DNA from: Anaerolineaceae bacterium
Lineage (GTDB): Bacteria > Chloroflexota > Anaerolineae > Anaerolineales > Anaerolineaceae
NCBI GenBank assembly: GCA_017417055.1
Contig: JAFPZX010000191.1
Coordinates: forward strand, 1-55,913
Direction of reading: 5' to 3'
DNA: 55,913 nt
The notes beneath the pieces were generated by a model. That model searched no databases, had not been told where the DNA came from, and was given only the letters and a program-made list of their open reading frames with translations. The position numbers and the translations under genes were made by a program. Every line of letters begins with the position of its first letter. The stretch's first letter is position 1. Positions 1 through 55,913 of the stretch are shown one piece after another.

Positions 1-225
1 GACCGGAACAGTGACGCTTTGGTCGAGAAAGCTGACGGTCACATAGTCTGCGTATTCAAAACCGAGATCAGCCAATTCTTTGGACGTGATTGCAAGCCGG
101 ATATCACCATACTTGTCGATTTCGTCAACCGAAGGGGCTTCGGTTTCGACAGACTGACTCATCACCGGCAGGCAAAACGCCAAGGCCAGGATCGAGACAA
201 GCAACAAAACAATACTTTTCTTCAT
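1..225 (-). CDS. secreted protein, N-terminal part (runs off left edge)
   Basis: An open frame runs from ATG at 225 to the window edge (75 codons, no stop). It begins with a clear signal peptide: KK near the start, then a Leu/Val/Ala-rich core ending near the residues PVMSQS. The start is supported by an AAAGGA Shine-Dalgarno just upstream. The mature part visible (KYGDIRLAITSKEL, then FEYADYVTVSF) faintly recalls the C-terminal domain of SAM hydroxide adenosyltransferases (DUF62), but too little is present to name it. An exported protein is well supported; its function is not. Confidence 0.6.
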   Translation of the reverse strand, partial: MKKSIVLLLVSILALAFCLPVMSQSVETEAPSVDEIDKYGDIRLAITSKELADLGFEYADYVTVSFLDQSVTVPV

Positions 226-251
226 AAAAAAATCCTTTCTTTTTTGTAATG

Positions 252-292
252 ATCTAATTATGACCAATACTATTTTTTGACAGCGGTTACGT
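252..292 (-). promoter_or_regulatory. possible sigma70-type promoter of the secreted protein
   Basis: On the minus strand, CTGTCA is followed after 17 nt by TAATTA, about 30-60 nt upstream of the ATG at 225. This is a plausible but imperfect -35/-10 pair, placed by eye. Confidence 0.3.
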
Positions 293-367
293 TTTCATTC
301 CGGTACAAGTGAAAGTCGGTACCTGCGGAAAAACAGCCCGGTCGGCATAGATGCTTTAGCAATTGAT

Positions 368-1234
368 TTACGCCACGCGCATTTTTTCGACAAATTCAGC
401 AGCAGTCATACCGGCTTCTGCCGCTGCTTGTTCGATAGTTATGATTTTCTTTTCGGCTAAGTCGGAAAGCATCTCAAATCGTCCTTCTTCGCGTCCTTCC
501 TCGCGTCCTTCCTCTTTAAAAAGCTCCATAACCTCTGTTTCATTATATTCTTCGAGTAACATACCTTTCACCTCCGCCTTATGTACTTCCAGAAATGGTT
601 TGATGATAAAATCATTTGGCATTTCGTTGATTGCCTTGTCAATCGCGCTGCTCACCTCATTTTCATCGCTGAGTTTTTTGATACTTCTGATTTTTTCAAC
701 CAACCATGCATATTCCATCAATGGCCTGCATGCTTCCATCAGCTTCTGATTTTTTCCGTAGTTTATGTTCAGCATCCGAACCTGAACTTCGATATCTGAT
801 TTGGAACCTTCGGGAAACGAATCGCTCAATTTCAGGATCACTTCATCAGGTTGATCAGCTGTTCCGTTATAAAAAACGACCAGTCTCGGTGCCGGGAGCT
901 TCAACAGCTTGGTGCTGTATTTATTCAATTTTCTTTGCTTGATATATTTCTCAAACAAATTTCCTGCGTATTGCATCATACGCAGTGGTGTATTTGGATT
1001 AAATGTCGACTGTTGTTCAAAAAGATTCATCTCGTATGAAACCAGGATGGATATGTCATTGCGCATTCCGAGATACATGATTTCTCTGATGGTCGTGATC
1101 TCAATGGCAGAAGGATCCGTGTAATCAGAGCCGTTGACAGCATTGTATAGACTGAGCGTCCATTCTTTATGTTCTTCAGAGCCAAACAAAAATGTGAATA
1201 ATCTGTCTTTGTACTGGATGTTATCCGCTGTCAT
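368..1234 (-). CDS. Rpn family / PD-(D/E)XK nuclease, transposase-like
   Basis: The 288-aa protein has the layout of the Rpn (recombination-promoting nuclease, PD-(D/E)XK superfamily) proteins that are scattered in many anaerobe genomes. An N-terminal KDRLFTFLFG segment is followed by RNDISILV and LPAPRLVVFYNG, where nuclease core residues would lie. A helical C-terminus contains the Glu/Arg repeat EEGREEGREEGR followed by a short helix typical of the family. Family members nick or cleave DNA and promote RecA-independent recombination. ATG at 1234 is preferred over the GTG three codons upstream because GAGAGG sits at the right distance. The catalytic residues are not certain from reading alone. 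Confidence 0.75.
   Translation of the reverse strand: MTADNIQYKDRLFTFLFGSEEHKEWTLSLYNAVNGSDYTDPSAIEITTIREIMYLGMRNDISILVSYEMNLFEQQSTFNPNTPLRMMQYAGNLFEKYIKQRKLNKYSTKLLKLPAPRLVVFYNGTADQPDEVILKLSDSFPEGSKSDIEVQVRMLNINYGKNQKLMEACRPLMEYAWLVEKIRSIKKLSDENEVSSAIDKAINEMPNDFIIKPFLEVHKAEVKGMLLEEYNETEVMELFKEEGREEGREEGRFEMLSDLAEKKIITIEQAAAEAGMTAAEFVEKMRVA
477..514 (-). repeat. 12-nt coding repeat (Gly-Arg-Glu-Glu)
   Basis: Three direct copies of a 12-nt unit encode repeated GREE residues near the C-terminus of the Rpn-like nuclease. Such units are common in this family and can expand or contract by slippage. Confidence 0.6.
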
Positions 1235-1323
1235 ACCGTACACCTCTCTGACTTCTCTTTTCGATTTAATTTTACCATATTAAACTTACCCGGATTTTTT
1301 TTAGCCAGTCCAGATGAGGTTAT

Positions 1324-1366
1324 AATGATAAACACCTTGTCATCTACGTACAAGGTGTTTATCATT
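1324..1366 (-). terminator. stem-loop terminator after the M3 peptidase gene
   Basis: A perfect 17-bp stem (arms 1325-1341 and 1350-1366, approximate ends) closes a loop of about nine bases. It lies between the end of the M3 peptidase gene and the start of the Rpn gene, both on the minus strand. The T-rich side is on the plus strand, so it may work mainly as a barrier or in both directions. Confidence 0.65.
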
Positions 1367-1412
1367 ATTTTGCTATCGAACAAGAGATACGATCGAATCT
1401 TCTCTTATTTTC

Positions 1413-3116
1413 TTATTTCTCTTCGATTTCTTTGAGCAAAATCATCGCGGCGTAGGATGTGGCTTTAGCAACGGCGCCATCATCAAAAGGAACCGCCAGA
1501 TTGGCATGACGCAGTGTCTCGAGGTAACTCATAGAACCGCCGACTTTGCAGAGCTTGAGATAATCCGCCCAGGCTGCTTCATGATTTTCCGCGTCCTTTT
1601 TCTTGAACTCCATCGCCCCCATGGTTGTCAGCGTGTAGTTGATGTAATAGAAGGGATAGAGGAAGATGTGCAGCTTGTGATACCACCAGCCGCCGCGGAA
1701 CATGAATTCATCATCTTTATAAGCCCGCCATGGCATATATTTGCGTTCCAGTTTATGCCATTCGCGGGTGCGTTCTTTCGGCGTGAGTTCCGGGTGCGCG
1801 TAGCAGATGTGTTGGAATTCATCAACGGCAACACCGAAGGGAACGAAGGTGATAGCTTCCTGCAGGTGCGCAAAGCGGAATTTATCAGCCTGATCACCAA
1901 AGAAATATTCCGCCCAGGGGTAGCAGAATTGTTCCATAGACATGGAATGGATCTCGGCGATATCTGTGGATTCGGAATAATAATCGGATATTGGCTGATT
2001 GCGCATCGCCATATAGCCGGCAAAAGCATGTCCGAGTTCATGGGTCAGTACTTGTACATCGCCGATGGTGCCGTTGAAACAGGAGAAAACAAACGGAGCC
2101 AGCAGATCCGGCAGATCAGTCATATATCCGGTAGAGGCTTTACCCGGTTTGTTCTTCAGATCCATCAAGCTATGTTCGATCATGAAGTCGATGAACTCCC
2201 CGGTCTCCGGACTGAGTTCATGGTACATCTTCTGGGCTTGTGGGACAAGAACCTCATCATCGCCGATAGGCTGAGCGTTGCCATCGGCAAAGATGCGTTT
2301 TTCATCGTAAACCATAACATTGGGGATACCCAGCCGTTTTGCCTGTGCTTCATAGAGTTTTTCACAAAGAGGAACCAAAACGCGGCGGACCTGTTCACGG
2401 AAGGATTCCACTTCCTTTACACCGTAATCAGTGCGTCCCTGGTTCATGTACCCCAGAGGAATGAAGTTTTCAAAACCGAGATTGCGTCCCATCTCATTGC
2501 GGATGGTAATCAGCTCGTCCCAAATCTCTTCCAGACGCGGTTCATGTTCATGATAAAAGTTGGAATAAGCCCGGAAGGCTGCTTCACGGACCTTGCGGTC
2601 TTCATGTTCAAAATATTTCTGGATGCCGTACAGGTTCAGCGTTTTTCCATCGAATTCGATCTGACAGGTCGCCATGATCTTTTGATATTCCATGGTGAGT
2701 TTGCTTTCGCGCTGCATCAGCGGAATGTTTTTCTCGCAAAAGCTGCGGCGCTGCAGGTCGATTTGTGTGAAATACTGTTTCCCGTAACGGGCTTCGATCT
2801 CCGGACGGAAGGCGCTGTCCGCAATGGCTGAGGCAAGGGCTACCTGGTAGGGAGAAAGCTCGGGCAGCTGTTCATTCAGATATTCCTGCTCATTTTCATA
2901 AAATTCGTCAGTAGTGTCGAGTGTGTGGCGGACGTACACCAATGTATATTGGGTTGAAAGATGTTTGCTTTCTGTGTCAAGTTCGCTCATCACATCAAAT
3001 ATGTCTTGTGCTGATGCGGCTGAATCGACACGCTTTTTCCATTCACTCAGCTGCGTCTTTGCTGCTTCAAAATCCGGACGGTTATATTCCAGCTCCGAAA
3101 ACTTCCAATCATTCAT
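1413..3116 (-). CDS. M3 family oligoendopeptidase (zinc)
   Basis: This 567-aa protein is a cytoplasmic zinc metallopeptidase of the M3 (thimet/PepF-like) family, which cleaves medium-sized peptides. The zinc motif is visible as HELGHAFAGY around residue 355, followed about 25 residues later by ESTDIAEIHSMSMEQF, which supplies the third ligand Glu. The length fits the M3B oligoendopeptidases. It starts at ATG 3116 behind AAAGGA and stands alone, with a strong stem-loop downstream. Confidence 0.92.
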   Translation of the reverse strand: MNDWKFSELEYNRPDFEAAKTQLSEWKKRVDSAASAQDIFDVMSELDTESKHLSTQYTLVYVRHTLDTTDEFYENEQEYLNEQLPELSPYQVALASAIADSAFRPEIEARYGKQYFTQIDLQRRSFCEKNIPLMQRESKLTMEYQKIMATCQIEFDGKTLNLYGIQKYFEHEDRKVREAAFRAYSNFYHEHEPRLEEIWDELITIRNEMGRNLGFENFIPLGYMNQGRTDYGVKEVESFREQVRRVLVPLCEKLYEAQAKRLGIPNVMVYDEKRIFADGNAQPIGDDEVLVPQAQKMYHELSPETGEFIDFMIEHSLMDLKNKPGKASTGYMTDLPDLLAPFVFSCFNGTIGDVQVLTHELGHAFAGYMAMRNQPISDYYSESTDIAEIHSMSMEQFCYPWAEYFFGDQADKFRFAHLQEAITFVPFGVAVDEFQHICYAHPELTPKERTREWHKLERKYMPWRAYKDDEFMFRGGWWYHKLHIFLYPFYYINYTLTTMGAMEFKKKDAENHEAAWADYLKLCKVGGSMSYLETLRHANLAVPFDDGAVAKATSYAAMILLKEIEEK

Positions 3117-3138
3117 TATTTTAGGTTCCTTTCACTTG

Positions 3139-3208
3139 TCGTAATTGTTCGAACTACTGATGCGGACCTGTTGCTTGCAGCACCTGTGTCACAGTCAAAC
3201 AATTACGA
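3139..3208. repeat. 11-bp inverted repeat upstream of the M3 peptidase
   Basis: TCGTAATTGTT (3139-3149) and AACAATTACGA (3198-3208) are perfect inverse copies 48 nt apart, just upstream of the peptidase start. They could form a stem or a pair of protein-binding half-sites. No function is shown. Confidence 0.4.
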
Positions 3209-3340
3209 TTTCTATAATGCTTATTTTGATGAATTATAACAAATTAGGGACAGAGGGACTTATTTGTCATATCTCATATAAAAGAATGCAGCCGAAATCT
3301 TCACCGACTCCGGCTGCCACGAATGCCTTTTTCTTAATTT

Positions 3341-3787
3341 CTATTGCCTAATCAAAGGCTTCACATTATACGGTGGTATCTCATCCTCTTCCGGCCTGTG
3401 TTTGAGGATCCCCGGTTCCTTGTCCTCCAACATCTGGAGGTACGCCCGCCTCAGATACTCGATTAGCCAGCTGCCCTGCTGCGGAACATCCGACGTGTCC
3501 TTCGCTTTCCAGTAGCCCCAGGTGACCGGTACCAAGCCGCGATACTTCATCGTGCATTTTCCATTCACCGGATCGTACTTCACCGATTCGTCATCGATCA
3601 GTCCTTATTCGCTCACAAAACCCTTTTTGAGAACAAGCTCGTCGATCTCGCGGTCATATTCGTAAGCCTCCACCGGCTGGTTCTTGAACAATTCATAAGG
3701 ATCAGGACGCTTTGGTACCTGTTCTGTTAACGGCACCGGATGAGGTGGAATCACCTGTCCCGGCAGATAAATGCGGTAACGAGGCAA
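3341..3787 (-). pseudogene. hypothetical gene interrupted by an in-frame TAA
   Basis: Two short frames (3787-3605 and 3604-3341) are in the same phase and are separated only by one TAA at 3605-3607. Read through, they give a continuous, compositionally uniform protein of about 148 aa, Pro-rich at first and with a helix (LIEYLRRAYLQML) later. Upstream the same frame stays open to about 3850 but has no ATG. The only nearby start is TTG at 3787, without a convincing Shine-Dalgarno. It abuts the end of the glutathione peroxidase gene. The simplest reading is a decayed gene, also truncated at its 5' end. I recognise no family. A sequencing error at the TAA is the alternative. Confidence 0.5.
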
Positions 3788-3855
3788 AACTTTTTCACGG
3801 AATTCCGCAGCATGGGCAGACGCTTCGACGTCGCGCAGGTGTTTTCGGGTAATTA

Positions 3856-4395
3856 TTACAGCAGCGTTTTAATGCAGGATTCAACTTCTGTCATGTCAGC
3901 CGTGGGTTCAAAACGTGCAACGACATTTCCTTCACGGTCAACGACAAATTTGGTGAAGTTCCATTTGATATCCGGTTTGCTTGCCCAATCCGGATCTGCT
4001 TTGGCAAACATACCTTCGAGCAGCGCTTTATACTGATGCTCGCCAAACCCTTCAAAGCCTTTTTGTGATTTCAGATAGGTGTACAGCGGCAGTTCATTAG
4101 GACCGTTGACATCGGACTTTTTCATCTGAGGGAAGGTTGTGTTGTAATGCAGCGTACAAAATTCATGGATCTCTTCATCGCTTCCCGGTGCCTGGCCCCC
4201 GAACTGATTGCAGGGAATGTCCAGGATTTCAAGTCCCTGGTCATGGTAATCTTTGTAAAGCTGTTCTATCGGGGCATACTGTGGGGTGAAGCCGCAGCCG
4301 GTGGCGGTATTGACGACAAGGATCACTTTTCCTTTGTAGTCGCTGAGGTCCAGCGTTTCACCTTTTCCTGTAGTAACGGAATATTCGTAAATCAT
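3856..4395 (-). CDS. glutathione peroxidase family (thiol peroxidase)
   Basis: A 179-aa GPx-fold peroxidase that reduces hydroperoxides, in bacteria usually with thioredoxin rather than glutathione. The family signature VVNTATGCGFTPQY carries the peroxidatic Cys at residue 34, where animal enzymes have selenocysteine. The other tetrad residues are seen in CNQFGGQ (around 81) and WNFTKFVVDREG (around 145). Length and motif spacing are standard. It starts at ATG 4395. Confidence 0.93.
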   Translation of the reverse strand: MIYEYSVTTGKGETLDLSDYKGKVILVVNTATGCGFTPQYAPIEQLYKDYHDQGLEILDIPCNQFGGQAPGSDEEIHEFCTLHYNTTFPQMKKSDVNGPNELPLYTYLKSQKGFEGFGEHQYKALLEGMFAKADPDWASKPDIKWNFTKFVVDREGNVVARFEPTADMTEVESCIKTLL

Positions 4396-4796
4396 TAATA
4401 ACTCCTTGTTGAATTGTATGAATGTAACTGCCCGGAATGTGGCTCAATAGGTTTGTTCTGATGCTTTGGCATGTATCTCATAACCGAACCGAAGCTTGAA
4501 CAGTTACGTTTAAATAATTATATTGTACTTATTAAATACATAGATATATATAAATAGAAGATAGTTACACATAAATATTGTAAAATAACCAATAGATATA
4601 ATCTATCAAAACAGAGCATATGTGTCTCAGACCTCAATTTGCCTGATAATTGATCAGATCAATACCATATCTGAACATTTTCGGTACAATAAGGAATTGA
4701 TAGCTGTTCAAAATAGTCAGACTGCGTATATGTGATAATATGGATTGTGCCCGGTATGCTCTTTTTTGAACAGGTAACAGGAAGGTATTTGCTATT
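4396..4796. other. AT-rich intergenic region between divergent genes
   Basis: About 400 bases separate the divergently transcribed peroxidase and alcohol dehydrogenase genes. It is strongly AT-rich (4500-4620 especially) and must hold both promoters. On the plus strand an extended -10-like TGTGATAAT lies at 4731-4739, but no good -35 is visible. I see no ORF, RNA gene or riboswitch in it. Confidence 0.5.
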
Positions 4797-5972
4797 ATGG
4801 ATAATTTTATGTTTTATTCCCCGACTTGTTTCGTTTTTGGTAAAGACAGCGAAAAAGAAACAGGGAAAATGGTCAAACGATTCGGCGGGACGAAAGTCCT
4901 GATCCATTTCGGCGGCGGCAGCGTTATCCGTTCCGGATTGATTGACCGCGTTAAAGCTTCACTGGATGCGGAAAACATACCTTATCTGGAGCTGGGCGGT
5001 GTGAAACCGAATCCCCGCAGCGGTCTGGTTTATGAAGGCATCGACCTTTGCCGGAAGGAAGGCGTTGATTTTATTTTAGCGGTTGGAGGCGGCAGCACCA
5101 TCGACTCTTCCAAAGCGATTGCAGCAGGTACGGTTTATGACGGCGATTTCTGGGATTTTTACTCCGGTAAATACATTGAAAACGCTCTCCCGATTGGTAC
5201 TGTTCTGACCATCGCGGCTGCTGGCAGTGAAGGCAGTCCGGATAGCGTTATCACCAAGGAAGAAGGAATGTTCAAGCGCGGTGCTACCGGTGACGCGATT
5301 CGCCCGAAGTTCAGTATCTTGAATCCTGCCTTAACGCAGACCTTGCCGCCGTATCAGACCGCGGCAGGGATCACCGACATCATGGCGCATCTGTATGAAC
5401 GCTATTTGACCAATACCAAAGAGGTGGAAGTGACCGACCGCCTGATTGAAGCGTTGATGATGACACTGGTTCATGAAGGTCCGCGGGTCATTGCTGATCC
5501 AAACAATTATGATGCCCGGGCGAACATCATGTGGGCAGGGATGATGGCTCATAATAATGCTGTGGGTGTTGGCCGCTCTCAGGACTGGAACAGCCATGAC
5601 ATCGAGCATGAACTTTCCGCCCTTTATGATTGCACTCATGGGGCGGGGCTTGCGATCGTGATGCCGGCTGTTTTCACTTACGTGATGAACCATGACGTCA
5701 CCCGCTTTGCACAGGTCGCTGTGCGTGTCTGGGGCTGCAAGATGGATTTTTATCATCCGGAAGTTACTGCCAAAGCCGGTATTGAAGCACTGCATTCTTT
5801 CCTGATTTCATTGGGAATGCCGAAAAACTTTGCGGAAATCGGTGCAAAAGAAGAAGATATTCCGCAGCTTGTGGATGTGTTGTGCAACGGAAACGGACGA
5901 ACGGGAACGCTCAACGGTTTTGTGACGCTCAACGAGGAAGACTGTACCGCGATTTATAAACTGATGCTGTAA
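4797..5972 (+). CDS. iron-containing alcohol dehydrogenase (butanol dehydrogenase-like)
   Basis: This 391-aa group III (iron-dependent) dehydrogenase interconverts aldehydes and alcohols with NAD(P)H in fermentative metabolism. The cofactor-binding GGGS motif is seen in AVGGGSTIDSSKAIAAG (around 100). Metal ligands lie in the AAGITDIMAHLYERY segment and in the later His-rich helices (DIEHELSALYDCTHGAGLAIVMP). The overall sequence resembles NADPH-dependent butanol dehydrogenases. AGGAAGG precedes the ATG at a slightly long distance. The gene is monocistronic and ends with a stem-loop. Confidence 0.92.
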   Translation: MDNFMFYSPTCFVFGKDSEKETGKMVKRFGGTKVLIHFGGGSVIRSGLIDRVKASLDAENIPYLELGGVKPNPRSGLVYEGIDLCRKEGVDFILAVGGGSTIDSSKAIAAGTVYDGDFWDFYSGKYIENALPIGTVLTIAAAGSEGSPDSVITKEEGMFKRGATGDAIRPKFSILNPALTQTLPPYQTAAGITDIMAHLYERYLTNTKEVEVTDRLIEALMMTLVHEGPRVIADPNNYDARANIMWAGMMAHNNAVGVGRSQDWNSHDIEHELSALYDCTHGAGLAIVMPAVFTYVMNHDVTRFAQVAVRVWGCKMDFYHPEVTAKAGIEALHSFLISLGMPKNFAEIGAKEEDIPQLVDVLCNGNGRTGTLNGFVTLNEEDCTAIYKLML

Positions 5973-5985
5973 CAGAAACAGTCAG

Positions 5986-6022
5986 TTGTCAGCAGTCAGC
6001 GTTCTGTTGGCTGCTGACCTTA
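5986..6022 (+). terminator. stem-loop after the alcohol dehydrogenase gene
   Basis: GTCAGCAG and CTGCTGAC arms, with an inner AGC/GGCT extension, form a hairpin 15-50 nt after the stop codon. The following T tract is weak (CTTATATC). Confidence 0.5.
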
Positions 6023-6114
6023 TATCAAAAAAAGTAACTGTTCAGTACTGAGTCAAAAGAGCAGGCTGCATTGACTCGTTCTGAAATCGTTACAATAATA
6101 ATTGGAATTGATTG

Positions 6115-7440
6115 ATGAAAACTTTATATATCGACTGTGGAATGGGCGCTGCCGGAGATATGCTGACAGCTGCTTTATTGGAACTGATGCCGGATCCGGA
6201 TGGATTTGTAGCAAAGCTGAACGGACTCGGTATCCCGAATGTCACATTTCAGCGGGAGGATTCCGTGAAATGCGGTATTCACGGGACACATATGAGTGTT
6301 TTGGTAGGTGATGTCGAAGAAGGGGAAGAAATTCATGAACATGACCACCATCATGGGCTTGACCATACTCATGCTCATTTCCATATTCATGAACATAAAC
6401 ACGAACATTCTGAAGATGACCTCGAACATGAACATACACATCCCCATACGCATGACAGCGAAGCAGATGATCATGAACATAATCATGTGCATCACCATCA
6501 TCACAGCAGTATGCATGATATTGAGCATATCATAACCGATCATCTCCATTTACCGGAAAAAGTACAGAGTGATGTTCTTGCCGTTTATCAGTTGATTGCT
6601 GAGGCAGAAAGCCATGCCCACGGGGTGCCGGTTACCGATATACACTTCCATGAAGTCGGTACGATGGACGCGATTGCGGATATCACTGCTGTTTGCCTGC
6701 TGATGAACGAAATCGCTCCGGATGAAGTTGTGGTTTCCCCAATCCATGTCGGATCTGGGCAGGTGAAATGTGCTCATGGCATCCTGCCTGTGCCGGCTCC
6801 CGCGACGCTTTATATCCTGCAGGATGTGCCGATTTATGGCGGCGAGGTTAAAGGAGAGCTTTGCACACCGACCGGCGCGGCATTACTGAAACATTTTGCC
6901 ACTCGTTTCGGTGCCATGCCGGTGATGAAACCTGTTGGTGTCGGATATGGCATGGGAAAGAAAGATTTCAATTGGGCAAATTGCGTACGTGTGACACTTG
7001 GAGAGACCGGTGAAGAAAAAAGCAGTGATACCATTTTAGAGCTTTCCTGCAATGTGGACGATATGTCTGCTGAAGAAATCGGTTTCGCGATGGATCGTCT
7101 GTTTGAAGCAGGCGCCAGAGATGTTTTTACCATTCCTGTGAGCATGAAAAAGTCCCGCCCCGGCACATTGATCTGCGTGATCTGCAGTGAGACGGATAAG
7201 GAAGAGATGGTCCGCTGTCTGTTTGCGCACACTTCGACGATTGGCATTCGTATAACAGTCCATGAACGCTGTGTGTTGGATCGGAAAGTTGAATCTATAC
7301 TGACGGACTATGGTGAAATCCGCAAAAAAACATCCTGCGGATATGGCGTCACCAGAGTAAAATATGAATACGATGATTTGGCTCGAATTGCCGTGGAGCA
7401 GAATCTTTCTATTGATGAAGTAAAAAGCATACTTTTCTAA
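6115..7440 (+). CDS. larC: LarC, nickel-pincer cofactor nickel insertase
   Basis: LarC inserts nickel into pyridinium-3,5-bisthiocarboxylic acid mononucleotide, using CTP, to make the NPN cofactor of lactate racemase-type enzymes. The 441-aa protein starts with the family signature TLYIDCGMGAAGDML. The conserved blocks HFHEVGTMDAIADI and CTPTGAALLKHF follow, then ELSCNVDDMSAEEIGFAMDRLFEAGARDVFTIP in the C-terminal half. Between about residues 70 and 145 lies a metal-chelating insert very rich in His, Asp and Glu. In some lactobacilli larC is made as two pieces joined by a programmed frameshift; here it is one uninterrupted frame. ATG at 6115 is preferred over the TTG just before it. No larA, larB or larE is in the window. 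Confidence 0.93.
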   Translation: MKTLYIDCGMGAAGDMLTAALLELMPDPDGFVAKLNGLGIPNVTFQREDSVKCGIHGTHMSVLVGDVEEGEEIHEHDHHHGLDHTHAHFHIHEHKHEHSEDDLEHEHTHPHTHDSEADDHEHNHVHHHHHSSMHDIEHIITDHLHLPEKVQSDVLAVYQLIAEAESHAHGVPVTDIHFHEVGTMDAIADITAVCLLMNEIAPDEVVVSPIHVGSGQVKCAHGILPVPAPATLYILQDVPIYGGEVKGELCTPTGAALLKHFATRFGAMPVMKPVGVGYGMGKKDFNWANCVRVTLGETGEEKSSDTILELSCNVDDMSAEEIGFAMDRLFEAGARDVFTIPVSMKKSRPGTLICVICSETDKEEMVRCLFAHTSTIGIRITVHERCVLDRKVESILTDYGEIRKKTSCGYGVTRVKYEYDDLARIAVEQNLSIDEVKSILF

Positions 7441-7466
7441 AACGTATCTGTTCATGGCATATCCAC

Positions 7467-7490
7467 GGGACAGGCCTCCAGGCCTGTCCC
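7467..7490 (+). terminator. palindromic terminator after larC
   Basis: GGGACAGGCC, a TCCA loop and GGCCTGTCCC form a perfect 10-bp hairpin about 27 nt after the stop codon, followed by ACTTTG. It is a strong stem with a short U tract. Confidence 0.7.
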
Positions 7491-7642
7491 ACTTTGAATT
7501 ACGTTTGAAAAAGTTTTCAGTAATTTTGTCTGGCGCATGAATCGTGACTGCCTGTGTATCAACAGCTTTTTTCTTCTGATTTCAATATTGTACAAAAGAC
7601 AAAAATAAATTATAATTGGTAAATAACAGGAGGTTCATAGCT

Positions 7643-8176
7643 ATGAAAACAGATGTTATAACAATTACCAACCTGGGGAAAGGCTGTGATGAAGCGGTTG
7701 CTCAGGTCGAAAAGGTCGCGGTTTATAATAACCTGAATCCTAAAGAGAAGATACAATTGCAGTTGTTGACCGAAGAAATGATGGCCCTTGCCAGGAGCAT
7801 TACCGGTGAAATGACTGCAAATTTTTGGGTCGAAAATGATAAGAATCATTATGAACTTCACTTGAAAACCCATACATTGATGGATGCAGAGAAACGCGGC
7901 TTACTCATTTTATCCAGCACCAACAGAAAAAATGAAGCTGCCAATACTTTTCTTGGTAAAATCAGGGATATGATTGAAGAACATATTCTTCCGGAAGCTG
8001 ACTTCAATAAGGAATTTGAGTTTTCGAGCACGATGTTAAGTGATTTGCCTATGAATGGTTTGGTTGAAAATGAATGGGATGGATTGGAACGCTCTGTCTT
8101 ATTGAAAACATCCGATGAAGTAAAAGTAAGTATCAAGGGCGGTAACGTAGAAATCATCGTTATAAAGAATTATTAA
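7643..8176 (+). CDS. conserved protein, possible RsbW/HATPase-like domain
   Basis: The 177-aa cytoplasmic protein starts at ATG 7643 with a good AGGAGG Shine-Dalgarno, so the TTG at 7616 is not used. A helical segment LNPKEKIQLQLLTEEMMALARSITGEM could correspond to the N-box helix of serine-kinase/anti-sigma ATPases. Alternating strands follow (NFWVENDKNHYELHLKTHT). A typical G-box ATP lid is not visible. The protein ends in a beta-rich stretch (EVKVSIKGGNVEIIVIKNY). Role in signalling is a guess from fold-like features only. Confidence 0.5.
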   Translation: MKTDVITITNLGKGCDEAVAQVEKVAVYNNLNPKEKIQLQLLTEEMMALARSITGEMTANFWVENDKNHYELHLKTHTLMDAEKRGLLILSSTNRKNEAANTFLGKIRDMIEEHILPEADFNKEFEFSSTMLSDLPMNGLVENEWDGLERSVLLKTSDEVKVSIKGGNVEIIVIKNY

Positions 8177-8311
8177 GGAAATACTGATTAATCTTTCACA
8201 GTCAAAAGTAACCTGTTTTCGTTGAATCAGGATTGAGTTAACAAGACAATAAATCATTCAATGAATGGAAATTCTTATAGTTTTATCAGGAGGAAGAGGA
8301 GATAAGTATTT

Positions 8312-9274
8312 ATGGGGAAAAAAGTTGTAATATTAGGCGGCGGTGTTCTGGGAACACAAATCGGTTTGATGTGCGCATATTATGGATATGATACTACTTT
8401 CTGGCTTCGTTCCGAAAGTTCTATTGACCGAACGACACCGAAAATCGAACGTTATTCCGGGTTGATGATTGCTGATCTTGAGAAGGCGAAAGCGCTTGTC
8501 GGCAACCCGATGGGGAAGTTCCTTTATCCCAAAGGCCTGATTTCTGATTGGTCTGCTGCGACCGTTGAAAGCATTGACGCTTTGATTGCAGAAGGAAAAA
8601 AGAACTTTGCTGAAAAGGTTTATATTGAACTGGATCCAAAAAAGGCTGTGGAAGGCGCTTATCTCGTGATCGAATCCATGGCGGAAGATCCGAAGGCTAA
8701 AATTGCGGTTTATGAGCAATTCAAGGATCTGTTGGACAAGGACACGATTCTGTGTACGAATTCCTCCACGCTGCTTCCCTCTATGTTTGCTGAATATACC
8801 GGACGTCCGGAAAAATACTGCTCTCTGCATTTTGCCAATACAATTTGGGCGAACAACACTGCGGAAGTAATGGGCCATCCCGGTACAAGCGAAGAAACCT
8901 ATAAAGAGGTGGTCAAATTTGCGGGAACGATCGGAATGGTTCCGCTTCAGCTGCACAAAGAACAGCCGGGATATATTCTTAATTCCATGCTGGTTCCGTT
9001 CCTCAGTGCCGCACAGGCATTGTGGGCTAATGAAGTTGCTGATCCACAGACGATCGATCTCACCTGGAGACTGGCAACAGGCGCTCCGAAAGGACCATTC
9101 GAGATTTTAGATATTGTCGGATTGGAAACGGCTTATAACATCAACCAGATGAAGCCGGCTGCTCAGCAGGAAGGTACCCTTGAAAACCGCATGGGGAAAC
9201 TGCTGAAGGAGAAAATCGATAAAGGTGAAACCGGTGTCAATGCCGGTAAAGGCTTCTACGATTACAGAAAGTAA
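8312..9274 (+). CDS. 3-hydroxyacyl-CoA dehydrogenase
   Basis: This 320-aa NAD-dependent enzyme oxidises 3-hydroxyacyl-CoA (or runs in reverse in butyrate-type fermentation). The Rossmann motif ILGGGVLGTQIG is at residues 7-18. The catalytic region appears as CTNSSTLLPS and YCSLHFAN, with the active-site His in the latter, followed by EVMGHPGTS. The C-terminal domain contains GAPKGPFEILDIVGLETAYNI and ends GKGFYDY, as in stand-alone HbdB/FadB-type dehydrogenases. A strong AGGAGG-rich Shine-Dalgarno precedes the ATG. No other beta-oxidation gene is adjacent. Confidence 0.9.
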   Translation: MGKKVVILGGGVLGTQIGLMCAYYGYDTTFWLRSESSIDRTTPKIERYSGLMIADLEKAKALVGNPMGKFLYPKGLISDWSAATVESIDALIAEGKKNFAEKVYIELDPKKAVEGAYLVIESMAEDPKAKIAVYEQFKDLLDKDTILCTNSSTLLPSMFAEYTGRPEKYCSLHFANTIWANNTAEVMGHPGTSEETYKEVVKFAGTIGMVPLQLHKEQPGYILNSMLVPFLSAAQALWANEVADPQTIDLTWRLATGAPKGPFEILDIVGLETAYNINQMKPAAQQEGTLENRMGKLLKEKIDKGETGVNAGKGFYDYRK

Positions 9275-9293
9275 TTGAATTATAAAAATAATC

Positions 9294-9346
9294 AGAGGAC
9301 AGTCAAATATGCCGCTGAAAAGCATTTGCACAGGTGACTGTCCTCT
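9294..9346 (+). terminator. 12-bp inverted repeat after the dehydrogenase gene
   Basis: AGAGGACAGTCA (9294-9305) and TGACTGTCCTCT (9335-9346) are perfect inverse copies around a 29-nt loop, about 20 nt after the stop codon. It probably acts as a terminator, though no T tract follows, so a small mobile-repeat relic is also possible. Confidence 0.5.
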
Positions 9347-9476
9347 GTGTTGTATCGCCGGGTCCTGAATAGTTATATTTTTTTCGTTAATCTGAGAACA
9401 GGATTTTATATATTCCTAAAAGAGAATAAACTCAATACTATTCAGACGATTTCATGATGTTGGTCATATCCACAAT

Positions 9477-9731
9477 CTAATTTGAAATTCTAATTTCTCT
9501 TTTGTTATTAGCACATTCACTTAGATATAAAGTAATTACAGTTTGATAAGATACACCCAGCTTTTCAGCCTGATCCCTGAAATAATTTAAAGTTCGAACC
9601 GGCATATTTATAGAGACATCTTTGCGAATTCCATTAATGTATGGATTATGAATAGCTTTTGTAAAATCAATAATTTCAGGAATATCATCATCTAAGAGTT
9701 CGTCTTCAATATTTACAATTTTTTCTGTCAT
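9477..9731 (-). CDS. brnA: BrnA-like antitoxin
   Basis: The 84-aa protein has an acidic N-terminus and a C-terminal ribbon-helix-helix-like domain (KDVSINMPVRTLNYFRDQAE, then VSYQTVITLYL). This is the layout of BrnA antitoxins, which neutralise BrnT and repress their own operon. Its start overlaps the end of the upstream toxin gene by 4 nt, the usual BrnT-BrnA order. The domain is somewhat divergent, so a generic CopG/RHH antitoxin is the alternative label. Confidence 0.75.
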   Translation of the reverse strand: MTEKIVNIEDELLDDDIPEIIDFTKAIHNPYINGIRKDVSINMPVRTLNYFRDQAEKLGVSYQTVITLYLSECANNKREIRISN

Positions 9732-10042
9732 ATTTCACCTCTGATGTTGTAAACCAGTTTTTCAATTTTTTCCGCTTTTCGAGCAGATATTATGCGAATA
9801 ACCTGCCCTTCCCGAAAACAATGACTGACTATCAAAAGATTAGCACGAGAACTGAAACCAATCAGCCAAAAACGATCCTCATCTATGGAGTGTTTTTCGT
9901 CAGGTAACGTCAATGCGTTTGGGTCTTCAAATGCAGTCGCAGCTTCTTCGAATGAGATTCCGTGTTTTTGTATATTGATCCTGTTTTTTTTATCATCCCA
10001 TTCATATAAGAATTTAGGCTCTTTGATTTCAAAATCATCCAT
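9728..10042 (-). CDS. brnT: BrnT-family ribonuclease toxin
   Basis: The 104-aa protein carries the BrnT signature in order: FLYEWDDKKNRINIQKHGISFEEAATAFEDP, then HSIDEDRFWLIGFS, then VIRIISARKAEKIEKLVY. BrnT toxins are small RelE-fold ribonucleases that stop growth under stress. The conserved KHG, ER-type and SAR residues are in place, so it looks intact. It is first in a two-gene operon with brnA, behind AAGGTAAAAAC. Confidence 0.9.
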   Translation of the reverse strand: MDDFEIKEPKFLYEWDDKKNRINIQKHGISFEEAATAFEDPNALTLPDEKHSIDEDRFWLIGFSSRANLLIVSHCFREGQVIRIISARKAEKIEKLVYNIRGEI

Positions 10043-10095
10043 ATGTTTTTACCTTATCTTTTTATATTCTATCATCAAATTCATCTAAATTAAAA

Positions 10096-10413
10096 TCAGC
10101 AGCCGGTTCCATCAGTTCGGCATGCGGTACCGGTTTTAGGCGCAGTTGATCCTGAAAGGCCTCCTTCTTTCAGATAGGCTTCCCAATCCAATGTGATCGT
10201 TCCGTCTTCACTCAGCAGTGCCGGGATACCGACATAACCGCTGCTCTTTGCTTCGGTAAAAACGGGATTATTGTCCCTGAGTTTCAGGAATTCTTTCAGG
10301 TTTTTCATTCCTGCAGTAATGTTCACAAATTCATAAGATATACCATAATCATCAAATGCTGCCTTGCATGCCACACAATCCGGGCATAAATCACTTCCGT
10401 AAATTTTAACCAT
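10096..10413 (-). CDS. glutaredoxin-like protein
   Basis: A 105-aa thioredoxin-fold protein. It opens MVKIYGSDLCPDCVACKAAF, with a CPDC redox pair at residues 10-13 and a third Cys three residues later. The cis-Pro region is GYVGIPALL and the protein ends with a further Cys pair (ACRTDGTGC). It resembles the glutaredoxin-related proteins common in Clostridia. The likely role is cytoplasmic disulfide exchange. Shine-Dalgarno AAGGAGAG precedes the ATG. Confidence 0.85.
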   Translation of the reverse strand: MVKIYGSDLCPDCVACKAAFDDYGISYEFVNITAGMKNLKEFLKLRDNNPVFTEAKSSGYVGIPALLSEDGTITLDWEAYLKEGGLSGSTAPKTGTACRTDGTGC

Positions 10414-10444
10414 TTTGATCTCTCTCCTTCATTTATTTGAAGTT

Positions 10445-11014
10445 TTAATAATCCAACAATCTGCCGTAGTCATTCCATTCGCCGAACATCCGCCCTTTGC
10501 GGGTTTCCGTTATCAAGTGGGAAAGGGCTTGTTCGTAAATTTGCGGTGAACGTTTTTTCTGAAAGGCAATATTATAAGCTCGGACACGTTGGTAAAGCGG
10601 AGGAAAGCTCCGGAACTTTGACCAGACACGGGATTTTTTCAGCGCTGCTTCAATATCAGCATCGATGCGGAAACTGCGTGGCCCCATTGGTGGCAGTACA
10701 GCTCTGCCTGCAGCGGTCATCAATCCCAGTTTTTCCAGCCTGCGGACACGTTCTTTATTCAATTCCGACCAGAGACTGTATTTCTGCCTGGGAGAAAAAC
10801 GCTGCAGAATAACACCGTCAACAGCCTTCTGAATGCTGTCGATCCAGCCAAAACACAGAGCTTCTTCTACCGCGTCAAGATAGTAAAAGACATCCGGATC
10901 AACAGGCTTTCCCCGTTTGACCTGCAGCCAGCATTCATTAGAATTCAAGGAATGGCCCGCAAGCCATTCCCTGAATTCAAAACGGTTGCGGATATCAGAA
11001 AGATATGTTTCCAT
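10445..11014 (-). CDS. YdeI/OmpD-associated family protein
   Basis: The 189-aa protein matches the YdeI/OmpD-associated (OmdA) family. The N-terminus has EFREWLAGHSLNSNECWLQVKRGK, followed by the conserved DAVEEALCFGWIDSIQKAV and FSPRQKYSLWSELNKERVRRLEKLGLMTAAG. Family members were linked to bacteriocin and polymyxin resistance in enterobacteria, but the biochemical role is unknown. It stands alone. Confidence 0.85.
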   Translation of the reverse strand: METYLSDIRNRFEFREWLAGHSLNSNECWLQVKRGKPVDPDVFYYLDAVEEALCFGWIDSIQKAVDGVILQRFSPRQKYSLWSELNKERVRRLEKLGLMTAAGRAVLPPMGPRSFRIDADIEAALKKSRVWSKFRSFPPLYQRVRAYNIAFQKKRSPQIYEQALSHLITETRKGRMFGEWNDYGRLLDY

Positions 11015-11054
11015 TGTTTCAGAAAATAATCCTATGACTGATGCTAATCATGTA

Positions 11055-11104
11055 CTGCTGCATTATCTCCTACCTTCTATCTCCTATATCCTATATCCTA
11101 ATCC
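11055..11104. repeat. degenerate CTCCTATAT-type intergenic repeat
   Basis: Short, imperfect direct repeats of the type (T)ATCTCCTATATCC fill the space just after the clostripain-like gene. They resemble the TAGCTAT repeats near 17.96 kb in style and position, being intergenic, 3' of a gene and slippage-like. Confidence 0.45.
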
Positions 11105-14100
11105 CTACTTACCATTATCATAGGCGTAAAAATCGTCCATGACTGCGGTATCGGTGATCTGCCCGCCTTCCAACGTATACTGGAAAACCGGTGTAAAATA
11201 CTGGTCGGAACGCAAATCCTCAACAACGACATAGGCAAGATACTTTCCGTCCGGAAGTGGCTGATAGCTGAAGCTCAGGTTCTCATCGACTGTAACAGGG
11301 TCCCCGCCGATTGTCGATGTACTATAGCCGTCCAGATTGCTGTACCGGTATTCAGGATAAAAAATACTGCCCTGTTTCATCGGAACCAGATCGCGGCCAA
11401 TCAGGTCAGGTTCATTTTCCTCCGTGCGAATCCCGAGAAAATCCACCGTTTGAGTATCAAAGTGGTAGCTCAGTGTGAAATTGACACGCGTGTTCAGGTC
11501 AAAGATCATCGGAACTGTGTAGGTTATATATTCATCCGTAGAACTGATTACTTCCGTGGGAAGGATCACATCATTCATCATCAGCCAAGTGCCGTCAAAA
11601 GCCGCCATGAACGTGTTTTCATCTGACATTGTGATGTAGCGGTCTTCTCCGAAATAGATCACATCTCCGGTTTTCTCATCATAGTAAGCCAGCTGCAGCC
11701 GGGCATCTTGTACAAGTGACATCTGCTCGTCGCTCAGTGAGAAGGAAAAATTCCCGCTGTTGTCAGCTGTTACATCTACGTCAGAAACACCGCGGAGAAT
11801 GGTAAAGTCAAGCTTCTGAACCTTACCCATGCCTTCTTTTGTGATAAAATCCTGTAGCTCTTCATTCAGACAGCCGGCTGTTTTATAGTAATAGAGCGCA
11901 TTGATATATTTATTTTCGGATATATGGTATATATATTTGAGTAAAAAGTTTAGTCCTGTATAGCCCTCAATATGTGATGGATAATAGACGGATAGCCCCT
12001 GTGATTCAGATAGATAACCGGTACCGCGATGGTAAAGGACCGCTTTTTTCAGCTGAGCCTTGACTGCTTTCGCGGTATCTGCCAGAACTTCCGGGACGTT
12101 GTCCATAAACAGTCCCAGATCGATCGTATTGTAAATCTTATAATAAGAACCGGCATAAAAGACAGAGCGGTTTGCTGCTTCGGTCAGCGATGCAAGATAT
12201 TGCGGATTATCGATTGATTTCCGAAGCGCTTCTTCCGCAAAAGCAGAGTAAGCCTGATAGACACCTTCTGCTTCATTTAGGTCGATCACCGCGAAGGTAC
12301 CGGGGCTGATATATCCTGTATCGGCGGATGCTTTCGTACTTTCTTCCAGATAGCTGTCGGTGATGGCCTTGCCGAGCTGAGCACCGTTCATGCGCGGGTT
12401 GTCGATAAGTTTCTGCAGGAACTTGTCATAGCTCCAGCCTTCTCCCGGTTCGGTTTCTTCACTGGCGAACATATATTTGGCATAACCATACAGCTCGTGA
12501 GCAACATCCGTGTTTGCCATCAGACAGGCATCAAAGCCGATTGCCTCGAAATAGGGATCTTCCGGATTGGATCCGACTGCTTTCTCGAAAGCGTCATGCA
12601 GGTCACGGTTGGACATCATGTTTCCGAAGATCTCATCTACACCGTAACCGGTAAATCCTCCGCCATGGTTCCAGAAAACCGGAACCATATGGTCTGCATG
12701 ATAATTATCAGTTGCCCATTTCAGAAAATCAGCAAGATTATCCGGGTTGGACATCTGGATTGCGGGAACAGACCAGACTTCATGGATACCTGTTTCATCA
12801 ACGACAAAACGCTGTGTCCGGTTCGGGTTGATGAAAGGAGCCTGCCAGCGTTTGGCACCGCCTGTCTGAATAACAATCCTGATATTGGACGGGAGATCAA
12901 CGGAAAGAATCTGTTTGAGGTTTTTCATTGCGAAGCCCTCCATCTCAGGATCATCCGGGGTGATTCCTTCACTTTGATCATCATAATTGGAAACCGGGCG
13001 GTAGAGTGTATCGGAAAGCTCCATTCCCTGCGCCTGGAGTTCACTGACAAACCGCTGCAGATCAGCATTTGACTGTCCCTTTTTTGCCGCTTTCAATTCC
13101 GCGGCTTTGTCGGCAGTCAATATTTTTGTAATTTCTGTCAGGTTGTCCATGTTCAGGGATTCAAGATCGGAACCGATGAGGTAAAGGTAAATTGCCCAGG
13201 TATCTTCCGGGTTGTACGGTTCCATGGCTTCGATGGCAGCATTTTCTTCTTCAGGCATTGTGATAAGTTCAGCCAATTTCGCTTCTGTAGCCTCGAAGGG
13301 GGTATAAACATTATCGATCCCGTCCGTGATGTTCAGCAGGGTGTATTCCCGTGAACCGAGACCCATCTCGACGGCGTGTTCCAGTGTGTGTTCACCGGTT
13401 AGTTCTTGCAGACGATGCAGGAATCGTTCATTGCCTTCGGCTTTGTAAATCAAATCCAGACAAGCTTGATCCAGCGCCACAGGGTCGTAGGAAGCCAGAA
13501 TACCGATATCATGGATATCCGGTTCAGAAGGATTCGGGTCGCAGTCACAGTCGATGGAAAGGCGGTTCATCACGTTGATATAGATCACGCGGTCTCCCAG
13601 ATAATCCGCAACACCCGATGCGGCTTCAGCCATGGCTTCTAAAAATTCGGTATGAAGTTCATCGTGCCAGTGTGTATCGCTGGTGCCGCCGGAATGGATG
13701 CGGACCTTTCCCATGGAGGAGGCTAGTCCGATGGACATGTTTTTGATGGCACCGCCATAACCAGCCATGGAATGTCCCTTGAAATGAGAAAGTATTACGT
13801 AGGAATCGTAGTCGGCAAAATGAGCACCGACCAGATCGCCGTCAATGCGAATCCCGTTTGTGACGGGAATCTCTATGGATCCATATTCATCAAGAATCTG
13901 GAAGGGTGCAATTTCGGTGTAGCCGCGGTCTTCAGCTACCTGATAATGCTCCGCAGTCGCAGCACGGGAACCGGCGTATGCAGTATTGCATTCAACAATC
14001 GTGGCATTCAAAGATTGAACCAGGTCTTTGATCAAATCAGGTGCCAGGTTGTTTGAATTTTCTCCTTCGCCGGTTGAAAGTTTGACAGCCACATTCTCGC

Positions 14101-14260
14101 CAGGTGTCCAGTTCAAGGCTTCGTAGACGGCGCTCAGACCTTCCGGAGAAATGTCGCTGGTGAAATAAACCAGCGGTTTTTCTTCCTGTGCAAAACCACC
14201 GAGAACACAGAGAAGCGCGGCCGTTAAGGCCAGAACAACAATGATTACGACTCGTTTCAT
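11105..14260 (-). CDS. secreted DUF362-clostripain (C11) fusion protein
   Basis: A 1051-aa exported protein with two recognisable parts. The first about 300 residues after the signal peptide resemble DUF362: SHFKGHSMAGYGGAIKNMSIGLASSMGK, then DIGILASYDPVALDQACLDLIY. Residues from about 350 onward resemble clostripain/C11 cysteine peptidases, with AIYLYLIGSDLES, the catalytic His in MVPVFWNHGGGFTGYG and the catalytic Cys in IGFDACLMAN. A beta-rich C-terminal domain follows. Start ATG 14260 fits AAAAGGAG. C11 enzymes cleave after Arg/Lys, often after self-activation. DUF362 joined to C11 is an uncommon architecture. Confidence 0.8.
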   Translation of the reverse strand: MKRVVIIVVLALTAALLCVLGGFAQEEKPLVYFTSDISPEGLSAVYEALNWTPGENVAVKLSTGEGENSNNLAPDLIKDLVQSLNATIVECNTAYAGSRAATAEHYQVAEDRGYTEIAPFQILDEYGSIEIPVTNGIRIDGDLVGAHFADYDSYVILSHFKGHSMAGYGGAIKNMSIGLASSMGKVRIHSGGTSDTHWHDELHTEFLEAMAEAASGVADYLGDRVIYINVMNRLSIDCDCDPNPSEPDIHDIGILASYDPVALDQACLDLIYKAEGNERFLHRLQELTGEHTLEHAVEMGLGSREYTLLNITDGIDNVYTPFEATEAKLAELITMPEEENAAIEAMEPYNPEDTWAIYLYLIGSDLESLNMDNLTEITKILTADKAAELKAAKKGQSNADLQRFVSELQAQGMELSDTLYRPVSNYDDQSEGITPDDPEMEGFAMKNLKQILSVDLPSNIRIVIQTGGAKRWQAPFINPNRTQRFVVDETGIHEVWSVPAIQMSNPDNLADFLKWATDNYHADHMVPVFWNHGGGFTGYGVDEIFGNMMSNRDLHDAFEKAVGSNPEDPYFEAIGFDACLMANTDVAHELYGYAKYMFASEETEPGEGWSYDKFLQKLIDNPRMNGAQLGKAITDSYLEESTKASADTGYISPGTFAVIDLNEAEGVYQAYSAFAEEALRKSIDNPQYLASLTEAANRSVFYAGSYYKIYNTIDLGLFMDNVPEVLADTAKAVKAQLKKAVLYHRGTGYLSESQGLSVYYPSHIEGYTGLNFLLKYIYHISENKYINALYYYKTAGCLNEELQDFITKEGMGKVQKLDFTILRGVSDVDVTADNSGNFSFSLSDEQMSLVQDARLQLAYYDEKTGDVIYFGEDRYITMSDENTFMAAFDGTWLMMNDVILPTEVISSTDEYITYTVPMIFDLNTRVNFTLSYHFDTQTVDFLGIRTEENEPDLIGRDLVPMKQGSIFYPEYRYSNLDGYSTSTIGGDPVTVDENLSFSYQPLPDGKYLAYVVVEDLRSDQYFTPVFQYTLEGGQITDTAVMDDFYAYDNGK

Positions 14261-14380
14261 ACTCACTCCTTTTATTATGTATTTGGATTCGGGTACTGTC
14301 CCTTTATGAGACTGTCCCTACAATTTGAAAACGAAATCTACAAAACAAAAAGCGTTCCATTTAAGGATTATAACAGAATG

Positions 14381-15283
14381 TTACAAAATGATATTTACAA
14401 CCAAGCCTGTCAGCAGCGCAAACAGGATGACATAAGCCCAATATATCAAAAAATTCTTGATTCCCAGAACGATCTTCAATGCACCGAGATTTGTGATTTT
14501 TGTCGCGGGTCCGGTGAGCATAAAAGCGGCGGCACTGCCGACGCTCATCCCGTCCCACAGCCATTCGCGCAGCAGAGGGATCGTTCCGCCGCCGCATGCA
14601 TAAAGCGGAACACCCAGCGTAGCTGCCATCAGGATACCCCAGGCTTCATTCCCGCCAAACACATTGACCATTAGGTCTTCCGGAACGTAACGCTGAAAAA
14701 GCGCTGAGAGCAGAATGCCGATCAGGAAATATGGACCGGTAGCCTTGACATTCCGCCAGACGTTCAGCAGGTAGCGGATAATCAGGTTGGGATGGGTGTC
14801 ATGACTTGCCCGTTCTTCAAATCCGGTGAAGTCAAAGAATGGTTTATTTTTATAGAAGGTATGGACCAAAAGTCCAGCTGTCACGCCGCACAAAAAACAG
14901 GATACCAGGCGGACAGTGAGAACAGTGGTACCCAACGCGGTGCTGTATACAATCAGCTGCGGGTTGAGCAGGATCGAAGACATCATGAACGCTGCCAACC
15001 AATCTTCCCTCATGCCCTGTCTGGAAAAGGATGCCGCAATCGGGATGGTTCCATACATACACAAAGGTGATGCAATACCGAGAAGACAAGCCGGGATGAT
15101 GCCGAACAAGCCCCATTTTTTATCCCGCATTCCCCGGAACAGCCCATGGATTTTATCCTTGGCAAAAACAGAGATGAGCGACCCGATGAGGATGCCGATC
15201 ACCCAATACCAAAAGATCTGATTGAACTGGAGCTCAAAGTAATAACGCAGATAAATAAATTCACGGTTCAGAATTTTCAACAT
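14381..15283 (-). CDS. permease, ArsP/DUF318-like
   Basis: The 300-aa membrane protein has about eight hydrophobic helices. The paired motifs GIASPLCMYGTIPIAASF and LGVPLYACGGGTIPLL are the duplicated signature of the permease family that includes ArsP (organoarsenical efflux). The Cys in each motif may bind the substrate. The start overlaps the end of the upstream STAS-fusion gene by 7 nt, so the two are translationally coupled. The substrate is unknown, as no ars regulator is nearby. Confidence 0.8.
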   Translation of the reverse strand: MLKILNREFIYLRYYFELQFNQIFWYWVIGILIGSLISVFAKDKIHGLFRGMRDKKWGLFGIIPACLLGIASPLCMYGTIPIAASFSRQGMREDWLAAFMMSSILLNPQLIVYSTALGTTVLTVRLVSCFLCGVTAGLLVHTFYKNKPFFDFTGFEERASHDTHPNLIIRYLLNVWRNVKATGPYFLIGILLSALFQRYVPEDLMVNVFGGNEAWGILMAATLGVPLYACGGGTIPLLREWLWDGMSVGSAAAFMLTGPATKITNLGALKIVLGIKNFLIYWAYVILFALLTGLVVNIIL

Positions 15284-16506
15284 AGGGTAATTATACTATA
15301 ACATAACAACAACTGGTCAAAACCTGTTGTTTCAAGGATTTCACGGACAACTTCGTTTACGCCGATCATTTTGAATCTGCTTTTATCACCCAACGACTTG
15401 TACATCATCAGAAAAACACGTAAACCGGCAGATGAGACATAAGCCATACGACTTACATCAATGGTAATTTCCTCAGCCTTTTCGGGTATCTCCTGGAACT
15501 TTTTCAGAAGCTCCGGTGCAGTCATTGTGTCGAGTCGTCCCTGGACACTGACAAAAAAACTGCCATCGGCAAAATTCGATTCAACTGCAAAAGGCAGATT
15601 CGGATCCATTTGATCTGCGGTAGATTTTTCCAGAGTCATCGTCCAGATGTCCATATTCTTACAGACATTCACAATCCGTTCCGTTGTGTCCGAATCGACT
15701 GTGCGTAAATCGCTTATATAAGAACTTACGGATTCAGATTTCACAGTAAATCCCTGCTGTTGCAGAAATGATACTGCCCCTTCATTGCCCTTTGTAAACA
15801 GGCTGTTCTGGTAAAATGCAGCATCAGACATCCTGGTTGCATGTCCTTTCATGCTTTCATCAAAGGCTGCAGTATCCGAATTAACCAGAATGCTGTAAAC
15901 TGCCGAATATATCTTCAGAATTCCGGCGTCTGCGGTGATCCAGCATCCTCCGAATTCAGACAGAAGACGGTTGACCGCCTGACACATGCTGATTAGCTCA
16001 GATTCGCTGAAATATCCCAGAAGACCCTCTGTAACAATACAAAGCTCTCCCTTTATATCTCCAAGTGCATTTCTCAGTGAATCATAGTTGGTCGCATCTA
16101 CAGCTGCGTACGTGACATATCGCTTTTGTTCCTCTGTCATTGTCTTAGCGGCAGCCGGCTTCATCAGATCAATTACAGATGGCAAATCGAATCCATAATA
16201 TATTCTCTTTGCATCAGCCATAACGAACCCTCGCGGAGAATAACCGGAAGGCAGGTCTACAACAACAGGTTCATTCCTTCTCAGGACTGCATTATTGTAG
16301 ATTTTGAATCTTGCCTCTTGTGCTGTTGCATAGACTTTCCTGATTATTTCCGGTAAAGCTTGATTCCCTTTCTGAATATCTTCAAGTTCAAGATAAGGGC
16401 ACAAGGCGATTGCATTCTTGTCACCACTCACTGCGAGAGTCATAACTGTCCCTTTCGCAGTTGTGTAAATTGGATTTACGATTTTCTGTAATTCTTTCAG
16501 GTCCAT
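15277..16506 (-). CDS. methyltransferase-like protein fused to a STAS domain
   Basis: In this 409-aa protein the first about 290 residues look like a class I SAM-dependent methyltransferase of the leucine carboxyl methyltransferase type (VVVDLPSGYSPRGF, YYGFDLPSVIDL, ELCIVTEGLLGYFSESEL). The last about 95 residues form a STAS domain (FVSVQGRLDTMTAPELLKKF, ITIDVSRMAYVSSAGLRVFLMMYKSLG). The Ser of SSAGLR is the phosphorylation site in anti-sigma-factor antagonists. The fusion suggests methyl transfer controlled by, or controlling, a partner-switching signal. It is coupled to the downstream permease. GAGG lies upstream of ATG 16506. Confidence 0.8.
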   Translation of the reverse strand: MDLKELQKIVNPIYTTAKGTVMTLAVSGDKNAIALCPYLELEDIQKGNQALPEIIRKVYATAQEARFKIYNNAVLRRNEPVVVDLPSGYSPRGFVMADAKRIYYGFDLPSVIDLMKPAAAKTMTEEQKRYVTYAAVDATNYDSLRNALGDIKGELCIVTEGLLGYFSESELISMCQAVNRLLSEFGGCWITADAGILKIYSAVYSILVNSDTAAFDESMKGHATRMSDAAFYQNSLFTKGNEGAVSFLQQQGFTVKSESVSSYISDLRTVDSDTTERIVNVCKNMDIWTMTLEKSTADQMDPNLPFAVESNFADGSFFVSVQGRLDTMTAPELLKKFQEIPEKAEEITIDVSRMAYVSSAGLRVFLMMYKSLGDKSRFKMIGVNEVVREILETTGFDQLLLCYSIITLC

Positions 16507-16560
16507 GATTTAATTACCTCATTGAAAAAAGTGTTTCTAAGGAAACACTGACTCGTGGGA

Positions 16561-16616
16561 TAATGGGGACATTCACTTCGAGTTCCTGACTCGGGACACG
16601 CAGAAAACGTCCCCTT
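16561..16616. repeat. nested inverted repeat between genes
   Basis: GGGGAC...GTCCCC arms enclose a second small stem, CGAGT...ACTCG, just upstream of the STAS-fusion gene and after the nitroreductase gene. It may serve as a terminator. The arrangement also resembles a small repeat relic. No second copy is seen in the window. Confidence 0.35.
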
Positions 16617-16660
16617 GTCCCTTATTTTTCATAATTTTTTTTTCGGAATAGTCACGATTC

Positions 16661-17194
16661 TTATTCTTCTTTTTGAAAGGCATTGAACCAGGCACGGTCC
16701 TCGAAGGGCTTCTTTTTGGGTGGGACGGGGGCTGATTCAGCAATTCCAACGGGCAGAAAACAAACGAGATCATAAGATTCCGGCACGTTGAGAATAGCTG
16801 CCATTTTGTCGCAAATCCGGTCTTTATCCGTAATATGTCCCTCATACCAGCAGCTTTGGTAACCGAGAGCAGTGATGGCAAGCAGCATGTTTTCAATAGC
16901 GGCGGCATAATCTTGTATGGCAAAACACCTGTCAGCATAAGCGATGATTTTTTGCGAGAGCACACAAATCATTGCCGGAGCGGTCTCTCCTACTGGCGGT
17001 GTAATGACTGCGTGTAGTTTTAAAAGAGTTGCCGGGTCATCCACCGCAATCAGTGAGACCGTCTGTTTATTGCATCCGGAAGGCGCGGCAAGTCCTGATT
17101 CCATAATGCGCTTCAGGTCTTCCCGTGGGATAGGGTCGGTTTTATATTTTCCGCGGTAACTGTGCCGGTTGAATATTATCTCAATTGTATTCAT
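16661..17194 (-). CDS. nitroreductase family protein
   Basis: The 177-aa flavoprotein starts MNTIEIIFNRHSYRGKY, with the N-terminal FMN-binding Arg-x-Ser-x-Arg-like motif and LAAPSGCNKQ typical of nitroreductases. A middle DYAAAIENMLLAITALGYQSCWYEG block is also family-typical, as is the C-terminal FLPVGIAESAP. It probably reduces nitro- or quinone-type compounds with NAD(P)H and FMN. ATG 17194 has GAAGGAG in front. That Shine-Dalgarno lies inside the last codons of the truncated thiaminase gene, which it overlaps by 4 nt. Confidence 0.88.
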   Translation of the reverse strand: MNTIEIIFNRHSYRGKYKTDPIPREDLKRIMESGLAAPSGCNKQTVSLIAVDDPATLLKLHAVITPPVGETAPAMICVLSQKIIAYADRCFAIQDYAAAIENMLLAITALGYQSCWYEGHITDKDRICDKMAAILNVPESYDLVCFLPVGIAESAPVPPKKKPFEDRAWFNAFQKEE

Positions 17195-17949
17195 ATGTTG
17201 ACTCCTTCTCCATCCGTAAACCATTCTCCGAAAATATATGGGCCATTGTTATCCGTTTTCAGCGTCATATCCTCAAATCCTGCCATATCACGGATCATCC
17301 ACAGGGAATCAGCTGCTGCTTGAGGTATCTTTTCGGGATCCAGAGGAAAGAGTACAGACAGATCTGCCTGTTCCGCGTCAACCAAAGCCTGAACAAGCCA
17401 GAAGGATGCATTCATGTTACTCGGGATGCTGACCAGCAGCCCCTCATTCATAGGCAAAAGCCCCTCCTCGGGAGCAAGATCACCGATTACATCATATAGT
17501 TCACGAATGTTTTCAATATCATCCAATTCTGTGTCTGATTTGCGTGTATATAAAAATTCTGAGCAAAGGAACTTAGGAATGGCATAAATCACTTCGTCTA
17601 CGGTACAGGAATCCATAACGAACGGGAATATATCATCAATATTTTTAGCATCATTCCACGTAAGCGGAAGGAGCAGACCCTGTTTCAGATAATTATTCAT
17701 ATAAACAGTGTCATAAACGAACACATCTGCGTTTTCGGGAAGTGTCTCGGAATAGCAGTCCCAATCTGAAAATTTTAGCTGAACTTCCGGATGGCGCTTC
17801 TCCCATTCCTCGCTGATCGCTGATTTGAAGCGTGAAAGGTCCGGTACATATGGGTAAAGGGCAAGCGTAAGAACTACTTTCGCCTGTGCAGAAACATGGC
17901 AGACAGGGATCAGCACCAGAATAATCAGTAAAAATATAATTCTTTTCAA
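17191..17949 (-). pseudogene. thiaminase I-like secreted protein, C-terminally truncated
   Basis: After a signal peptide (about 22 residues) the 252-aa product closely follows thiaminase I (thiamine pyridinylase) from memory of the family. Matching blocks are LALYPYVPDLSRF, LKFSDWDCY, DVFVYDTVYM, IPKFLCSEFLYTRK and ENIRELYDVIGD. The nucleophilic Cys corresponds to Cys129 in IPKFLC. The frame stops at GEWFTDGEG, where the family normally continues for about 150 residues including the catalytic Glu. The stop falls in the start region of the nitroreductase gene. A TTG start with GAGG is used. It is probably inactive, and may now be only a thiamin-pyrimidine or general binding protein. Classing it as a pseudogene is inference. 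Confidence 0.65.
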
Positions 17950-17956
17950 TTTTACC

Positions 17957-18010
17957 TCATAGTTTTAGCTATTAGCTATTAGCTATTAGTTATTAGCTGT
18001 TGGTTATTAG
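17957..18010. repeat. short tandem TAGCTAT repeat
   Basis: Four or more imperfect copies of the 7-nt unit GCTATTA follow one another upstream of the thiaminase-like gene. This is a slippage-prone intergenic repeat. Confidence 0.7.
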
Positions 18011-18096
18011 CTCATTGATGATAGCAGGTAGATTAATCATTGCCATCAGCCACTAACTACCAAATATCAACTTCTCACTCCTCACTCCTAACTATA

Positions 18097-18510
18097 TCAT
18101 AGCACCATAATCAGCGTACCCGCAGTGATCAGAATGCAGCCAACCGCAGATTTTAAAGTAAACTGCTCGTGCAGGAACACAAAGGCAAGTATCAGCGTGA
18201 TGACTACGCTAAGTTTGTCGATCGGCACCACTTTCGACGCTTCGCCAATCTGCAGTGCCTTGTAGTAGCAGAGCCATGAAGCACCGGTGGCGAGCCCGGA
18301 AAGGATCAGAAAGATCCAACTCCTTTTGCTGATTTCACTGATGCCGCTCTGTGCGTTGGTCAGGAAAACCATCCCCCATGACATGACCAATACCACTGCT
18401 GTCCTGATCGCCGTTGCCAGATTGGAATTTACCCCTTCAATTCCGATTTTTGCCAGTATCGATGTCAGCGCGGCAAAAATCGCCGATCCAAGTGCAAACC
18501 AAAACCACAT
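18097..18510 (-). CDS. small EamA (DMT superfamily) membrane protein
   Basis: A 137-aa protein with four to five transmembrane segments forms a single EamA unit: MWFWFALGSAIFAALTSILAKIG at the start and LSVVITLILAFVFLHEQFTLKSAVGCILITAGTL at the end. Standard transporters have two such units, so this would act as a dimer, like small multidrug-resistance type exporters. ATG 18510 has a strong GGGAGGTGG Shine-Dalgarno. The substrate is unknown. Confidence 0.85.
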   Translation of the reverse strand: MWFWFALGSAIFAALTSILAKIGIEGVNSNLATAIRTAVVLVMSWGMVFLTNAQSGISEISKRSWIFLILSGLATGASWLCYYKALQIGEASKVVPIDKLSVVITLILAFVFLHEQFTLKSAVGCILITAGTLIMVL

Positions 18511-18541
18511 ACTTCCACCTCCCCTGTTGATCTTACTGCAA

Positions 18542-19135
18542 TTAATCATAATCTGTACGGATTGTAAAGCAATCAGGCAAATTATGGATTTCTTTTTTCA
18601 AAAAACCCGGATAAAAATATGAAGTTTGTAAATTTTCAAATGAAAGCCATTCAAAATCAAGAATATGACTTCCCTCATTCAGTGTAAAATGCTCTCCTTT
18701 ATTCAGCAGATCTGTTTTTGAAAAATCCATTAAAAAATAGATACAGATTTCATGATAGTTCAGACTGTCAACATCTTCTGTAAAAAAGTTTTGAACGAAC
18801 CATAATGGACGGACTATTTCCGGTGAAATGTGCAGTTCTTCATCCAATTCCCGAAGAATTGCATGCTCCGCTGTTTCTCCCATCTGAATCCGGCCGCCGG
18901 GCAAATAAAAATAAGGTGAACGTTCATCTTTCATTACAAGAATCTTGTTATTGGAAATAATAACAGCAGCGGCTCTGTAATTGAATTTAGATATATTGGT
19001 TGTATAAGTAATGTCCATATTAACATTTATAACAGAATGGCGATTCATTTCTGCCGGTGTTATGTTGTTTATTAAAAATTGTTTTACATTAGTGTTGCTT
19101 GCAATCATCTTTGTAGTGCCGACAATTTTATACAT
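18542..19135 (-). CDS. Nudix hydrolase
   Basis: The Nudix box GX5EX7REX2EEXG is fully present in GGRIQMGETAEHAILRELDEELHI, so the 197-aa (or shorter) protein should hydrolyse a nucleoside-diphosphate-linked substrate with Mg2+ or Mn2+. The domain starts near NYRAAAVIISNNKILVMKDERSPYFYLPGG. The start is uncertain: ATG 19135 gives a long N-terminal extension, while ATG codons at about 19048 and 19018 would give more usual lengths. None has a clear Shine-Dalgarno. The substrate cannot be predicted. Confidence 0.88.
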   Translation of the reverse strand: MYKIVGTTKMIASNTNVKQFLINNITPAEMNRHSVINVNMDITYTTNISKFNYRAAAVIISNNKILVMKDERSPYFYLPGGRIQMGETAEHAILRELDEELHISPEIVRPLWFVQNFFTEDVDSLNYHEICIYFLMDFSKTDLLNKGEHFTLNEGSHILDFEWLSFENLQTSYFYPGFLKKEIHNLPDCFTIRTDYD

Positions 19136-19249
19136 TATAATCTAATACAAAAACCTTGAATTTGTAAGAATAAAAAATTGACAGGTTTTTTCATAAAATA
19201 TTATCGTTACAAATTACAAATCACAAACAACCAAAATATCATAATTTTC

Positions 19250-19277
19250 TTGCAATACCCAGAATCTGTGCTAAAAT
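19250..19277 (+). promoter_or_regulatory. promoter of tRNA-His
   Basis: TTGCAA (19250-19255) and TAAAAT (19272-19277) are separated by 16 nt and end 17 nt before the tRNA, a good sigma70-type arrangement. Confidence 0.6.
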
Positions 19278-19294
19278 AATAAAGTCTTCAATAT

Positions 19295-19367
19295 GGAGGC
19301 TGTAGCTCAATGGCAGAGCGCTTGTCTGTGGAACAAGATGTTGTGGGTTCGAGCCCCACCAGCCTCC
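19295..19367 (+). tRNA. tRNA-His (anticodon GTG)
   Basis: The cloverleaf is complete. An acceptor stem GAGGCTG pairs with CAGCCTC, and the D arm contains AGCTCAATGGCAGAGC. The anticodon stem CTTGT/ACAAG encloses CTGTGGA with anticodon GTG, and the T arm is GTGGG-TTCGAGC-CCCAC. The extra G at position -1 (19295) faces C73, the hallmark of histidine tRNA. CCA is not encoded. Its 3' end is the likely integration site of the element that follows. Confidence 0.97.
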
Positions 19368-19372
19368 CTTGG
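19345..19372 (+). other. candidate attachment site (attL) at the tRNA 3' end
   Basis: The T arm and acceptor 3' strand of tRNA-His, directly upstream of the recombinase gene, is the usual crossover site for this recombinase class. It is inferred from position only, as the partner repeat was not found. Confidence 0.45.
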
Positions 19373-19435
19373 TGCCACTTCCTGCTTAGTTTTACGAGTA
19401 ATTTCGGTTTTTGTAAACTCTAGCAGGAGGAAAAA

Positions 19436-20404
19436 ATGGCAAATTACCGCAAATTCAACATCTTGTCGACAAAAAAAAATTGTTGTGGCCCCACCGTTGG
19501 TGAGGCCCTTTCTGCTTTTATCATGTCCAAAAAGTCCATGAATTGCACAAAGCAGACTGTACGTTCCTACACCGATTGTCTTCGCCCTTTCCAAACATTT
19601 TGCGATCACCAGGGAATAAAAAATCTTGAAGAGATTGATAATTTTTTTGTTGATCGTTATTTCGCGGATATGAGAGACAAAGGACATTCTGATGGCGGGA
19701 TGCATGCCTACTATCGCAGTCTCCGCACTTTTATGAACTGGTCCTGGTCAGTTTATAATTTCAACAGTATTTGTCCTACCAATATATCTAAAGTCAAAGC
19801 TCCTCCTGCAAATCCTATTCCAGGTATTCCAGAAGAAGCTGTAATATCAATTCTTGAAGAAGCAAAACATACTGAATACCCTCAGCGTGATGTTGCTTTT
19901 ATTATGTTTCTTGTTGATACAGGTGCAAGAAAGCAGGAAGCAGCAGATGTGAAAATTAAAGATATAAATTTGGAAACAGGTGAAGTCTTTATTGAATATG
20001 GAAAAGGCCGGAAAAACAGGTATGTTCATATTGGATATAAAACCAGAAAAGCTATTTCAGATTATCTCGACACTGTTGATAACAAAAAACCAGACAATAA
20101 ATTATGGATTTCAAAAGATGGATATCAAATGTCGGCCGCAGGTTTGAATGAAATTCTTCGCAGGATCCAGGCTAATCTGAAAATTGATCCAATGTATTCA
20201 ATGCATGATTTTCGCAGATTTTGTGCATTAAATATGTATCGTGAATCACATGATTTGCTGTTAGTAAGTCTTTACCTTGGACATGCATCAGTTGAAGTTA
20301 CAAGAAGGTATTTGAATATTGACCGCGATGATATGCATGCTTTTGGTGAAAATTTCAGTAATATAGATAAGATCTCGGTAATCAGACCTAAACGAAATAA
20401 TTAA
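19436..20404 (+). CDS. tyrosine recombinase / integrase
   Basis: The 322-aa site-specific recombinase has an N-terminal SAM-like core-binding domain (about 20-110) and a catalytic domain with the expected residues. These are Arg in DTGARKQEAADV, Lys in GKGRKNRYVHI, His-x-x-Arg in HDFRRF, His in LGHASVEVTRRY, and the nucleophile Tyr in RYLNID. It should integrate and excise the element at the adjacent tRNA-His gene. AGGAGG precedes ATG 19436. A strong terminator follows. Confidence 0.93.
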   Translation: MANYRKFNILSTKKNCCGPTVGEALSAFIMSKKSMNCTKQTVRSYTDCLRPFQTFCDHQGIKNLEEIDNFFVDRYFADMRDKGHSDGGMHAYYRSLRTFMNWSWSVYNFNSICPTNISKVKAPPANPIPGIPEEAVISILEEAKHTEYPQRDVAFIMFLVDTGARKQEAADVKIKDINLETGEVFIEYGKGRKNRYVHIGYKTRKAISDYLDTVDNKKPDNKLWISKDGYQMSAAGLNEILRRIQANLKIDPMYSMHDFRRFCALNMYRESHDLLLVSLYLGHASVEVTRRYLNIDRDDMHAFGENFSNIDKISVIRPKRNN

Positions 20405-20419
20405 ATTCAGATGCAGACT

Positions 20420-20458
20420 AAACAAACCGCTATATAAGAAAATAATAGCGGTTTGTTT
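20420..20458 (+). terminator. terminator after the recombinase gene
   Basis: A perfect 14-bp stem (AAACAAACCGCTAT and its complement) with an 11-nt loop lies 16 nt after the stop codon and ends in TTT. Confidence 0.8.
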
Positions 20459-20546
20459 CAATTAAAGATTTTATTCATTTATAAGGATTACTTGTCAATT
20501 TGTATTATTCATGAATCTAACACTTGTCTTTATTTTGAGGATTTAT

Positions 20547-20900
20547 ATGGATAATGCGCAGACAATAATAGATTCAAAAAATCAATTGATACATATACTT
20601 GAGAGAGAACTGGAAACAATCCGCTCTGAGAATGATCTTCTCAAAAGAGAATTATATTCAGTTCGTACCAGACTTGATAATTATCGATATCAGTACGGAA
20701 GAAGGAAGTTTTATTCACCGGATGAAATAGCAAGTATTCTAAATGTATCAAAACCAACAATATTGAATTACGTGAAAAAAGGAATTCTAAAAAGCACTGT
20801 ATTGGAAGATCCTGAAGGACAAAGAAAAACCTATCGAATTTCCGAATCAGACTTTTGTGAATTTATTGGAACCTGTCCATCTAAAATGTTGGATTTATAA
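20547..20900 (+). CDS. coiled-coil plus helix-turn-helix protein (excisionase/MerR-like)
   Basis: The 117-aa protein has a heptad-rich N-terminal coiled coil (about residues 5-45, LIHILERELETIRSENDLLK) and a C-terminal winged-helix DNA-binding domain (FYSPDEIASILNVSKPTILNYVKKGIL, then RKTYRISESDFCEFI) of the MerR/excisionase HTH_17 type. ATG 20547 is chosen because GAGG lies six bases in front; the ATG at 20511 lacks one. Its place between two recombinase genes suggests a recombination directionality factor or a regulator of excision. Confidence 0.8.
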   Translation: MDNAQTIIDSKNQLIHILERELETIRSENDLLKRELYSVRTRLDNYRYQYGRRKFYSPDEIASILNVSKPTILNYVKKGILKSTVLEDPEGQRKTYRISESDFCEFIGTCPSKMLDL

Positions 20901-20924
20901 AATACGAAGTTCAGAGGAATAATT

Positions 20925-21914
20925 ATGCCCAGTAATAGAATCAAGGCAATAAAAAACCATAATATAGATCTTCTGATGACATATCTTGAAAATTATAACG
21001 AAATCAACCAAATGCATGGTGCATATAAAAATTATACTTCTATGATACTTGGTTGGGCTGGTGACAGAGATATTCTGAAAGCGCCGGAATTTAGGTTGAC
21101 ATTTGCAGAATATCTGAAAGAAAAGTCAAGTCAATCAGGCAAACAATATGCAGAAAACTATGTCTACTCAGCCTGTTTGTTTGCAAGAGATTTTTTTAGG
21201 TATTGTAAATCAGTTCTTCCTGAAGAAGATACTGAAATACTATCTGATTTTTGGGTAAAAAATATTGTTCCGGGAAGATCTTCTGCTAAACGATTAAGCT
21301 TTAATTGGCTTACGGAAGAAAACCTTGTATCTATAATGGAATTGAAAACTGATCAAGAAAGATTAAGAAGAGCTCAGGCTGCAATTTTGCTTGCATCAAT
21401 AACAGGAATGACACGAGTTTCGCTTCTTTCAATACCGATAAAAGAAATTGACTTCTCAAATTTGCTTGTTTACCAATATCCTGAGCGTGGTGTTTATACT
21501 GAAAAATTTGCATCAGGTACAACACACATTTTTCCAGACTATAGAATAATTGATTTCTTGAATGATTATAGGAATAAGTTATTGAATGTTGTTCCCGATG
21601 AGAGCACCTGGTATGTCAGACTATCGAGGCATGGTATTCCACAGCCAGTCAAATTTGGGCCAATTACTCCTGAAAATCAAAAAGATGCTTATTTATTTGC
21701 AATTGCACCATATGGAAAATTGAAAGAGGATTTATCAACTATTAGCAGGTTATGTAAAATTCCTCAAATTACCATGACAATCGTCCAAAACACCTTTATT
21801 TTTAGAAGATTGAAATGCGGAGCTTCCCAAAATGATATTTGTTGTATAACTCAAGATCTTTTATTACGCAGTGACAGGGCAGTAAAACAGTGTTTGAAAT
21901 ATTTGCAAGGCTGA
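20925..21914 (+). CDS. degenerate tyrosine-recombinase-like protein
   Basis: The 329-aa protein has the two-domain layout of a phage integrase (N-terminal helical domain about 10-110, catalytic-like domain from about 140). It keeps the first Arg in ASITGMTRVSLLSIPIKEIDF and a Tyr near the C-terminus (CLKYLQG). The His-x-x-Arg box seems replaced by TIVQNTFIFRRL, and no LGH motif is visible. It may be inactive and act as a regulator or structural partner of the first recombinase. It is 24 nt downstream of the HTH gene and probably cotranscribed with it. Confidence 0.6.
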   Translation: MPSNRIKAIKNHNIDLLMTYLENYNEINQMHGAYKNYTSMILGWAGDRDILKAPEFRLTFAEYLKEKSSQSGKQYAENYVYSACLFARDFFRYCKSVLPEEDTEILSDFWVKNIVPGRSSAKRLSFNWLTEENLVSIMELKTDQERLRRAQAAILLASITGMTRVSLLSIPIKEIDFSNLLVYQYPERGVYTEKFASGTTHIFPDYRIIDFLNDYRNKLLNVVPDESTWYVRLSRHGIPQPVKFGPITPENQKDAYLFAIAPYGKLKEDLSTISRLCKIPQITMTIVQNTFIFRRLKCGASQNDICCITQDLLLRSDRAVKQCLKYLQG

Positions 21915-21956
21915 AATAAAAATATATCGTATGTGAAACTATTGGAGAACCTCCAT

Positions 21957-21991
21957 AAAAATGCCGGATCTTATTATTCCGGCATTTTTGT
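21957..21991 (+). terminator. terminator after the degenerate recombinase
   Basis: A perfect 12-bp stem (AAAAATGCCGGA and its complement) with a 9-nt loop runs into TTTTTGTAT. Confidence 0.85.
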
Positions 21992-22051
21992 ATCAGATGC
22001 CTGTTTTACCTTTTTTATACTTTCCATAACTTTTGATGAAAGAGGTCAGTT

Positions 22052-24277
22052 ATGGAAATATATAAAAAATTATTGTTTTTTCTGTTTATTTTTACGTTTA
22101 CGGCATTTCCGGTTTTTGCAAGTGATAATTCACAGAATGATTTCGATGAATCTATTACCATTGACGGGAGAACGTATAAAGTCTCTCCGGATTTTGTAAT
22201 TCCTGCAGGAATTGATAAAGACTCGCCCGTAAAGCTGAACTTTTCCGATGAGACGCATGAATTGCTGAGTATTGAACGCCTGATCGAAGATGATTCAGAC
22301 AGCAATGATATGGAGTACCACTTCGGAATTGTGAATGCCATCACCCGCGCTAATACCGATCTGGAATACCGTGTGTATGTGGACGGAGTCGGATATCTGT
22401 TTACCAGGAATACCAGGATTGATGAGCGGATTGCTTTTCTCGACAAATACGCATCGGTTGCTCTTGTAACAAAAAACGGGGAAGCTGTCATCTGCCGTGT
22501 TTTATCTTCAAATACAGCCATACCGGGAAAAGACATATTTTTCGGAAAAGTTGAACACGCCAGGAAAGAAGATAATTTCTATACGCTGACCATTGACGGA
22601 GAGAACTATGTGATCGATGCCGAAACCAATACGATCGGAACAGTAATGATTCCTGAAACATGGGTTTTCGGCTACAGGATCAATGAAAAAGTCAGGTTCA
22701 TTTCTGCAATTACAGAAGAGTTTCCCAATCCGGCAGAAGCCGAATCATTTCAGGGATTTGTGAACTTTGTCGGAGATATCGGAGAGAACGGCTCTTTTTA
22801 TATCACTGTCGGTGATACTACACTGCGTGTTCTTCCCGATACAGCAATAAAAGGATCTGTTTCACAGGGCGATTATGTATCCGGTTTCAGAATCAAAAAA
22901 GACATTCTCCTTTTGAAAAAGCCGGTGCTCACCTTTGATAAATCCCGCTTTGAAGTCTATTATCAGGTCATTGATGATGTTGTATCCGTCCGGGATATAA
23001 ACTCCCCAACCGGGCAATCCGTCGTTTCAATTATTCTTGGAGAAAGGGAAATTGAAATCAACTCCTTTACGAATGTTGTCGGAGAATTGAAGAAAGGCGT
23101 GCCGGCAATAGCGGTGCTGTGCGACGGAATTGTAAAGATTGTAGTTGTCTGTGACACCGTTGATGGCGGAAAAGTTCCTGTTTCCGGTTTTATTTCTTCG
23201 ATTGCCGGGACCGCACCGAATTATTCACTTGTCATTGAGGGAAAGACATATTCCACATCATTTGTAACTGTTATCGCTGCCGAAAAGGCTATGGAACCCG
23301 GGATTCAGGTAGCAGGCATCGCGGACCGCGAGGGATTATTTGATCTCCTGACATGTTACGGCTCTGTTCTTCCTGAAGGCAGCCGGAATCACTATACAGG
23401 TGTTATTTCCAAAATAGCCGTGAATGCTTTCCAGATTGATGACCGGGTCATTGATTATGATTCGGAAACGATTATTTCAGGTTCATTTACAGAAGGAAAA
23501 TACGCGCTTGTCTCACTGGAAGGCGAATATGCCGATGTGATCTATATTCTTCCGGATGATTATTCTGATTTCGATTATCATACCGCATCCGGAGTTCTGA
23601 ACGGAATAAGCACTGAGTACAGTAATGGTAAGAAAGCAATCCGACTGGATGAGACCGTTTATTATATAGATTCAGATACCACTATCAGCAGGAACCTTGC
23701 CTATGATGAGATCGGGACTGTTCTATATAAAGGGCTGAATCAGGTATCAATCATCGATGTTCTTCCCAAGCCGGTCGATAAAGGCGCGAAGTTTTCCGGA
23801 AAGATCACGGGCGTAAACAGCAGTCTGTCAGGGGATGATTTATCCGTTACTGTTGGAGGAGCGGTTTATGCCGTCTCTCCTGTTGCGGCCTACATCGGCT
23901 TTTCAGATTTTTCACGTCTCAGTACCGGAGCCAATGTGGAAGGATATGTTTATGGAAATGATATCCTCGCGGTAAGGCTGATCAGGGGTGCGGGATTATT
24001 CGGAATCCTGAATCCGCCGTGGATCGAATATGTCCTGGCGGGATGTACCCTGGCCATTTTTCTGGTTTTTATCCTTCTTTCCGCGATAAGAAACAGAATC
24101 ACAAAGCATACCGGATCGCCTGAAGAAGGGCCCGGGAATACGATCATACTTCATGAAGAAAACGGTCAGATCAACAGTTACACCGTCGATGAATCACTGT
24201 TTGATTACATCTCATGTCTGAACGAGAAGAAAATTACCGTCAGAGTCCGCTGCGGAAAAATCATTGAAGTACAGTAA
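22052..24277 (+). CDS. large membrane-anchored secreted repeat protein
   Basis: The 741-aa protein has an N-terminal signal peptide (to about residue 24, VFAS), a long extracellular beta-rich region, a single transmembrane helix near residue 670 (WIEYVLAGCTLAIFLVFILLSAI) and a cytoplasmic tail of about 55 residues. The outer region repeats a loose unit of about 90 residues of the type G-x-I/V-x-x-I...Y-x-L-x-I-x-G-x-x-Y-x-V-x-x-x-T, e.g. EDNFYTLTIDGENYVIDAETNTI. I recognise no family. The protein at 25144-26751 is a shorter paralogue with the same topology and a similar tail (ITV.V..GKIIEV), and a DsbA-like gene sits between them. A surface sensor, adhesion or assembly role is speculation. 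Confidence 0.65.
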   Translation: MEIYKKLLFFLFIFTFTAFPVFASDNSQNDFDESITIDGRTYKVSPDFVIPAGIDKDSPVKLNFSDETHELLSIERLIEDDSDSNDMEYHFGIVNAITRANTDLEYRVYVDGVGYLFTRNTRIDERIAFLDKYASVALVTKNGEAVICRVLSSNTAIPGKDIFFGKVEHARKEDNFYTLTIDGENYVIDAETNTIGTVMIPETWVFGYRINEKVRFISAITEEFPNPAEAESFQGFVNFVGDIGENGSFYITVGDTTLRVLPDTAIKGSVSQGDYVSGFRIKKDILLLKKPVLTFDKSRFEVYYQVIDDVVSVRDINSPTGQSVVSIILGEREIEINSFTNVVGELKKGVPAIAVLCDGIVKIVVVCDTVDGGKVPVSGFISSIAGTAPNYSLVIEGKTYSTSFVTVIAAEKAMEPGIQVAGIADREGLFDLLTCYGSVLPEGSRNHYTGVISKIAVNAFQIDDRVIDYDSETIISGSFTEGKYALVSLEGEYADVIYILPDDYSDFDYHTASGVLNGISTEYSNGKKAIRLDETVYYIDSDTTISRNLAYDEIGTVLYKGLNQVSIIDVLPKPVDKGAKFSGKITGVNSSLSGDDLSVTVGGAVYAVSPVAAYIGFSDFSRLSTGANVEGYVYGNDILAVRLIRGAGLFGILNPPWIEYVLAGCTLAIFLVFILLSAIRNRITKHTGSPEEGPGNTIILHEENGQINSYTVDESLFDYISCLNEKKITVRVRCGKIIEVQ

Positions 24278-24319
24278 TTCCTTTGTATCTTTTGAACAAC
24301 TTATTTTCAGGAGGAATAT

Positions 24320-25060
24320 ATGGAAAATACTGATGTCGCTTCAACCCGGGAACAAACAGAAGGGAAAAAACTGAATCTGTCCAGGATCCTTTTCTCGGTA
24401 TTGCTTGTACTGGCCTCACTGCTGCTTGGATTCTATACGGGGACCCGTTACGGACTTGACGTAGCTACAAACGCTGCGCTGGAATTTCTGGAATATAAAG
24501 CAGCGGATCCTGTGGAAATTGATCTCGAGAAGCTGGACTCCGAACCGGCAGCGGTTTACGGCAGTGGCGATGCTGACAAAACTGTAAAAGTATTTATTGA
24601 TCTTCAATGCCCGTCCTGCTCTACATTTATGGAAGAATCAATCAAAAATCTTCAGGAAGACAAAACTGTCAGAATTGAGTTTTACGATTATCCGTCTGAT
24701 GCTCATAAATACTCACGGCTTGCGGCAGCCTACACACGCTGCGCAGTCCAACAGGGCGTCGACTATCTGTCCTACATCGGACACCTGAACGCGGATTACA
24801 GTGAGTGGACATCAATGTTGAAAGAATCCAATGTGAGCGAATATCTGCTTCAGGCAGCAATAAAATACGGAGCTGATGAAGACATGATGAATCTCTGCGT
24901 AATCGGGAATGATGTTTACCAGGCAATTGATTCAAATGTCGCCAATGCCGCCGTATTGGGTGTAGAAGGAACACCAAGTTTTATCATCGGGAATCATCTG
25001 ATAACAGGCTATGTTTCCAGACGCACATTCAATTCAATGATGAATGAATTCAGCAACTAA
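24320..25060 (+). CDS. membrane-anchored DsbA-like thiol oxidoreductase
   Basis: In this 246-aa protein a transmembrane segment (about residues 25-45) anchors a DsbA/BdbD-type thioredoxin-fold domain outside the membrane. The redox motif CPSC is in FIDLQCPSCSTFMEE (around 95), and the cis-Pro loop is GVEGTPSFIIGNHLITGY near the C-terminus. It should catalyse disulfide formation or exchange in exported proteins. A strong GGAGG precedes the ATG. Its place between two secreted paralogues suggests that they, or the downstream envelope proteins, are clients. Confidence 0.85.
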   Translation: MENTDVASTREQTEGKKLNLSRILFSVLLVLASLLLGFYTGTRYGLDVATNAALEFLEYKAADPVEIDLEKLDSEPAAVYGSGDADKTVKVFIDLQCPSCSTFMEESIKNLQEDKTVRIEFYDYPSDAHKYSRLAAAYTRCAVQQGVDYLSYIGHLNADYSEWTSMLKESNVSEYLLQAAIKYGADEDMMNLCVIGNDVYQAIDSNVANAAVLGVEGTPSFIIGNHLITGYVSRRTFNSMMNEFSN

Positions 25061-25082
25061 GCCGAAACAAAATAAACTTACA

Positions 25083-25106
25083 GGAACCGCCATTCGGCGG
25101 TTTCTC
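25083..25106 (+). terminator. hairpin after the DsbA-like gene
   Basis: AACCGCC-ATTC-GGCGGTT (with outer wobble pairs) lies 25 nt after the stop codon, followed by TCTCTTTAG. It is a compact GC stem with a modest U tract, so partial read-through into the next gene is likely. Confidence 0.6.
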
Positions 25107-25143
25107 TTTAGTATCTTATTTTTGATATTCGGAGGAAAGATTT

Positions 25144-26751
25144 ATGATAAACAGAAAAATATTGATCATTTTTCTCATGTCGATTCTTATTCTGGCATTT
25201 GCTGTCCAGGCGTCGGCATCTCAAGTTGGAGAAACGATCTCTATCGAAGGATATGTTGATTCTGCGGGGAAAAATTCTCTTTACGTTTCCGGAAAAATAC
25301 TTGTAGCGAATGAGTACAGTTCCATCAGCACCGGAGGAACAAATATCTTCGTCGGAGACTATGTTATGGGGTTCATTTACCTGAATGAGGATATGCAGTC
25401 ATATACGATCGTATCTCTGACCAAGATTCCGGAAAAATCTATCGGTACGGCTACACCGCTTCCACAAAGTACAGCCACATCTGTCTGGGTGGATCTGTTT
25501 ATGCAGACGCCGACATCATCCGACAGCGGACTTCATCTGCTTTCGGATGGTCAGAACGATCAAAATTTCGATGTGTTGTGGAGCCCGGATTTATTCGGAA
25601 CAATGGAACCCGTTCAGACCGTGGTACCTACAGCTACTCCATCTTCACTGTCTTTTGAAGGAGTTGTTTCCGATATCAGCGGAAATAGGATTCTTATCGA
25701 TGGTAATGAGTATGTTATTGATAATGCAACTGGGTATAAAGACAGGAACAATGAAATAAATCAGGGCGATTATGTCAGAGGACGGGCCGCACCGTATCCG
25801 GGTGCATTGATTATTCGATACATTGAAGTGCTTTCTGACTATGAACGTTCTGATCTGGAGGTAAAAACCGTCTGGGGGCTTTATCAATCGCAGGATTCGT
25901 CAAAAATGATAGTTTCGCTTCCTGATGGTGATATTGAAGCGCTGTTCTTCCCCGGGACAAAAATGTCAAAAACTTTCTATACCAAGGGAACCCTTATCAG
26001 CATGGATATGACCGGATCCTATGTAAAAGCATCCGTGGATTATCCTCTTGTTCAATCCGGAGATGAACTCACTCCCATCAATGGGATTATTGATGAAATA
26101 ATCCGCTTCTCTGACAGTGAAATATATTTTGTTTCATCAAATCTCGCCTATTTCGTAAACGGCGAGGTGAAGTTTATCCCGGATTCAACTGCTTTCGAAA
26201 AGGGTGCTCCATTTGTCGGGTTGATAAAAAACGGCAGGGTGATGGCCTTATATTTTACGGATAATAATCGTGTTAAAACAATAAATGGTCCTGCTACTTC
26301 AGTAAAGAAAAATCAGGCTGGCAATGGGATTGATTTCTATGTTGGAGGAGTCGAATATCATATCACACCGGATACAGTAGTGCTTGGAAACAATCTGGTT
26401 CGTCACAGCGAAATAACTGGCTACGCTGATTCATCAAACAATGTTTTCTATATGACATTCAAAACTCCATGGTATTCCCAGTTCAAAGACTGGAACTGGA
26501 CAGTTATTATTCCTGCATCTGTCGCTGTTCTTTCACTTATATTTTTTCTGCTTCTTCACAGGACAAAAACTGAAGGATTTCTCCAGGAAGTGAATGGAAA
26601 CATCATTACACTGACTGATGCCCGCGGCGAGAATAAGAGGCACTTCAGGTGCACTAATGAAATCTCAAGATATGTTTCATCTCTGATAACGATGAAGGTG
26701 GAACTGACTATATATCATGGTAAAGTCATTCATATCCGATATGATTTTTAA
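25144..26751 (+). CDS. membrane-anchored secreted protein, paralogue of the 741-aa protein
   Basis: The 535-aa protein has a signal peptide (to about residue 25, VQASAS), a beta-rich outer region with repeats such as GVVSDISGNRILIDGNEYVIDNATGY and DFYVGGVEYHITPDTVV, a transmembrane helix near residue 460 (VIIPASVAVLSLIFFLLLH) and a short cytoplasmic domain (GFLQEVNGNIITLTDARGENKRHF...GKVIHIRYDF). The tail matches that of the upstream paralogue in layout. Pro/Thr-rich linkers (TPLPQSTATS, VVPTATPSS) separate outer domains. The family is not recognised. GGAGG precedes the ATG. Confidence 0.65.
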   Translation: MINRKILIIFLMSILILAFAVQASASQVGETISIEGYVDSAGKNSLYVSGKILVANEYSSISTGGTNIFVGDYVMGFIYLNEDMQSYTIVSLTKIPEKSIGTATPLPQSTATSVWVDLFMQTPTSSDSGLHLLSDGQNDQNFDVLWSPDLFGTMEPVQTVVPTATPSSLSFEGVVSDISGNRILIDGNEYVIDNATGYKDRNNEINQGDYVRGRAAPYPGALIIRYIEVLSDYERSDLEVKTVWGLYQSQDSSKMIVSLPDGDIEALFFPGTKMSKTFYTKGTLISMDMTGSYVKASVDYPLVQSGDELTPINGIIDEIIRFSDSEIYFVSSNLAYFVNGEVKFIPDSTAFEKGAPFVGLIKNGRVMALYFTDNNRVKTINGPATSVKKNQAGNGIDFYVGGVEYHITPDTVVLGNNLVRHSEITGYADSSNNVFYMTFKTPWYSQFKDWNWTVIIPASVAVLSLIFFLLLHRTKTEGFLQEVNGNIITLTDARGENKRHFRCTNEISRYVSSLITMKVELTIYHGKVIHIRYDF

Positions 26752-26754
26752 ACG

Positions 26755-26787
26755 AATAAACCCCTTCGTCACTGAGGGGGTTTATTT
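26755..26787. terminator. bidirectional terminator between convergent genes
   Basis: ATAAACCCC and GGGGTTTAT form a hairpin between the convergent repeat-protein and recD2 genes, with A-rich and T-rich sides that serve both strands. Confidence 0.8.
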
Positions 26788-28992
26788 TCAAATCACGTAT
26801 TTTGGCAGTAATTCTTTGATCCTTTTTGCAAGCAGCGTATTCCGTTTATTTATGACTGTTGTTCTTACGGCCATGGAAAGCGCTTTTTTCGTCCCAACTA
26901 TAACGAGAAGTTTCTTGGCTCTGGTAACACCCGTATACACCAGATTTCTTTGAAGCATTACATAATGTGTCATCAGAATCGGCATCACAACGATAGGGTA
27001 TTCAGACCCCTGGCTTTTATGGATAGTTGTCGCATATGCCAGGACAAGTTCATCCAGTTCCGTTGAATCATAAATAACACTGCGATTATCAAATTTGACT
27101 GTCAATTCCCTGTCTTCCAAGTTTACATTGGTGATTTCCCCAATGTCGCCGTTAAACACTTCTTTGTCGTAATTGTTCCGGATCTGCATGACCTTATCAT
27201 GTGATTTGAAAAGAAAACCGCCTCTTTTCAATCCGTCACCGCCTGGATTCAGAGCATCCTGCAGCATCTGATTCAGGTTTGTGGCTCCAACCACACCCCG
27301 TTGCATAGGAGCGAGGACCTGAATCGCCGAGGACGGAATTCGGTAATGCTTTGGAAGCCTTGATTTCACGAGTTCAACGATTTCACCTGCTGCTATCTCA
27401 GGATCTTCCTTCTCGATAAAAAAGAAATCCGTATTTTTACCGTTTGACAGATCCGGCATCAACCCTTTATTGATTCTGTGTGCGTTCATGATGATTCGGC
27501 TGGATTGAGCTTGTCGGAAAATCTTTGTCAGACGGATAACAGGAAATGTTCCGCTTTCTATGACATCACGAAGAACATTTCCGGCACCAACACTTGGCAG
27601 TTGATCTATATCGCCAACCATGATCAGCGTCATTGTGTCGGGAACGGCTTTCAAAAGATTGTACATCAGCATTATGTCAATCATTGAGCATTCATCGACA
27701 ATAAGAACATCACCGTCCAATGGATTATCCTCATTCCGCTGATAACCTTCGGTAGGCTTGTATTCCAGCAGACGATGGATGGTTTTCGCTTCCATTCCGG
27801 TTGTTTCCGAAAGGCGTTTGGCGGCTCTGCCGGTTGGAGCAGCAAGCAGTATACTCGCACTGGCTGTTTTATAGGCATTGATGATACCGAGTGTCGTTGT
27901 TGTTTTTCCTGTGCCGGGGCCTCCTGTCAGAACAAGCACCTTACTTTGAGCTGCGGTTTCAATTGCCAGTATTTGCGCGGGGTCATAAGGAAAATCATTC
28001 CCGACGAGCCCATTTTTGACCTGGAGTATCCTCGAAGCTTTAGCAATCATCTGTAAACGCCTGGCTGTACCGACTTCTGAATAATAAAACGGCGGGAGAT
28101 ATATGGCAGTGCCATGCTCATCGTCCAACGTTTCTGTTTTTACAGTTTCTTCAGAGATCATTCTTTCCAGAGCATCTTCCAGTAGTGATGTTTTTACTTC
28201 AAGGAGCTCTGATCCTGTTTCCAGCAGCATTTCACGAGTAGCGTAACAGTGGCCTTCATCAGCCAACTTGTTGAGTGTATAAATGAGACCGCTTCGAAGC
28301 CGCTCGTATCTTTCATGACCAAAACCGAGTTTGGACGCTATGGTATCTGCTGTTTTAAATCCGATTCCCCAAATGTCATCGGCAAGACGATATGGATTTT
28401 CCTGCACTGTTTTGATGCTGTCGTTTCCATAAGTCTTGTAAATCTTCGTCGCATGAGATGTGCTGACATCATGCCCCTGCAGGAAGATCATAATGTTCTT
28501 GATTTCTTTTTGATCAGCCCAGGATTTCTTTATCCTTTCAACTCGAATCTTCCCAATACCGGGAACTTCGAGAAGTTTTTCGGGATTCTCTTCAATAACA
28601 CTCAGTGTGTCAACTCCAAATGTGTTTACGATTCGTTTGGCGTAATTTGGTCCAATACCTTTTACAAGTCCACTGCCCAGATATTTTTCAATTCCCAGAA
28701 CAGTAGCTGGCAGGACTTCCTCAAATGTTTCTACGGAAAACTGCCGACCGTATTTTGCGTCAACCTTCCAATATCCCTGAAGCAGCAGCACAGCCCCGAC
28801 ATTTGTATCCGGCATAGTGCCAACAACAGTTACGAGATCATTAAATCCTTTTGCGGCGCATTTAAGTACCGTAAAACCATTAATGGTGTTCTGATAAGTT
28901 ATGCGTTCGACAACGCAGCGAAGTTGATCCATCCATTGAATTATACCTTTTGAAGTCATAGCATTATTCTGATTTCCCATCTCAAGTAACAC
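26788..28992 (-). CDS. recD2: RecD2-type SF1B helicase
   Basis: The 734-aa protein is a 5'-3' DNA helicase of the RecD2 (RecD/TraA) family, which works without RecBC. The N-terminal part holds helix-hairpin-helix repeats (LVKGIGPNYAKRIV, LLEVPGIGKIRVERI, IWGIGFKTADTIA, about residues 110-220). The helicase core follows, with Walker A VLTGGPGTGKTTTT at about 355-367, motif II LIVDECSMID, LIMVGDIDQLPSVGAGNVL, and the C-terminal YATTIHKSQGSEYPIVVMP and NLVYTGVTRAKK. The start could be the GTG at 28992 or the ATG four codons on. It is the only minus-strand gene in the left half of the element. It may support conjugal or replicative DNA processing. Confidence 0.93.
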   Translation of the reverse strand: MLLEMGNQNNAMTSKGIIQWMDQLRCVVERITYQNTINGFTVLKCAAKGFNDLVTVVGTMPDTNVGAVLLLQGYWKVDAKYGRQFSVETFEEVLPATVLGIEKYLGSGLVKGIGPNYAKRIVNTFGVDTLSVIEENPEKLLEVPGIGKIRVERIKKSWADQKEIKNIMIFLQGHDVSTSHATKIYKTYGNDSIKTVQENPYRLADDIWGIGFKTADTIASKLGFGHERYERLRSGLIYTLNKLADEGHCYATREMLLETGSELLEVKTSLLEDALERMISEETVKTETLDDEHGTAIYLPPFYYSEVGTARRLQMIAKASRILQVKNGLVGNDFPYDPAQILAIETAAQSKVLVLTGGPGTGKTTTTLGIINAYKTASASILLAAPTGRAAKRLSETTGMEAKTIHRLLEYKPTEGYQRNEDNPLDGDVLIVDECSMIDIMLMYNLLKAVPDTMTLIMVGDIDQLPSVGAGNVLRDVIESGTFPVIRLTKIFRQAQSSRIIMNAHRINKGLMPDLSNGKNTDFFFIEKEDPEIAAGEIVELVKSRLPKHYRIPSSAIQVLAPMQRGVVGATNLNQMLQDALNPGGDGLKRGGFLFKSHDKVMQIRNNYDKEVFNGDIGEITNVNLEDRELTVKFDNRSVIYDSTELDELVLAYATTIHKSQGSEYPIVVMPILMTHYVMLQRNLVYTGVTRAKKLLVIVGTKKALSMAVRTTVINKRNTLLAKRIKELLPKYVI

Positions 28993-29075
28993 TCAAAATC
29001 CCGATGCTTTCAAAATTTTTCGACATGAGCATTTTATCAAAACTCAATTTTGTAAATTCAGTCCATAAGGAGATT

Positions 29076-30821
29076 ATGAGACACATGAAAAATGAATTGC
29101 TTGATTTTCTCAGTAGGCTTCCCTGGTCAAGTCGGATTCTGCTTGATGCATATTTTGGAACCGAAAAAGCTGATGAGCTTCTTAAACAATGTTCAGATGA
29201 GATAGAATCTGTTGCATTATCGGACAAACACATGTGTTATGCTGTCAAACCTGCTGATTATCATCTGCTTCCTGGTATTTACCGCAGGGAAATGGTAAGA
29301 GATTTCATGGCGGAAAAATATGGATATTCTATTTTTGATACCGCAGAAAGTCCCTGTTGCAATGCTGATTTCAGAACTTATTTTGAAGAACAGAATCTTT
29401 GGATCCGTGTTTGGGGGGATATGGGGCATATTTCAGCTGAAAGCATGCTCATTTTCAGAAATCCACCCGAGTTTGCTTCAGACGTCCATGACATAATTCT
29501 CACATGCCAGGATCAGGAACGGGTTGCATTTCTGAAAATCCAGGCTGAACTAAACTGGATCAATGCACAAAATGGGAATGTGGAAATTGTTGATTATGCC
29601 TCAGGAAAAAGAGTAGTTTGTTCTGAATTCAAGTCTGATCAAAAGCGTAATGATTACGAGCCCAAAACAGAATGCTGCCCAAAATTATCAGGCAGTGAGA
29701 TTACTGTCCATAATGACACACGTTCTCGTAGTATTTCGATACAAGCTCTGCGAAGTACGGAGATCTGTTTAAAAAGCGCTGAGCTCTCTCGACGTGACTA
29801 TGATTTTCTTCGTTTTATTGCCTGCAATCCTTTTTTGAAAAAGCCTGAAATTGCGCTTCTTTTTGGTGGAGATGATTCAGATGCTTACAGTTATAAATTA
29901 ACCGAAAAAGAGCATAACAGAATAATGCAAATTCTTCGTGATATCAAAAGACTGAAAGCAAATGGATTTCTGAATATCATTTCCAAAGGTCCCATGAAAC
30001 ACACGTATGTTCTCAGCTGGCAGGGCATTGACCTGGTTGCCGCATACCATGCGACCATTCCTTTCTATTTAAAAAAGTTCAGTCAATGGCCGCAGGAAAG
30101 TTTTAAACAGGAAGATTTTGATTTGTTCCGCGATTTGCTTGATGACAACTATCTCTTTTTCGACAGCCATTGCTATTATAAGCAAAGATGGGGAACGCTT
30201 CGTCCTGAGCATCAGATCCTCTGCAAGGAATTTGGTGCTGCACTGTTATGCGGTGCCAGATCATTGAAATCTGAATTCGGATTTAACGTAGAAGTGAGTG
30301 GATTGACCACTATCTCAACTAATCTGAAAATTACCGCAATTTTACATGGCAGGAAAACAATCAAGCAGCTTCATCCGGATGGTGCTTGTACGGTTAAGTA
30401 TTCCGGTCCATATTTTTCAAAAAAATGGAAGGTTTTCATCGAAATCGAAAGAAACAGAAACCAACAGCCTGTTCTCGAGGAAAAACTTGAAAAATACAGG
30501 AAGTTTATCCCTGCTGCAAAGCAATTCTATAAGGGATACGATGATATTCTTCTTCTGTTCTTCTTTGATGACACAACAGGCAGCAGTAACGCTGCCTACG
30601 AAAAAAGAAATTTTCTTCTTGAAACCATGAAAAAATACCGAATCAGAGGATGTGTCGGTTTTCTTAGCGATGCATTGAACGTTCCGGACAAATGGCTTCC
30701 AAAACATGGCGATATTGAAATGCAAACCTGTGGAGGAATGATGCTGTATCAAAAAATCTGGCAGACAACTGACATGTGGCCTGTAGAATTGAAGCTTCAT
30801 TTTCCCGGCTTTCTGATTTAG
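29076..30821 (+). CDS. replication-relaxation-like protein
   Basis: The 581-aa protein has a central winged-helix segment (LSRRDYDFLRFIACNPFLKKPEIALLF...IMQILRDIKRLKANGFLNI...YVLSWQGIDLVAAY). A C-terminal half has the DGA..KY....KWKVFIEIERNRNQQPVLEEKLEKYRKF pattern, which resembles the replic-relax family: winged helix plus a PD-(D/E)XK-like fold with an EID/EIER motif, used by mobile elements in place of, or together with, a relaxase. ATG 29076 has AAGGAG just upstream (spacing 3); ATG 29085 is the alternative. It is divergent from recD2. The assignment rests on pattern only. Confidence 0.55.
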   Translation: MRHMKNELLDFLSRLPWSSRILLDAYFGTEKADELLKQCSDEIESVALSDKHMCYAVKPADYHLLPGIYRREMVRDFMAEKYGYSIFDTAESPCCNADFRTYFEEQNLWIRVWGDMGHISAESMLIFRNPPEFASDVHDIILTCQDQERVAFLKIQAELNWINAQNGNVEIVDYASGKRVVCSEFKSDQKRNDYEPKTECCPKLSGSEITVHNDTRSRSISIQALRSTEICLKSAELSRRDYDFLRFIACNPFLKKPEIALLFGGDDSDAYSYKLTEKEHNRIMQILRDIKRLKANGFLNIISKGPMKHTYVLSWQGIDLVAAYHATIPFYLKKFSQWPQESFKQEDFDLFRDLLDDNYLFFDSHCYYKQRWGTLRPEHQILCKEFGAALLCGARSLKSEFGFNVEVSGLTTISTNLKITAILHGRKTIKQLHPDGACTVKYSGPYFSKKWKVFIEIERNRNQQPVLEEKLEKYRKFIPAAKQFYKGYDDILLLFFFDDTTGSSNAAYEKRNFLLETMKKYRIRGCVGFLSDALNVPDKWLPKHGDIEMQTCGGMMLYQKIWQTTDMWPVELKLHFPGFLI

Positions 30822-30844
30822 AAAGGACCTGATTCAGAAACTGG

Positions 30845-30883
30845 TTTGAAAATACTCTAGATAGAAATACTTATTGATATTTT
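30845..30883 (+). promoter_or_regulatory. shared 39-nt upstream element, copy 1
   Basis: A 39-nt sequence starting TTTGAAAATACTCTAGATAG lies 93 nt upstream of the DUF192 start codon. The same sequence, with one mismatch, lies on the other strand at 48673-48711, 88 nt upstream of another gene. It begins with a TTGAAA that could be a -35 box. A shared promoter or operator is the simplest reading. Confidence 0.65.
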
Positions 30884-30937
30884 TACGGTGGAAAAATCGT
30901 TTATTTCCCCGTTGTATCCTTTAATTTGGAGGTTCTA

Positions 30938-31357
30938 ATGAGAAATGATAAAAGACTGCTGATTGGAAAAGCCGGTAAAAATATTGCGATTGTACAGGAA
31001 TGCAGTACAGCATGGGAGATTGGGAAAGGACTGATCGGTAAAGAGAAGCCTGTCCTTAATAGAGACAATTTATATGAAGGATTGCTTCTTCGAATACCTG
31101 GCTGGAGACAAAAATTTAGTGGCTTTATTAATTCGATCCATATGATCGGAATGAAGTATCTGATCTCTGTTTTCTGGATTTATGACAGCAAAATCGTAGA
31201 TAAAGTGATTGCTTTTCCTGGATTTCACGTCTATTCTCCTTCTCATCCTTCTTCAGCTGTTTTGGAATTACCGGAAATGGCTTTCTGTGAATTCAATGTC
31301 GGGGACTTGATCACAATTTCAAATATAGATCACCCAATTTGTTCTCAGACGGAATAA
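30938..31357 (+). CDS. DUF192 family protein
   Basis: The 139-aa protein matches DUF192 (COG1430) with AWEIGKGLIGKEKP, YEGLLLRIPGWRQKFSGFINSIHMIGMKYLISVFWIYDSKIV and FCEFNVGDLITI. The usual W.H..FM..D.. core is modified to NSIHMIGMKYLISVFWI. The function of DUF192 is unknown. ATG 30938 has GGAGG at the right distance, so the TTG at 30926 is rejected. It is the first gene of a long tight operon, 90 nt after the shared upstream element. Confidence 0.8.
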   Translation: MRNDKRLLIGKAGKNIAIVQECSTAWEIGKGLIGKEKPVLNRDNLYEGLLLRIPGWRQKFSGFINSIHMIGMKYLISVFWIYDSKIVDKVIAFPGFHVYSPSHPSSAVLELPEMAFCEFNVGDLITISNIDHPICSQTE

Positions 31358-31359
31358 GT

Positions 31360-32658
31360 ATGAAAGAAAACAAACCGATTGTTGAATTAGACATGCTCGT
31401 GAAATGGTGCCGATGTCCTATGAAAGTGTTCTGGACAAAAAACAGCGCTTTTCGCGCATTTGACTATGAAAGTCTACTCAGAACAATGGTACTGAATACA
31501 TTAAAAGCCGGATACAGAGATGTGAATCCTGGTGATCAGCCTGATTTTGAGCATCATGTTTCAGGCATTTGGGAGTATCTTCTAAAAATTCGCAGCTTTC
31601 CGAATCCAAGGCTCCAAATCAGGAAAATGTATGATTTTTTTGAAATGCGCAGCAGGTATCTTGATCAGATTGATAAAAGATATCGGGATTCTACCGGCTT
31701 GCTAAATTTGAATCATTGGTGGGATGCTGGACTTATCTTTGGTTCAGAATACTACAAGCTTCGGGATGAGATCAATGAATATCAGTCGCTTCTTGGTTTC
31801 CCTGACTGGAATCTTGTAAAGACTTATTACAGAGATGCTGAATACTTACCTGTCTCCCTCGCGGATACATTCTGCGATTACATGATTGGCATCCGTCTCT
31901 TTACATTCCGTAAAATTCCTGCAGCGAATATTCAATTTGATGTTCCTGCATATCTTGACCTGGAAGGTATCAGATTCGCTGTACGCTTCGATATTTTGTG
32001 GCGCAGAAGTAAAGTTTATAAATCAAAATCACAACAGCTAAAACCCGGTCTGATCGCTGAGCAGCTTATCCCATGTTCTCACTTCAAAAATCCTGAGCAA
32101 ATTCGTCGTGAACGGATGATTTTAATGGATTTCAGAATGCCTCTTATTGGCATTGACTATAAAAAAGAGAATGGAGAAATATTTCATATTGATTTTCTTA
32201 GCTGCTGCATATTCCCCGCAAATATAGGCACATCAGCGTGGAAAGAGTCTGATTTGAAATATGATCCCACCGCCGCAAAATCTTTCCTTTCACGACTGAA
32301 CTATTTTGGGTTGGAATATTTGACTGCGGTCAGGCAGAATCGATTTATTCCATGCGGACTTGTAAAAAACGATGTCTGCGCATCCTGTTCTTTTCTGAAA
32401 GATTGTTTCTATAGTGATATTGCCCAGGAGCTTCGTTCCGCAATAAAAGAAGAAACTCCCGGAATCCTTTCATCCTTTTTTGACAAATTTGAAGAAAAGA
32501 TTTCACTTTGCGAAGACAAAAACATGGTTATGGAGCTAATTATCGAAATGCTGGATTTATTCAAAGAAAATCCTTCTATGCATTTGGTAGAAAGCGTGAG
32601 GAATGCAGCGGAAAATATGAAACAAGATTATTTCGGGGGTAATGATGCCCAAGCCTAA
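31360..32658 (+). CDS. PD-(D/E)XK-like nuclease with Cys cluster (Cas4/AddB-like)
   Basis: In this 432-aa protein an N-terminal WCRCPMKVFW matches the CP-K-[FW] entry motif of RecB/Cas4-type nucleases. Near the C-terminus, CGLVKNDVCASCSFLKDC supplies three more Cys at the spacing expected for the 4Fe-4S cluster found in Cas4 and AddB. Candidate nuclease residues lie in FDVPAYLDLEGIRFAVRFDILW and LIGIDYKKENGEIFHIDFL. It may process DNA ends together with the adjacent DnaB-like ATPase, whose start overlaps its end by 17 nt. The active site is not certain. Confidence 0.6.
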   Translation: MKENKPIVELDMLVKWCRCPMKVFWTKNSAFRAFDYESLLRTMVLNTLKAGYRDVNPGDQPDFEHHVSGIWEYLLKIRSFPNPRLQIRKMYDFFEMRSRYLDQIDKRYRDSTGLLNLNHWWDAGLIFGSEYYKLRDEINEYQSLLGFPDWNLVKTYYRDAEYLPVSLADTFCDYMIGIRLFTFRKIPAANIQFDVPAYLDLEGIRFAVRFDILWRRSKVYKSKSQQLKPGLIAEQLIPCSHFKNPEQIRRERMILMDFRMPLIGIDYKKENGEIFHIDFLSCCIFPANIGTSAWKESDLKYDPTAAKSFLSRLNYFGLEYLTAVRQNRFIPCGLVKNDVCASCSFLKDCFYSDIAQELRSAIKEETPGILSSFFDKFEEKISLCEDKNMVMELIIEMLDLFKENPSMHLVESVRNAAENMKQDYFGGNDAQA

Positions 32659-33766
32659 AAGAAAATCAGATCTTCCTGTGGGAGCGGGAATTCCATATGA
32701 CTTATCAGAAGCAGCAGAATTATTGGATCGCAACCTTACAATGGGCCAGGCTGGTATGTTCAGACCCATACCTACAGGATTATATGGGATAGATTCAGCG
32801 CTTGGCGGTGGTCTTCATGCCGGAGATCTGGCGATTCTTGCCGGTGTTCAAAATATTGGAAAGACGGCTGCCGTGATCCAATTTGCTGCATCATTTGCTT
32901 CATCCGATACGCTTGTGCTGATAGTCGAATATGAGCACAATGTTACTCATGTACTTGAACGGCTTCTTATTCAGAATTCCTATGTCAATGGCTATGGTGG
33001 TCAGAGTTTTAATCAGGATCAAATGCAGGAAGCTTATATTGAAACGATTCGCGACAGAGAAGAAAAAAACATCCGGAACGACACCTCCTACAAATCATTT
33101 AACAAACTTCTCAGCCGTTTGCCCAACGGAGTAATCGCTTGGAACCGTCTTGCCAGAATACAGCGGAATATCTGGATCATACAGGGTGACGGATCCATCA
33201 CAACTCCTGATGTATTGGCTGCATATGTCGAGATGGCGAAACAATATGCTGAATCAAGACGAATCCTTCTGATCGTTGATTATCTTCAGCGAGTTCCTGT
33301 TTTAGGCCTTCACCGGTACATGAGCACCGAAGAACGTGTCGAGTACATTTTTCATTATCTCAAGGCAATGTCACTTCGCTGCCAGGATGAAGGATGGGTT
33401 GTCCCCGTATTGGGGGTTGCTGCTATTGAAGCAGAAGCGTTGAGATCCGGACGAGTCCATATGGAAAGTATTATCGGCGGCGCAATCACCGCATATGAGC
33501 CTGATGTCGCCCTGATCATGAACAAAGATGACAGAGATCCGGATGGAAATCCTGTTGTCAGGTGGGCGATTGAGAAAAACAGGCACGGACCTTCCGATCT
33601 TGAATGGAAACATAAGTTCTTTGGCGCGGCATATTCTTTTCTTCCTGAGGGAGAGCCGGTAAGCGAAGAAAATTCATGGCAGAGAGAAAGAAAAAAGACC
33701 CAAAGCGAGATCAGCGCTGTCAACATGGCAAATGCTGTCAGGGATGTATTGGAGAAAAAAGAATGA
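32642..33766 (+). CDS. DnaB-helicase-C/RecA-fold ATPase
   Basis: The 374-aa protein consists of a RecA-fold domain like the C-terminal half of DnaB, without the N-terminal primase-binding domain. GLYGIDSALGGGLHAGDLAILAGVQNIGKTAA carries Walker A (GVQNIGKT, residues 68-75). A Walker B-like LLIVDYLQRVPVLG follows, then GGAITAYEPDVALIMNKD, where an Arg-finger region is expected, and the terminal RWAIEKNRHGPSDLEWKHKF resembles DnaB's KNRNGPTG.v.l.F. It is probably a ring helicase or loader for element DNA. It is translationally coupled on both sides (17-nt overlap before, ATGA after). Confidence 0.8.
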   Translation: MMPKPKRKSDLPVGAGIPYDLSEAAELLDRNLTMGQAGMFRPIPTGLYGIDSALGGGLHAGDLAILAGVQNIGKTAAVIQFAASFASSDTLVLIVEYEHNVTHVLERLLIQNSYVNGYGGQSFNQDQMQEAYIETIRDREEKNIRNDTSYKSFNKLLSRLPNGVIAWNRLARIQRNIWIIQGDGSITTPDVLAAYVEMAKQYAESRRILLIVDYLQRVPVLGLHRYMSTEERVEYIFHYLKAMSLRCQDEGWVVPVLGVAAIEAEALRSGRVHMESIIGGAITAYEPDVALIMNKDDRDPDGNPVVRWAIEKNRHGPSDLEWKHKFFGAAYSFLPEGEPVSEENSWQRERKKTQSEISAVNMANAVRDVLEKKE

Positions 33767-34377
33767 TGGATTATTTTGATAATTCCCTGTTTCATGCAGC
33801 AACTGGAGTTGTTTTTTTCATGCTGCTGCTGATTTCCGCTGTTTCTGATGTAAAAACCAGGCGCATTCTGAAAATATGTTCATACGGGCTCCTTCTGATC
33901 TCGCTTTTACGGCTGGTTTATGACAGGCAATATGTACTTGCCGCATACTTTGCTCTTTCTGTTTTTGCCACAGGCAGCAAAAGCTTGAAACTTTTTGTAC
34001 ATATCGGAGCAGCAGTAATTTTTGTAAACGAAGGAGAATCTTCTTTTCCTCTGGTATTCGGACTGGCTGCGGCGGATCTGCTTTTCACACTGAAGATTAT
34101 TGGAGGAGGAGATGCACAACTTCTTTTTTCAATGATTGGATTCGGTTATAAGAGCTGGAAAATGGCGGCTTCTGTTTCCGCAATTACTATCATTGCAGGT
34201 TTTATGATAATCCTTTATTCCAGCAGATCCATTAATTTGAGAGAACGGATCACATCGATAAAAGACAGTTGGAAAACCGGAATGATTACATCCGATCACA
34301 ACCGGCTCAAGATCCCATTTGCGACACTTCTTCCTATTGCCTTCCTTCTTTATTCCTTTGTATTATTTTCTAAATAA
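33763..34377 (+). CDS. A24 prepilin peptidase-like membrane protein (first copy)
   Basis: The 204-aa protein has about six transmembrane segments. The two catalytic Asp motifs of A24 peptidases are visible: ISAVSDVKTRRIL (around 25) and KIIGGGDAQLLFSMIGFG (around 115), as in TadV/CpaA/FlaK-type enzymes. It lacks the N-methylation domain of PilD. The start overlaps the previous stop (ATGA). Such enzymes cleave type IV pilin-like signal peptides at the inner membrane face. Confidence 0.8.
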   Translation: MMDYFDNSLFHAATGVVFFMLLLISAVSDVKTRRILKICSYGLLLISLLRLVYDRQYVLAAYFALSVFATGSKSLKLFVHIGAAVIFVNEGESSFPLVFGLAAADLLFTLKIIGGGDAQLLFSMIGFGYKSWKMAASVSAITIIAGFMIILYSSRSINLRERITSIKDSWKTGMITSDHNRLKIPFATLLPIAFLLYSFVLFSK

Positions 34378-34390
34378 CAAAGGAAAGAAG

Positions 34391-34918
34391 ATGACTATGA
34401 AAAAGAAATTTACGCTTTCACTAATGGTTTTATTTGTCCTGGTCTGTTTTGCACTGCCTGTAATGGCCGCTGAACAGGGTGCATATCCTGAAGATCCTTT
34501 TCCGCAGTACGAAAACAACCTGCATGGAATCGTTGGACCGGCAAAATTTTTTATCTGGGATGCTCCGCTGTTCTATTCTGAAAATTACTCCCGGGTCATG
34601 AAATGGGAAGTTGAGGTGAAAGGCGGCGATCTGGGGACCGCGAACCTGAGCTTCTATACTAATCCCTTCTCATTGGTTTGGAACCGGGCTTTCTATCAAA
34701 CGGATCCTGATACCGGTGAAACGACACGTATTCTGGCCCCCATCGGCAGATATATGGCAACTATTACCGCTATCGGCGGCGAAGAACGGGAAGTGCAGGC
34801 TCAGCGTGATGTTGAAATCGTGATTCCCGATCCGGCAAAATCCGATTACGAAGACTATCCGGATATTTACTGGCCGAAGACAGGCTGTGATCTACGACTG
34901 TATGTCAACCGGAAATAA
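34391..34918 (+). CDS. small secreted protein
   Basis: The 175-aa protein has a clean signal peptide (KKKFTLSLMVLFVLVCFALPVMAA), then a mature domain rich in Tyr, Trp and Pro with beta-strand character (VMKWEVEVKGGDLGTANLSFYTNP, IGRYMATITAIGGEEREVQAQRDVEIVI). An Ig-like or carbohydrate-associated fold is possible. I recognise no family. AAGGAAAG precedes ATG 34391. It sits between two prepilin peptidase-like genes in the envelope module. Confidence 0.7.
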   Translation: MTMKKKFTLSLMVLFVLVCFALPVMAAEQGAYPEDPFPQYENNLHGIVGPAKFFIWDAPLFYSENYSRVMKWEVEVKGGDLGTANLSFYTNPFSLVWNRAFYQTDPDTGETTRILAPIGRYMATITAIGGEEREVQAQRDVEIVIPDPAKSDYEDYPDIYWPKTGCDLRLYVNRK

Positions 34919-34930
34919 TCGCGAATCTTT

Positions 34931-35422
34931 ATGGGATACCAGGCTGAAATAAAGGAACTGACAAGCTTTGTTCTGATGATCGTGATCGTACTCTATACGG
35001 TCACGGTCGTCGCGAACCTGGTCAAAGCCCAATCATCATATCTGACCGGAAGTTCCTATAAATACGGCGATGCGATAGAAAGCATCATCATTCTTTCAAT
35101 CCTCCTGGCAGCCGGTTTCGCTGTAAATAAATATGGGGATTCATCCCTTTCAGTCACCTTTGACGGCGGGAAAGGAGAATCGACCTGGGTAGGGCTTGCC
35201 AAGACGGTCATTGCGATTATCGTCGGGACAGGTTATTTCCTGATCGCGGTCAATGCTATGTGGACCTTATTCAAAGGGCAGTCTGAGCATATGATCGGCC
35301 GGCCGTTTCAGATGTCTGAAGCACTGGTAAAGCTCGGCGGTGTTCTCATAGGGGGAGTTCTTACTGTCTTTGCGGCAAGAATCGCGCAGTCTCTTGTTGA
35401 CGGCATTGCCGCAATGTTCTGA
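34931..35422 (+). CDS. four-helix integral membrane protein
   Basis: The 163-aa protein has about four hydrophobic helices (residues about 10-30, 50-66, 86-108, 131-155) and Gly-rich helix packing (GVLIGGVLTVFAARIAQ). A VirB2/TrbC-like conjugation subunit or a pilin-like inner-membrane component is conceivable given the neighbours. No diagnostic motif is present, and no canonical G-x4-E prepilin site is seen. It begins 12 nt after the secreted-protein gene. Confidence 0.65.
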   Translation: MGYQAEIKELTSFVLMIVIVLYTVTVVANLVKAQSSYLTGSSYKYGDAIESIIILSILLAAGFAVNKYGDSSLSVTFDGGKGESTWVGLAKTVIAIIVGTGYFLIAVNAMWTLFKGQSEHMIGRPFQMSEALVKLGGVLIGGVLTVFAARIAQSLVDGIAAMF

Positions 35423-35439
35423 AGATAAAAGGTGGAAAA

Positions 35440-35685
35440 ATGACCAATAATGATATGGGACCGGCATTCGGATTTATGCTGATCGGTATGCTGGCTCTTT
35501 TGTTGCTTACCAACATATCAAGAAATTCAAACAGTGTTCTGATTTCAAGAGCGTTGAAAATTCTCGATGACAGCTTTTCTGAAAGCATCGTCCAGAACCA
35601 AGATATATCAGGTTCATTTCAGAATTCGCCAGAAAATGAAATGATCCCTACAGAATCCGGATATACGGGGGATTGGTCATGGTAA
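35440..35685 (+). CDS. small single-span membrane protein
   Basis: An 81-aa protein with one transmembrane helix (FGFMLIGMLALLLL, residues about 9-24) and a polar tail. Shine-Dalgarno AAAGGTGG is good. It overlaps the next gene by 7 nt. The function is unknown. Confidence 0.65.
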   Translation: MTNNDMGPAFGFMLIGMLALLLLTNISRNSNSVLISRALKILDDSFSESIVQNQDISGSFQNSPENEMIPTESGYTGDWSW

Positions 35686-36353
35686 GAGATGATCTGCTCT
35701 TTGCTATTGTTTCAATTGGGATGACAGCCGCAGCTTTCAACATAGGCCGGAAGATTGTTTCTAGTGAACTGAAGCAAACGGAAAATGAAGAGATCTGCAT
35801 AAAAGGCAGAATCATTTGGACACTGATTTGTATTGCTGGATTCGATGTTATTTCGATCCTGTTTTATTTTTTCAATACAATTCCAATGGAGAGATTGTTT
35901 TTCCTCCTCTATGTGTTTCTGTACAGTTCACTTATCGGTCTTGTGGATCTGTTTTCCCACAATTATTATCTGGAAATGCTTCCGGGACTATTACTGTTCA
36001 TTCCAATCGGATGCATCACGTGGGGAATTATAGATGCTATGTATGGGCTTCTTGCCGGGATCTGTGTCGGCTGTATTTTAGCGATAACGGAATGGCTCTT
36101 TTTCCGCAGACTTTCATATGGCGGAGGAGATACGATTTATGGCGCCGCGGCATCGGCTCTTATCGGATATTCGAATTTTTGTCTCTACTGGGAAAGTTTC
36201 ACACTGATCCTTATTATTGCGGCAGCTGTTCATATCATAATGGTTAAGGCAGTACGTAAACAAAGCCTTGCCGAAAACAAATTTGTTCCTCTTTTGCCTT
36301 GGTTTTCATTCCTTACGACCATACTTTATGCGATCCAGATAACAAATAATTGA
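35679..36353 (+). CDS. A24 prepilin peptidase-like membrane protein (second copy)
   Basis: The 224-aa protein has several transmembrane helices and the A24 pair: LIGLVDLFSHNYYLEMLPGLLLF (first Asp, around 90) and RRLSYGGGDTIYGAAASALIGY (GGGD, around 145). It is distinct from the first copy in the same operon and closer to the longer PilD-type spacing. The ATG at 35679 overlaps the previous stop; the upstream TTG at 35673 is less likely. Confidence 0.7.
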   Translation: MVRDDLLFAIVSIGMTAAAFNIGRKIVSSELKQTENEEICIKGRIIWTLICIAGFDVISILFYFFNTIPMERLFFLLYVFLYSSLIGLVDLFSHNYYLEMLPGLLLFIPIGCITWGIIDAMYGLLAGICVGCILAITEWLFFRRLSYGGGDTIYGAAASALIGYSNFCLYWESFTLILIIAAAVHIIMVKAVRKQSLAENKFVPLLPWFSFLTTILYAIQITNN

Positions 36354-36377
36354 TCATTGACCAGAAAAAAGGCTTTT

Positions 36378-37160
36378 ATGCGCAGAATTGTATTTCTATT
36401 GATTTTTTTGTTTTTATGTCCGATTGACTATTGTTATTCGGATATGGATTTGACATCAGAATTATCCCGAACCGCATCAGATAATTATTCAATAAAGGTT
36501 CTCCTTTACCACAACATTTCGGCAGTTGAGACAGATCAAAATAATCCTTATGTGGTTTCTCTTGCAAAATTTGAAGAACAGATGAACTGGCTGAAAGTAA
36601 ACGGATATGAATGTGTGACTGTAAGTGATATGTTTCAGAAGTTTGTTTCGGGTGAGCTCATAGGGAAAATTGCGGTAATCACTTTCGACGACGGATATCC
36701 GGATGTTTACACTTACGCATTTCCGATTCTTTCCGCCTTTGGATTTCCGGCCACGACCTATCTTGTCGCGGAAAAGATCGATTCACCTAAAAACCTCACA
36801 GAGGATATGATTCGTGATTTATATAAAGCCGGTTGGGAGATTGGCAGCCATTCCCTGACACATTCAGATTTGATGATCCATGAAAATCTCGATACTGAGA
36901 TCTGTGGCTCACGAAATATGATTGCAGCGATGACAGGTATCCCTTTGTCAGATGTGGTTTCCTTTGCATATCCTTATGGAAACGCGGACGAAACTGTAAC
37001 GACAAAGGTCTGGAAATGCGGTTATCAATCGGGAGCGGGGCTTGGACAGATTCCCGTCAGTTCATCTCAAAATCCTTATTATTTTTCAAGACATCCTGTG
37101 ACTTCTGATATGACGATCCAAGACTTCAGTTCTCTATTTATCTCTGAAGGTGAGAAATGA
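36378..37160 (+). CDS. secreted polysaccharide deacetylase
   Basis: In this 260-aa protein a signal peptide (MRRIVFLLIFLFL...) is followed by a NodB-fold carbohydrate esterase family 4 domain. The catalytic TFDDGYPDVYTYAFPILSAFGFPATTYLV contains the Asp-Asp pair, EIGSHSLTHSDL supplies the His metal ligands, and VVSFAYPYGNADE is the third motif. It removes acetyl groups from peptidoglycan or another N-acetylated glycan outside the cell. ATG 36378 is chosen because it starts the signal peptide. The stop overlaps the next ATG. Confidence 0.92.
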   Translation: MRRIVFLLIFLFLCPIDYCYSDMDLTSELSRTASDNYSIKVLLYHNISAVETDQNNPYVVSLAKFEEQMNWLKVNGYECVTVSDMFQKFVSGELIGKIAVITFDDGYPDVYTYAFPILSAFGFPATTYLVAEKIDSPKNLTEDMIRDLYKAGWEIGSHSLTHSDLMIHENLDTEICGSRNMIAAMTGIPLSDVVSFAYPYGNADETVTTKVWKCGYQSGAGLGQIPVSSSQNPYYFSRHPVTSDMTIQDFSSLFISEGEK

Positions 37161-37771
37161 ACCAGGACAATGGAAATATTCTGATGAAACTGATCTATCT
37201 GTGTATGGATCATCTGATGCATAATCCGAAAAGAGCGATCATCATTCTATTTGTCATTTTCATTCTTACGATGGTAGCAGGTGAGCTCATCGGAGCTATG
37301 AGAAATTCGGAAATAATTTTTTTACCTACAGCCATCCCGCTTTTATCAGGAAAATCAGGTGATTATTTTACATTACCGGAAATTAACGACCATGGGGCTG
37401 TAGATCTCACACCACACGCAGAGATTACAGTGTCACCAACATCGGAAGTGATAATTGTGAAATCAGAAACACCAATACCAACCGCAGCAAAAACTGTTTC
37501 CTGTATTTCGGATCTTGATATTTCCATCGGAAAGATGGCTTATATAGATTTTCCAGGAGGTTTTTCCACTGAAATCAATGTCAGATACCGGACTGAGGAT
37601 CCAAACATTGTCACCGGAACTGTAAAATCAGGAGATAAGGTTTACCTCCTTGAAGGTCCTGTATGTCAATCCGGATCCATATGGTGGAAAATCAACTCTG
37701 ACTCACAGAAAATTATCGGCTGGATCCCGGAAAAAATAGCGTCAAAACCACTAATAAGGCTCAAGGAATAA
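37157..37771 (+). CDS. membrane-anchored bacterial SH3 protein
   Basis: In this 204-aa protein one transmembrane helix (AIIILFVIFILTMVAGELIGAM, about 28-50) is followed by a Thr/Pro-rich linker and a C-terminal SH3b domain (FSTEINVRYRTEDPNIVTGTVKSGDKVYLLEGPV...WWKINSDSQKIIGWIPEKIA). Such domains usually bind peptidoglycan. It is the last gene of the envelope operon, overlapping the deacetylase gene by 4 nt. Confidence 0.85.
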   Translation: MNQDNGNILMKLIYLCMDHLMHNPKRAIIILFVIFILTMVAGELIGAMRNSEIIFLPTAIPLLSGKSGDYFTLPEINDHGAVDLTPHAEITVSPTSEVIIVKSETPIPTAAKTVSCISDLDISIGKMAYIDFPGGFSTEINVRYRTEDPNIVTGTVKSGDKVYLLEGPVCQSGSIWWKINSDSQKIIGWIPEKIASKPLIRLKE

Positions 37772-37877
37772 TTCATTCAATTAGTATTTATTATAAATTG
37801 GTAATGGATTAGAAACTCATTAGAATGGTTGATAAACACTTGAAATCCGGGTGGAAAAAGGGTATTATAAGAATATG

Positions 37878-37969
37878 AAAAGGGAGTAGCCAACCGCAAA
37901 AAGCGGAGCCCCCGCCGTCAGTACGGGGATTTGATGATCACCCGGCTAAGCATAACAGGCGAGACTTTT
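37878..37969 (+). promoter_or_regulatory. yybP-ykoY (Mn2+) riboswitch aptamer
   Basis: The sequence carries the conserved blocks of the manganese riboswitch in order. The P1 strand AAAAG runs into GGGAGTAGC, then a P2 hairpin (CCGC-AAAAA-GCGG), GCCGTCAGTACGG, ACCCGGCT, and AGGCGAGACTTTT, which pairs back to P1. The P1 3' strand (CTTTT) is also the 5' arm of the following terminator. Ligand binding should therefore favour P1 and antitermination, i.e. an ON switch, as known for several members. Confidence 0.88.
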
Positions 37970-38005
37970 ATACGACAAGCGTCGTGATAAAAGCCTCGTT
38001 TTTTA
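37960..38005 (+). terminator. riboswitch-controlled terminator
   Basis: CGAG-A-CTTTTAT-ACGAC and its partner GTCGT-(G)-ATAAAAG-C-CTCG form a long stem with an AAGC loop followed by six Ts. It overlaps the aptamer's P1 strand at 37965-37969. Confidence 0.88.
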
Positions 38006-38051
38006 TTCACGGCGACCACAACGCAGAATAATCTGCAGAAGGAGAATAACA

Positions 38052-38156
38052 ATGTTCGGTTTCATCATTTTCGTTATTGTAATGTCTTTCATTGGCTCGC
38101 TGTTTTCTGGCCGTTGCCATCATCACCATCATCACTGCGGCGGTTTCGGCGGCTGA
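38052..38156 (+). CDS. 34-aa membrane microprotein with CHHHHHHC tail
   Basis: ATG 38052 follows an excellent AGAAGGAG Shine-Dalgarno (spacing 7), 47 nt after the riboswitch terminator. The product has one hydrophobic helix (FGFIIFVIVMSFIGSLF) and then a metal-binding tail of six His bracketed by two Cys, ending in a Gly/Phe stretch. It is too short for usual gene finders. Because it is the first ORF behind a manganese riboswitch, a role in Mn2+ or other divalent metal binding at the membrane is a reasonable inference. The frame ends at TGA 38154 and continues in phase into a second His-rich ORF. Confidence 0.65.
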   Translation: MFGFIIFVIVMSFIGSLFSGRCHHHHHHCGGFGG

Positions 38157-38159
38157 GGA

Positions 38160-38219
38160 ATGGGGCATCATCACCATCATCATGGTCATTGCCACCATCA
38201 TCACTGCCATCATTGGTAA
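38160..38219 (+). CDS. 19-aa His/Cys-rich micro-ORF
   Basis: Starting three bases after the TGA of the previous ORF and in the same frame, this 19-codon ORF encodes almost only His, with two Cys, two Gly and a final Trp (MGHHHHHHGHCHHHHCHHW). It could be translated by coupling or by TGA read-through, giving a 54-codon protein with two His clusters. It could also be the remnant of a single longer gene with a stop mutation. Confidence 0.45.
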   Translation: MGHHHHHHGHCHHHHCHHW

Positions 38220-38278
38220 CATCGGCTTAGAATAAACAGCCATCAGCTGGAATTTTGGTATGCTTAACTCAAAACTAG

Positions 38279-38308
38279 GCCCCGGATCTTGACTTCATGA
38301 TCCGGGGC
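38279..38308 (+). terminator. terminator after the His-rich ORFs
   Basis: GCCCCGGATC and GATCCGGGGC form a perfect 10-bp stem around a 10-nt loop, 60 nt after the second ORF. It lies between that ORF and the convergent flavin reductase gene and may serve both. Confidence 0.8.
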
Positions 38309-38370
38309 TTAGAAATAATTATCTCAGAATAATTGATTTACTGCTAAATCGATCGTTTTGTCCTAATCTG

Positions 38371-40347
38371 TCAAATACTGTTAGCTACATCATATGCATC
38401 CCAGATTGCTTTCAGAATCGTACCGGCTCCGGTGGCATCACCTACTTCAAACATCGGAACACCAAGTTTCTGCCACTCCTCTTTCAGATTTGGTACGGGC
38501 TTGAAACCCATAGCAGAAACCACAGTATCTGCTTTCAGCAGTTCTTTCGATCCATCTTCCTTTTCAACTACTGCGCCTTCTTCAGTCACTTCTGCAAGTT
38601 TTGTAGAGGTGAGGACTTTCACGCCTCTGTTTTCAAAGAGATCAACAATCATCTGTTTGTTAGGATATGGAGCACCCGCACCGCCGGCTGCCATGATATC
38701 ATCCAGTGCTTCTACGACAGTGACAGTCTTTCCATGATTCGCTTCATCCAGGGCAATTTCACAGCCGACCAGTCCGCCGCCAATAATGATGACATTACTT
38801 CCGAGCAGTTCCGGATGATCAATGGCATCCAGAGAAGACACCGCCTTTTCCAAACCGGATATCTTCGGACTTGATACCGATGTGCCGGTTGCCAGGATAA
38901 CTGCGTCCGGCTCCTGTTTCCTGATGCAGTTGATGCAGGGTTCGTGATTCAATTTGATGTCGACATTCAGATCCCGCAGTTCCCGCTGATACCAGGCATT
39001 TAGTTTTGCAATTTCAGATTTAAAGCTGTGTGCACCTGCTTCAACGATATGACCACCGAGATGATCGCCTTTTTCAAACAATGTCACATCATAGCCGCGC
39101 AATGCGGATGTCCTGGCCGCTTCCATACCCGCGACGCCGCCACCGACAACAACGACTTTCTTCTTTCCATTTCCGGGCTTGAGCCCCATAACGAGTTCCC
39201 TTGCGGCTTGTGGATTGACCGCGCAGGATACCGGTTCGCCAGTTTCTACACAGCGTCTGAAACATCCCATATTGCAGCCGATACACGGGCGGATCTTTTC
39301 CGCTTCTCCCGCAAACAGTTTGTTGGGATAGTCCGGATCCGCGAGAGAGGGTCTGCCCAGACCTACAGCATCAATTTTACCTTTTCGGACCGCTTCTTCC
39401 GCAAGATCGTAATCCTGCATTCTTCCGCCGGCGATAACCGGGATGTTAACAACTTTTTTGGCTTCTGCGGCAAGCGGGATCATAAAGCCCTGCGGATTAT
39501 ACATCGGAGGACATGCGTAATAGAAGGAATCATATGTCCCGGTATCCACGTCAAGGAAGTTGTAACCGTATTTTTCGAGAAGTCTTGAAATCTCAATTCC
39601 TTCCTCCAGGGTACGGCCGACTTCTCCTTCTCCGGTCAGCGTCGCTTTGTCATAATCGCGGATATAAGTCTTCAGCCCAAGGCGCATACCGACAGGAAAA
39701 TCATTTCCGCATTTCTCATGGATCCCTTCCACGATTTCTTTAGCGCAGCGCAGACGATTCTCAAGAGAACCTCCATACTGGTCGGTCCTTCGGTTGTAAA
39801 AAGACATGGCCATCTGATCCAGCAGATATCCCCAGTGCATGGCATGAATTTCCACACCGTCATAACCGCATGCTTTTGCGACAACTGCACCTTCAACCAG
39901 ATCTGCAATCTTCTGCTTAATCTGTTCTGTTGTTAATTCCGGCGATACGACACCCGGATTGCGCCATACCGGATTTTCAGAAGGACCTGGCAAACCGGGA
40001 TAATTTCGTCCAAGCCCCATTGTTATCTGGCAGAAAATTTTCGTCCCGTGTGCATGGACCTTTTCCGTCAGTATTTTTGCTCTTTCCTGCCAATGAGGAT
40101 TTGTCGTGATTATCGGTCCGAGAGCTGAATAAGGATCGACGTGGTGGTCAGTTCCGGCAGCACCTGGAATAATAAGTCCGAATCCGCCTTTTGCTCTCAA
40201 TTCAAAATAATTGATAAGATTATCACTGAAACCGCCCTGCTCATCATAGGCCAAACCGCCCATTGTCATAGGAATAACAGTAAATCGGTTTTTTATCTCT
40301 ACAGGTCCGATATGATACGGTTGATTGAGTATACTGTAATCATTCAT
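38371..40347 (-). CDS. FadH/BaiCD-like NAD(P)H:flavin oxidoreductase
   Basis: A 658-aa enzyme of the 2,4-dienoyl-CoA reductase / old yellow enzyme family. The N-terminal FMN TIM barrel (to about 350) includes HAMHWGYLLDQMAMSFYNRRTDQYGGSLENRLR. A 4Fe-4S cluster motif follows (CIGCNMGCFRRC, with a fourth Cys in EPVSCAVNP), then an FAD/NAD domain starting VVVVGGGVAGMEAARTSALRGYDVTLFE. It reduces enoate-type substrates; relatives act on dienoyl-CoA, bile acid intermediates and flavonoids. ATG 40347 with GGGAGG is chosen over an upstream in-frame start. It is possible cargo of the element. Confidence 0.9.
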   Translation of the reverse strand: MNDYSILNQPYHIGPVEIKNRFTVIPMTMGGLAYDEQGGFSDNLINYFELRAKGGFGLIIPGAAGTDHHVDPYSALGPIITTNPHWQERAKILTEKVHAHGTKIFCQITMGLGRNYPGLPGPSENPVWRNPGVVSPELTTEQIKQKIADLVEGAVVAKACGYDGVEIHAMHWGYLLDQMAMSFYNRRTDQYGGSLENRLRCAKEIVEGIHEKCGNDFPVGMRLGLKTYIRDYDKATLTGEGEVGRTLEEGIEISRLLEKYGYNFLDVDTGTYDSFYYACPPMYNPQGFMIPLAAEAKKVVNIPVIAGGRMQDYDLAEEAVRKGKIDAVGLGRPSLADPDYPNKLFAGEAEKIRPCIGCNMGCFRRCVETGEPVSCAVNPQAARELVMGLKPGNGKKKVVVVGGGVAGMEAARTSALRGYDVTLFEKGDHLGGHIVEAGAHSFKSEIAKLNAWYQRELRDLNVDIKLNHEPCINCIRKQEPDAVILATGTSVSSPKISGLEKAVSSLDAIDHPELLGSNVIIIGGGLVGCEIALDEANHGKTVTVVEALDDIMAAGGAGAPYPNKQMIVDLFENRGVKVLTSTKLAEVTEEGAVVEKEDGSKELLKADTVVSAMGFKPVPNLKEEWQKLGVPMFEVGDATGAGTILKAIWDAYDVANSI

Positions 40348-40509
40348 TTTTCTGCCTCCCTGAAAAATATAATTAATTTTATCATTCATTTCTATCAGGA
40401 CGGATGCTTTCCGGAATGGTTTTCCCAAAAATTTAAAAACCAGAGTTCTTTTTTGTCAGTGTAGAGATAAAATAATACCTTTCATGCGGATTCTTTGTAT
40501 TCTTCCGAC

Positions 40510-41346
40510 ATGAAGGCAAAATTTTTTATTCGGTTTCTGATTGGAACGGTATTACTGATTCTTTTCAACTTTCACATTGTCTGTTCAGAAGATCACACGG
40601 CAAGAATTCCGGATGATGCCCGTCCAGAAACAAGAGGTTACTATACATACTGCATGTCGCACCGAGATTACGGAATCGATATTTATGAACTGAACGAACA
40701 AGCATTCATCAGCGATCTTGATGTAAATGAATTTCAGGTAGAGGTCAAGCCTTCCTGTAATTTTTCGCGGCGGATAAATGATACGGACATTCGCGGCGTT
40801 GTCATTCACTACACCAACGGTTCCTCCCAAAGTGCCTGGTCCTGGTGGCAGAATCAATATCCGGGAACTTCAGCACACTATATCATAAACAGGGACGGAA
40901 GCATTATTCAGTCGGTTCCTGAAATTTATGCAGCATACCATATCGGTTGTTATCTGAATGATGAATTCTGCGGAAACTGTCCGGATAAGCTTTGCAACAA
41001 TAAAGGATATTTTTATGATCCCGAAGAAACCACCATTGCGATAGAGCTTGAAAATGCCGGACCGGTGTTTCCAGATAATGGCTGGTACACGGATATCTTT
41101 CATAATCCCATTCCTGATGACGCAGATATCTTTTTATACGATGGGAGCGATCCTCTATATCATGCCAGTCAGTATTATGAAGCCTTTTCGGAGATACAGT
41201 TGACAGTACTGGAAAAACTTCTTGCGGATCTGGAACAACGCTATGGTGATCTCATCATTTTGGGACATTCAGACATTCATCAGGTTTCTGTGGATCCGGG
41301 ACCGGCCTTTCCAAAGGCAAAATTTTTTAATTATCTCTCTGAATAA
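40510..41346 (+). CDS. secreted N-acetylmuramoyl-L-alanine amidase (Amidase_2)
   Basis: In this 278-aa protein a signal peptide (about 24 residues, ending near HIVCS) is followed by an amidase_2/PGRP-like domain. The zinc His is in IRGVVIHYTNGS, the next block is TSAHYIINRDGSIIQSVPEIYAAYHIG, and ILGHSDIHQVSVDPGPAFP supplies the second His and the conserved DPGP-x-F-P motif. It cleaves the amide between MurNAc and the stem peptide. There is no clear Shine-Dalgarno before ATG 40510; a TTG at 40495 is an alternative. Convergent with the next gene. Confidence 0.88.
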   Translation: MKAKFFIRFLIGTVLLILFNFHIVCSEDHTARIPDDARPETRGYYTYCMSHRDYGIDIYELNEQAFISDLDVNEFQVEVKPSCNFSRRINDTDIRGVVIHYTNGSSQSAWSWWQNQYPGTSAHYIINRDGSIIQSVPEIYAAYHIGCYLNDEFCGNCPDKLCNNKGYFYDPEETTIAIELENAGPVFPDNGWYTDIFHNPIPDDADIFLYDGSDPLYHASQYYEAFSEIQLTVLEKLLADLEQRYGDLIILGHSDIHQVSVDPGPAFPKAKFFNYLSE

Positions 41347-41362
41347 TTATTTATGCTTATCA

Positions 41363-41400
41363 TTGACGTACCCATAAGAATGAATATGGGTACGTCATGT
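41363..41400. terminator. terminator between convergent genes
   Basis: TGACGTACCCAT and ATGGGTACGTCA (plus one more pair) form a 12-13-bp stem with a short loop just after the amidase gene. Confidence 0.75.
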
Positions 41401-41519
41401 GATTATATTATCAGCTGATTATCACTCCCGTCGATGAAAGTGATTATATGTCGAAAAAACAGACTTGCCGTTTGGCTGAGGTTCCGGATAAATAATAGGT
41501 AGCAGATTATTTTCTTCCA

Positions 41520-42425
41520 TTATCTCAGGCTCAAAAAAGCAGCTGCCATAACGCCAATTCCTGCAGTTAAGACGTCATCCGATCCTTCAATGATCGATTC
41601 AAGCTTTTCCAAAAACGGATCTCCACAGTTTGGATGATCCTTGATTGGATTACGACTGACCATTTCCGGCATCAAAACTGTGATATCTTCAGTTTTTCCA
41701 AACTTACCAATATCATTTGTATCTCCCCGTTTTTCGGCAATCATATTGGCATACGCAATTGCTTCGATTCTCTGCAGTGCGTTGAAATAGTTTTTTGCGC
41801 TTATGTTGGAATTGTAATCATATTCAATGAACATTCCGGTTCCGCCATGGTTGTGCCCAAGTCCAAATGTCATAACTACATACATCGGTTCGGAGCATTC
41901 TTCCCAGATTTTTCCGTTAAAAATCAGAAAGTCATCTGCTTTTTTCCTGATGCAAGAAATACGATTTTCACGATCATCCAAAAGAGCTATGGATTTTTCA
42001 GAAAACTGTTCTCTTTCTGAATATTCCGGCATTCTGAAATCATTAGAAACTGCGTTTTTTGCAAAACGCCGCATATCTGTGACGACATCTTCAACAGGAC
42101 AGAAACCAGTTCCTATTGCGGATCCGTAATTGAATCGTCTAGCCTGATACAGTTTTCCATTATACGTTCTGATTTCGATATCCATCATTCTGTAATCACC
42201 GGAATGATCATTTTCTGTTCTGTTTTTCAGATACTCATCCCATGTATTGCCATCATAAACCGAGAAATAATCGTGGACAACAAAGGCTGTTGGAAACTTT
42301 TCACCTTCTTTGATTTCAGGTATTTCAACCCTGATTTCTGACTCAAGAATCCTGTATCTTGGAATTTTATGGCGTTTTGTAGGAAGGTAATCCTGCTTGT
42401 AAACATATGGTACATCAATAAACAT
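41520..42425 (-). CDS. unknown 301-aa element protein
   Basis: The protein is soluble, with mixed alpha/beta character and many aromatic residues. Notable stretches are FVVHDYFSVYDGNTW, MTFGLGHNHGGTGMFIEYDYN and AEKRGDTNDIGKFGKTEDITVLMPEM. No family is recognised. ATG 42425 is preferred because GGAG precedes it and because the ORF upstream of it runs through the terminator stem. It is the last gene of the minus-strand array, with its own leader hairpin. Confidence 0.65.
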   Translation of the reverse strand: MFIDVPYVYKQDYLPTKRHKIPRYRILESEIRVEIPEIKEGEKFPTAFVVHDYFSVYDGNTWDEYLKNRTENDHSGDYRMMDIEIRTYNGKLYQARRFNYGSAIGTGFCPVEDVVTDMRRFAKNAVSNDFRMPEYSEREQFSEKSIALLDDRENRISCIRKKADDFLIFNGKIWEECSEPMYVVMTFGLGHNHGGTGMFIEYDYNSNISAKNYFNALQRIEAIAYANMIAEKRGDTNDIGKFGKTEDITVLMPEMVSRNPIKDHPNCGDPFLEKLESIIEGSDDVLTAGIGVMAAAFLSLR

Positions 42426-42447
42426 AGTTTCTCCATCAATAAAAAAA

Positions 42448-42480
42448 TTACCAGCAGCAGAAGAAAACTGCTGCTGGTAA
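42448..42480 (-). terminator. leader hairpin 23 nt before the 301-aa gene
   Basis: A perfect 13-bp stem (TTACCAGCAGCAG and its complement) with a 7-nt loop is followed on the minus strand by seven Ts, ATTGAT, GGAG and the ATG. Confidence 0.88.
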
Positions 42481-42591
42481 TACCAGTATGATTTCAATAT
42501 CAAGCTTCCATTGGTCCTAATTCAGGCGCAATAGTCAATACATCCATGTTCATATGGATCTGTATCGTCATCGCTTTCATATACCAATGCT

Positions 42592-43056
42592 TCAATGTAT
42601 TATCGGCTCCTGAGAAAGACTTCTCGGAATTGAGAGTTCTTCTGCTGAGTTTTCCGGCGAAAGCTGAAGCCCATATACTGTCTTCAATCGGATAGCAGCT
42701 TCAAGCCATCCTTTTTTATGTCCATGTCCGTCCTTTACTGTATGGCAAAGCTCGTGGATGATCGTCCTTATAAGAGATAGATTAGGAACTGAATCATCCA
42801 AAAGCACCTTGTTGATTTCAATAATATGTGTTCCTGAAATTCTATCCGTAATACATCTTCCCCAGGCAGATCTCAGTAGTGGATTGACTCTTATTTCTGT
42901 CACTTTCCCTGTTTTAATTCCCGCGTGATCGCAAATCATCTCACACTCGTGCAGCGTACGTCTGAGCCGTTCATTCAGGATAGATTGAAATTCTGGCTCC
43001 TGCGGCTCTTCTTCGAGAAAGAGCGGCAGGATGGTTTGTATTATTGTAATGGTCAC
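42592..43056 (-). CDS. SprT-like zinc metalloprotease domain protein
   Basis: The 154-aa protein has the zinc motif HELCH at residues 101-105 in LIRTIIHELCHTVKDGHGHKKGW, with the third His a few residues on. SAWGRCITDRISGTHIIEINKVLLDDS is the SprT-type strand before it. SprT/Spartan-like proteins cleave DNA-bound proteins or crosslinks, which suits a replicating element. GTG 43056 is the start, behind GGAGG. Confidence 0.85.
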   Translation of the reverse strand: MTITIIQTILPLFLEEEPQEPEFQSILNERLRRTLHECEMICDHAGIKTGKVTEIRVNPLLRSAWGRCITDRISGTHIIEINKVLLDDSVPNLSLIRTIIHELCHTVKDGHGHKKGWLEAAIRLKTVYGLQLSPENSAEELSIPRSLSQEPIIH

Positions 43057-43073
43057 TGTTTCCTCCTTAACAA

Positions 43074-43107
43074 AGAACAGAGGTTCCTGTCATGGAGCCT
43101 CTGTTCT
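43074..43107 (-). terminator. leader hairpin 18 nt before the SprT-like gene
   Basis: A 14-bp stem (AGAACAGAGGTTCC and partner, one G-U pair) with a 6-nt loop. On the minus strand it is followed by TTGTTAAGGAGG. A long T run lies on the other side. Confidence 0.8.
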
Positions 43108-43182
43108 GACCTTTTTTTATTCTTCTATGGAATAGATCCGACTGATATATAATCAGTTAATGTCATATATGGTCCTTAAATA

Positions 43183-43800
43183 TCAATCTGGTAAGCCTGT
43201 CCAATCTGGTAAGCCTGTCCAATCTGGTAAGCCTGTCAAACAGAAATCATTTTCTTTTTCAAAATAATTCCTGTCATGATTCAGGTAAACCTCCATGTCA
43301 AGCCATAAGGCAGGCCGGACAGCAATCCTGAAAGAATTCGCAGTTCCCAGATATTGATTTATGGAGCCATCCGCATATACAAACAATGCCGTATCCCGGC
43401 GATAACCCGGTGATCGAAGCCACCAGAAATCCGAAAATTTTGATACTCTTTGGTATGAGAAATATTCAACGTATTCGCTTCCGGATAAAAGAAAGATACT
43501 GTCTTTTGTGTTATGGCCTCCAGGAGTTCCATATTCCGGATTGGGAAAATTCAGCAGATTCGTGCTGACGATACATCTTCTTTCAGCATCAGAAAAAGCG
43601 TATATTAAGAAGAAGTTATTCAGATATCTCCTGAGAGAACATCTTTCCCAGGTTGTTTTTCCGGGTCTTTCATGATAAATCCGTTTGTCTACTGCCATAT
43701 TAGAAAGCAGTAATGCTTTATTCCGGCGGATATCCAGAATGGTCCATTGAAGAGGATCCTTATCAATGGAACCCAAACTGATGATGTTTCCAATATTCAT
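43183..43800 (-). CDS. DUF6273 domain protein
   Basis: In the 205-aa protein PLQWTILDIRRNKALLLSNMAVDKRIYH, then TTWERCSLRRYLNNFFLIYAFSDAERRCIV, SIFLLSGSEY, FWWLRSPGYRRDTALFVYADGSIN and VRPALWLDM follow the DUF6273 pattern, common in Clostridia and often in surface or phage-like proteins. The C-terminus ends in three copies of the 6-residue unit TGLPDW, the stop codon falling inside the last unit. The function is unknown. Confidence 0.8.
   Translation of the reverse strand: MNIGNIISLGSIDKDPLQWTILDIRRNKALLLSNMAVDKRIYHERPGKTTWERCSLRRYLNNFFLIYAFSDAERRCIVSTNLLNFPNPEYGTPGGHNTKDSIFLLSGSEYVEYFSYQRVSKFSDFWWLRSPGYRRDTALFVYADGSINQYLGTANSFRIAVRPALWLDMEVYLNHDRNYFEKENDFCLTGLPDWTGLPDWTGLPD
43184..43237 (-). 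repeat. three tandem 18-nt repeats at the gene's 3' end
   Basis: Three exact copies of an 18-nt unit (43184-43201, 43202-43219, 43220-43237) encode TGLPDW. The stop TGA arises at the edge of the first copy, suggesting recent expansion by slippage. Confidence 0.9.
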
Positions 43801-43826
43801 ATTGATCTCCTAACATAAATAAGAAA

Positions 43827-43862
43827 AAGCGGACCGAATCTCAAATTCAGATCGGCCCGCTT
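43827..43862 (-). terminator. leader hairpin 27 nt before the DUF6273 gene
   Basis: An AAGCGG-x-CCGA stem with one mismatch and one bulge, followed on the minus strand by TTTTTC, TTATTTATG, then AGGAG and the ATG. Confidence 0.75.
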
Positions 43863-43879
43863 CCGGTGTGATATAACGG

Positions 43880-44431
43880 CTAATGTACTTTCAGAACATG
43901 AAGATCTTCTGATTCAAGTTCCTGTTTCACATCCCTTTTCCAATTCTTTTCGGATTTTGACTGTTTCGAAAGGATGCCATAAAAAAGCTCCTTCATACCG
44001 GCGCCCCAGAAACCATATTCATCGATCCGGGCATAATGACGGTTCTGTTCGGCATCCATCTGCCTGAAGAATCTGTCCATCCGGCTGTTTGCATTCATCC
44101 GTTCCTCAGGCGTATGCCGGTGGCAGAAATAATCCCGCCTCGCATCATGAAGTTCATCCAAATCCTGCTTTGTAATCCCGAGGATCTTTGACTCCTGTAC
44201 CCAGCGGGGAGCCTTCCACAGATCACGCTTTTCTCTTTTTGAAATTCCACGGCGGATCCTTACCGGGGGATGAAAAGCAAAGGTGCCATTCATAATGGAT
44301 GTCAGCAGACCTGGAATGTCCTCATCACTGTTAAAAATCATGTCTTCGATATATTCAACGGACTGTTTCTGATTCCAATCGTTTTTCTCGGCGAGTACCG
44401 CTGCGGCATTTTCAATCATATCGCTGTACAT
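43880..44431 (-). CDS. unknown 183-aa element protein
   Basis: The protein is soluble, charged and helical (ENAAAVLAEKNDWNQKQSVEYIEDMIFNSDE at the start; RMDRFFRQMDAEQNRHYARIDEYGFWGAGMKELFYGIL later). ATG 44431 is chosen for its AAAGGA Shine-Dalgarno; the frame also extends upstream into the end of the preceding gene. No family is recognised. Confidence 0.6.
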   Translation of the reverse strand: MYSDMIENAAAVLAEKNDWNQKQSVEYIEDMIFNSDEDIPGLLTSIMNGTFAFHPPVRIRRGISKREKRDLWKAPRWVQESKILGITKQDLDELHDARRDYFCHRHTPEERMNANSRMDRFFRQMDAEQNRHYARIDEYGFWGAGMKELFYGILSKQSKSEKNWKRDVKQELESEDLHVLKVH

Positions 44432-44451
44432 TTTTGGTTCCTTTCCACTCA

Positions 44452-44958
44452 TCATGCAAAATCCCAAAGAGGCAGCTGACGGATTGCATGCTCCTTATCC
44501 CATGCTGCGGTATAATCCACTGCTTCCTCTTTGGTCTTGAAAGGCAAACATGCTTCAATCGAAATTGTACAATCCGGAGTTTTACTCCGTTTCATGACAG
44601 TCTGCCTGGCTCTTTCAGGATCAGTCTCCTTGATCAGCATCCACCCGGTTTCCTGTTCATCGGAAAGTGTACCCGGCGTGTACCGGATTGCGTACCATTT
44701 TTCGTTTTCTCTCCGCCAGGCTTTTTTCCTTTCGATTCCGGCTTTCTTCCTCTTTTCAAAGTTGTTCCTGAGATCGTTATAGTTGACCCCGTACATGGCA
44801 GATGCAGTGTGCAGAGCATTCCAGAAATCACCGGATCGCTTCACCCTTGCGCACAGATAATTCAAAGCATCTCTCATATCCTTGCCGAAAGATTCATGGT
44901 ATTCCGGCTTTTTATTGCCATAAATGGCGTTGTATCCCCACACATAATTGTTTTCCAT
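44452..44958 (-). CDS. unknown 168-aa element protein
   Basis: The protein is soluble, with a basic helical middle (DLRNNFEKRKKAGIERKKAWRRENEKWYAIRY), a domain starting LSDEQETGWMLIKETDPERARQTV and a C-terminal FKTKEEAVDYTAAW stretch. No family is recognised. GGAGAAG precedes ATG 44958. It is followed at close range by the 183-aa gene. Confidence 0.6.
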   Translation of the reverse strand: MENNYVWGYNAIYGNKKPEYHESFGKDMRDALNYLCARVKRSGDFWNALHTASAMYGVNYNDLRNNFEKRKKAGIERKKAWRRENEKWYAIRYTPGTLSDEQETGWMLIKETDPERARQTVMKRSKTPDCTISIEACLPFKTKEEAVDYTAAWDKEHAIRQLPLWDFA

Positions 44959-44986
44959 GGGTTTCTTCTCCTATCTTTAAATACAA

Positions 44987-45024
44987 AACCGGTCGTACAG
45001 GTATGTTTATCTGTACGGCCGGTT
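44987..45024 (-). terminator. leader hairpin 29 nt before the 168-aa gene
   Basis: A 14-bp stem (AACCGGTCGTACAG and partner, one G-U pair) with a 10-nt loop, followed on the minus strand by TTTTGTATTTA. Confidence 0.88.
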
Positions 45025-45034
45025 GGTTTTTCAT

Positions 45035-45373
45035 TTAGAACGGGATATTCTCTTCATCCGGTTCATCAGTCTGTCCTGCAAAAAATTCTATGAACGGTTC
45101 ACGCAAATCATCTCCGCTGCTGTACCAGCTTCCGGTTCCGACATACTCGGTTTCATTCCGTCCAAAATCAACGGTTCCTTCATATCGGTACCGGACCTTT
45201 CCGGTAATGGAGTGCTTTTCACACCATAAGCGGAGCTGTTCCGGGAGCATGGATTCCGGGTCTTCTCCGGATATGACGCAGTGGATCAGCTCTTCCTTCA
45301 CTTTCCCGAGAACATCGGGAAATGACAGTGCGACATCAATGATACCGATCGGCATCGCGGCATTGGCGTTCAT
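45035..45373 (-). CDS. unknown 112-aa element protein
   Basis: A soluble acidic protein: IGIIDVALSFPDVLGKVKEELIHCVISGEDPESMLPEQLRLWCEKHSITGKVRYRYEGTVDFGRN, then an acidic tail ending NIPF. The ATG overlaps the stop of the DUF3846 gene, so the two are coupled. GGAGG precedes the ATG. No family is recognised. Confidence 0.6.
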   Translation of the reverse strand: MNANAAMPIGIIDVALSFPDVLGKVKEELIHCVISGEDPESMLPEQLRLWCEKHSITGKVRYRYEGTVDFGRNETEYVGTGSWYSSGDDLREPFIEFFAGQTDEPDEENIPF

Positions 45374-45792
45374 TTTTCCTCCAGAAAATACCATTGGGCA
45401 GTTGTTTCGGGTTTCCATTCAAAGTTTGGATCGATGAGTATGCCGTTCCCGATCCTTGCGAAGCGAGCCGGCGGATACTGCACTGAGAACATTCGGATCG
45501 CTTCCTGGACCTGTTCATCGGTAAGGGAGACGGATGCGCCTTCATCATCATGTCCGATCGCTATGATCGGTCCACAGACGATATCCTGAAGCTTCGGAAA
45601 AAAGCGGTTGCATTCCAGATTAATAAGTTTTCCTTCCTCATTGCAGAACAGGTCGATTTCGGATTCTGTCGTTTCAAACAGTTCAATGTATCCACCGACG
45701 ATCTGCTGCATATCCTTCAGTGAATCGGAAATAAAAGATATGACCGGGAGTTTTCCCGGTTCAACTACCACGATACGAATTTTTTCTGACAT
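45370..45792 (-). CDS. DUF3846 domain protein
   Basis: The 140-aa protein follows DUF3846 closely: IRIVVVEPGKLPVISFISDSLKDMQQIVGGYIELFE, then LFCNEEGKLINLECNRFFPKLQDIVCGPIIAIGHDDEGASVSLTDEQVQEAI. The family is frequent on plasmids, ICEs and phages of Bacillota and has no known biochemical role. GGAGG precedes ATG 45792. Confidence 0.88.
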   Translation of the reverse strand: MSEKIRIVVVEPGKLPVISFISDSLKDMQQIVGGYIELFETTESEIDLFCNEEGKLINLECNRFFPKLQDIVCGPIIAIGHDDEGASVSLTDEQVQEAIRMFSVQYPPARFARIGNGILIDPNFEWKPETTAQWYFLEEK

Positions 45793-45820
45793 TTTTTCCT
45801 CCAGTCAATTTCGTAAAAAA

Positions 45821-45844
45821 ATCCGGATAAACGCTTATCCGGAT
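45821..45844 (-). terminator. leader hairpin 29 nt before the DUF3846 gene
   Basis: A perfect 10-bp stem (ATCCGGATAA and partner) with an ACGC loop, eight bases after the upstream stop codon and followed on the minus strand by seven Ts. Confidence 0.88.
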
Positions 45845-45851
45845 AAAGTCA

Positions 45852-46136
45852 TCAGATATCCAGTTCCAGCCGTCTTTCAAATTCGGCAAGGATATCTTCC
45901 CTTAGCATCTGCCGCTCGGCGTCTTCGCCATATTCCTTCTTCATCCGGCTGCGCTTTCTATGGCTCTGCATTCCCAGCGTACAGAAATACCTCGCAGCAA
46001 CGGACTTCGAGAGATTATGTTTCCGGCAGAACTTTTCGAGCATATCGTTTTCCTTCGGATAAAGACCGAGATGAAAATCTACAAGTGTTTCACCTTCAAC
46101 CTTTCTATTGTGAATAAATTCTCCGAGGGTAATCAT
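45852..46136 (-). CDS. unknown 94-aa helical protein
   Basis: A basic helical protein with a possible helix-turn-helix or RHH-like core (KENDMLEKFCRKHNLSKSVAARYFCTLGM) and a basic stretch (HRKRSRMKKEYGED). DNA binding is possible but not shown. It starts 12 nt after the 69-aa gene and is probably cotranscribed with it. Confidence 0.6.
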   Translation of the reverse strand: MITLGEFIHNRKVEGETLVDFHLGLYPKENDMLEKFCRKHNLSKSVAARYFCTLGMQSHRKRSRMKKEYGEDAERQMLREDILAEFERRLELDI

Positions 46137-46147
46137 TCGCAGACTCC

Positions 46148-46357
46148 TCAGGCAAATACCAGCCTGTTCAAACCGGAAATACGTCTGGGCAGGTCTTCGG
46201 ACGAGATCGTCAGAATGATGTCACGGTCCTTGTATTCCCCTTTTGCCAGGGATTCCGCTGTTTCCTTTACAAGCTGGTTTTCCCGCAGCATGTAACCGCT
46301 TTCTACGAACTCAAGAATTGCCCATCTGTTCGGGCATGCTGTATTGTTTTCTGTCAT
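46148..46357 (-). CDS. unknown 69-aa protein
   Basis: A small soluble protein (MTENNTACPNRWAILEFVES..., then GEYKDRDIILTISSEDLPRRISGL). ATG 46357 has AGGAG in front; the longer frame upstream would run through the leader hairpin and is rejected. The function is unknown. Confidence 0.6.
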   Translation of the reverse strand: MTENNTACPNRWAILEFVESGYMLRENQLVKETAESLAKGEYKDRDIILTISSEDLPRRISGLNRLVFA

Positions 46358-46384
46358 TTTTTCTCCTGTATGATTAATACAAAA

Positions 46385-46418
46385 CGGGGGAAGCCTCACT
46401 ATCTGTAAGCTTCCCCCG
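46385..46418 (-). terminator. leader hairpin 28 nt before the 69-aa gene
   Basis: A perfect 10-bp stem (CGGGGGAAGC and partner) with a 14-nt loop, 14 nt after the PcfJ-like gene's stop and followed on the minus strand by TTTTGTATTAAT. Confidence 0.88.
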
Positions 46419-46431
46419 CATAAGATCACGA

Positions 46432-47832
46432 TCAGTCTTCTGAGCTATAATCAAGAAGACTGACTTGTTTCGGCTTTCTGAACGAATCGAAAAACCAGGT
46501 GTCAACAGCTTCATGCTGCTCTGCTGTCGGAGTTTTATTGAACCTGGCTTTGACTTGAACCAGTCGTCCGTCCCGGACTTCTATCGTAACGAGTGACCGT
46601 TCCGGATCCTTACGCAGCCGCATAAAGAAGATCATGGTATGGCCGTTGGCCACCCTGTCGATATAAGAAGCGACACAGTTGCTCTGCATCTGTCCTTCAT
46701 CAATCATATCTTTCGGAGTTTTCGGCGCAATGATCATATATTTTCCGACCTTGCCTTCATAGATCCGAAGCCGGTTGTAGACGCTGCTGAAATTCCTGAT
46801 TTGCTGGGCTTCCTGCAGTTTAGCCACTTTATAACTAAGAGCGTTTTCATCCGATGCCAGATATTCCGAGTATTTCTTCTGGATTTTCCCGTATACCTGA
46901 AGCTGCATGTCAAGGTAGTCGTCCCAGGATTGGACAAAATTCCGGGGATTGTCGGCATATCCTTGTCTCGTGCATTCGCAGAAACTATAGTCAACGAATT
47001 CAGACAAGGCGAAACTGGTCTTCTGTATTGTCGGGCTGCTTTCAAAGTTTTCCGGCATATAAGCCACCGGAGTCTCAAGATAGGATCGGATAAACTGCTT
47101 TACACCCTCAATACCCCAGTTGTCAAAAAGCCAGTCGTAAACGGTTTTTGTATTCCGCCAGGTGTAATAGTGGTTGTGCTGCTCATATGTCCGCAGTAAA
47201 ACTTGAAACATGCTTCCGATTTTTCCATCTGTTCGTCCGGTTTCGAGACAGGCTGCAAGACCGTCTTTTACATCGCTTCGCGGAAAAATCTCAGCGGCAC
47301 ATTCGAATACTGTCTTCGCGCGTTTGAAATCCACTTTATGAAGTTCAGTATTCATTGGACTTCTGTATCTTGCTTTTCTGTGATGCTCGACGTATCCTTC
47401 TATTCCGCTGAAGGTAAGCATATTTTTGCAGAAATACAGACGGATCGTTTCATCGCTGACGGCAGATATGAAGTTTTCAGCAAAGTCTTTGGTTCTGTCC
47501 AGTCCTGTGATCCAAAAAGGAGTATTACCTGAATCATCGCTCAGATCCAGAAGACCGTCCTTTGGAACATCGTTCAAAAACTTTGTAAGAGCAGAGGAAT
47601 CCAACTGGTCCGTTTCACCAGTAGATTCATTTTTGATATAAAACTGCCCCTTGGAACATATGCACACGAACAGGTAGTTCGCCTTTGCCCCTTTTTTTCT
47701 TACGGCAAAGTCAGGCCCGGAGACCGTCACGATCTCATATTCAGCCGGCTTACGCGGAGCTTTTTTGGCTTTTGGCCGGGCTTCAATGACTGCCTCATCA
47801 CTCAGGATGAGATCTTTGATTGTTGTTTCCAT
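46432..47832 (-). CDS. PcfJ-like protein
   Basis: In the 466-aa protein the C-terminal third follows the PcfJ-like domain first seen on the pheromone-responsive enterococcal plasmid pCF10: YMIIAPKTPKDMIDEGQMQSNCVASYIDRVANGHTMIFFMRL, then SLVTIEVRDGRLVQVKARFNKTPTAEQHEAVDTWF. The N-terminal part is unassigned. The family is common on conjugative plasmids and ICEs of Bacillota, and its role is unclear. This is one of the best indicators of element origin. AGGAG precedes ATG 47832. Confidence 0.88.
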   Translation of the reverse strand: METTIKDLILSDEAVIEARPKAKKAPRKPAEYEIVTVSGPDFAVRKKGAKANYLFVCICSKGQFYIKNESTGETDQLDSSALTKFLNDVPKDGLLDLSDDSGNTPFWITGLDRTKDFAENFISAVSDETIRLYFCKNMLTFSGIEGYVEHHRKARYRSPMNTELHKVDFKRAKTVFECAAEIFPRSDVKDGLAACLETGRTDGKIGSMFQVLLRTYEQHNHYYTWRNTKTVYDWLFDNWGIEGVKQFIRSYLETPVAYMPENFESSPTIQKTSFALSEFVDYSFCECTRQGYADNPRNFVQSWDDYLDMQLQVYGKIQKKYSEYLASDENALSYKVAKLQEAQQIRNFSSVYNRLRIYEGKVGKYMIIAPKTPKDMIDEGQMQSNCVASYIDRVANGHTMIFFMRLRKDPERSLVTIEVRDGRLVQVKARFNKTPTAEQHEAVDTWFFDSFRKPKQVSLLDYSSED

Positions 47833-47856
47833 AATTGTTCTCCTGAAATAAAAAAA

Positions 47857-47877
47857 GCATCCCGGGATTCAGGATGC
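47857..47877 (-). terminator. leader hairpin 25 nt before the PcfJ-like gene
   Basis: A 6-bp GCATCC/GGATGC stem with a 9-nt loop, followed on the minus strand by seven Ts and ATTTCAGGAG. Confidence 0.75.
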
Positions 47878-47903
47878 CTGGTTTTGCTGCCTGTTTTTTC
47901 AGG

Positions 47904-48119
47904 TCAGCATTCAACTCTGAACTTTAAAACTTCGTCGATTTCCGATTCCAGCTCAGCTGCTGTTTCATTCAGCTTCTTATAACAGAGATCCGCGTCAATA
48001 ACCGAATCCTCAGCTGCGATTTTCAGAATGAGAGCGGACTCTCTTGCAGCATAATCATTCTCTGACTTTGCGAATGCTTTCAGAAAAGCCAATGTATAAA
48101 ATTCGTTCTCAAGTATCAT
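47904..48119 (-). CDS. unknown 71-aa helical protein
   Basis: An all-helical acidic protein (YTLAFLKAFAKSENDYAARESALILKIAAED...LNETAAELESEIDEVLKF), likely coiled-coil. GGAGG precedes ATG 48119, 18 nt after the 161-aa gene. The function is unknown. Confidence 0.6.
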   Translation of the reverse strand: MILENEFYTLAFLKAFAKSENDYAARESALILKIAAEDSVIDADLCYKKLNETAAELESEIDEVLKFRVEC

Positions 48120-48137
48120 TTTTCCTCCAAATTATTA

Positions 48138-48623
48138 TTAATTGCCCAGACAGAAAACTGTTTCTGTAAAGTCGACACCAACCGGCAGTGTACAGCGATC
48201 AATTTCCTCTTTGATATCTGTACTCAAATCAACCGCACTGTTTATAAGGTCAATCAGCCACTGCTGTTCATCATGCCCTATTTCCGGTTTGAATACGCGG
48301 AACATATAAAATGAAATTCCGTTACGGAGATCCATTCCGCTGCTTCGCAGATCACCGTCATCGTCCACATAAAACCGGTGGAAGGAATCGATCGGTTCAA
48401 AACATGATGCAAGCATATGCCCGGACAGCTCCCAGCATGATGGCATCAGGTTTCCGCAGCCATCGCTGATTTCCGCTATCGCGATAACAGGTTCTTCATA
48501 TTCAATCTCAGGGATTGATTCATAAAAGGCCTCTCCTCTTGCGTAAAGCACATCCTGCAATTCAACGCCGGTAAGTCCCACAGTATCTTCCGGAAGATCT
48601 GTTTCATCGTAAAGAATTATCAT
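48138..48623 (-). CDS. unknown 161-aa element protein under the shared upstream element
   Basis: A soluble, strongly acidic protein (MIILYDETDLPEDTVGLTGVELQDVLYARGEAFYESIPEIEYEEP, then LASCFEPIDSFHRFYVDDDGDLRSSGMDLRNG). No family is recognised. GAAAGGAAAA precedes ATG 48623. The 39-nt shared element lies 88 nt upstream, which suggests its own promoter. Confidence 0.6.
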   Translation of the reverse strand: MIILYDETDLPEDTVGLTGVELQDVLYARGEAFYESIPEIEYEEPVIAIAEISDGCGNLMPSCWELSGHMLASCFEPIDSFHRFYVDDDGDLRSSGMDLRNGISFYMFRVFKPEIGHDEQQWLIDLINSAVDLSTDIKEEIDRCTLPVGVDFTETVFCLGN

Positions 48624-48672
48624 ATTTGTTTTCCTTTCATTTATGGCTCCAATTCAATCCTGTTGCAGCTCG

Positions 48673-48711
48673 AAAATATCAATATGTATTTCTATCTAGA
48701 GTATTTTCAAA
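48673..48711 (-). promoter_or_regulatory. shared 39-nt upstream element, copy 2
   Basis: On the minus strand this sequence equals the one at 30845-30883 at 38 of 39 positions, starting TTTGAAAATACTCTAGATAG. It lies just after the DUF4314 stop and points at the 161-aa gene. The similar distance to the start codon in both copies argues for a promoter or operator. Confidence 0.65.
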
Positions 48712-48717
48712 TGACCA

Positions 48718-48939
48718 TCAGGAAACGATATCAAAAGAGTCCACATCAGGAAGCAATCCAAGGTATCTTCCGTTGTCGAACTTACAGTGAATTACTCCTG
48801 CGTCATCCACGTGCTCCACGGAACCTTCAATTCCCGGTTCAATAGGATATGGGTCATCCATCCTTTTAACAACTATCCTGACACCGGGTTTAAAAAGCGT
48901 TCTCAGGTATGCGACGGAGTTTTTTCCATAATCACTCAT
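48718..48939 (-). CDS. DUF4314 domain protein
   Basis: The 73-aa protein follows the small DUF4314 family: YLRTLFKPGVRIVVKRMDDPYPIEPGIEGSVEHVDDAGVIHCKFDNGRYLGLLPDVDSFDI. It is an SH3-like beta protein found on plasmids and phages of Bacillota, with unknown function. GAAAGGAAAA precedes ATG 48939. Confidence 0.9.
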   Translation of the reverse strand: MSDYGKNSVAYLRTLFKPGVRIVVKRMDDPYPIEPGIEGSVEHVDDAGVIHCKFDNGRYLGLLPDVDSFDIVS

Positions 48940-49007
48940 GATTTTTCCTTTCTCTTTGAAAATTTGGCTTGAACTCTGTTTTCTTCAGCCTTAATAAATA
49001 AATACAA

Positions 49008-49037
49008 AAAGGAGCCCGCATGTTTTCGAGCTCCTTT
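49008..49037 (-). terminator. hairpin upstream of the DUF4314 gene
   Basis: An 8-bp stem (AAAGGAGC and partner) with a 14-nt loop, 13 nt after the 418-aa gene's stop, followed on the minus strand by TTTTTGTATTTATT. It is 69 nt from the next ATG, so a separate promoter could fit here, unlike at the other hairpins. Confidence 0.75.
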
Positions 49038-49049
49038 CTTTCGCTGTGA

Positions 49050-50306
49050 TCAAAAATTCCGGGAAACTTTTTCAAGCATCATCGTCTGCATCGCCTTTGC
49101 AGTTCTCAGAGAGTCTTCCAATTCTTCTTTGAGCTCCTGAAGACGTGACAAGGCAAGATTTGCATCTCCGCTTTGAACAAGAACTGCCATCTCAGTGGTC
49201 AGCGCATCGACCTGAATCGATTTCACGACTTCATCAATACTGTCAGATACCAGTCGGTTCATCACATTGACATCCCGCTGGGTTATTACGCATCCAGAAT
49301 CAAGTATTCTGTCCAGATGGGAGATGACCCTGTCAACAGATCCTCTGGTTCCTTTGTGCTTTTTGACGATATTCAGCTGATTCCGAAGTTTTCTGTATAC
49401 CGGGCCTTTAGCTGAGTCGCTGTCGGTTGCATCTTCCAATGTCTTTGCGAGGTCTCCCAGACGCATTTCTATTTCAGCATTTACCGCGTCAACTGTTCCC
49501 ATTCTGGATTCTCGCTGGAAACGGCTTTTGATTTCTTCAATATCCGGAATATCAGGATCTCCGAGAAGATTCAGTTGCTGCGGACTTCCATTCATTCGCT
49601 GTCTGGATGCATTCTGCCTCATTTTTTCGGCGATATTCATGACGACCGGATGGTAGTCTTTTTCCTGAAGAAAAACATCAATACGGATTTTCTCGTGAAG
49701 CTGGTCTCGACGAATGAATTTTTCATTGAACGCATTGACTGCAGAGGCAACGTAATCTGCCTGAGAAATATTCATAGATCCGGGTTTTCTGGTATCGTAA
49801 TCCTGCCAGGTTTTTTCTGCCGCTTTCTGAATATTTGACGCTGATACGCTGCGAATGCTCCAGTAATCCCGGTAGATTTCCTCGACCACATTGCTGTATT
49901 CATTCTGCAGATCCCTGATCTTTTGTGCAAATTCCGCAAGACCTTCGTTCGGGATCCACCAGCAAAACTTGCCATTTGCTCCAATTTGGATTCCTCCGGC
50001 ATTTCTCGCGATGGTATCCTTCTTGGCGGAGATTCGTCTCAACTCAAGAATGAATCTCTTATCGATCAGGTATCCACTAGTTGTTTCATAGCACTGTGAC
50101 CTGGGATCGTCTTCTGAGATTCCGATTTCTGCAAGCAAAGCTTTTGTTGAAAAAACGGCTAAACCCCGTATGACAATGTTGAATACGGCTCCGTTGATCT
50201 GAGCTTCCAGATCCTGCCCATTGATAAGACTGTCGAGAACGTCGATCTGGTCAGATGCATTCATTCCTGAAAGAGCTGACACCAGTTGTTCAATAAAACT
50301 GCACAT
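49050..50306 (-). CDS. unknown 418-aa helical protein
   Basis: A mostly helical soluble protein. A middle segment (ELRRISAKKDTIARNAGGIQIGANGKFCWWIPNEGLAEFAQKI) may be a small conserved core, and the long C-terminal part is coiled-coil-like (EMAVLVQSGDANLALSRLQELKEELEDSLRTAKAMQ). It resembles large helical proteins of unknown function on phages and plasmids, but I cannot name the family. AGGAG precedes ATG 50306. Confidence 0.65.
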   Translation of the reverse strand: MCSFIEQLVSALSGMNASDQIDVLDSLINGQDLEAQINGAVFNIVIRGLAVFSTKALLAEIGISEDDPRSQCYETTSGYLIDKRFILELRRISAKKDTIARNAGGIQIGANGKFCWWIPNEGLAEFAQKIRDLQNEYSNVVEEIYRDYWSIRSVSASNIQKAAEKTWQDYDTRKPGSMNISQADYVASAVNAFNEKFIRRDQLHEKIRIDVFLQEKDYHPVVMNIAEKMRQNASRQRMNGSPQQLNLLGDPDIPDIEEIKSRFQRESRMGTVDAVNAEIEMRLGDLAKTLEDATDSDSAKGPVYRKLRNQLNIVKKHKGTRGSVDRVISHLDRILDSGCVITQRDVNVMNRLVSDSIDEVVKSIQVDALTTEMAVLVQSGDANLALSRLQELKEELEDSLRTAKAMQTMMLEKVSRNF

Positions 50307-50328
50307 TTTATTCTCCTGAATAACAAAA

Positions 50329-50353
50329 AAGCCGCCTCACGTTGAGACGGCTT
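50329..50353 (-). terminator. leader hairpin 23 nt before the 418-aa gene
   Basis: An 11-pair-position stem (AAGCCGCCTCA and partner, one mismatch) with a 3-nt loop, followed on the minus strand by seven Ts and GTTATTCAGGAG. Confidence 0.85.
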
Positions 50354-50378
50354 GTGAAATGATTTGATAAGTCTTGGT

Positions 50379-50975
50379 TTATTCCTTATCCCAATTCAGT
50401 TCGTCGACACTGCTTGCCTTCTGATCAGCTGTATGAAGCCAGAATACCAGCGGATATTTACCGATTGCGTCATTGAAAGATCGGCTGCCGCCTTTAACAC
50501 GGTCATCGAAACCGCCCATATGCCAGTTCACTGCCAAGGCTTCCTCATCAGTCAGCTTCATGAACCGGCTGATATACCAGACGCTTTTTTCACCATGTCC
50601 AAAAGGGAAGCTGTCGGCATAAGCATAACCGTTGTAAGTTTCCCATTTGTTTGTCTCAGTATTGAGCCGGCGTTTCTGAATCGAACTGTAAAAGTTTACT
50701 TTCGTCAAATCATGCAGCAGTCCGCAGATGGACACAGTTTCATCCTTGAAGCCAAGGTTCAGCCGGCGATTGAACATATCAAGATTATTCCTGACATTCA
50801 AACTGTGAATAAGAAGACCGCTTCCACAAGCAAGATGATTTGCCGCAGAAGCAGGAGCAGTATAGAAATCAGTTTCAGTTTCGATCCATTTGAGAAGGTC
50901 TTCAGCGCCATCTCTTTTGATGAGACTGAAATTGATTCTGAACGATTCAATTGCTTTTTCAATGTTGATTTTCAT
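50379..50975 (-). CDS. HD-domain hydrolase
   Basis: In the 198-aa protein HD metal-binding residues are visible in LLIHSLNVRNNL (His) and VSICGLLHDLTKVNFY (His-Asp), with later ligands in HGEKSVWYIS and AVNWHMGGFDD. This is the YqeK/phage-type HD phosphohydrolase layout. It may act on nucleotides or oligonucleotides. ATG 50975 (Shine-Dalgarno GGAG) overlaps the end of the primase gene by 17 nt. Confidence 0.82.
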   Translation of the reverse strand: MKINIEKAIESFRINFSLIKRDGAEDLLKWIETETDFYTAPASAANHLACGSGLLIHSLNVRNNLDMFNRRLNLGFKDETVSICGLLHDLTKVNFYSSIQKRRLNTETNKWETYNGYAYADSFPFGHGEKSVWYISRFMKLTDEEALAVNWHMGGFDDRVKGGSRSFNDAIGKYPLVFWLHTADQKASSVDELNWDKE

Positions 50976-52089
50976 TTTCACTCCATAACAAATATTTCTC
51001 CCGAACTTTTTCCGCATAAGCAGACCAATCCAGGAGATTATCAGCAGCAGTGCGAAGTTTTGACGCGCACGTGTGCTCTCCTTCCAGACGGAGGATATCA
51101 TTTACATCTTTTTCTTCTCCGTCAATATATTCCGGCAGCATTATTTTGCAGCGCGGAATAGCTTCACACCATGAACATGCCGCATTCATTGACGGGATGT
51201 CATTCTGCGGAACGATGATGATTTTTTTAAAGGCCTCCAATGAAGCTTTCATCTGTTTTGACATTGCAGTCCCATTTACTGCAGCCACAGAATAGCCAAG
51301 CTGATAAAGTGATACCGCATCTGTAACAGATTCCGTGATATAAAGATCGTTTTCCGGATCAGCCAATTCAAGCAGATAGAGTTTTTTCCTTACATTCGGA
51401 ATATTCAAATACCTTTTGGCTTCGGGATTCAAAGCTCTTCCGGTAAGAGTGAGAACATCACCTGATTTGGTGATGTTCGGAAAGATTATCCTGTTGAAGA
51501 AATACTCTTTTCCGTATTTGATGAAGCCTGCATTCTTCATTTTGTCGAGATACGCTGTCCTCTCTTCCGGTTTTAGTGTCAGCCCTTTTTTATGGAGTAC
51601 ACTTCTTCCGGCATATCCTATTTTTAGCTTTCGGATGGTTTTATCCGTTATTCCCCGGCTGTACAGATAACTGCGTGCGGCATCTCCGCCATTATCACGT
51701 CCGGAGATAAGTGCCTGATGATATGCTTTGGCTGCCCATTGGAAAGCCTCTTTTGTCTCCTCAGATATTTCAGGCTCCTGTGTCTTGGTGTTGTAATCGA
51801 TATAGACCTTTTTGAATACGGAATTATCGACTGATTTTCCTATTTCCCTGAACATTTCCTTATTCCGGTTGTCCCAGCTGTCACCATACCGCAGATTGCC
51901 GAGAAAATCATATACGTCTCCTCCTTTTCCGCATCCGAAACAGTACCAGGACTGATTCTCAAATATATGTAGTGAAGGGTCAGTTTCCCTGTGAAATGGA
52001 CAGCAAATTGACCTTCCGTATTCAGCGTTTGGATTTACTGTTCTCCGAACAACTGTCAAAAGATCAGGTTTAAATGCATTTAGTCTCAT
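50959..52089 (-). CDS. DnaG-like primase (CHC2 zinc finger plus TOPRIM)
   Basis: In the 376-aa protein the zinc finger C30-x2-H33-x16-C50-x2-C53 is seen in ICCPFHRETDPSLHIF...WYCFGCGKGGDVYDFLG. An RNA-polymerase-like domain follows, then TOPRIM with its Glu in DLYITESVTDAVSLYQLG. The usual second TOPRIM motif Asp-x-Asp is altered to VPQNDIPS, with the first Asp missing. The C-terminal helicase-binding domain of chromosomal DnaG is absent, as in element and phage primases. It likely primes element replication. GGAG precedes ATG 52089, 12 nt after the helicase gene. Confidence 0.88.
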   Translation of the reverse strand: MRLNAFKPDLLTVVRRTVNPNAEYGRSICCPFHRETDPSLHIFENQSWYCFGCGKGGDVYDFLGNLRYGDSWDNRNKEMFREIGKSVDNSVFKKVYIDYNTKTQEPEISEETKEAFQWAAKAYHQALISGRDNGGDAARSYLYSRGITDKTIRKLKIGYAGRSVLHKKGLTLKPEERTAYLDKMKNAGFIKYGKEYFFNRIIFPNITKSGDVLTLTGRALNPEAKRYLNIPNVRKKLYLLELADPENDLYITESVTDAVSLYQLGYSVAAVNGTAMSKQMKASLEAFKKIIIVPQNDIPSMNAACSWCEAIPRCKIMLPEYIDGEEKDVNDILRLEGEHTCASKLRTAADNLLDWSAYAEKVREKYLLWSENENQH

Positions 52090-52100
52090 TTTTTTCTCCT

Positions 52101-53837
52101 TTACTGATACCAGACTCTCCTTTTGTCCTTCATAAAATCGAAATATGTGGGGTATCCGGTTTGAGTTTCAGTTGATATCAGAAGATTCCTTTTGGCTCTT
52201 GTACATGCCACATAAGCCACATTTCTTGACACTGTCATATCCTGGGCAGTCTTGCAAATCGTGGAGTTTTCATTTTCCAGAAGGAAAACAGTCTGCCATT
52301 CCCGGCCTTTTGACGAATGATATGTACATAGGTTTATGCCTTCCTCCGGAACTTCATCACTGCTGATACGATCAATGAGATACTCCCAATACTTTTTCAG
52401 GCTCCTGTGAAGATTGATTTCCGAACAGATTCGGTCAATTTTCCTGGAATCGCTGAACATCAGCTGTTCGTTTAGAAGATTACAAATTCCCGAAGCGTCC
52501 TGGAGCAGACAAATTTTTTCTTCGTCTGATCTGGATGATTCAAGGATGGTTTTTGAAATTTCACGGTATTTCAGGATGGCTTTAGATCTGGTTACGATTG
52601 CCGGATCATACTTTTCCGGATTTTCCGCAGCTTCATGAAGATGCTTCCATGTCAAGCGTTTCGCGCCGCGAAGAGCAATCAGATCCTCTTCGTCAATGTC
52701 ATTGCACGGATAACAGAAAATATTGTCAAGACAGCTTTCATCATCCGCGAATGCAATGGACAAATAATCCGTGAATCTTCGCACAGGCTCTGATTTATAG
52801 ATATCCGGATCGGATCCAACCCGGGTTGTCCGGATGCCATACATTTCAAGTTTTCTGGCAGTGCTGCTCAGCTGTGATGAAGACCTGGCAAGGATCGCGA
52901 AGTCTTTTGGTTTAAGGTTTTCCCTCATACTGATATCATCGAATGAATTTATCAGCATGCGGATGCTCAGGCTGTTGTTTGCAGACTCATACCATTTCGC
53001 CGAAACACCTGTAGAATCCAACCGGGATACCATTTTTGAGGCATCTTCACCGCCAAGGTGTCTGGCCACTTCGACTACCTCAGGAACGCAGCGGTAGCTT
53101 TCGTTGAGTATGCTTCTCTCTGTATCCATCGGCAGCATCTGCCTGAGCAGACTGTAATTCGCGCCTCTGAACGGATAAATCTCCTGGGAAGGAGATGCGT
53201 ACAACATAAGGCAGTCGGACCGTCTTCGCAGAATGTCGATGATCTTCCATTCGAGAAAAGGGTTAAAATCCTGGACCTCGTCACAGATTATGTAGGCTCC
53301 GTCATATCGTCTGTATACATCCGGCTTTTGAAGCTCAACGTACGCCTTTTCAAGGATTCTTGTGAAATCAAGTTCATTATTTGTCTGAAGCCTTGTCAGA
53401 TAATGGTGATAGGCATCCCTGATTTCCTTTGAATATTCGGCTTCGCTTCGTCCAAACAGACGAATGTCTGATATGCACCTGCAAACCATTTCGGGATCAT
53501 CATTGGGACAATATGTCCTGATTGAGTCGAGCATATACTTTTTGGATACCGTCTCATCAACGATCTTCGGAATATTTCTGTTTTTCATTGCGCACTGGGT
53601 TTTAATCAAAGCCCAGCAGAAAGAATGCATTGTGTTTCCGTTGATTCTATGGTTCGTGCGGATGCCGATCTCCTTCGCTCCGGTGTTGGTAAGTGTCAGC
53701 AGAATGACTTTGTCTTTCTTTTCAGGATGATCTGACAGGTATTGGTTGACATTGTCTATGGCGGCAGTTGTCTTTCCCGCCCCGGCTACTCCTTCTGTCA
53801 GAATACATTTCCGGCTGATATCTTCAATATCATTCAT
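52101..53837 (-). CDS. UvrD/Rep-like SF1A DNA helicase
   Basis: In the 578-aa protein Walker A is GVAGAGKT at residues 16-23 in ILTEGVAGAGKTTAAI, with Walker B in AYIICDEVQDFNPFLEWKII. Further motifs are LMLYASPSQEIYPFRGAN (motif III), CTYHSSKGREWQTVFLLENE (motif V) and NVAYVACTRAKRNLLIS (motif VI). These place it in the UvrD/PcrA/Rep family of 3'-5' helicases. It is shorter than UvrD, so the 1B/2B subdomains are reduced. ATG 53837 (Shine-Dalgarno AAGGAG) overlaps the end of the previous gene; an upstream in-frame start is rejected. Confidence 0.9.
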   Translation of the reverse strand: MNDIEDISRKCILTEGVAGAGKTTAAIDNVNQYLSDHPEKKDKVILLTLTNTGAKEIGIRTNHRINGNTMHSFCWALIKTQCAMKNRNIPKIVDETVSKKYMLDSIRTYCPNDDPEMVCRCISDIRLFGRSEAEYSKEIRDAYHHYLTRLQTNNELDFTRILEKAYVELQKPDVYRRYDGAYIICDEVQDFNPFLEWKIIDILRRRSDCLMLYASPSQEIYPFRGANYSLLRQMLPMDTERSILNESYRCVPEVVEVARHLGGEDASKMVSRLDSTGVSAKWYESANNSLSIRMLINSFDDISMRENLKPKDFAILARSSSQLSSTARKLEMYGIRTTRVGSDPDIYKSEPVRRFTDYLSIAFADDESCLDNIFCYPCNDIDEEDLIALRGAKRLTWKHLHEAAENPEKYDPAIVTRSKAILKYREISKTILESSRSDEEKICLLQDASGICNLLNEQLMFSDSRKIDRICSEINLHRSLKKYWEYLIDRISSDEVPEEGINLCTYHSSKGREWQTVFLLENENSTICKTAQDMTVSRNVAYVACTRAKRNLLISTETQTGYPTYFDFMKDKRRVWYQ

Positions 53838-54312
53838 AGGTTTGCTCCTTGTTTCCAAACATGCAGTCCCTGATTTTTCTGCTGCGGGCATATCGTTTCC
53901 GCAGTGTTTCGGCAAGTGCGTTCAAATCCTTTTCATCAATCGCGTCAAGGAGATCCTGAACGCTAATTCTCCGGATCAACGTCTTGAAAACAGAGTAGAA
54001 GGCGAACCTGTTTTTATATTCGGGATTCAGTCCTTCCATAGAGCGATCCCGGGAGCCTTTTTCTCTTGACAGTTCTCTTTTGTACGTGACAAAAACCGTT
54101 CTGTTGTCAAACCATCCCCAATGGATCAAATCTACGATAGCGTTATTGCTGTTTTCAAATTCATCTCCCGGCCGATAGTTGGCATTTCCGGCGCTGGAAC
54201 CTCCTGAAAGAAGGATCCAGGTATTGTTTTCCGCGCCGCCGTCAATCACAGAAAGAAGATTTTCGAGCGGGGCGGAACTCTTCTCCGAGAACAAACTTGT
54301 TTGTTCAAACAT
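53830..54312 (-). CDS. unknown 160-aa protein
   Basis: A soluble protein. A beta-rich first part (ENNTWILLSGGSSAGNANYRPGDEFENSNNAIVDLIHWGWFDNRTVFVTYKRE) is followed by a helical basic C-terminus (DLLDAIDEKDLNALAETLRKRYARSRKIRD). It is coupled to the helicase gene by an 8-nt overlap, so it may work with it. No family is recognised. GGAGG precedes the ATG. Confidence 0.65.
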   Translation of the reverse strand: MFEQTSLFSEKSSAPLENLLSVIDGGAENNTWILLSGGSSAGNANYRPGDEFENSNNAIVDLIHWGWFDNRTVFVTYKRELSREKGSRDRSMEGLNPEYKNRFAFYSVFKTLIRRISVQDLLDAIDEKDLNALAETLRKRYARSRKIRDCMFGNKEQTYE

Positions 54313-54330
54313 ATTTCCTCCGAAATAAAA

Positions 54331-54355
54331 ACAGCCGGTCTTGATTTGACCGGCT
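54331..54355 (-). terminator. leader hairpin 19 nt before the 160-aa gene
   Basis: A perfect 9-bp stem (CAGCCGGTC and partner) with a 7-nt loop, followed on the minus strand by TTTTTATTTCGGAGG. Confidence 0.88.
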
Positions 54356-54376
54356 GCCTTTTATTGGTTTTTCAAA

Positions 54377-54832
54377 TTACCAGGGAATATCATCAATATC
54401 GGAGAATTGCTCTCCCTTTGTGTTTTCGGAAGTGCTTCCGTTTTTTGCATTTGATGCGTTCGCTGAATTTCCTGGTCTTGGCGACTGAACCACAACATCC
54501 TTACAGTTCACACTGAAAACAGCTTTCCATACGCCGTCATTCCCTGTGAAAAGCTTGGGACCGCCGGTAACAGGATCAAAATCCAGGGCTCCAGTACATA
54601 CTACAGCACTGCCTTTAACAAGCTGAGATGAAAGCATGTTGATATAGCTGCATTCGGGTTTGTCCCAAACTTTGCAGTAAAACCACTGTGTGTCATACTC
54701 ACCGTTTTTGTTTTTGAAATTTGGACGAACCGCCACGGTAAATTCAAGCATGGCTCCTCCGTTGAATTTCTTGACACTGAAAACAGATCCGACACGTCCT
54801 GTAAAAGTCAGGCTATTGATTGAAATACTCAT
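54377..54832 (-). CDS. ssb: single-stranded DNA-binding protein
   Basis: In the 151-aa protein an OB fold opens SINSLTFTGRVGSVFSVKKFNGGAMLEFTVAVRP, and WFYCKVWDKPECSYINMLSSQLVKGSAVVCTGALDF is the classical second half. It ends in the acidic partner-binding tip DIDDIPW instead of the common DDDIPF. It coats single-stranded DNA and recruits replication partners. ATG 54832 (Shine-Dalgarno AAGGAG) begins the OB fold directly, so the longer upstream frame is rejected. Confidence 0.93.
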   Translation of the reverse strand: MSISINSLTFTGRVGSVFSVKKFNGGAMLEFTVAVRPNFKNKNGEYDTQWFYCKVWDKPECSYINMLSSQLVKGSAVVCTGALDFDPVTGGPKLFTGNDGVWKAVFSVNCKDVVVQSPRPGNSANASNAKNGSTSENTKGEQFSDIDDIPW

Positions 54833-54860
54833 TTTTTTCTCCTTTATTTTTATATACAAA

Positions 54861-54892
54861 ACTGGAAGACAGCGTTTTCACTGCCTTCCAGT
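54861..54892 (-). terminator. leader hairpin 29 nt before ssb
   Basis: An ACTGGAAG/CTTCCAGT stem extended by CAG/CTG past one mismatch, 11 nt after the clamp gene's stop and followed on the minus strand by TTTTGTATATAAA. Confidence 0.85.
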
Positions 54893-54902
54893 AAGACACA
54901 AT

Positions 54903-55913
54903 TTATCTCAGCACCTTTGGCGCGAGAAAAGCCGTAAAAAACCCATTCTGAATTCTGAGCGGGGAGGATTCAGCATTGTTTCGTTCCAGTCGGATTTTGA
55001 CCTCACCATATTCTGTATCCGGAAGCTTGAGAATCGTTTCCGTGAAGTTTTTCGTGTCGACCAGAATCTTTTCCTTTTCATCGGAGAGTGTGGACAGGAT
55101 GCTTGGAATATCCGAACTCACTGCTCCCATCACAGTTTCAGCATCCATAATAAGGTTTCCACTGCCAAAAGTTAATCCCAGTGTATTACTGTCTCCGTTG
55201 ATCCGTTTTCTCAGGGACAACACAGCCCTCAGGATTTCCTTGGAAAAGCTGACTGAATCCTCCCACAACAATTTTCCTTCCACCTTACGGTAATCAAACC
55301 CATTACTGCTCAGCGCGTGGGAGTAAACCATCAGGCCATCTGCAGTAATCCAGCAGCCGCTTTCTCCCGCGAAGAAAACAGTAAGATTTGAAAGCTTTTT
55401 AAGCGAAACATGATTCAAAATGGTTTGTGACGCTTTACAGACCGATGCAGCATCAAGGACAATTCTCACTTCATCCATGGAAGGAGTTGGAATCTGATAG
55501 TGGCACATCATGGATCCGTTGGCAGATACTGTTGAAATATCGACAATCCCATTTTTGCTTTCCAATACAAGACCCTGTGATGAAAGGGTAGAAGGATCAG
55601 CATGCTGGCCGCATGAGCGAAGCCCGCGGCAAAAAGATACCGCGTCTGCAAAGATCTTTACATGATTATCGGGGATGCTTCGGATTTCAAGAAATTCAAG
55701 CTCGTCGAAATCATTATCCTTCATAACCAGTTTTTCGCCTCCGCATTGAATTGTTCCGGAATCTTCAGTGCCGTTTCTGATAATCATCAAAGGCTCCCTG
55801 GCTCCTTTCAGCCAGTCGCAAACAGATTCCGACAGCAGAACACTTCCCTCTTCAAGAATTTCAGCGTTCAGTTCTGACGCGTAAGTTTCAACCCTGATTC
55901 CGGAAACAATATC
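54903..55913 (-). CDS. DnaN-like sliding clamp (N-terminus beyond right edge)
   Basis: The frame stays open from the stop at 54903 to the window edge, 336 codons without its start; the internal ATG at 55787 is not the true start. Clamp-like blocks are IRVETYASELNAEILEEGSVLLSESVCDWLKG near the edge, beta/alpha repeats in the middle (VSFSKEILRAVLSLRKRI, NTLGLTFGSGNLIMDAET) and the C-terminal GFFTAFLAPKVLR, matching the terminal strand of DnaN (usually YLIMPMR). It probably tethers a polymerase for element replication. The assignment is from pattern, with moderate divergence from chromosomal DnaN. Confidence 0.65.
   Translation of the reverse strand, partial: DIVSGIRVETYASELNAEILEEGSVLLSESVCDWLKGAREPLMIIRNGTEDSGTIQCGGEKLVMKDNDFDELEFLEIRSIPDNHVKIFADAVSFCRGLRSCGQHADPSTLSSQGLVLESKNGIVDISTVSANGSMMCHYQIPTPSMDEVRIVLDAASVCKASQTILNHVSLKKLSNLTVFFAGESGCWITADGLMVYSHALSSNGFDYRKVEGKLLWEDSVSFSKEILRAVLSLRKRINGDSNTLGLTFGSGNLIMDAETVMGAVSSDIPSILSTLSDEKEKILVDTKNFTETILKLPDTEYGEVKIRLERNNAESSPLRIQNGFFTAFLAPKVLR

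Follow-up and report, generated by a model that had tools for sequence, protein, structure and literature searches.

We analysed a 55,913-nucleotide stretch of Anaerolineaceae DNA (contig JAFPZX010000191.1, hereafter the window) and found in it a unit of about 450 bases, in which promoter-like hexamers are followed by a structured leader, a Shine-Dalgarno sequence and a short open reading frame (ORF). The leader is very probably a switch of the manganese (yybP-ykoY) class, and we are equally confident that its sole target is one membrane microprotein. A first-pass annotation had proposed such a switch with His-rich membrane microproteins as its only output; the proposal stands in that the ORF is conserved and under purifying selection, but not in its division of the coding region into 34-aa and 19-aa products, nor in the uniqueness that it claimed. 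The class of the RNA, the anatomy of the switch, the single gene, the constraint on its coding sequence and the single-gene layout are supported by the data described below.

Layout of the locus

In a 4.4 Mb bin (completeness 85%, contamination 5.5%) the window makes up contig C105. Upstream of the unit lies a gene that gave a weak SH3-like match; it ends at 37771 and is itself located behind a polysaccharide deacetylase gene. The downstream neighbour is a flavin oxidoreductase gene on the reverse strand. The following elements were assigned, with the basis of the assignment in parentheses:

37840..37868, forward strand: promoter-like hexamers TTGAAA-17-TATTAT, directly 5' of the aptamer (consensus scan)
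37873..37971, forward strand: compact aptamer of the yybP-ykoY (manganese) class (alignment of 11 complete copies, pair counts, canonical leaders)
37878-37882/37965-37969, forward strand: aptamer helix P1.1 (alignment, pair counts)
37883-37889, forward strand: aptamer loop L1, GGAGUAG (alignment, pair counts)
37889-37891/37958-37960, forward strand: aptamer helix P1.2 (alignment, pair counts)
37894-37906, forward strand: aptamer helix P2 (alignment, pair counts)
37914-37916/37944-37946, forward strand: aptamer helix P3.1 (alignment, pair counts)
37917-37923, forward strand: aptamer loop L3, GUCAGUA (presumed Mn-site A at 37920)
37925-37930/37937-37942, forward strand: aptamer helix P3.2 (alignment, pair counts)
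37959..38004, forward strand: intrinsic terminator with six U, formed with the 3' strand of P1.1 (folds)
37980..38014, forward strand: antiterminator, CGUCGUGA (37980-37987) with UCACGGCG (38007-38014), mutually exclusive with the terminator (pair counts, 10 copies)
38039..38044, forward strand: Shine-Dalgarno sequence AAGGAG (sequence)
38052..38156, forward strand: 5' part of the type-1 microprotein gene, coding for 34 aa up to an in-frame TGA (38154-38156)
38160..38219, forward strand: in-frame remainder of the type-1 gene, readable as a 19-aa His/Cys ORF (sequence, frame in relatives)
38275..38312, forward strand: hairpin 3' of the gene, with a weak U run in the window copy (fold, -30.2 kcal/mol)

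The consensus scan returned five promoter-like hexamers in the region against 2.0 expected, and by eye most other copies of the unit, G000 C25 excepted, were preceded by a similar sequence. The strong Shine-Dalgarno sequence noted in the first-pass annotation is indeed present, and so is the hairpin of the terminator described after the ORFs, which in the window is not followed by a good U run. By eye, a hairpin with a T run follows the gene in G013 C4, G012 C25, G000 C48 and G006 C3, and none was seen after the gene in G005 C64. A 78-aa ORF on the reverse strand (38007-38243) mirrors the His codons of the microprotein gene.

Class and structure of the leader RNA

An aptamer-like core can be recognized at 37873-37971, as expected from the earlier description of a well-formed yybP-ykoY aptamer, but Rfam lends it no support: with cmscan at permissive thresholds RF00080 (gathering score 45 bits) did not match the window at any E value up to 10. 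Of the controls, the E. coli mntP leader scored 44.9 bits (E 3.7e-11), 0.1 bit below the cut-off, and the alx leader of the same species had no RF00080 match. The mntP leaders of two other genomes (G195 and G009) were unmatched at E 0.5, a gathering-level match was absent from all of 20 Firmicutes loci, and of 101 relatives none exceeded the cut-off, the best reaching 36.7 bits. Because the mntP leader falls below the cut-off and alx and the other leaders are unmatched, RF00080 is not a reliable guide to short leaders. Nevertheless, the window leader is clearly further from RF00080 than the mntP leader, which marks the element as divergent. Other RNA classes gave in the permissive cmscan only weak matches, each below the cut-off of its own family.

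A model built solely from copies of the window element (R1) scored 10.1 bits on E. coli mntP, no better than a chance match in the same search, and matched alx only partially (8 bits). The core motifs are common to the window element and canonical leaders of the same family, and GGGAGUAGCC and CAGGCGAGAC are likewise found in the E. coli mntP leader. The assignment to yybP-ykoY rests on these motifs, on model R1 and on the genes downstream of related leaders (see below), and the RNA class is well supported.

The window leader has kept GGAGUAG, GUCANUA and GCGAGAC, and its fold was more stable than that of 200 out of 200 shuffled sequences (z -4.27). Eleven copies with a complete core were aligned (alignment A4); G000 C93, G000 C25 and G005 C64, whose core is incomplete, were left out. 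In the window and the 10 other complete copies the L1 sequence GGAGUAG faces GCRAGAC, as in canonical leaders. GGGAGUAGCCA, CCGUCA, UACGG and GGCGAGAC are invariant in the alignment, and L3 reads GUCANUAC, with UCA constant in 11/11 rows. By hand, with no L. lactis sequence aligned, this UCA was matched to U39-C40-A41 in the Mn site of L. lactis (PMC9190785), where A41 in L3 coordinates Mn and U44 is a phosphate ligand. By the same hand match, the place of U44 reads A in window-type aptamers.

In the hand-drawn structure 97.8% of the cells were paired across the 11 copies, with changes on both sides in three pairs, and sliding the structure by 1-3 columns reduced pairing to 22-50%. No variation at all was seen in 13 of 21 aptamer pairs; the number of double-changed pairs was reached by 39/500 shuffles, and the number of pair types by 475/500. 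Covariation support for the aptamer structure is therefore modest. Of the four helices (P1-P4) that surround a four-way junction in this class, P1, P2 and P3 are present and P4 is absent or at most minimal; by eye, some Firmicutes leaders located before P-type ATPase genes look as short at the place of P4.

Expression platform

The terminator part was aligned for 10 copies (alignment A3), from which G005 C57, a copy devoid of the terminator, was also omitted. When the 58 bases from GGCGAGAC onward were folded alone, the terminator was the lowest-energy structure in nine of the ten copies, the exception being G000 C128, where the antiterminator was favoured. When the P1.1 strand was withheld from the fold, the antiterminator formed in all ten copies, with one mismatch in G006 C3. 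These folds, together with the pair counts, predict that the P1.1 switch helix competes with the expression platform, and the terminator that the first-pass annotation placed in overlap with the aptamer was recovered at 37959-38004, where it uses the 3' strand of P1.1. In the antiterminator 79/80 cells were paired (hand register, better of two candidates per copy), two double compensations were seen (C-G to U-A and U-A to A-U), and shuffling whole arms attained this pairing in 33/2000 trials.

From P1.1, the terminator and the covarying antiterminator taken together we predict that metal turns the switch ON, the direction being deduced from the folds, and transcriptional control of this kind appears likely. 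Antitermination by metal has a precedent in L. lactis (PMC9190785); in one review, Mn riboswitches are called 'OFF' switches.

The microprotein gene and its product

The 34-aa ORF of the window has a hydrophobic N-terminus and a CHHHHHHC motif. Its in-frame stop is absent from all six other type-1 copies, in which the frame stays open for 47-57 aa. The 34-aa and 19-aa ORFs annotated earlier do both exist, but they are parts of a single gene of about 55 aa that is truncated in the window; the single frame in the six other copies rules out two separate small genes. Reading of TGA as a sense codon is disfavoured because an upstream ORF of the window ends in TGA (37158-37160). In the window copy just the first 34 aa of the protein can still be made, and this copy is probably disabled, partly or wholly.

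Intact type-1 proteins carry a single helix at the N-terminus and a tail rich in His and Cys. A second type (71-73 aa) has the helix region and the His run in common with type 1 and differs in the tail, which additionally contains Gly, Tyr and Arg, whereas the addition in type 1 is Cys. The pooled pN/pS ratio of seven type-1 copies (21 pairs) was 0.14, and that of the helix part 0.32; the type-1 protein is under purifying selection, and its coding status is well supported. For type 2 three pairs gave 0.18, 0.29 and 0.29, with G000 C128, which runs off its contig, left out. Intact type 1 had no Pfam match, two type-2 proteins matched DUF3309 below its cut-off (E 0.37 and 0.57), and none of three microproteins was matched by NCBIfam.

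The best 17-residue hydropathy window covered residues 2-18 (2.3-2.6), and a low-confidence structure model of an intact relative (mean pLDDT 59.5) had one helix at residues 2-19. The Arg that follows the helix suggests a cytosolic tail. Clusters of His and Cys usually favour Zn, Ni, Co or Cu over Mn. In the cell the tail rather probably binds a transition metal.

Distribution and decay of the unit

A search of 147 genomes of the family with R1 found 14 copies in five genomes, and the same five had both strong aptamer and strong protein matches. All five carriers are rumen Flexilinea-like Anaerolineaceae; sister copies were found in uncultured Chloroflexi RUG13159, RUG11948 and RUG13631 and in Flexilinea sp. 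RGIG2505. Ten further genomes of the family had weak protein matches only (E 0.002-0.09), and among 366 genomes sampled from the class a protein match was found only in that of the window. Across 348 G187-family genomes the A5 protein profile had no match, in a search run with no positive control.

All 12 protein copies follow the 3' part of an aptamer, and 10 of them a complete core. Thus the recurrence that the first-pass annotation had named as a check was borne out: the ORF is kept downstream of homologous switches, and at the low pN/pS given above. Three of the 14 R1 matches (G005 C64, G000 C93 and G000 C25) are devoid of GGGAGUAG, and two of these, G000 C25 and G005 C64, precede protein copies. 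Type 2 is complete in G000, G006, G012 and G013, and G005 has only pieces of it. Type 1 occupies the same place in the window, G012, G006 and G013, in some of them with adjoining insertions, and in view of this common place a mobile repeat was rejected for type 1. Phage origin was also rejected: the phage collection searched gave no match, and the motif occurred in no viral contig.

Several copies are eroded. GGGAGUAG was lost from the type-1 aptamer of G005 C64 and from G000 C93, G005 C57 kept the aptamer and lost the terminator and the ORF, and of G000 C68 and G005 C10 only tails are left. The stop codon of the window copy fits this turnover. The gene is lineage-specific and decaying. The bin G000 (C25, C48, C93, C128) holds a near-G012 copy of the locus along with copies from another strain; as G000 C48 is nearly the G012 sequence, G000 looks like a mixture of strains.

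Related leaders and the genes that follow them

R1 was run on the 147 family genomes, on 397 genomes of the G187 family (to which locus L118, from Lachnospiraceae, belongs) and on 396 of the class; 50 of the 52 places found in the G187 family were read. A pattern scan of GTDB contigs returned 38 stretches, seven from Chloroflexi/Flexilinea and 31 from Firmicutes. Outside the five carriers, R1 leaders precede genes for P-type ATPase, Na/Ca-exchanger, OadB and MntP (Pfam, one example each), and in Anaerolineae TerC-like and DedA-like genes (judged by sequence).

At least five of the 50 places (L141, L153, L170, L190, L172) had an R1 leader followed by a gene for a 55-77 aa membrane protein with no His tail. 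Such His-less microproteins were seen as the first gene after Mn-class switches at L118, L120, L135, L153, L170, L190 and L172, in Lachnospiraceae and their kin. A tiny membrane protein had been put forward as a new kind of output; a His-rich one as sole target holds, its uniqueness does not, since several Lachnospiraceae have His-less ones.

Some other leaders deserve mention. At L157, L159 and L160 (G187 family), leaders of the same shape precede genes for 140-154 aa proteins; their L3 is GUCUUCUUGG, in which the Mn-coordinating A is apparently U, and they are possibly a variant with another ligand. Canonical-looking Mn switches stand before a VCA0040-like (undecaprenyl phosphate translocase-like, Pfam) gene at L064 and, by eye, before DedA-like genes at L066, L206, L207 and L208; both families are lipid-carrier flippases. 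Mn-class switches precede flotillin-like proteins at L165, L178 and L183 (by eye), and OadB-type sodium pump subunits at L100 (Pfam), L149, L154 and L163 (by eye).

MntP in genomes with and without the unit

Each of the five carriers has one MntP homologue, and no switch was detected before it: with filters off, R1 gave 12 bits or less in those loci. Two non-carriers were searched for MntP, with one match in G009 and none in G004. In G009, which belongs to the same genus and is devoid of the unit, a leader with a score of 20.4 bits precedes mntP. The five carriers and G009 appear to have different subtypes of MntP; therefore we do not claim a rewiring of mntP.

Function of the unit

We propose that the unit is a stand-alone metal-response gene, whose promoter would give rise to an RNA beginning with the manganese-class aptamer. 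With no metal bound, the 3' strand of P1.1 would join the long terminator and transcription would stop. Mn2+, bound between L1 and L3, would hold P1.1 together, leaving the other half of the terminator to pair downstream as antiterminator, and the gene would be transcribed. The gene would encode a membrane microprotein of 47-57 aa (type 1) or 71-73 aa (type 2), in which a single N-terminal helix precedes a His-rich tail predicted to be cytosolic. Made at an excess of Mn2+ or of another transition metal that fills the aptamer, this protein would most likely serve as a membrane-tethered metal sink or carrier. To this reading, a metal buffer induced by excess under an Mn-class switch, we assign close to an even chance.

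The microprotein could instead be a regulator, its His tail reading the metal and its helix binding a metal transporter, be it the MntP homologue, an importer or an ATPase. That the helix region is common to both protein types while the tails differ would suit this role, as would the other membrane microproteins that stand behind Mn-class switches in Lachnospiraceae, and the MntS precedent, E. coli MntS being thought to act on MntP (PMC4361602). The difference between the switchless mntP of the carriers and the leader-bearing mntP of G009 points the same way, but with MntP subtypes that look different a loss of the switch cannot be read from it. The unit stands alone with no linked partner gene, and MntS is induced at low Mn, that is, in the opposite direction. 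A regulator is unlikely, although not negligibly so; provided that the tail binds metal, we lean mildly towards the buffer.

A different trigger was also considered, namely that in these species the Mn-class RNA has Ni, Co, Cd, Zn or Fe as its physiological signal and the His/Cys tail in turn binds the metal concerned. The composition of the tail suits such metals, and the aptamer has diverged from RF00080. According to a review (PMC11477304), Co2+, Cd2+ and Ni2+ are bound by Mn riboswitches as well. Against this, UCA in L3 is unchanged in the complete copies and R1 finds leaders of Mn-export genes. Another trigger seems improbable. Still less probable is that the gene is fast-evolving and dispensable, with the window copy a pseudogene and the unit doing little. 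The restriction of strong matches to five of 147 genomes, the broken copies in G005 and G000 and the stop in the window copy would agree with it; the pN/pS of 0.14, the compensatory changes in the RNA, the place common to four genomes and the existence of two protein types speak against it.

Returning to the buffer, a broader proposal can be made tentatively, at somewhat less than even chances: the Mn-class switch would be wired solely to a paralogous pair of membrane-anchored His/Cys-rich metal-binding microproteins, with buffering at the membrane replacing export, and the pair would form a branch within a larger, unrecognised set of Mn-switch membrane microproteins in rumen and gut bacteria. 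The conserved single-gene unit suggests that metal control has a branch for buffering or regulation, which curated RNA and protein family models miss. In the cited papers the outputs named for manganese riboswitches are exporters and other large membrane proteins, with which a His-rich microprotein contrasts. A literature search on riboswitches with small or His-rich proteins and on Flexilinea gave no His-rich target among the matches listed; an earlier mention, for example in the 2015 discovery papers, may exist.

Comparison with known systems

With yybP-ykoY (RF00080) the window element shares L1 GGAGUAG, an L3 with UCA, GCGAGAC and a P1.1 switch helix that overlaps the terminator, and related leaders precede MntP, TerC-like, P-type ATPase and Na/Ca-exchanger genes. 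It differs in being compact, with P1.1 AAAAG/CUUUU, a three-pair P3.1 and no clear P4, in being unrecognised by RF00080, and in having a His-rich microprotein as target. The Lachnospiraceae microproteins are likewise hydrophobic, 55-77 aa long and encoded as the first gene behind a switch of this kind, but they have no His tail and no A5 profile match (348 genomes, no positive control). E. coli MntS, likened by description, is also a very small protein under manganese control (PMC4361602); it is induced at low Mn, whereas the window-type protein, which combines a membrane helix with a His tail, is encoded behind a putative metal-ON switch. The Ni-binding Hpn and Hpn-2 of Helicobacter, likened by description, are small, His-rich and present as two paralogues confined to one lineage (PMC4671568), whereas the N-terminal membrane helix and the riboswitch belong to the window-type protein.
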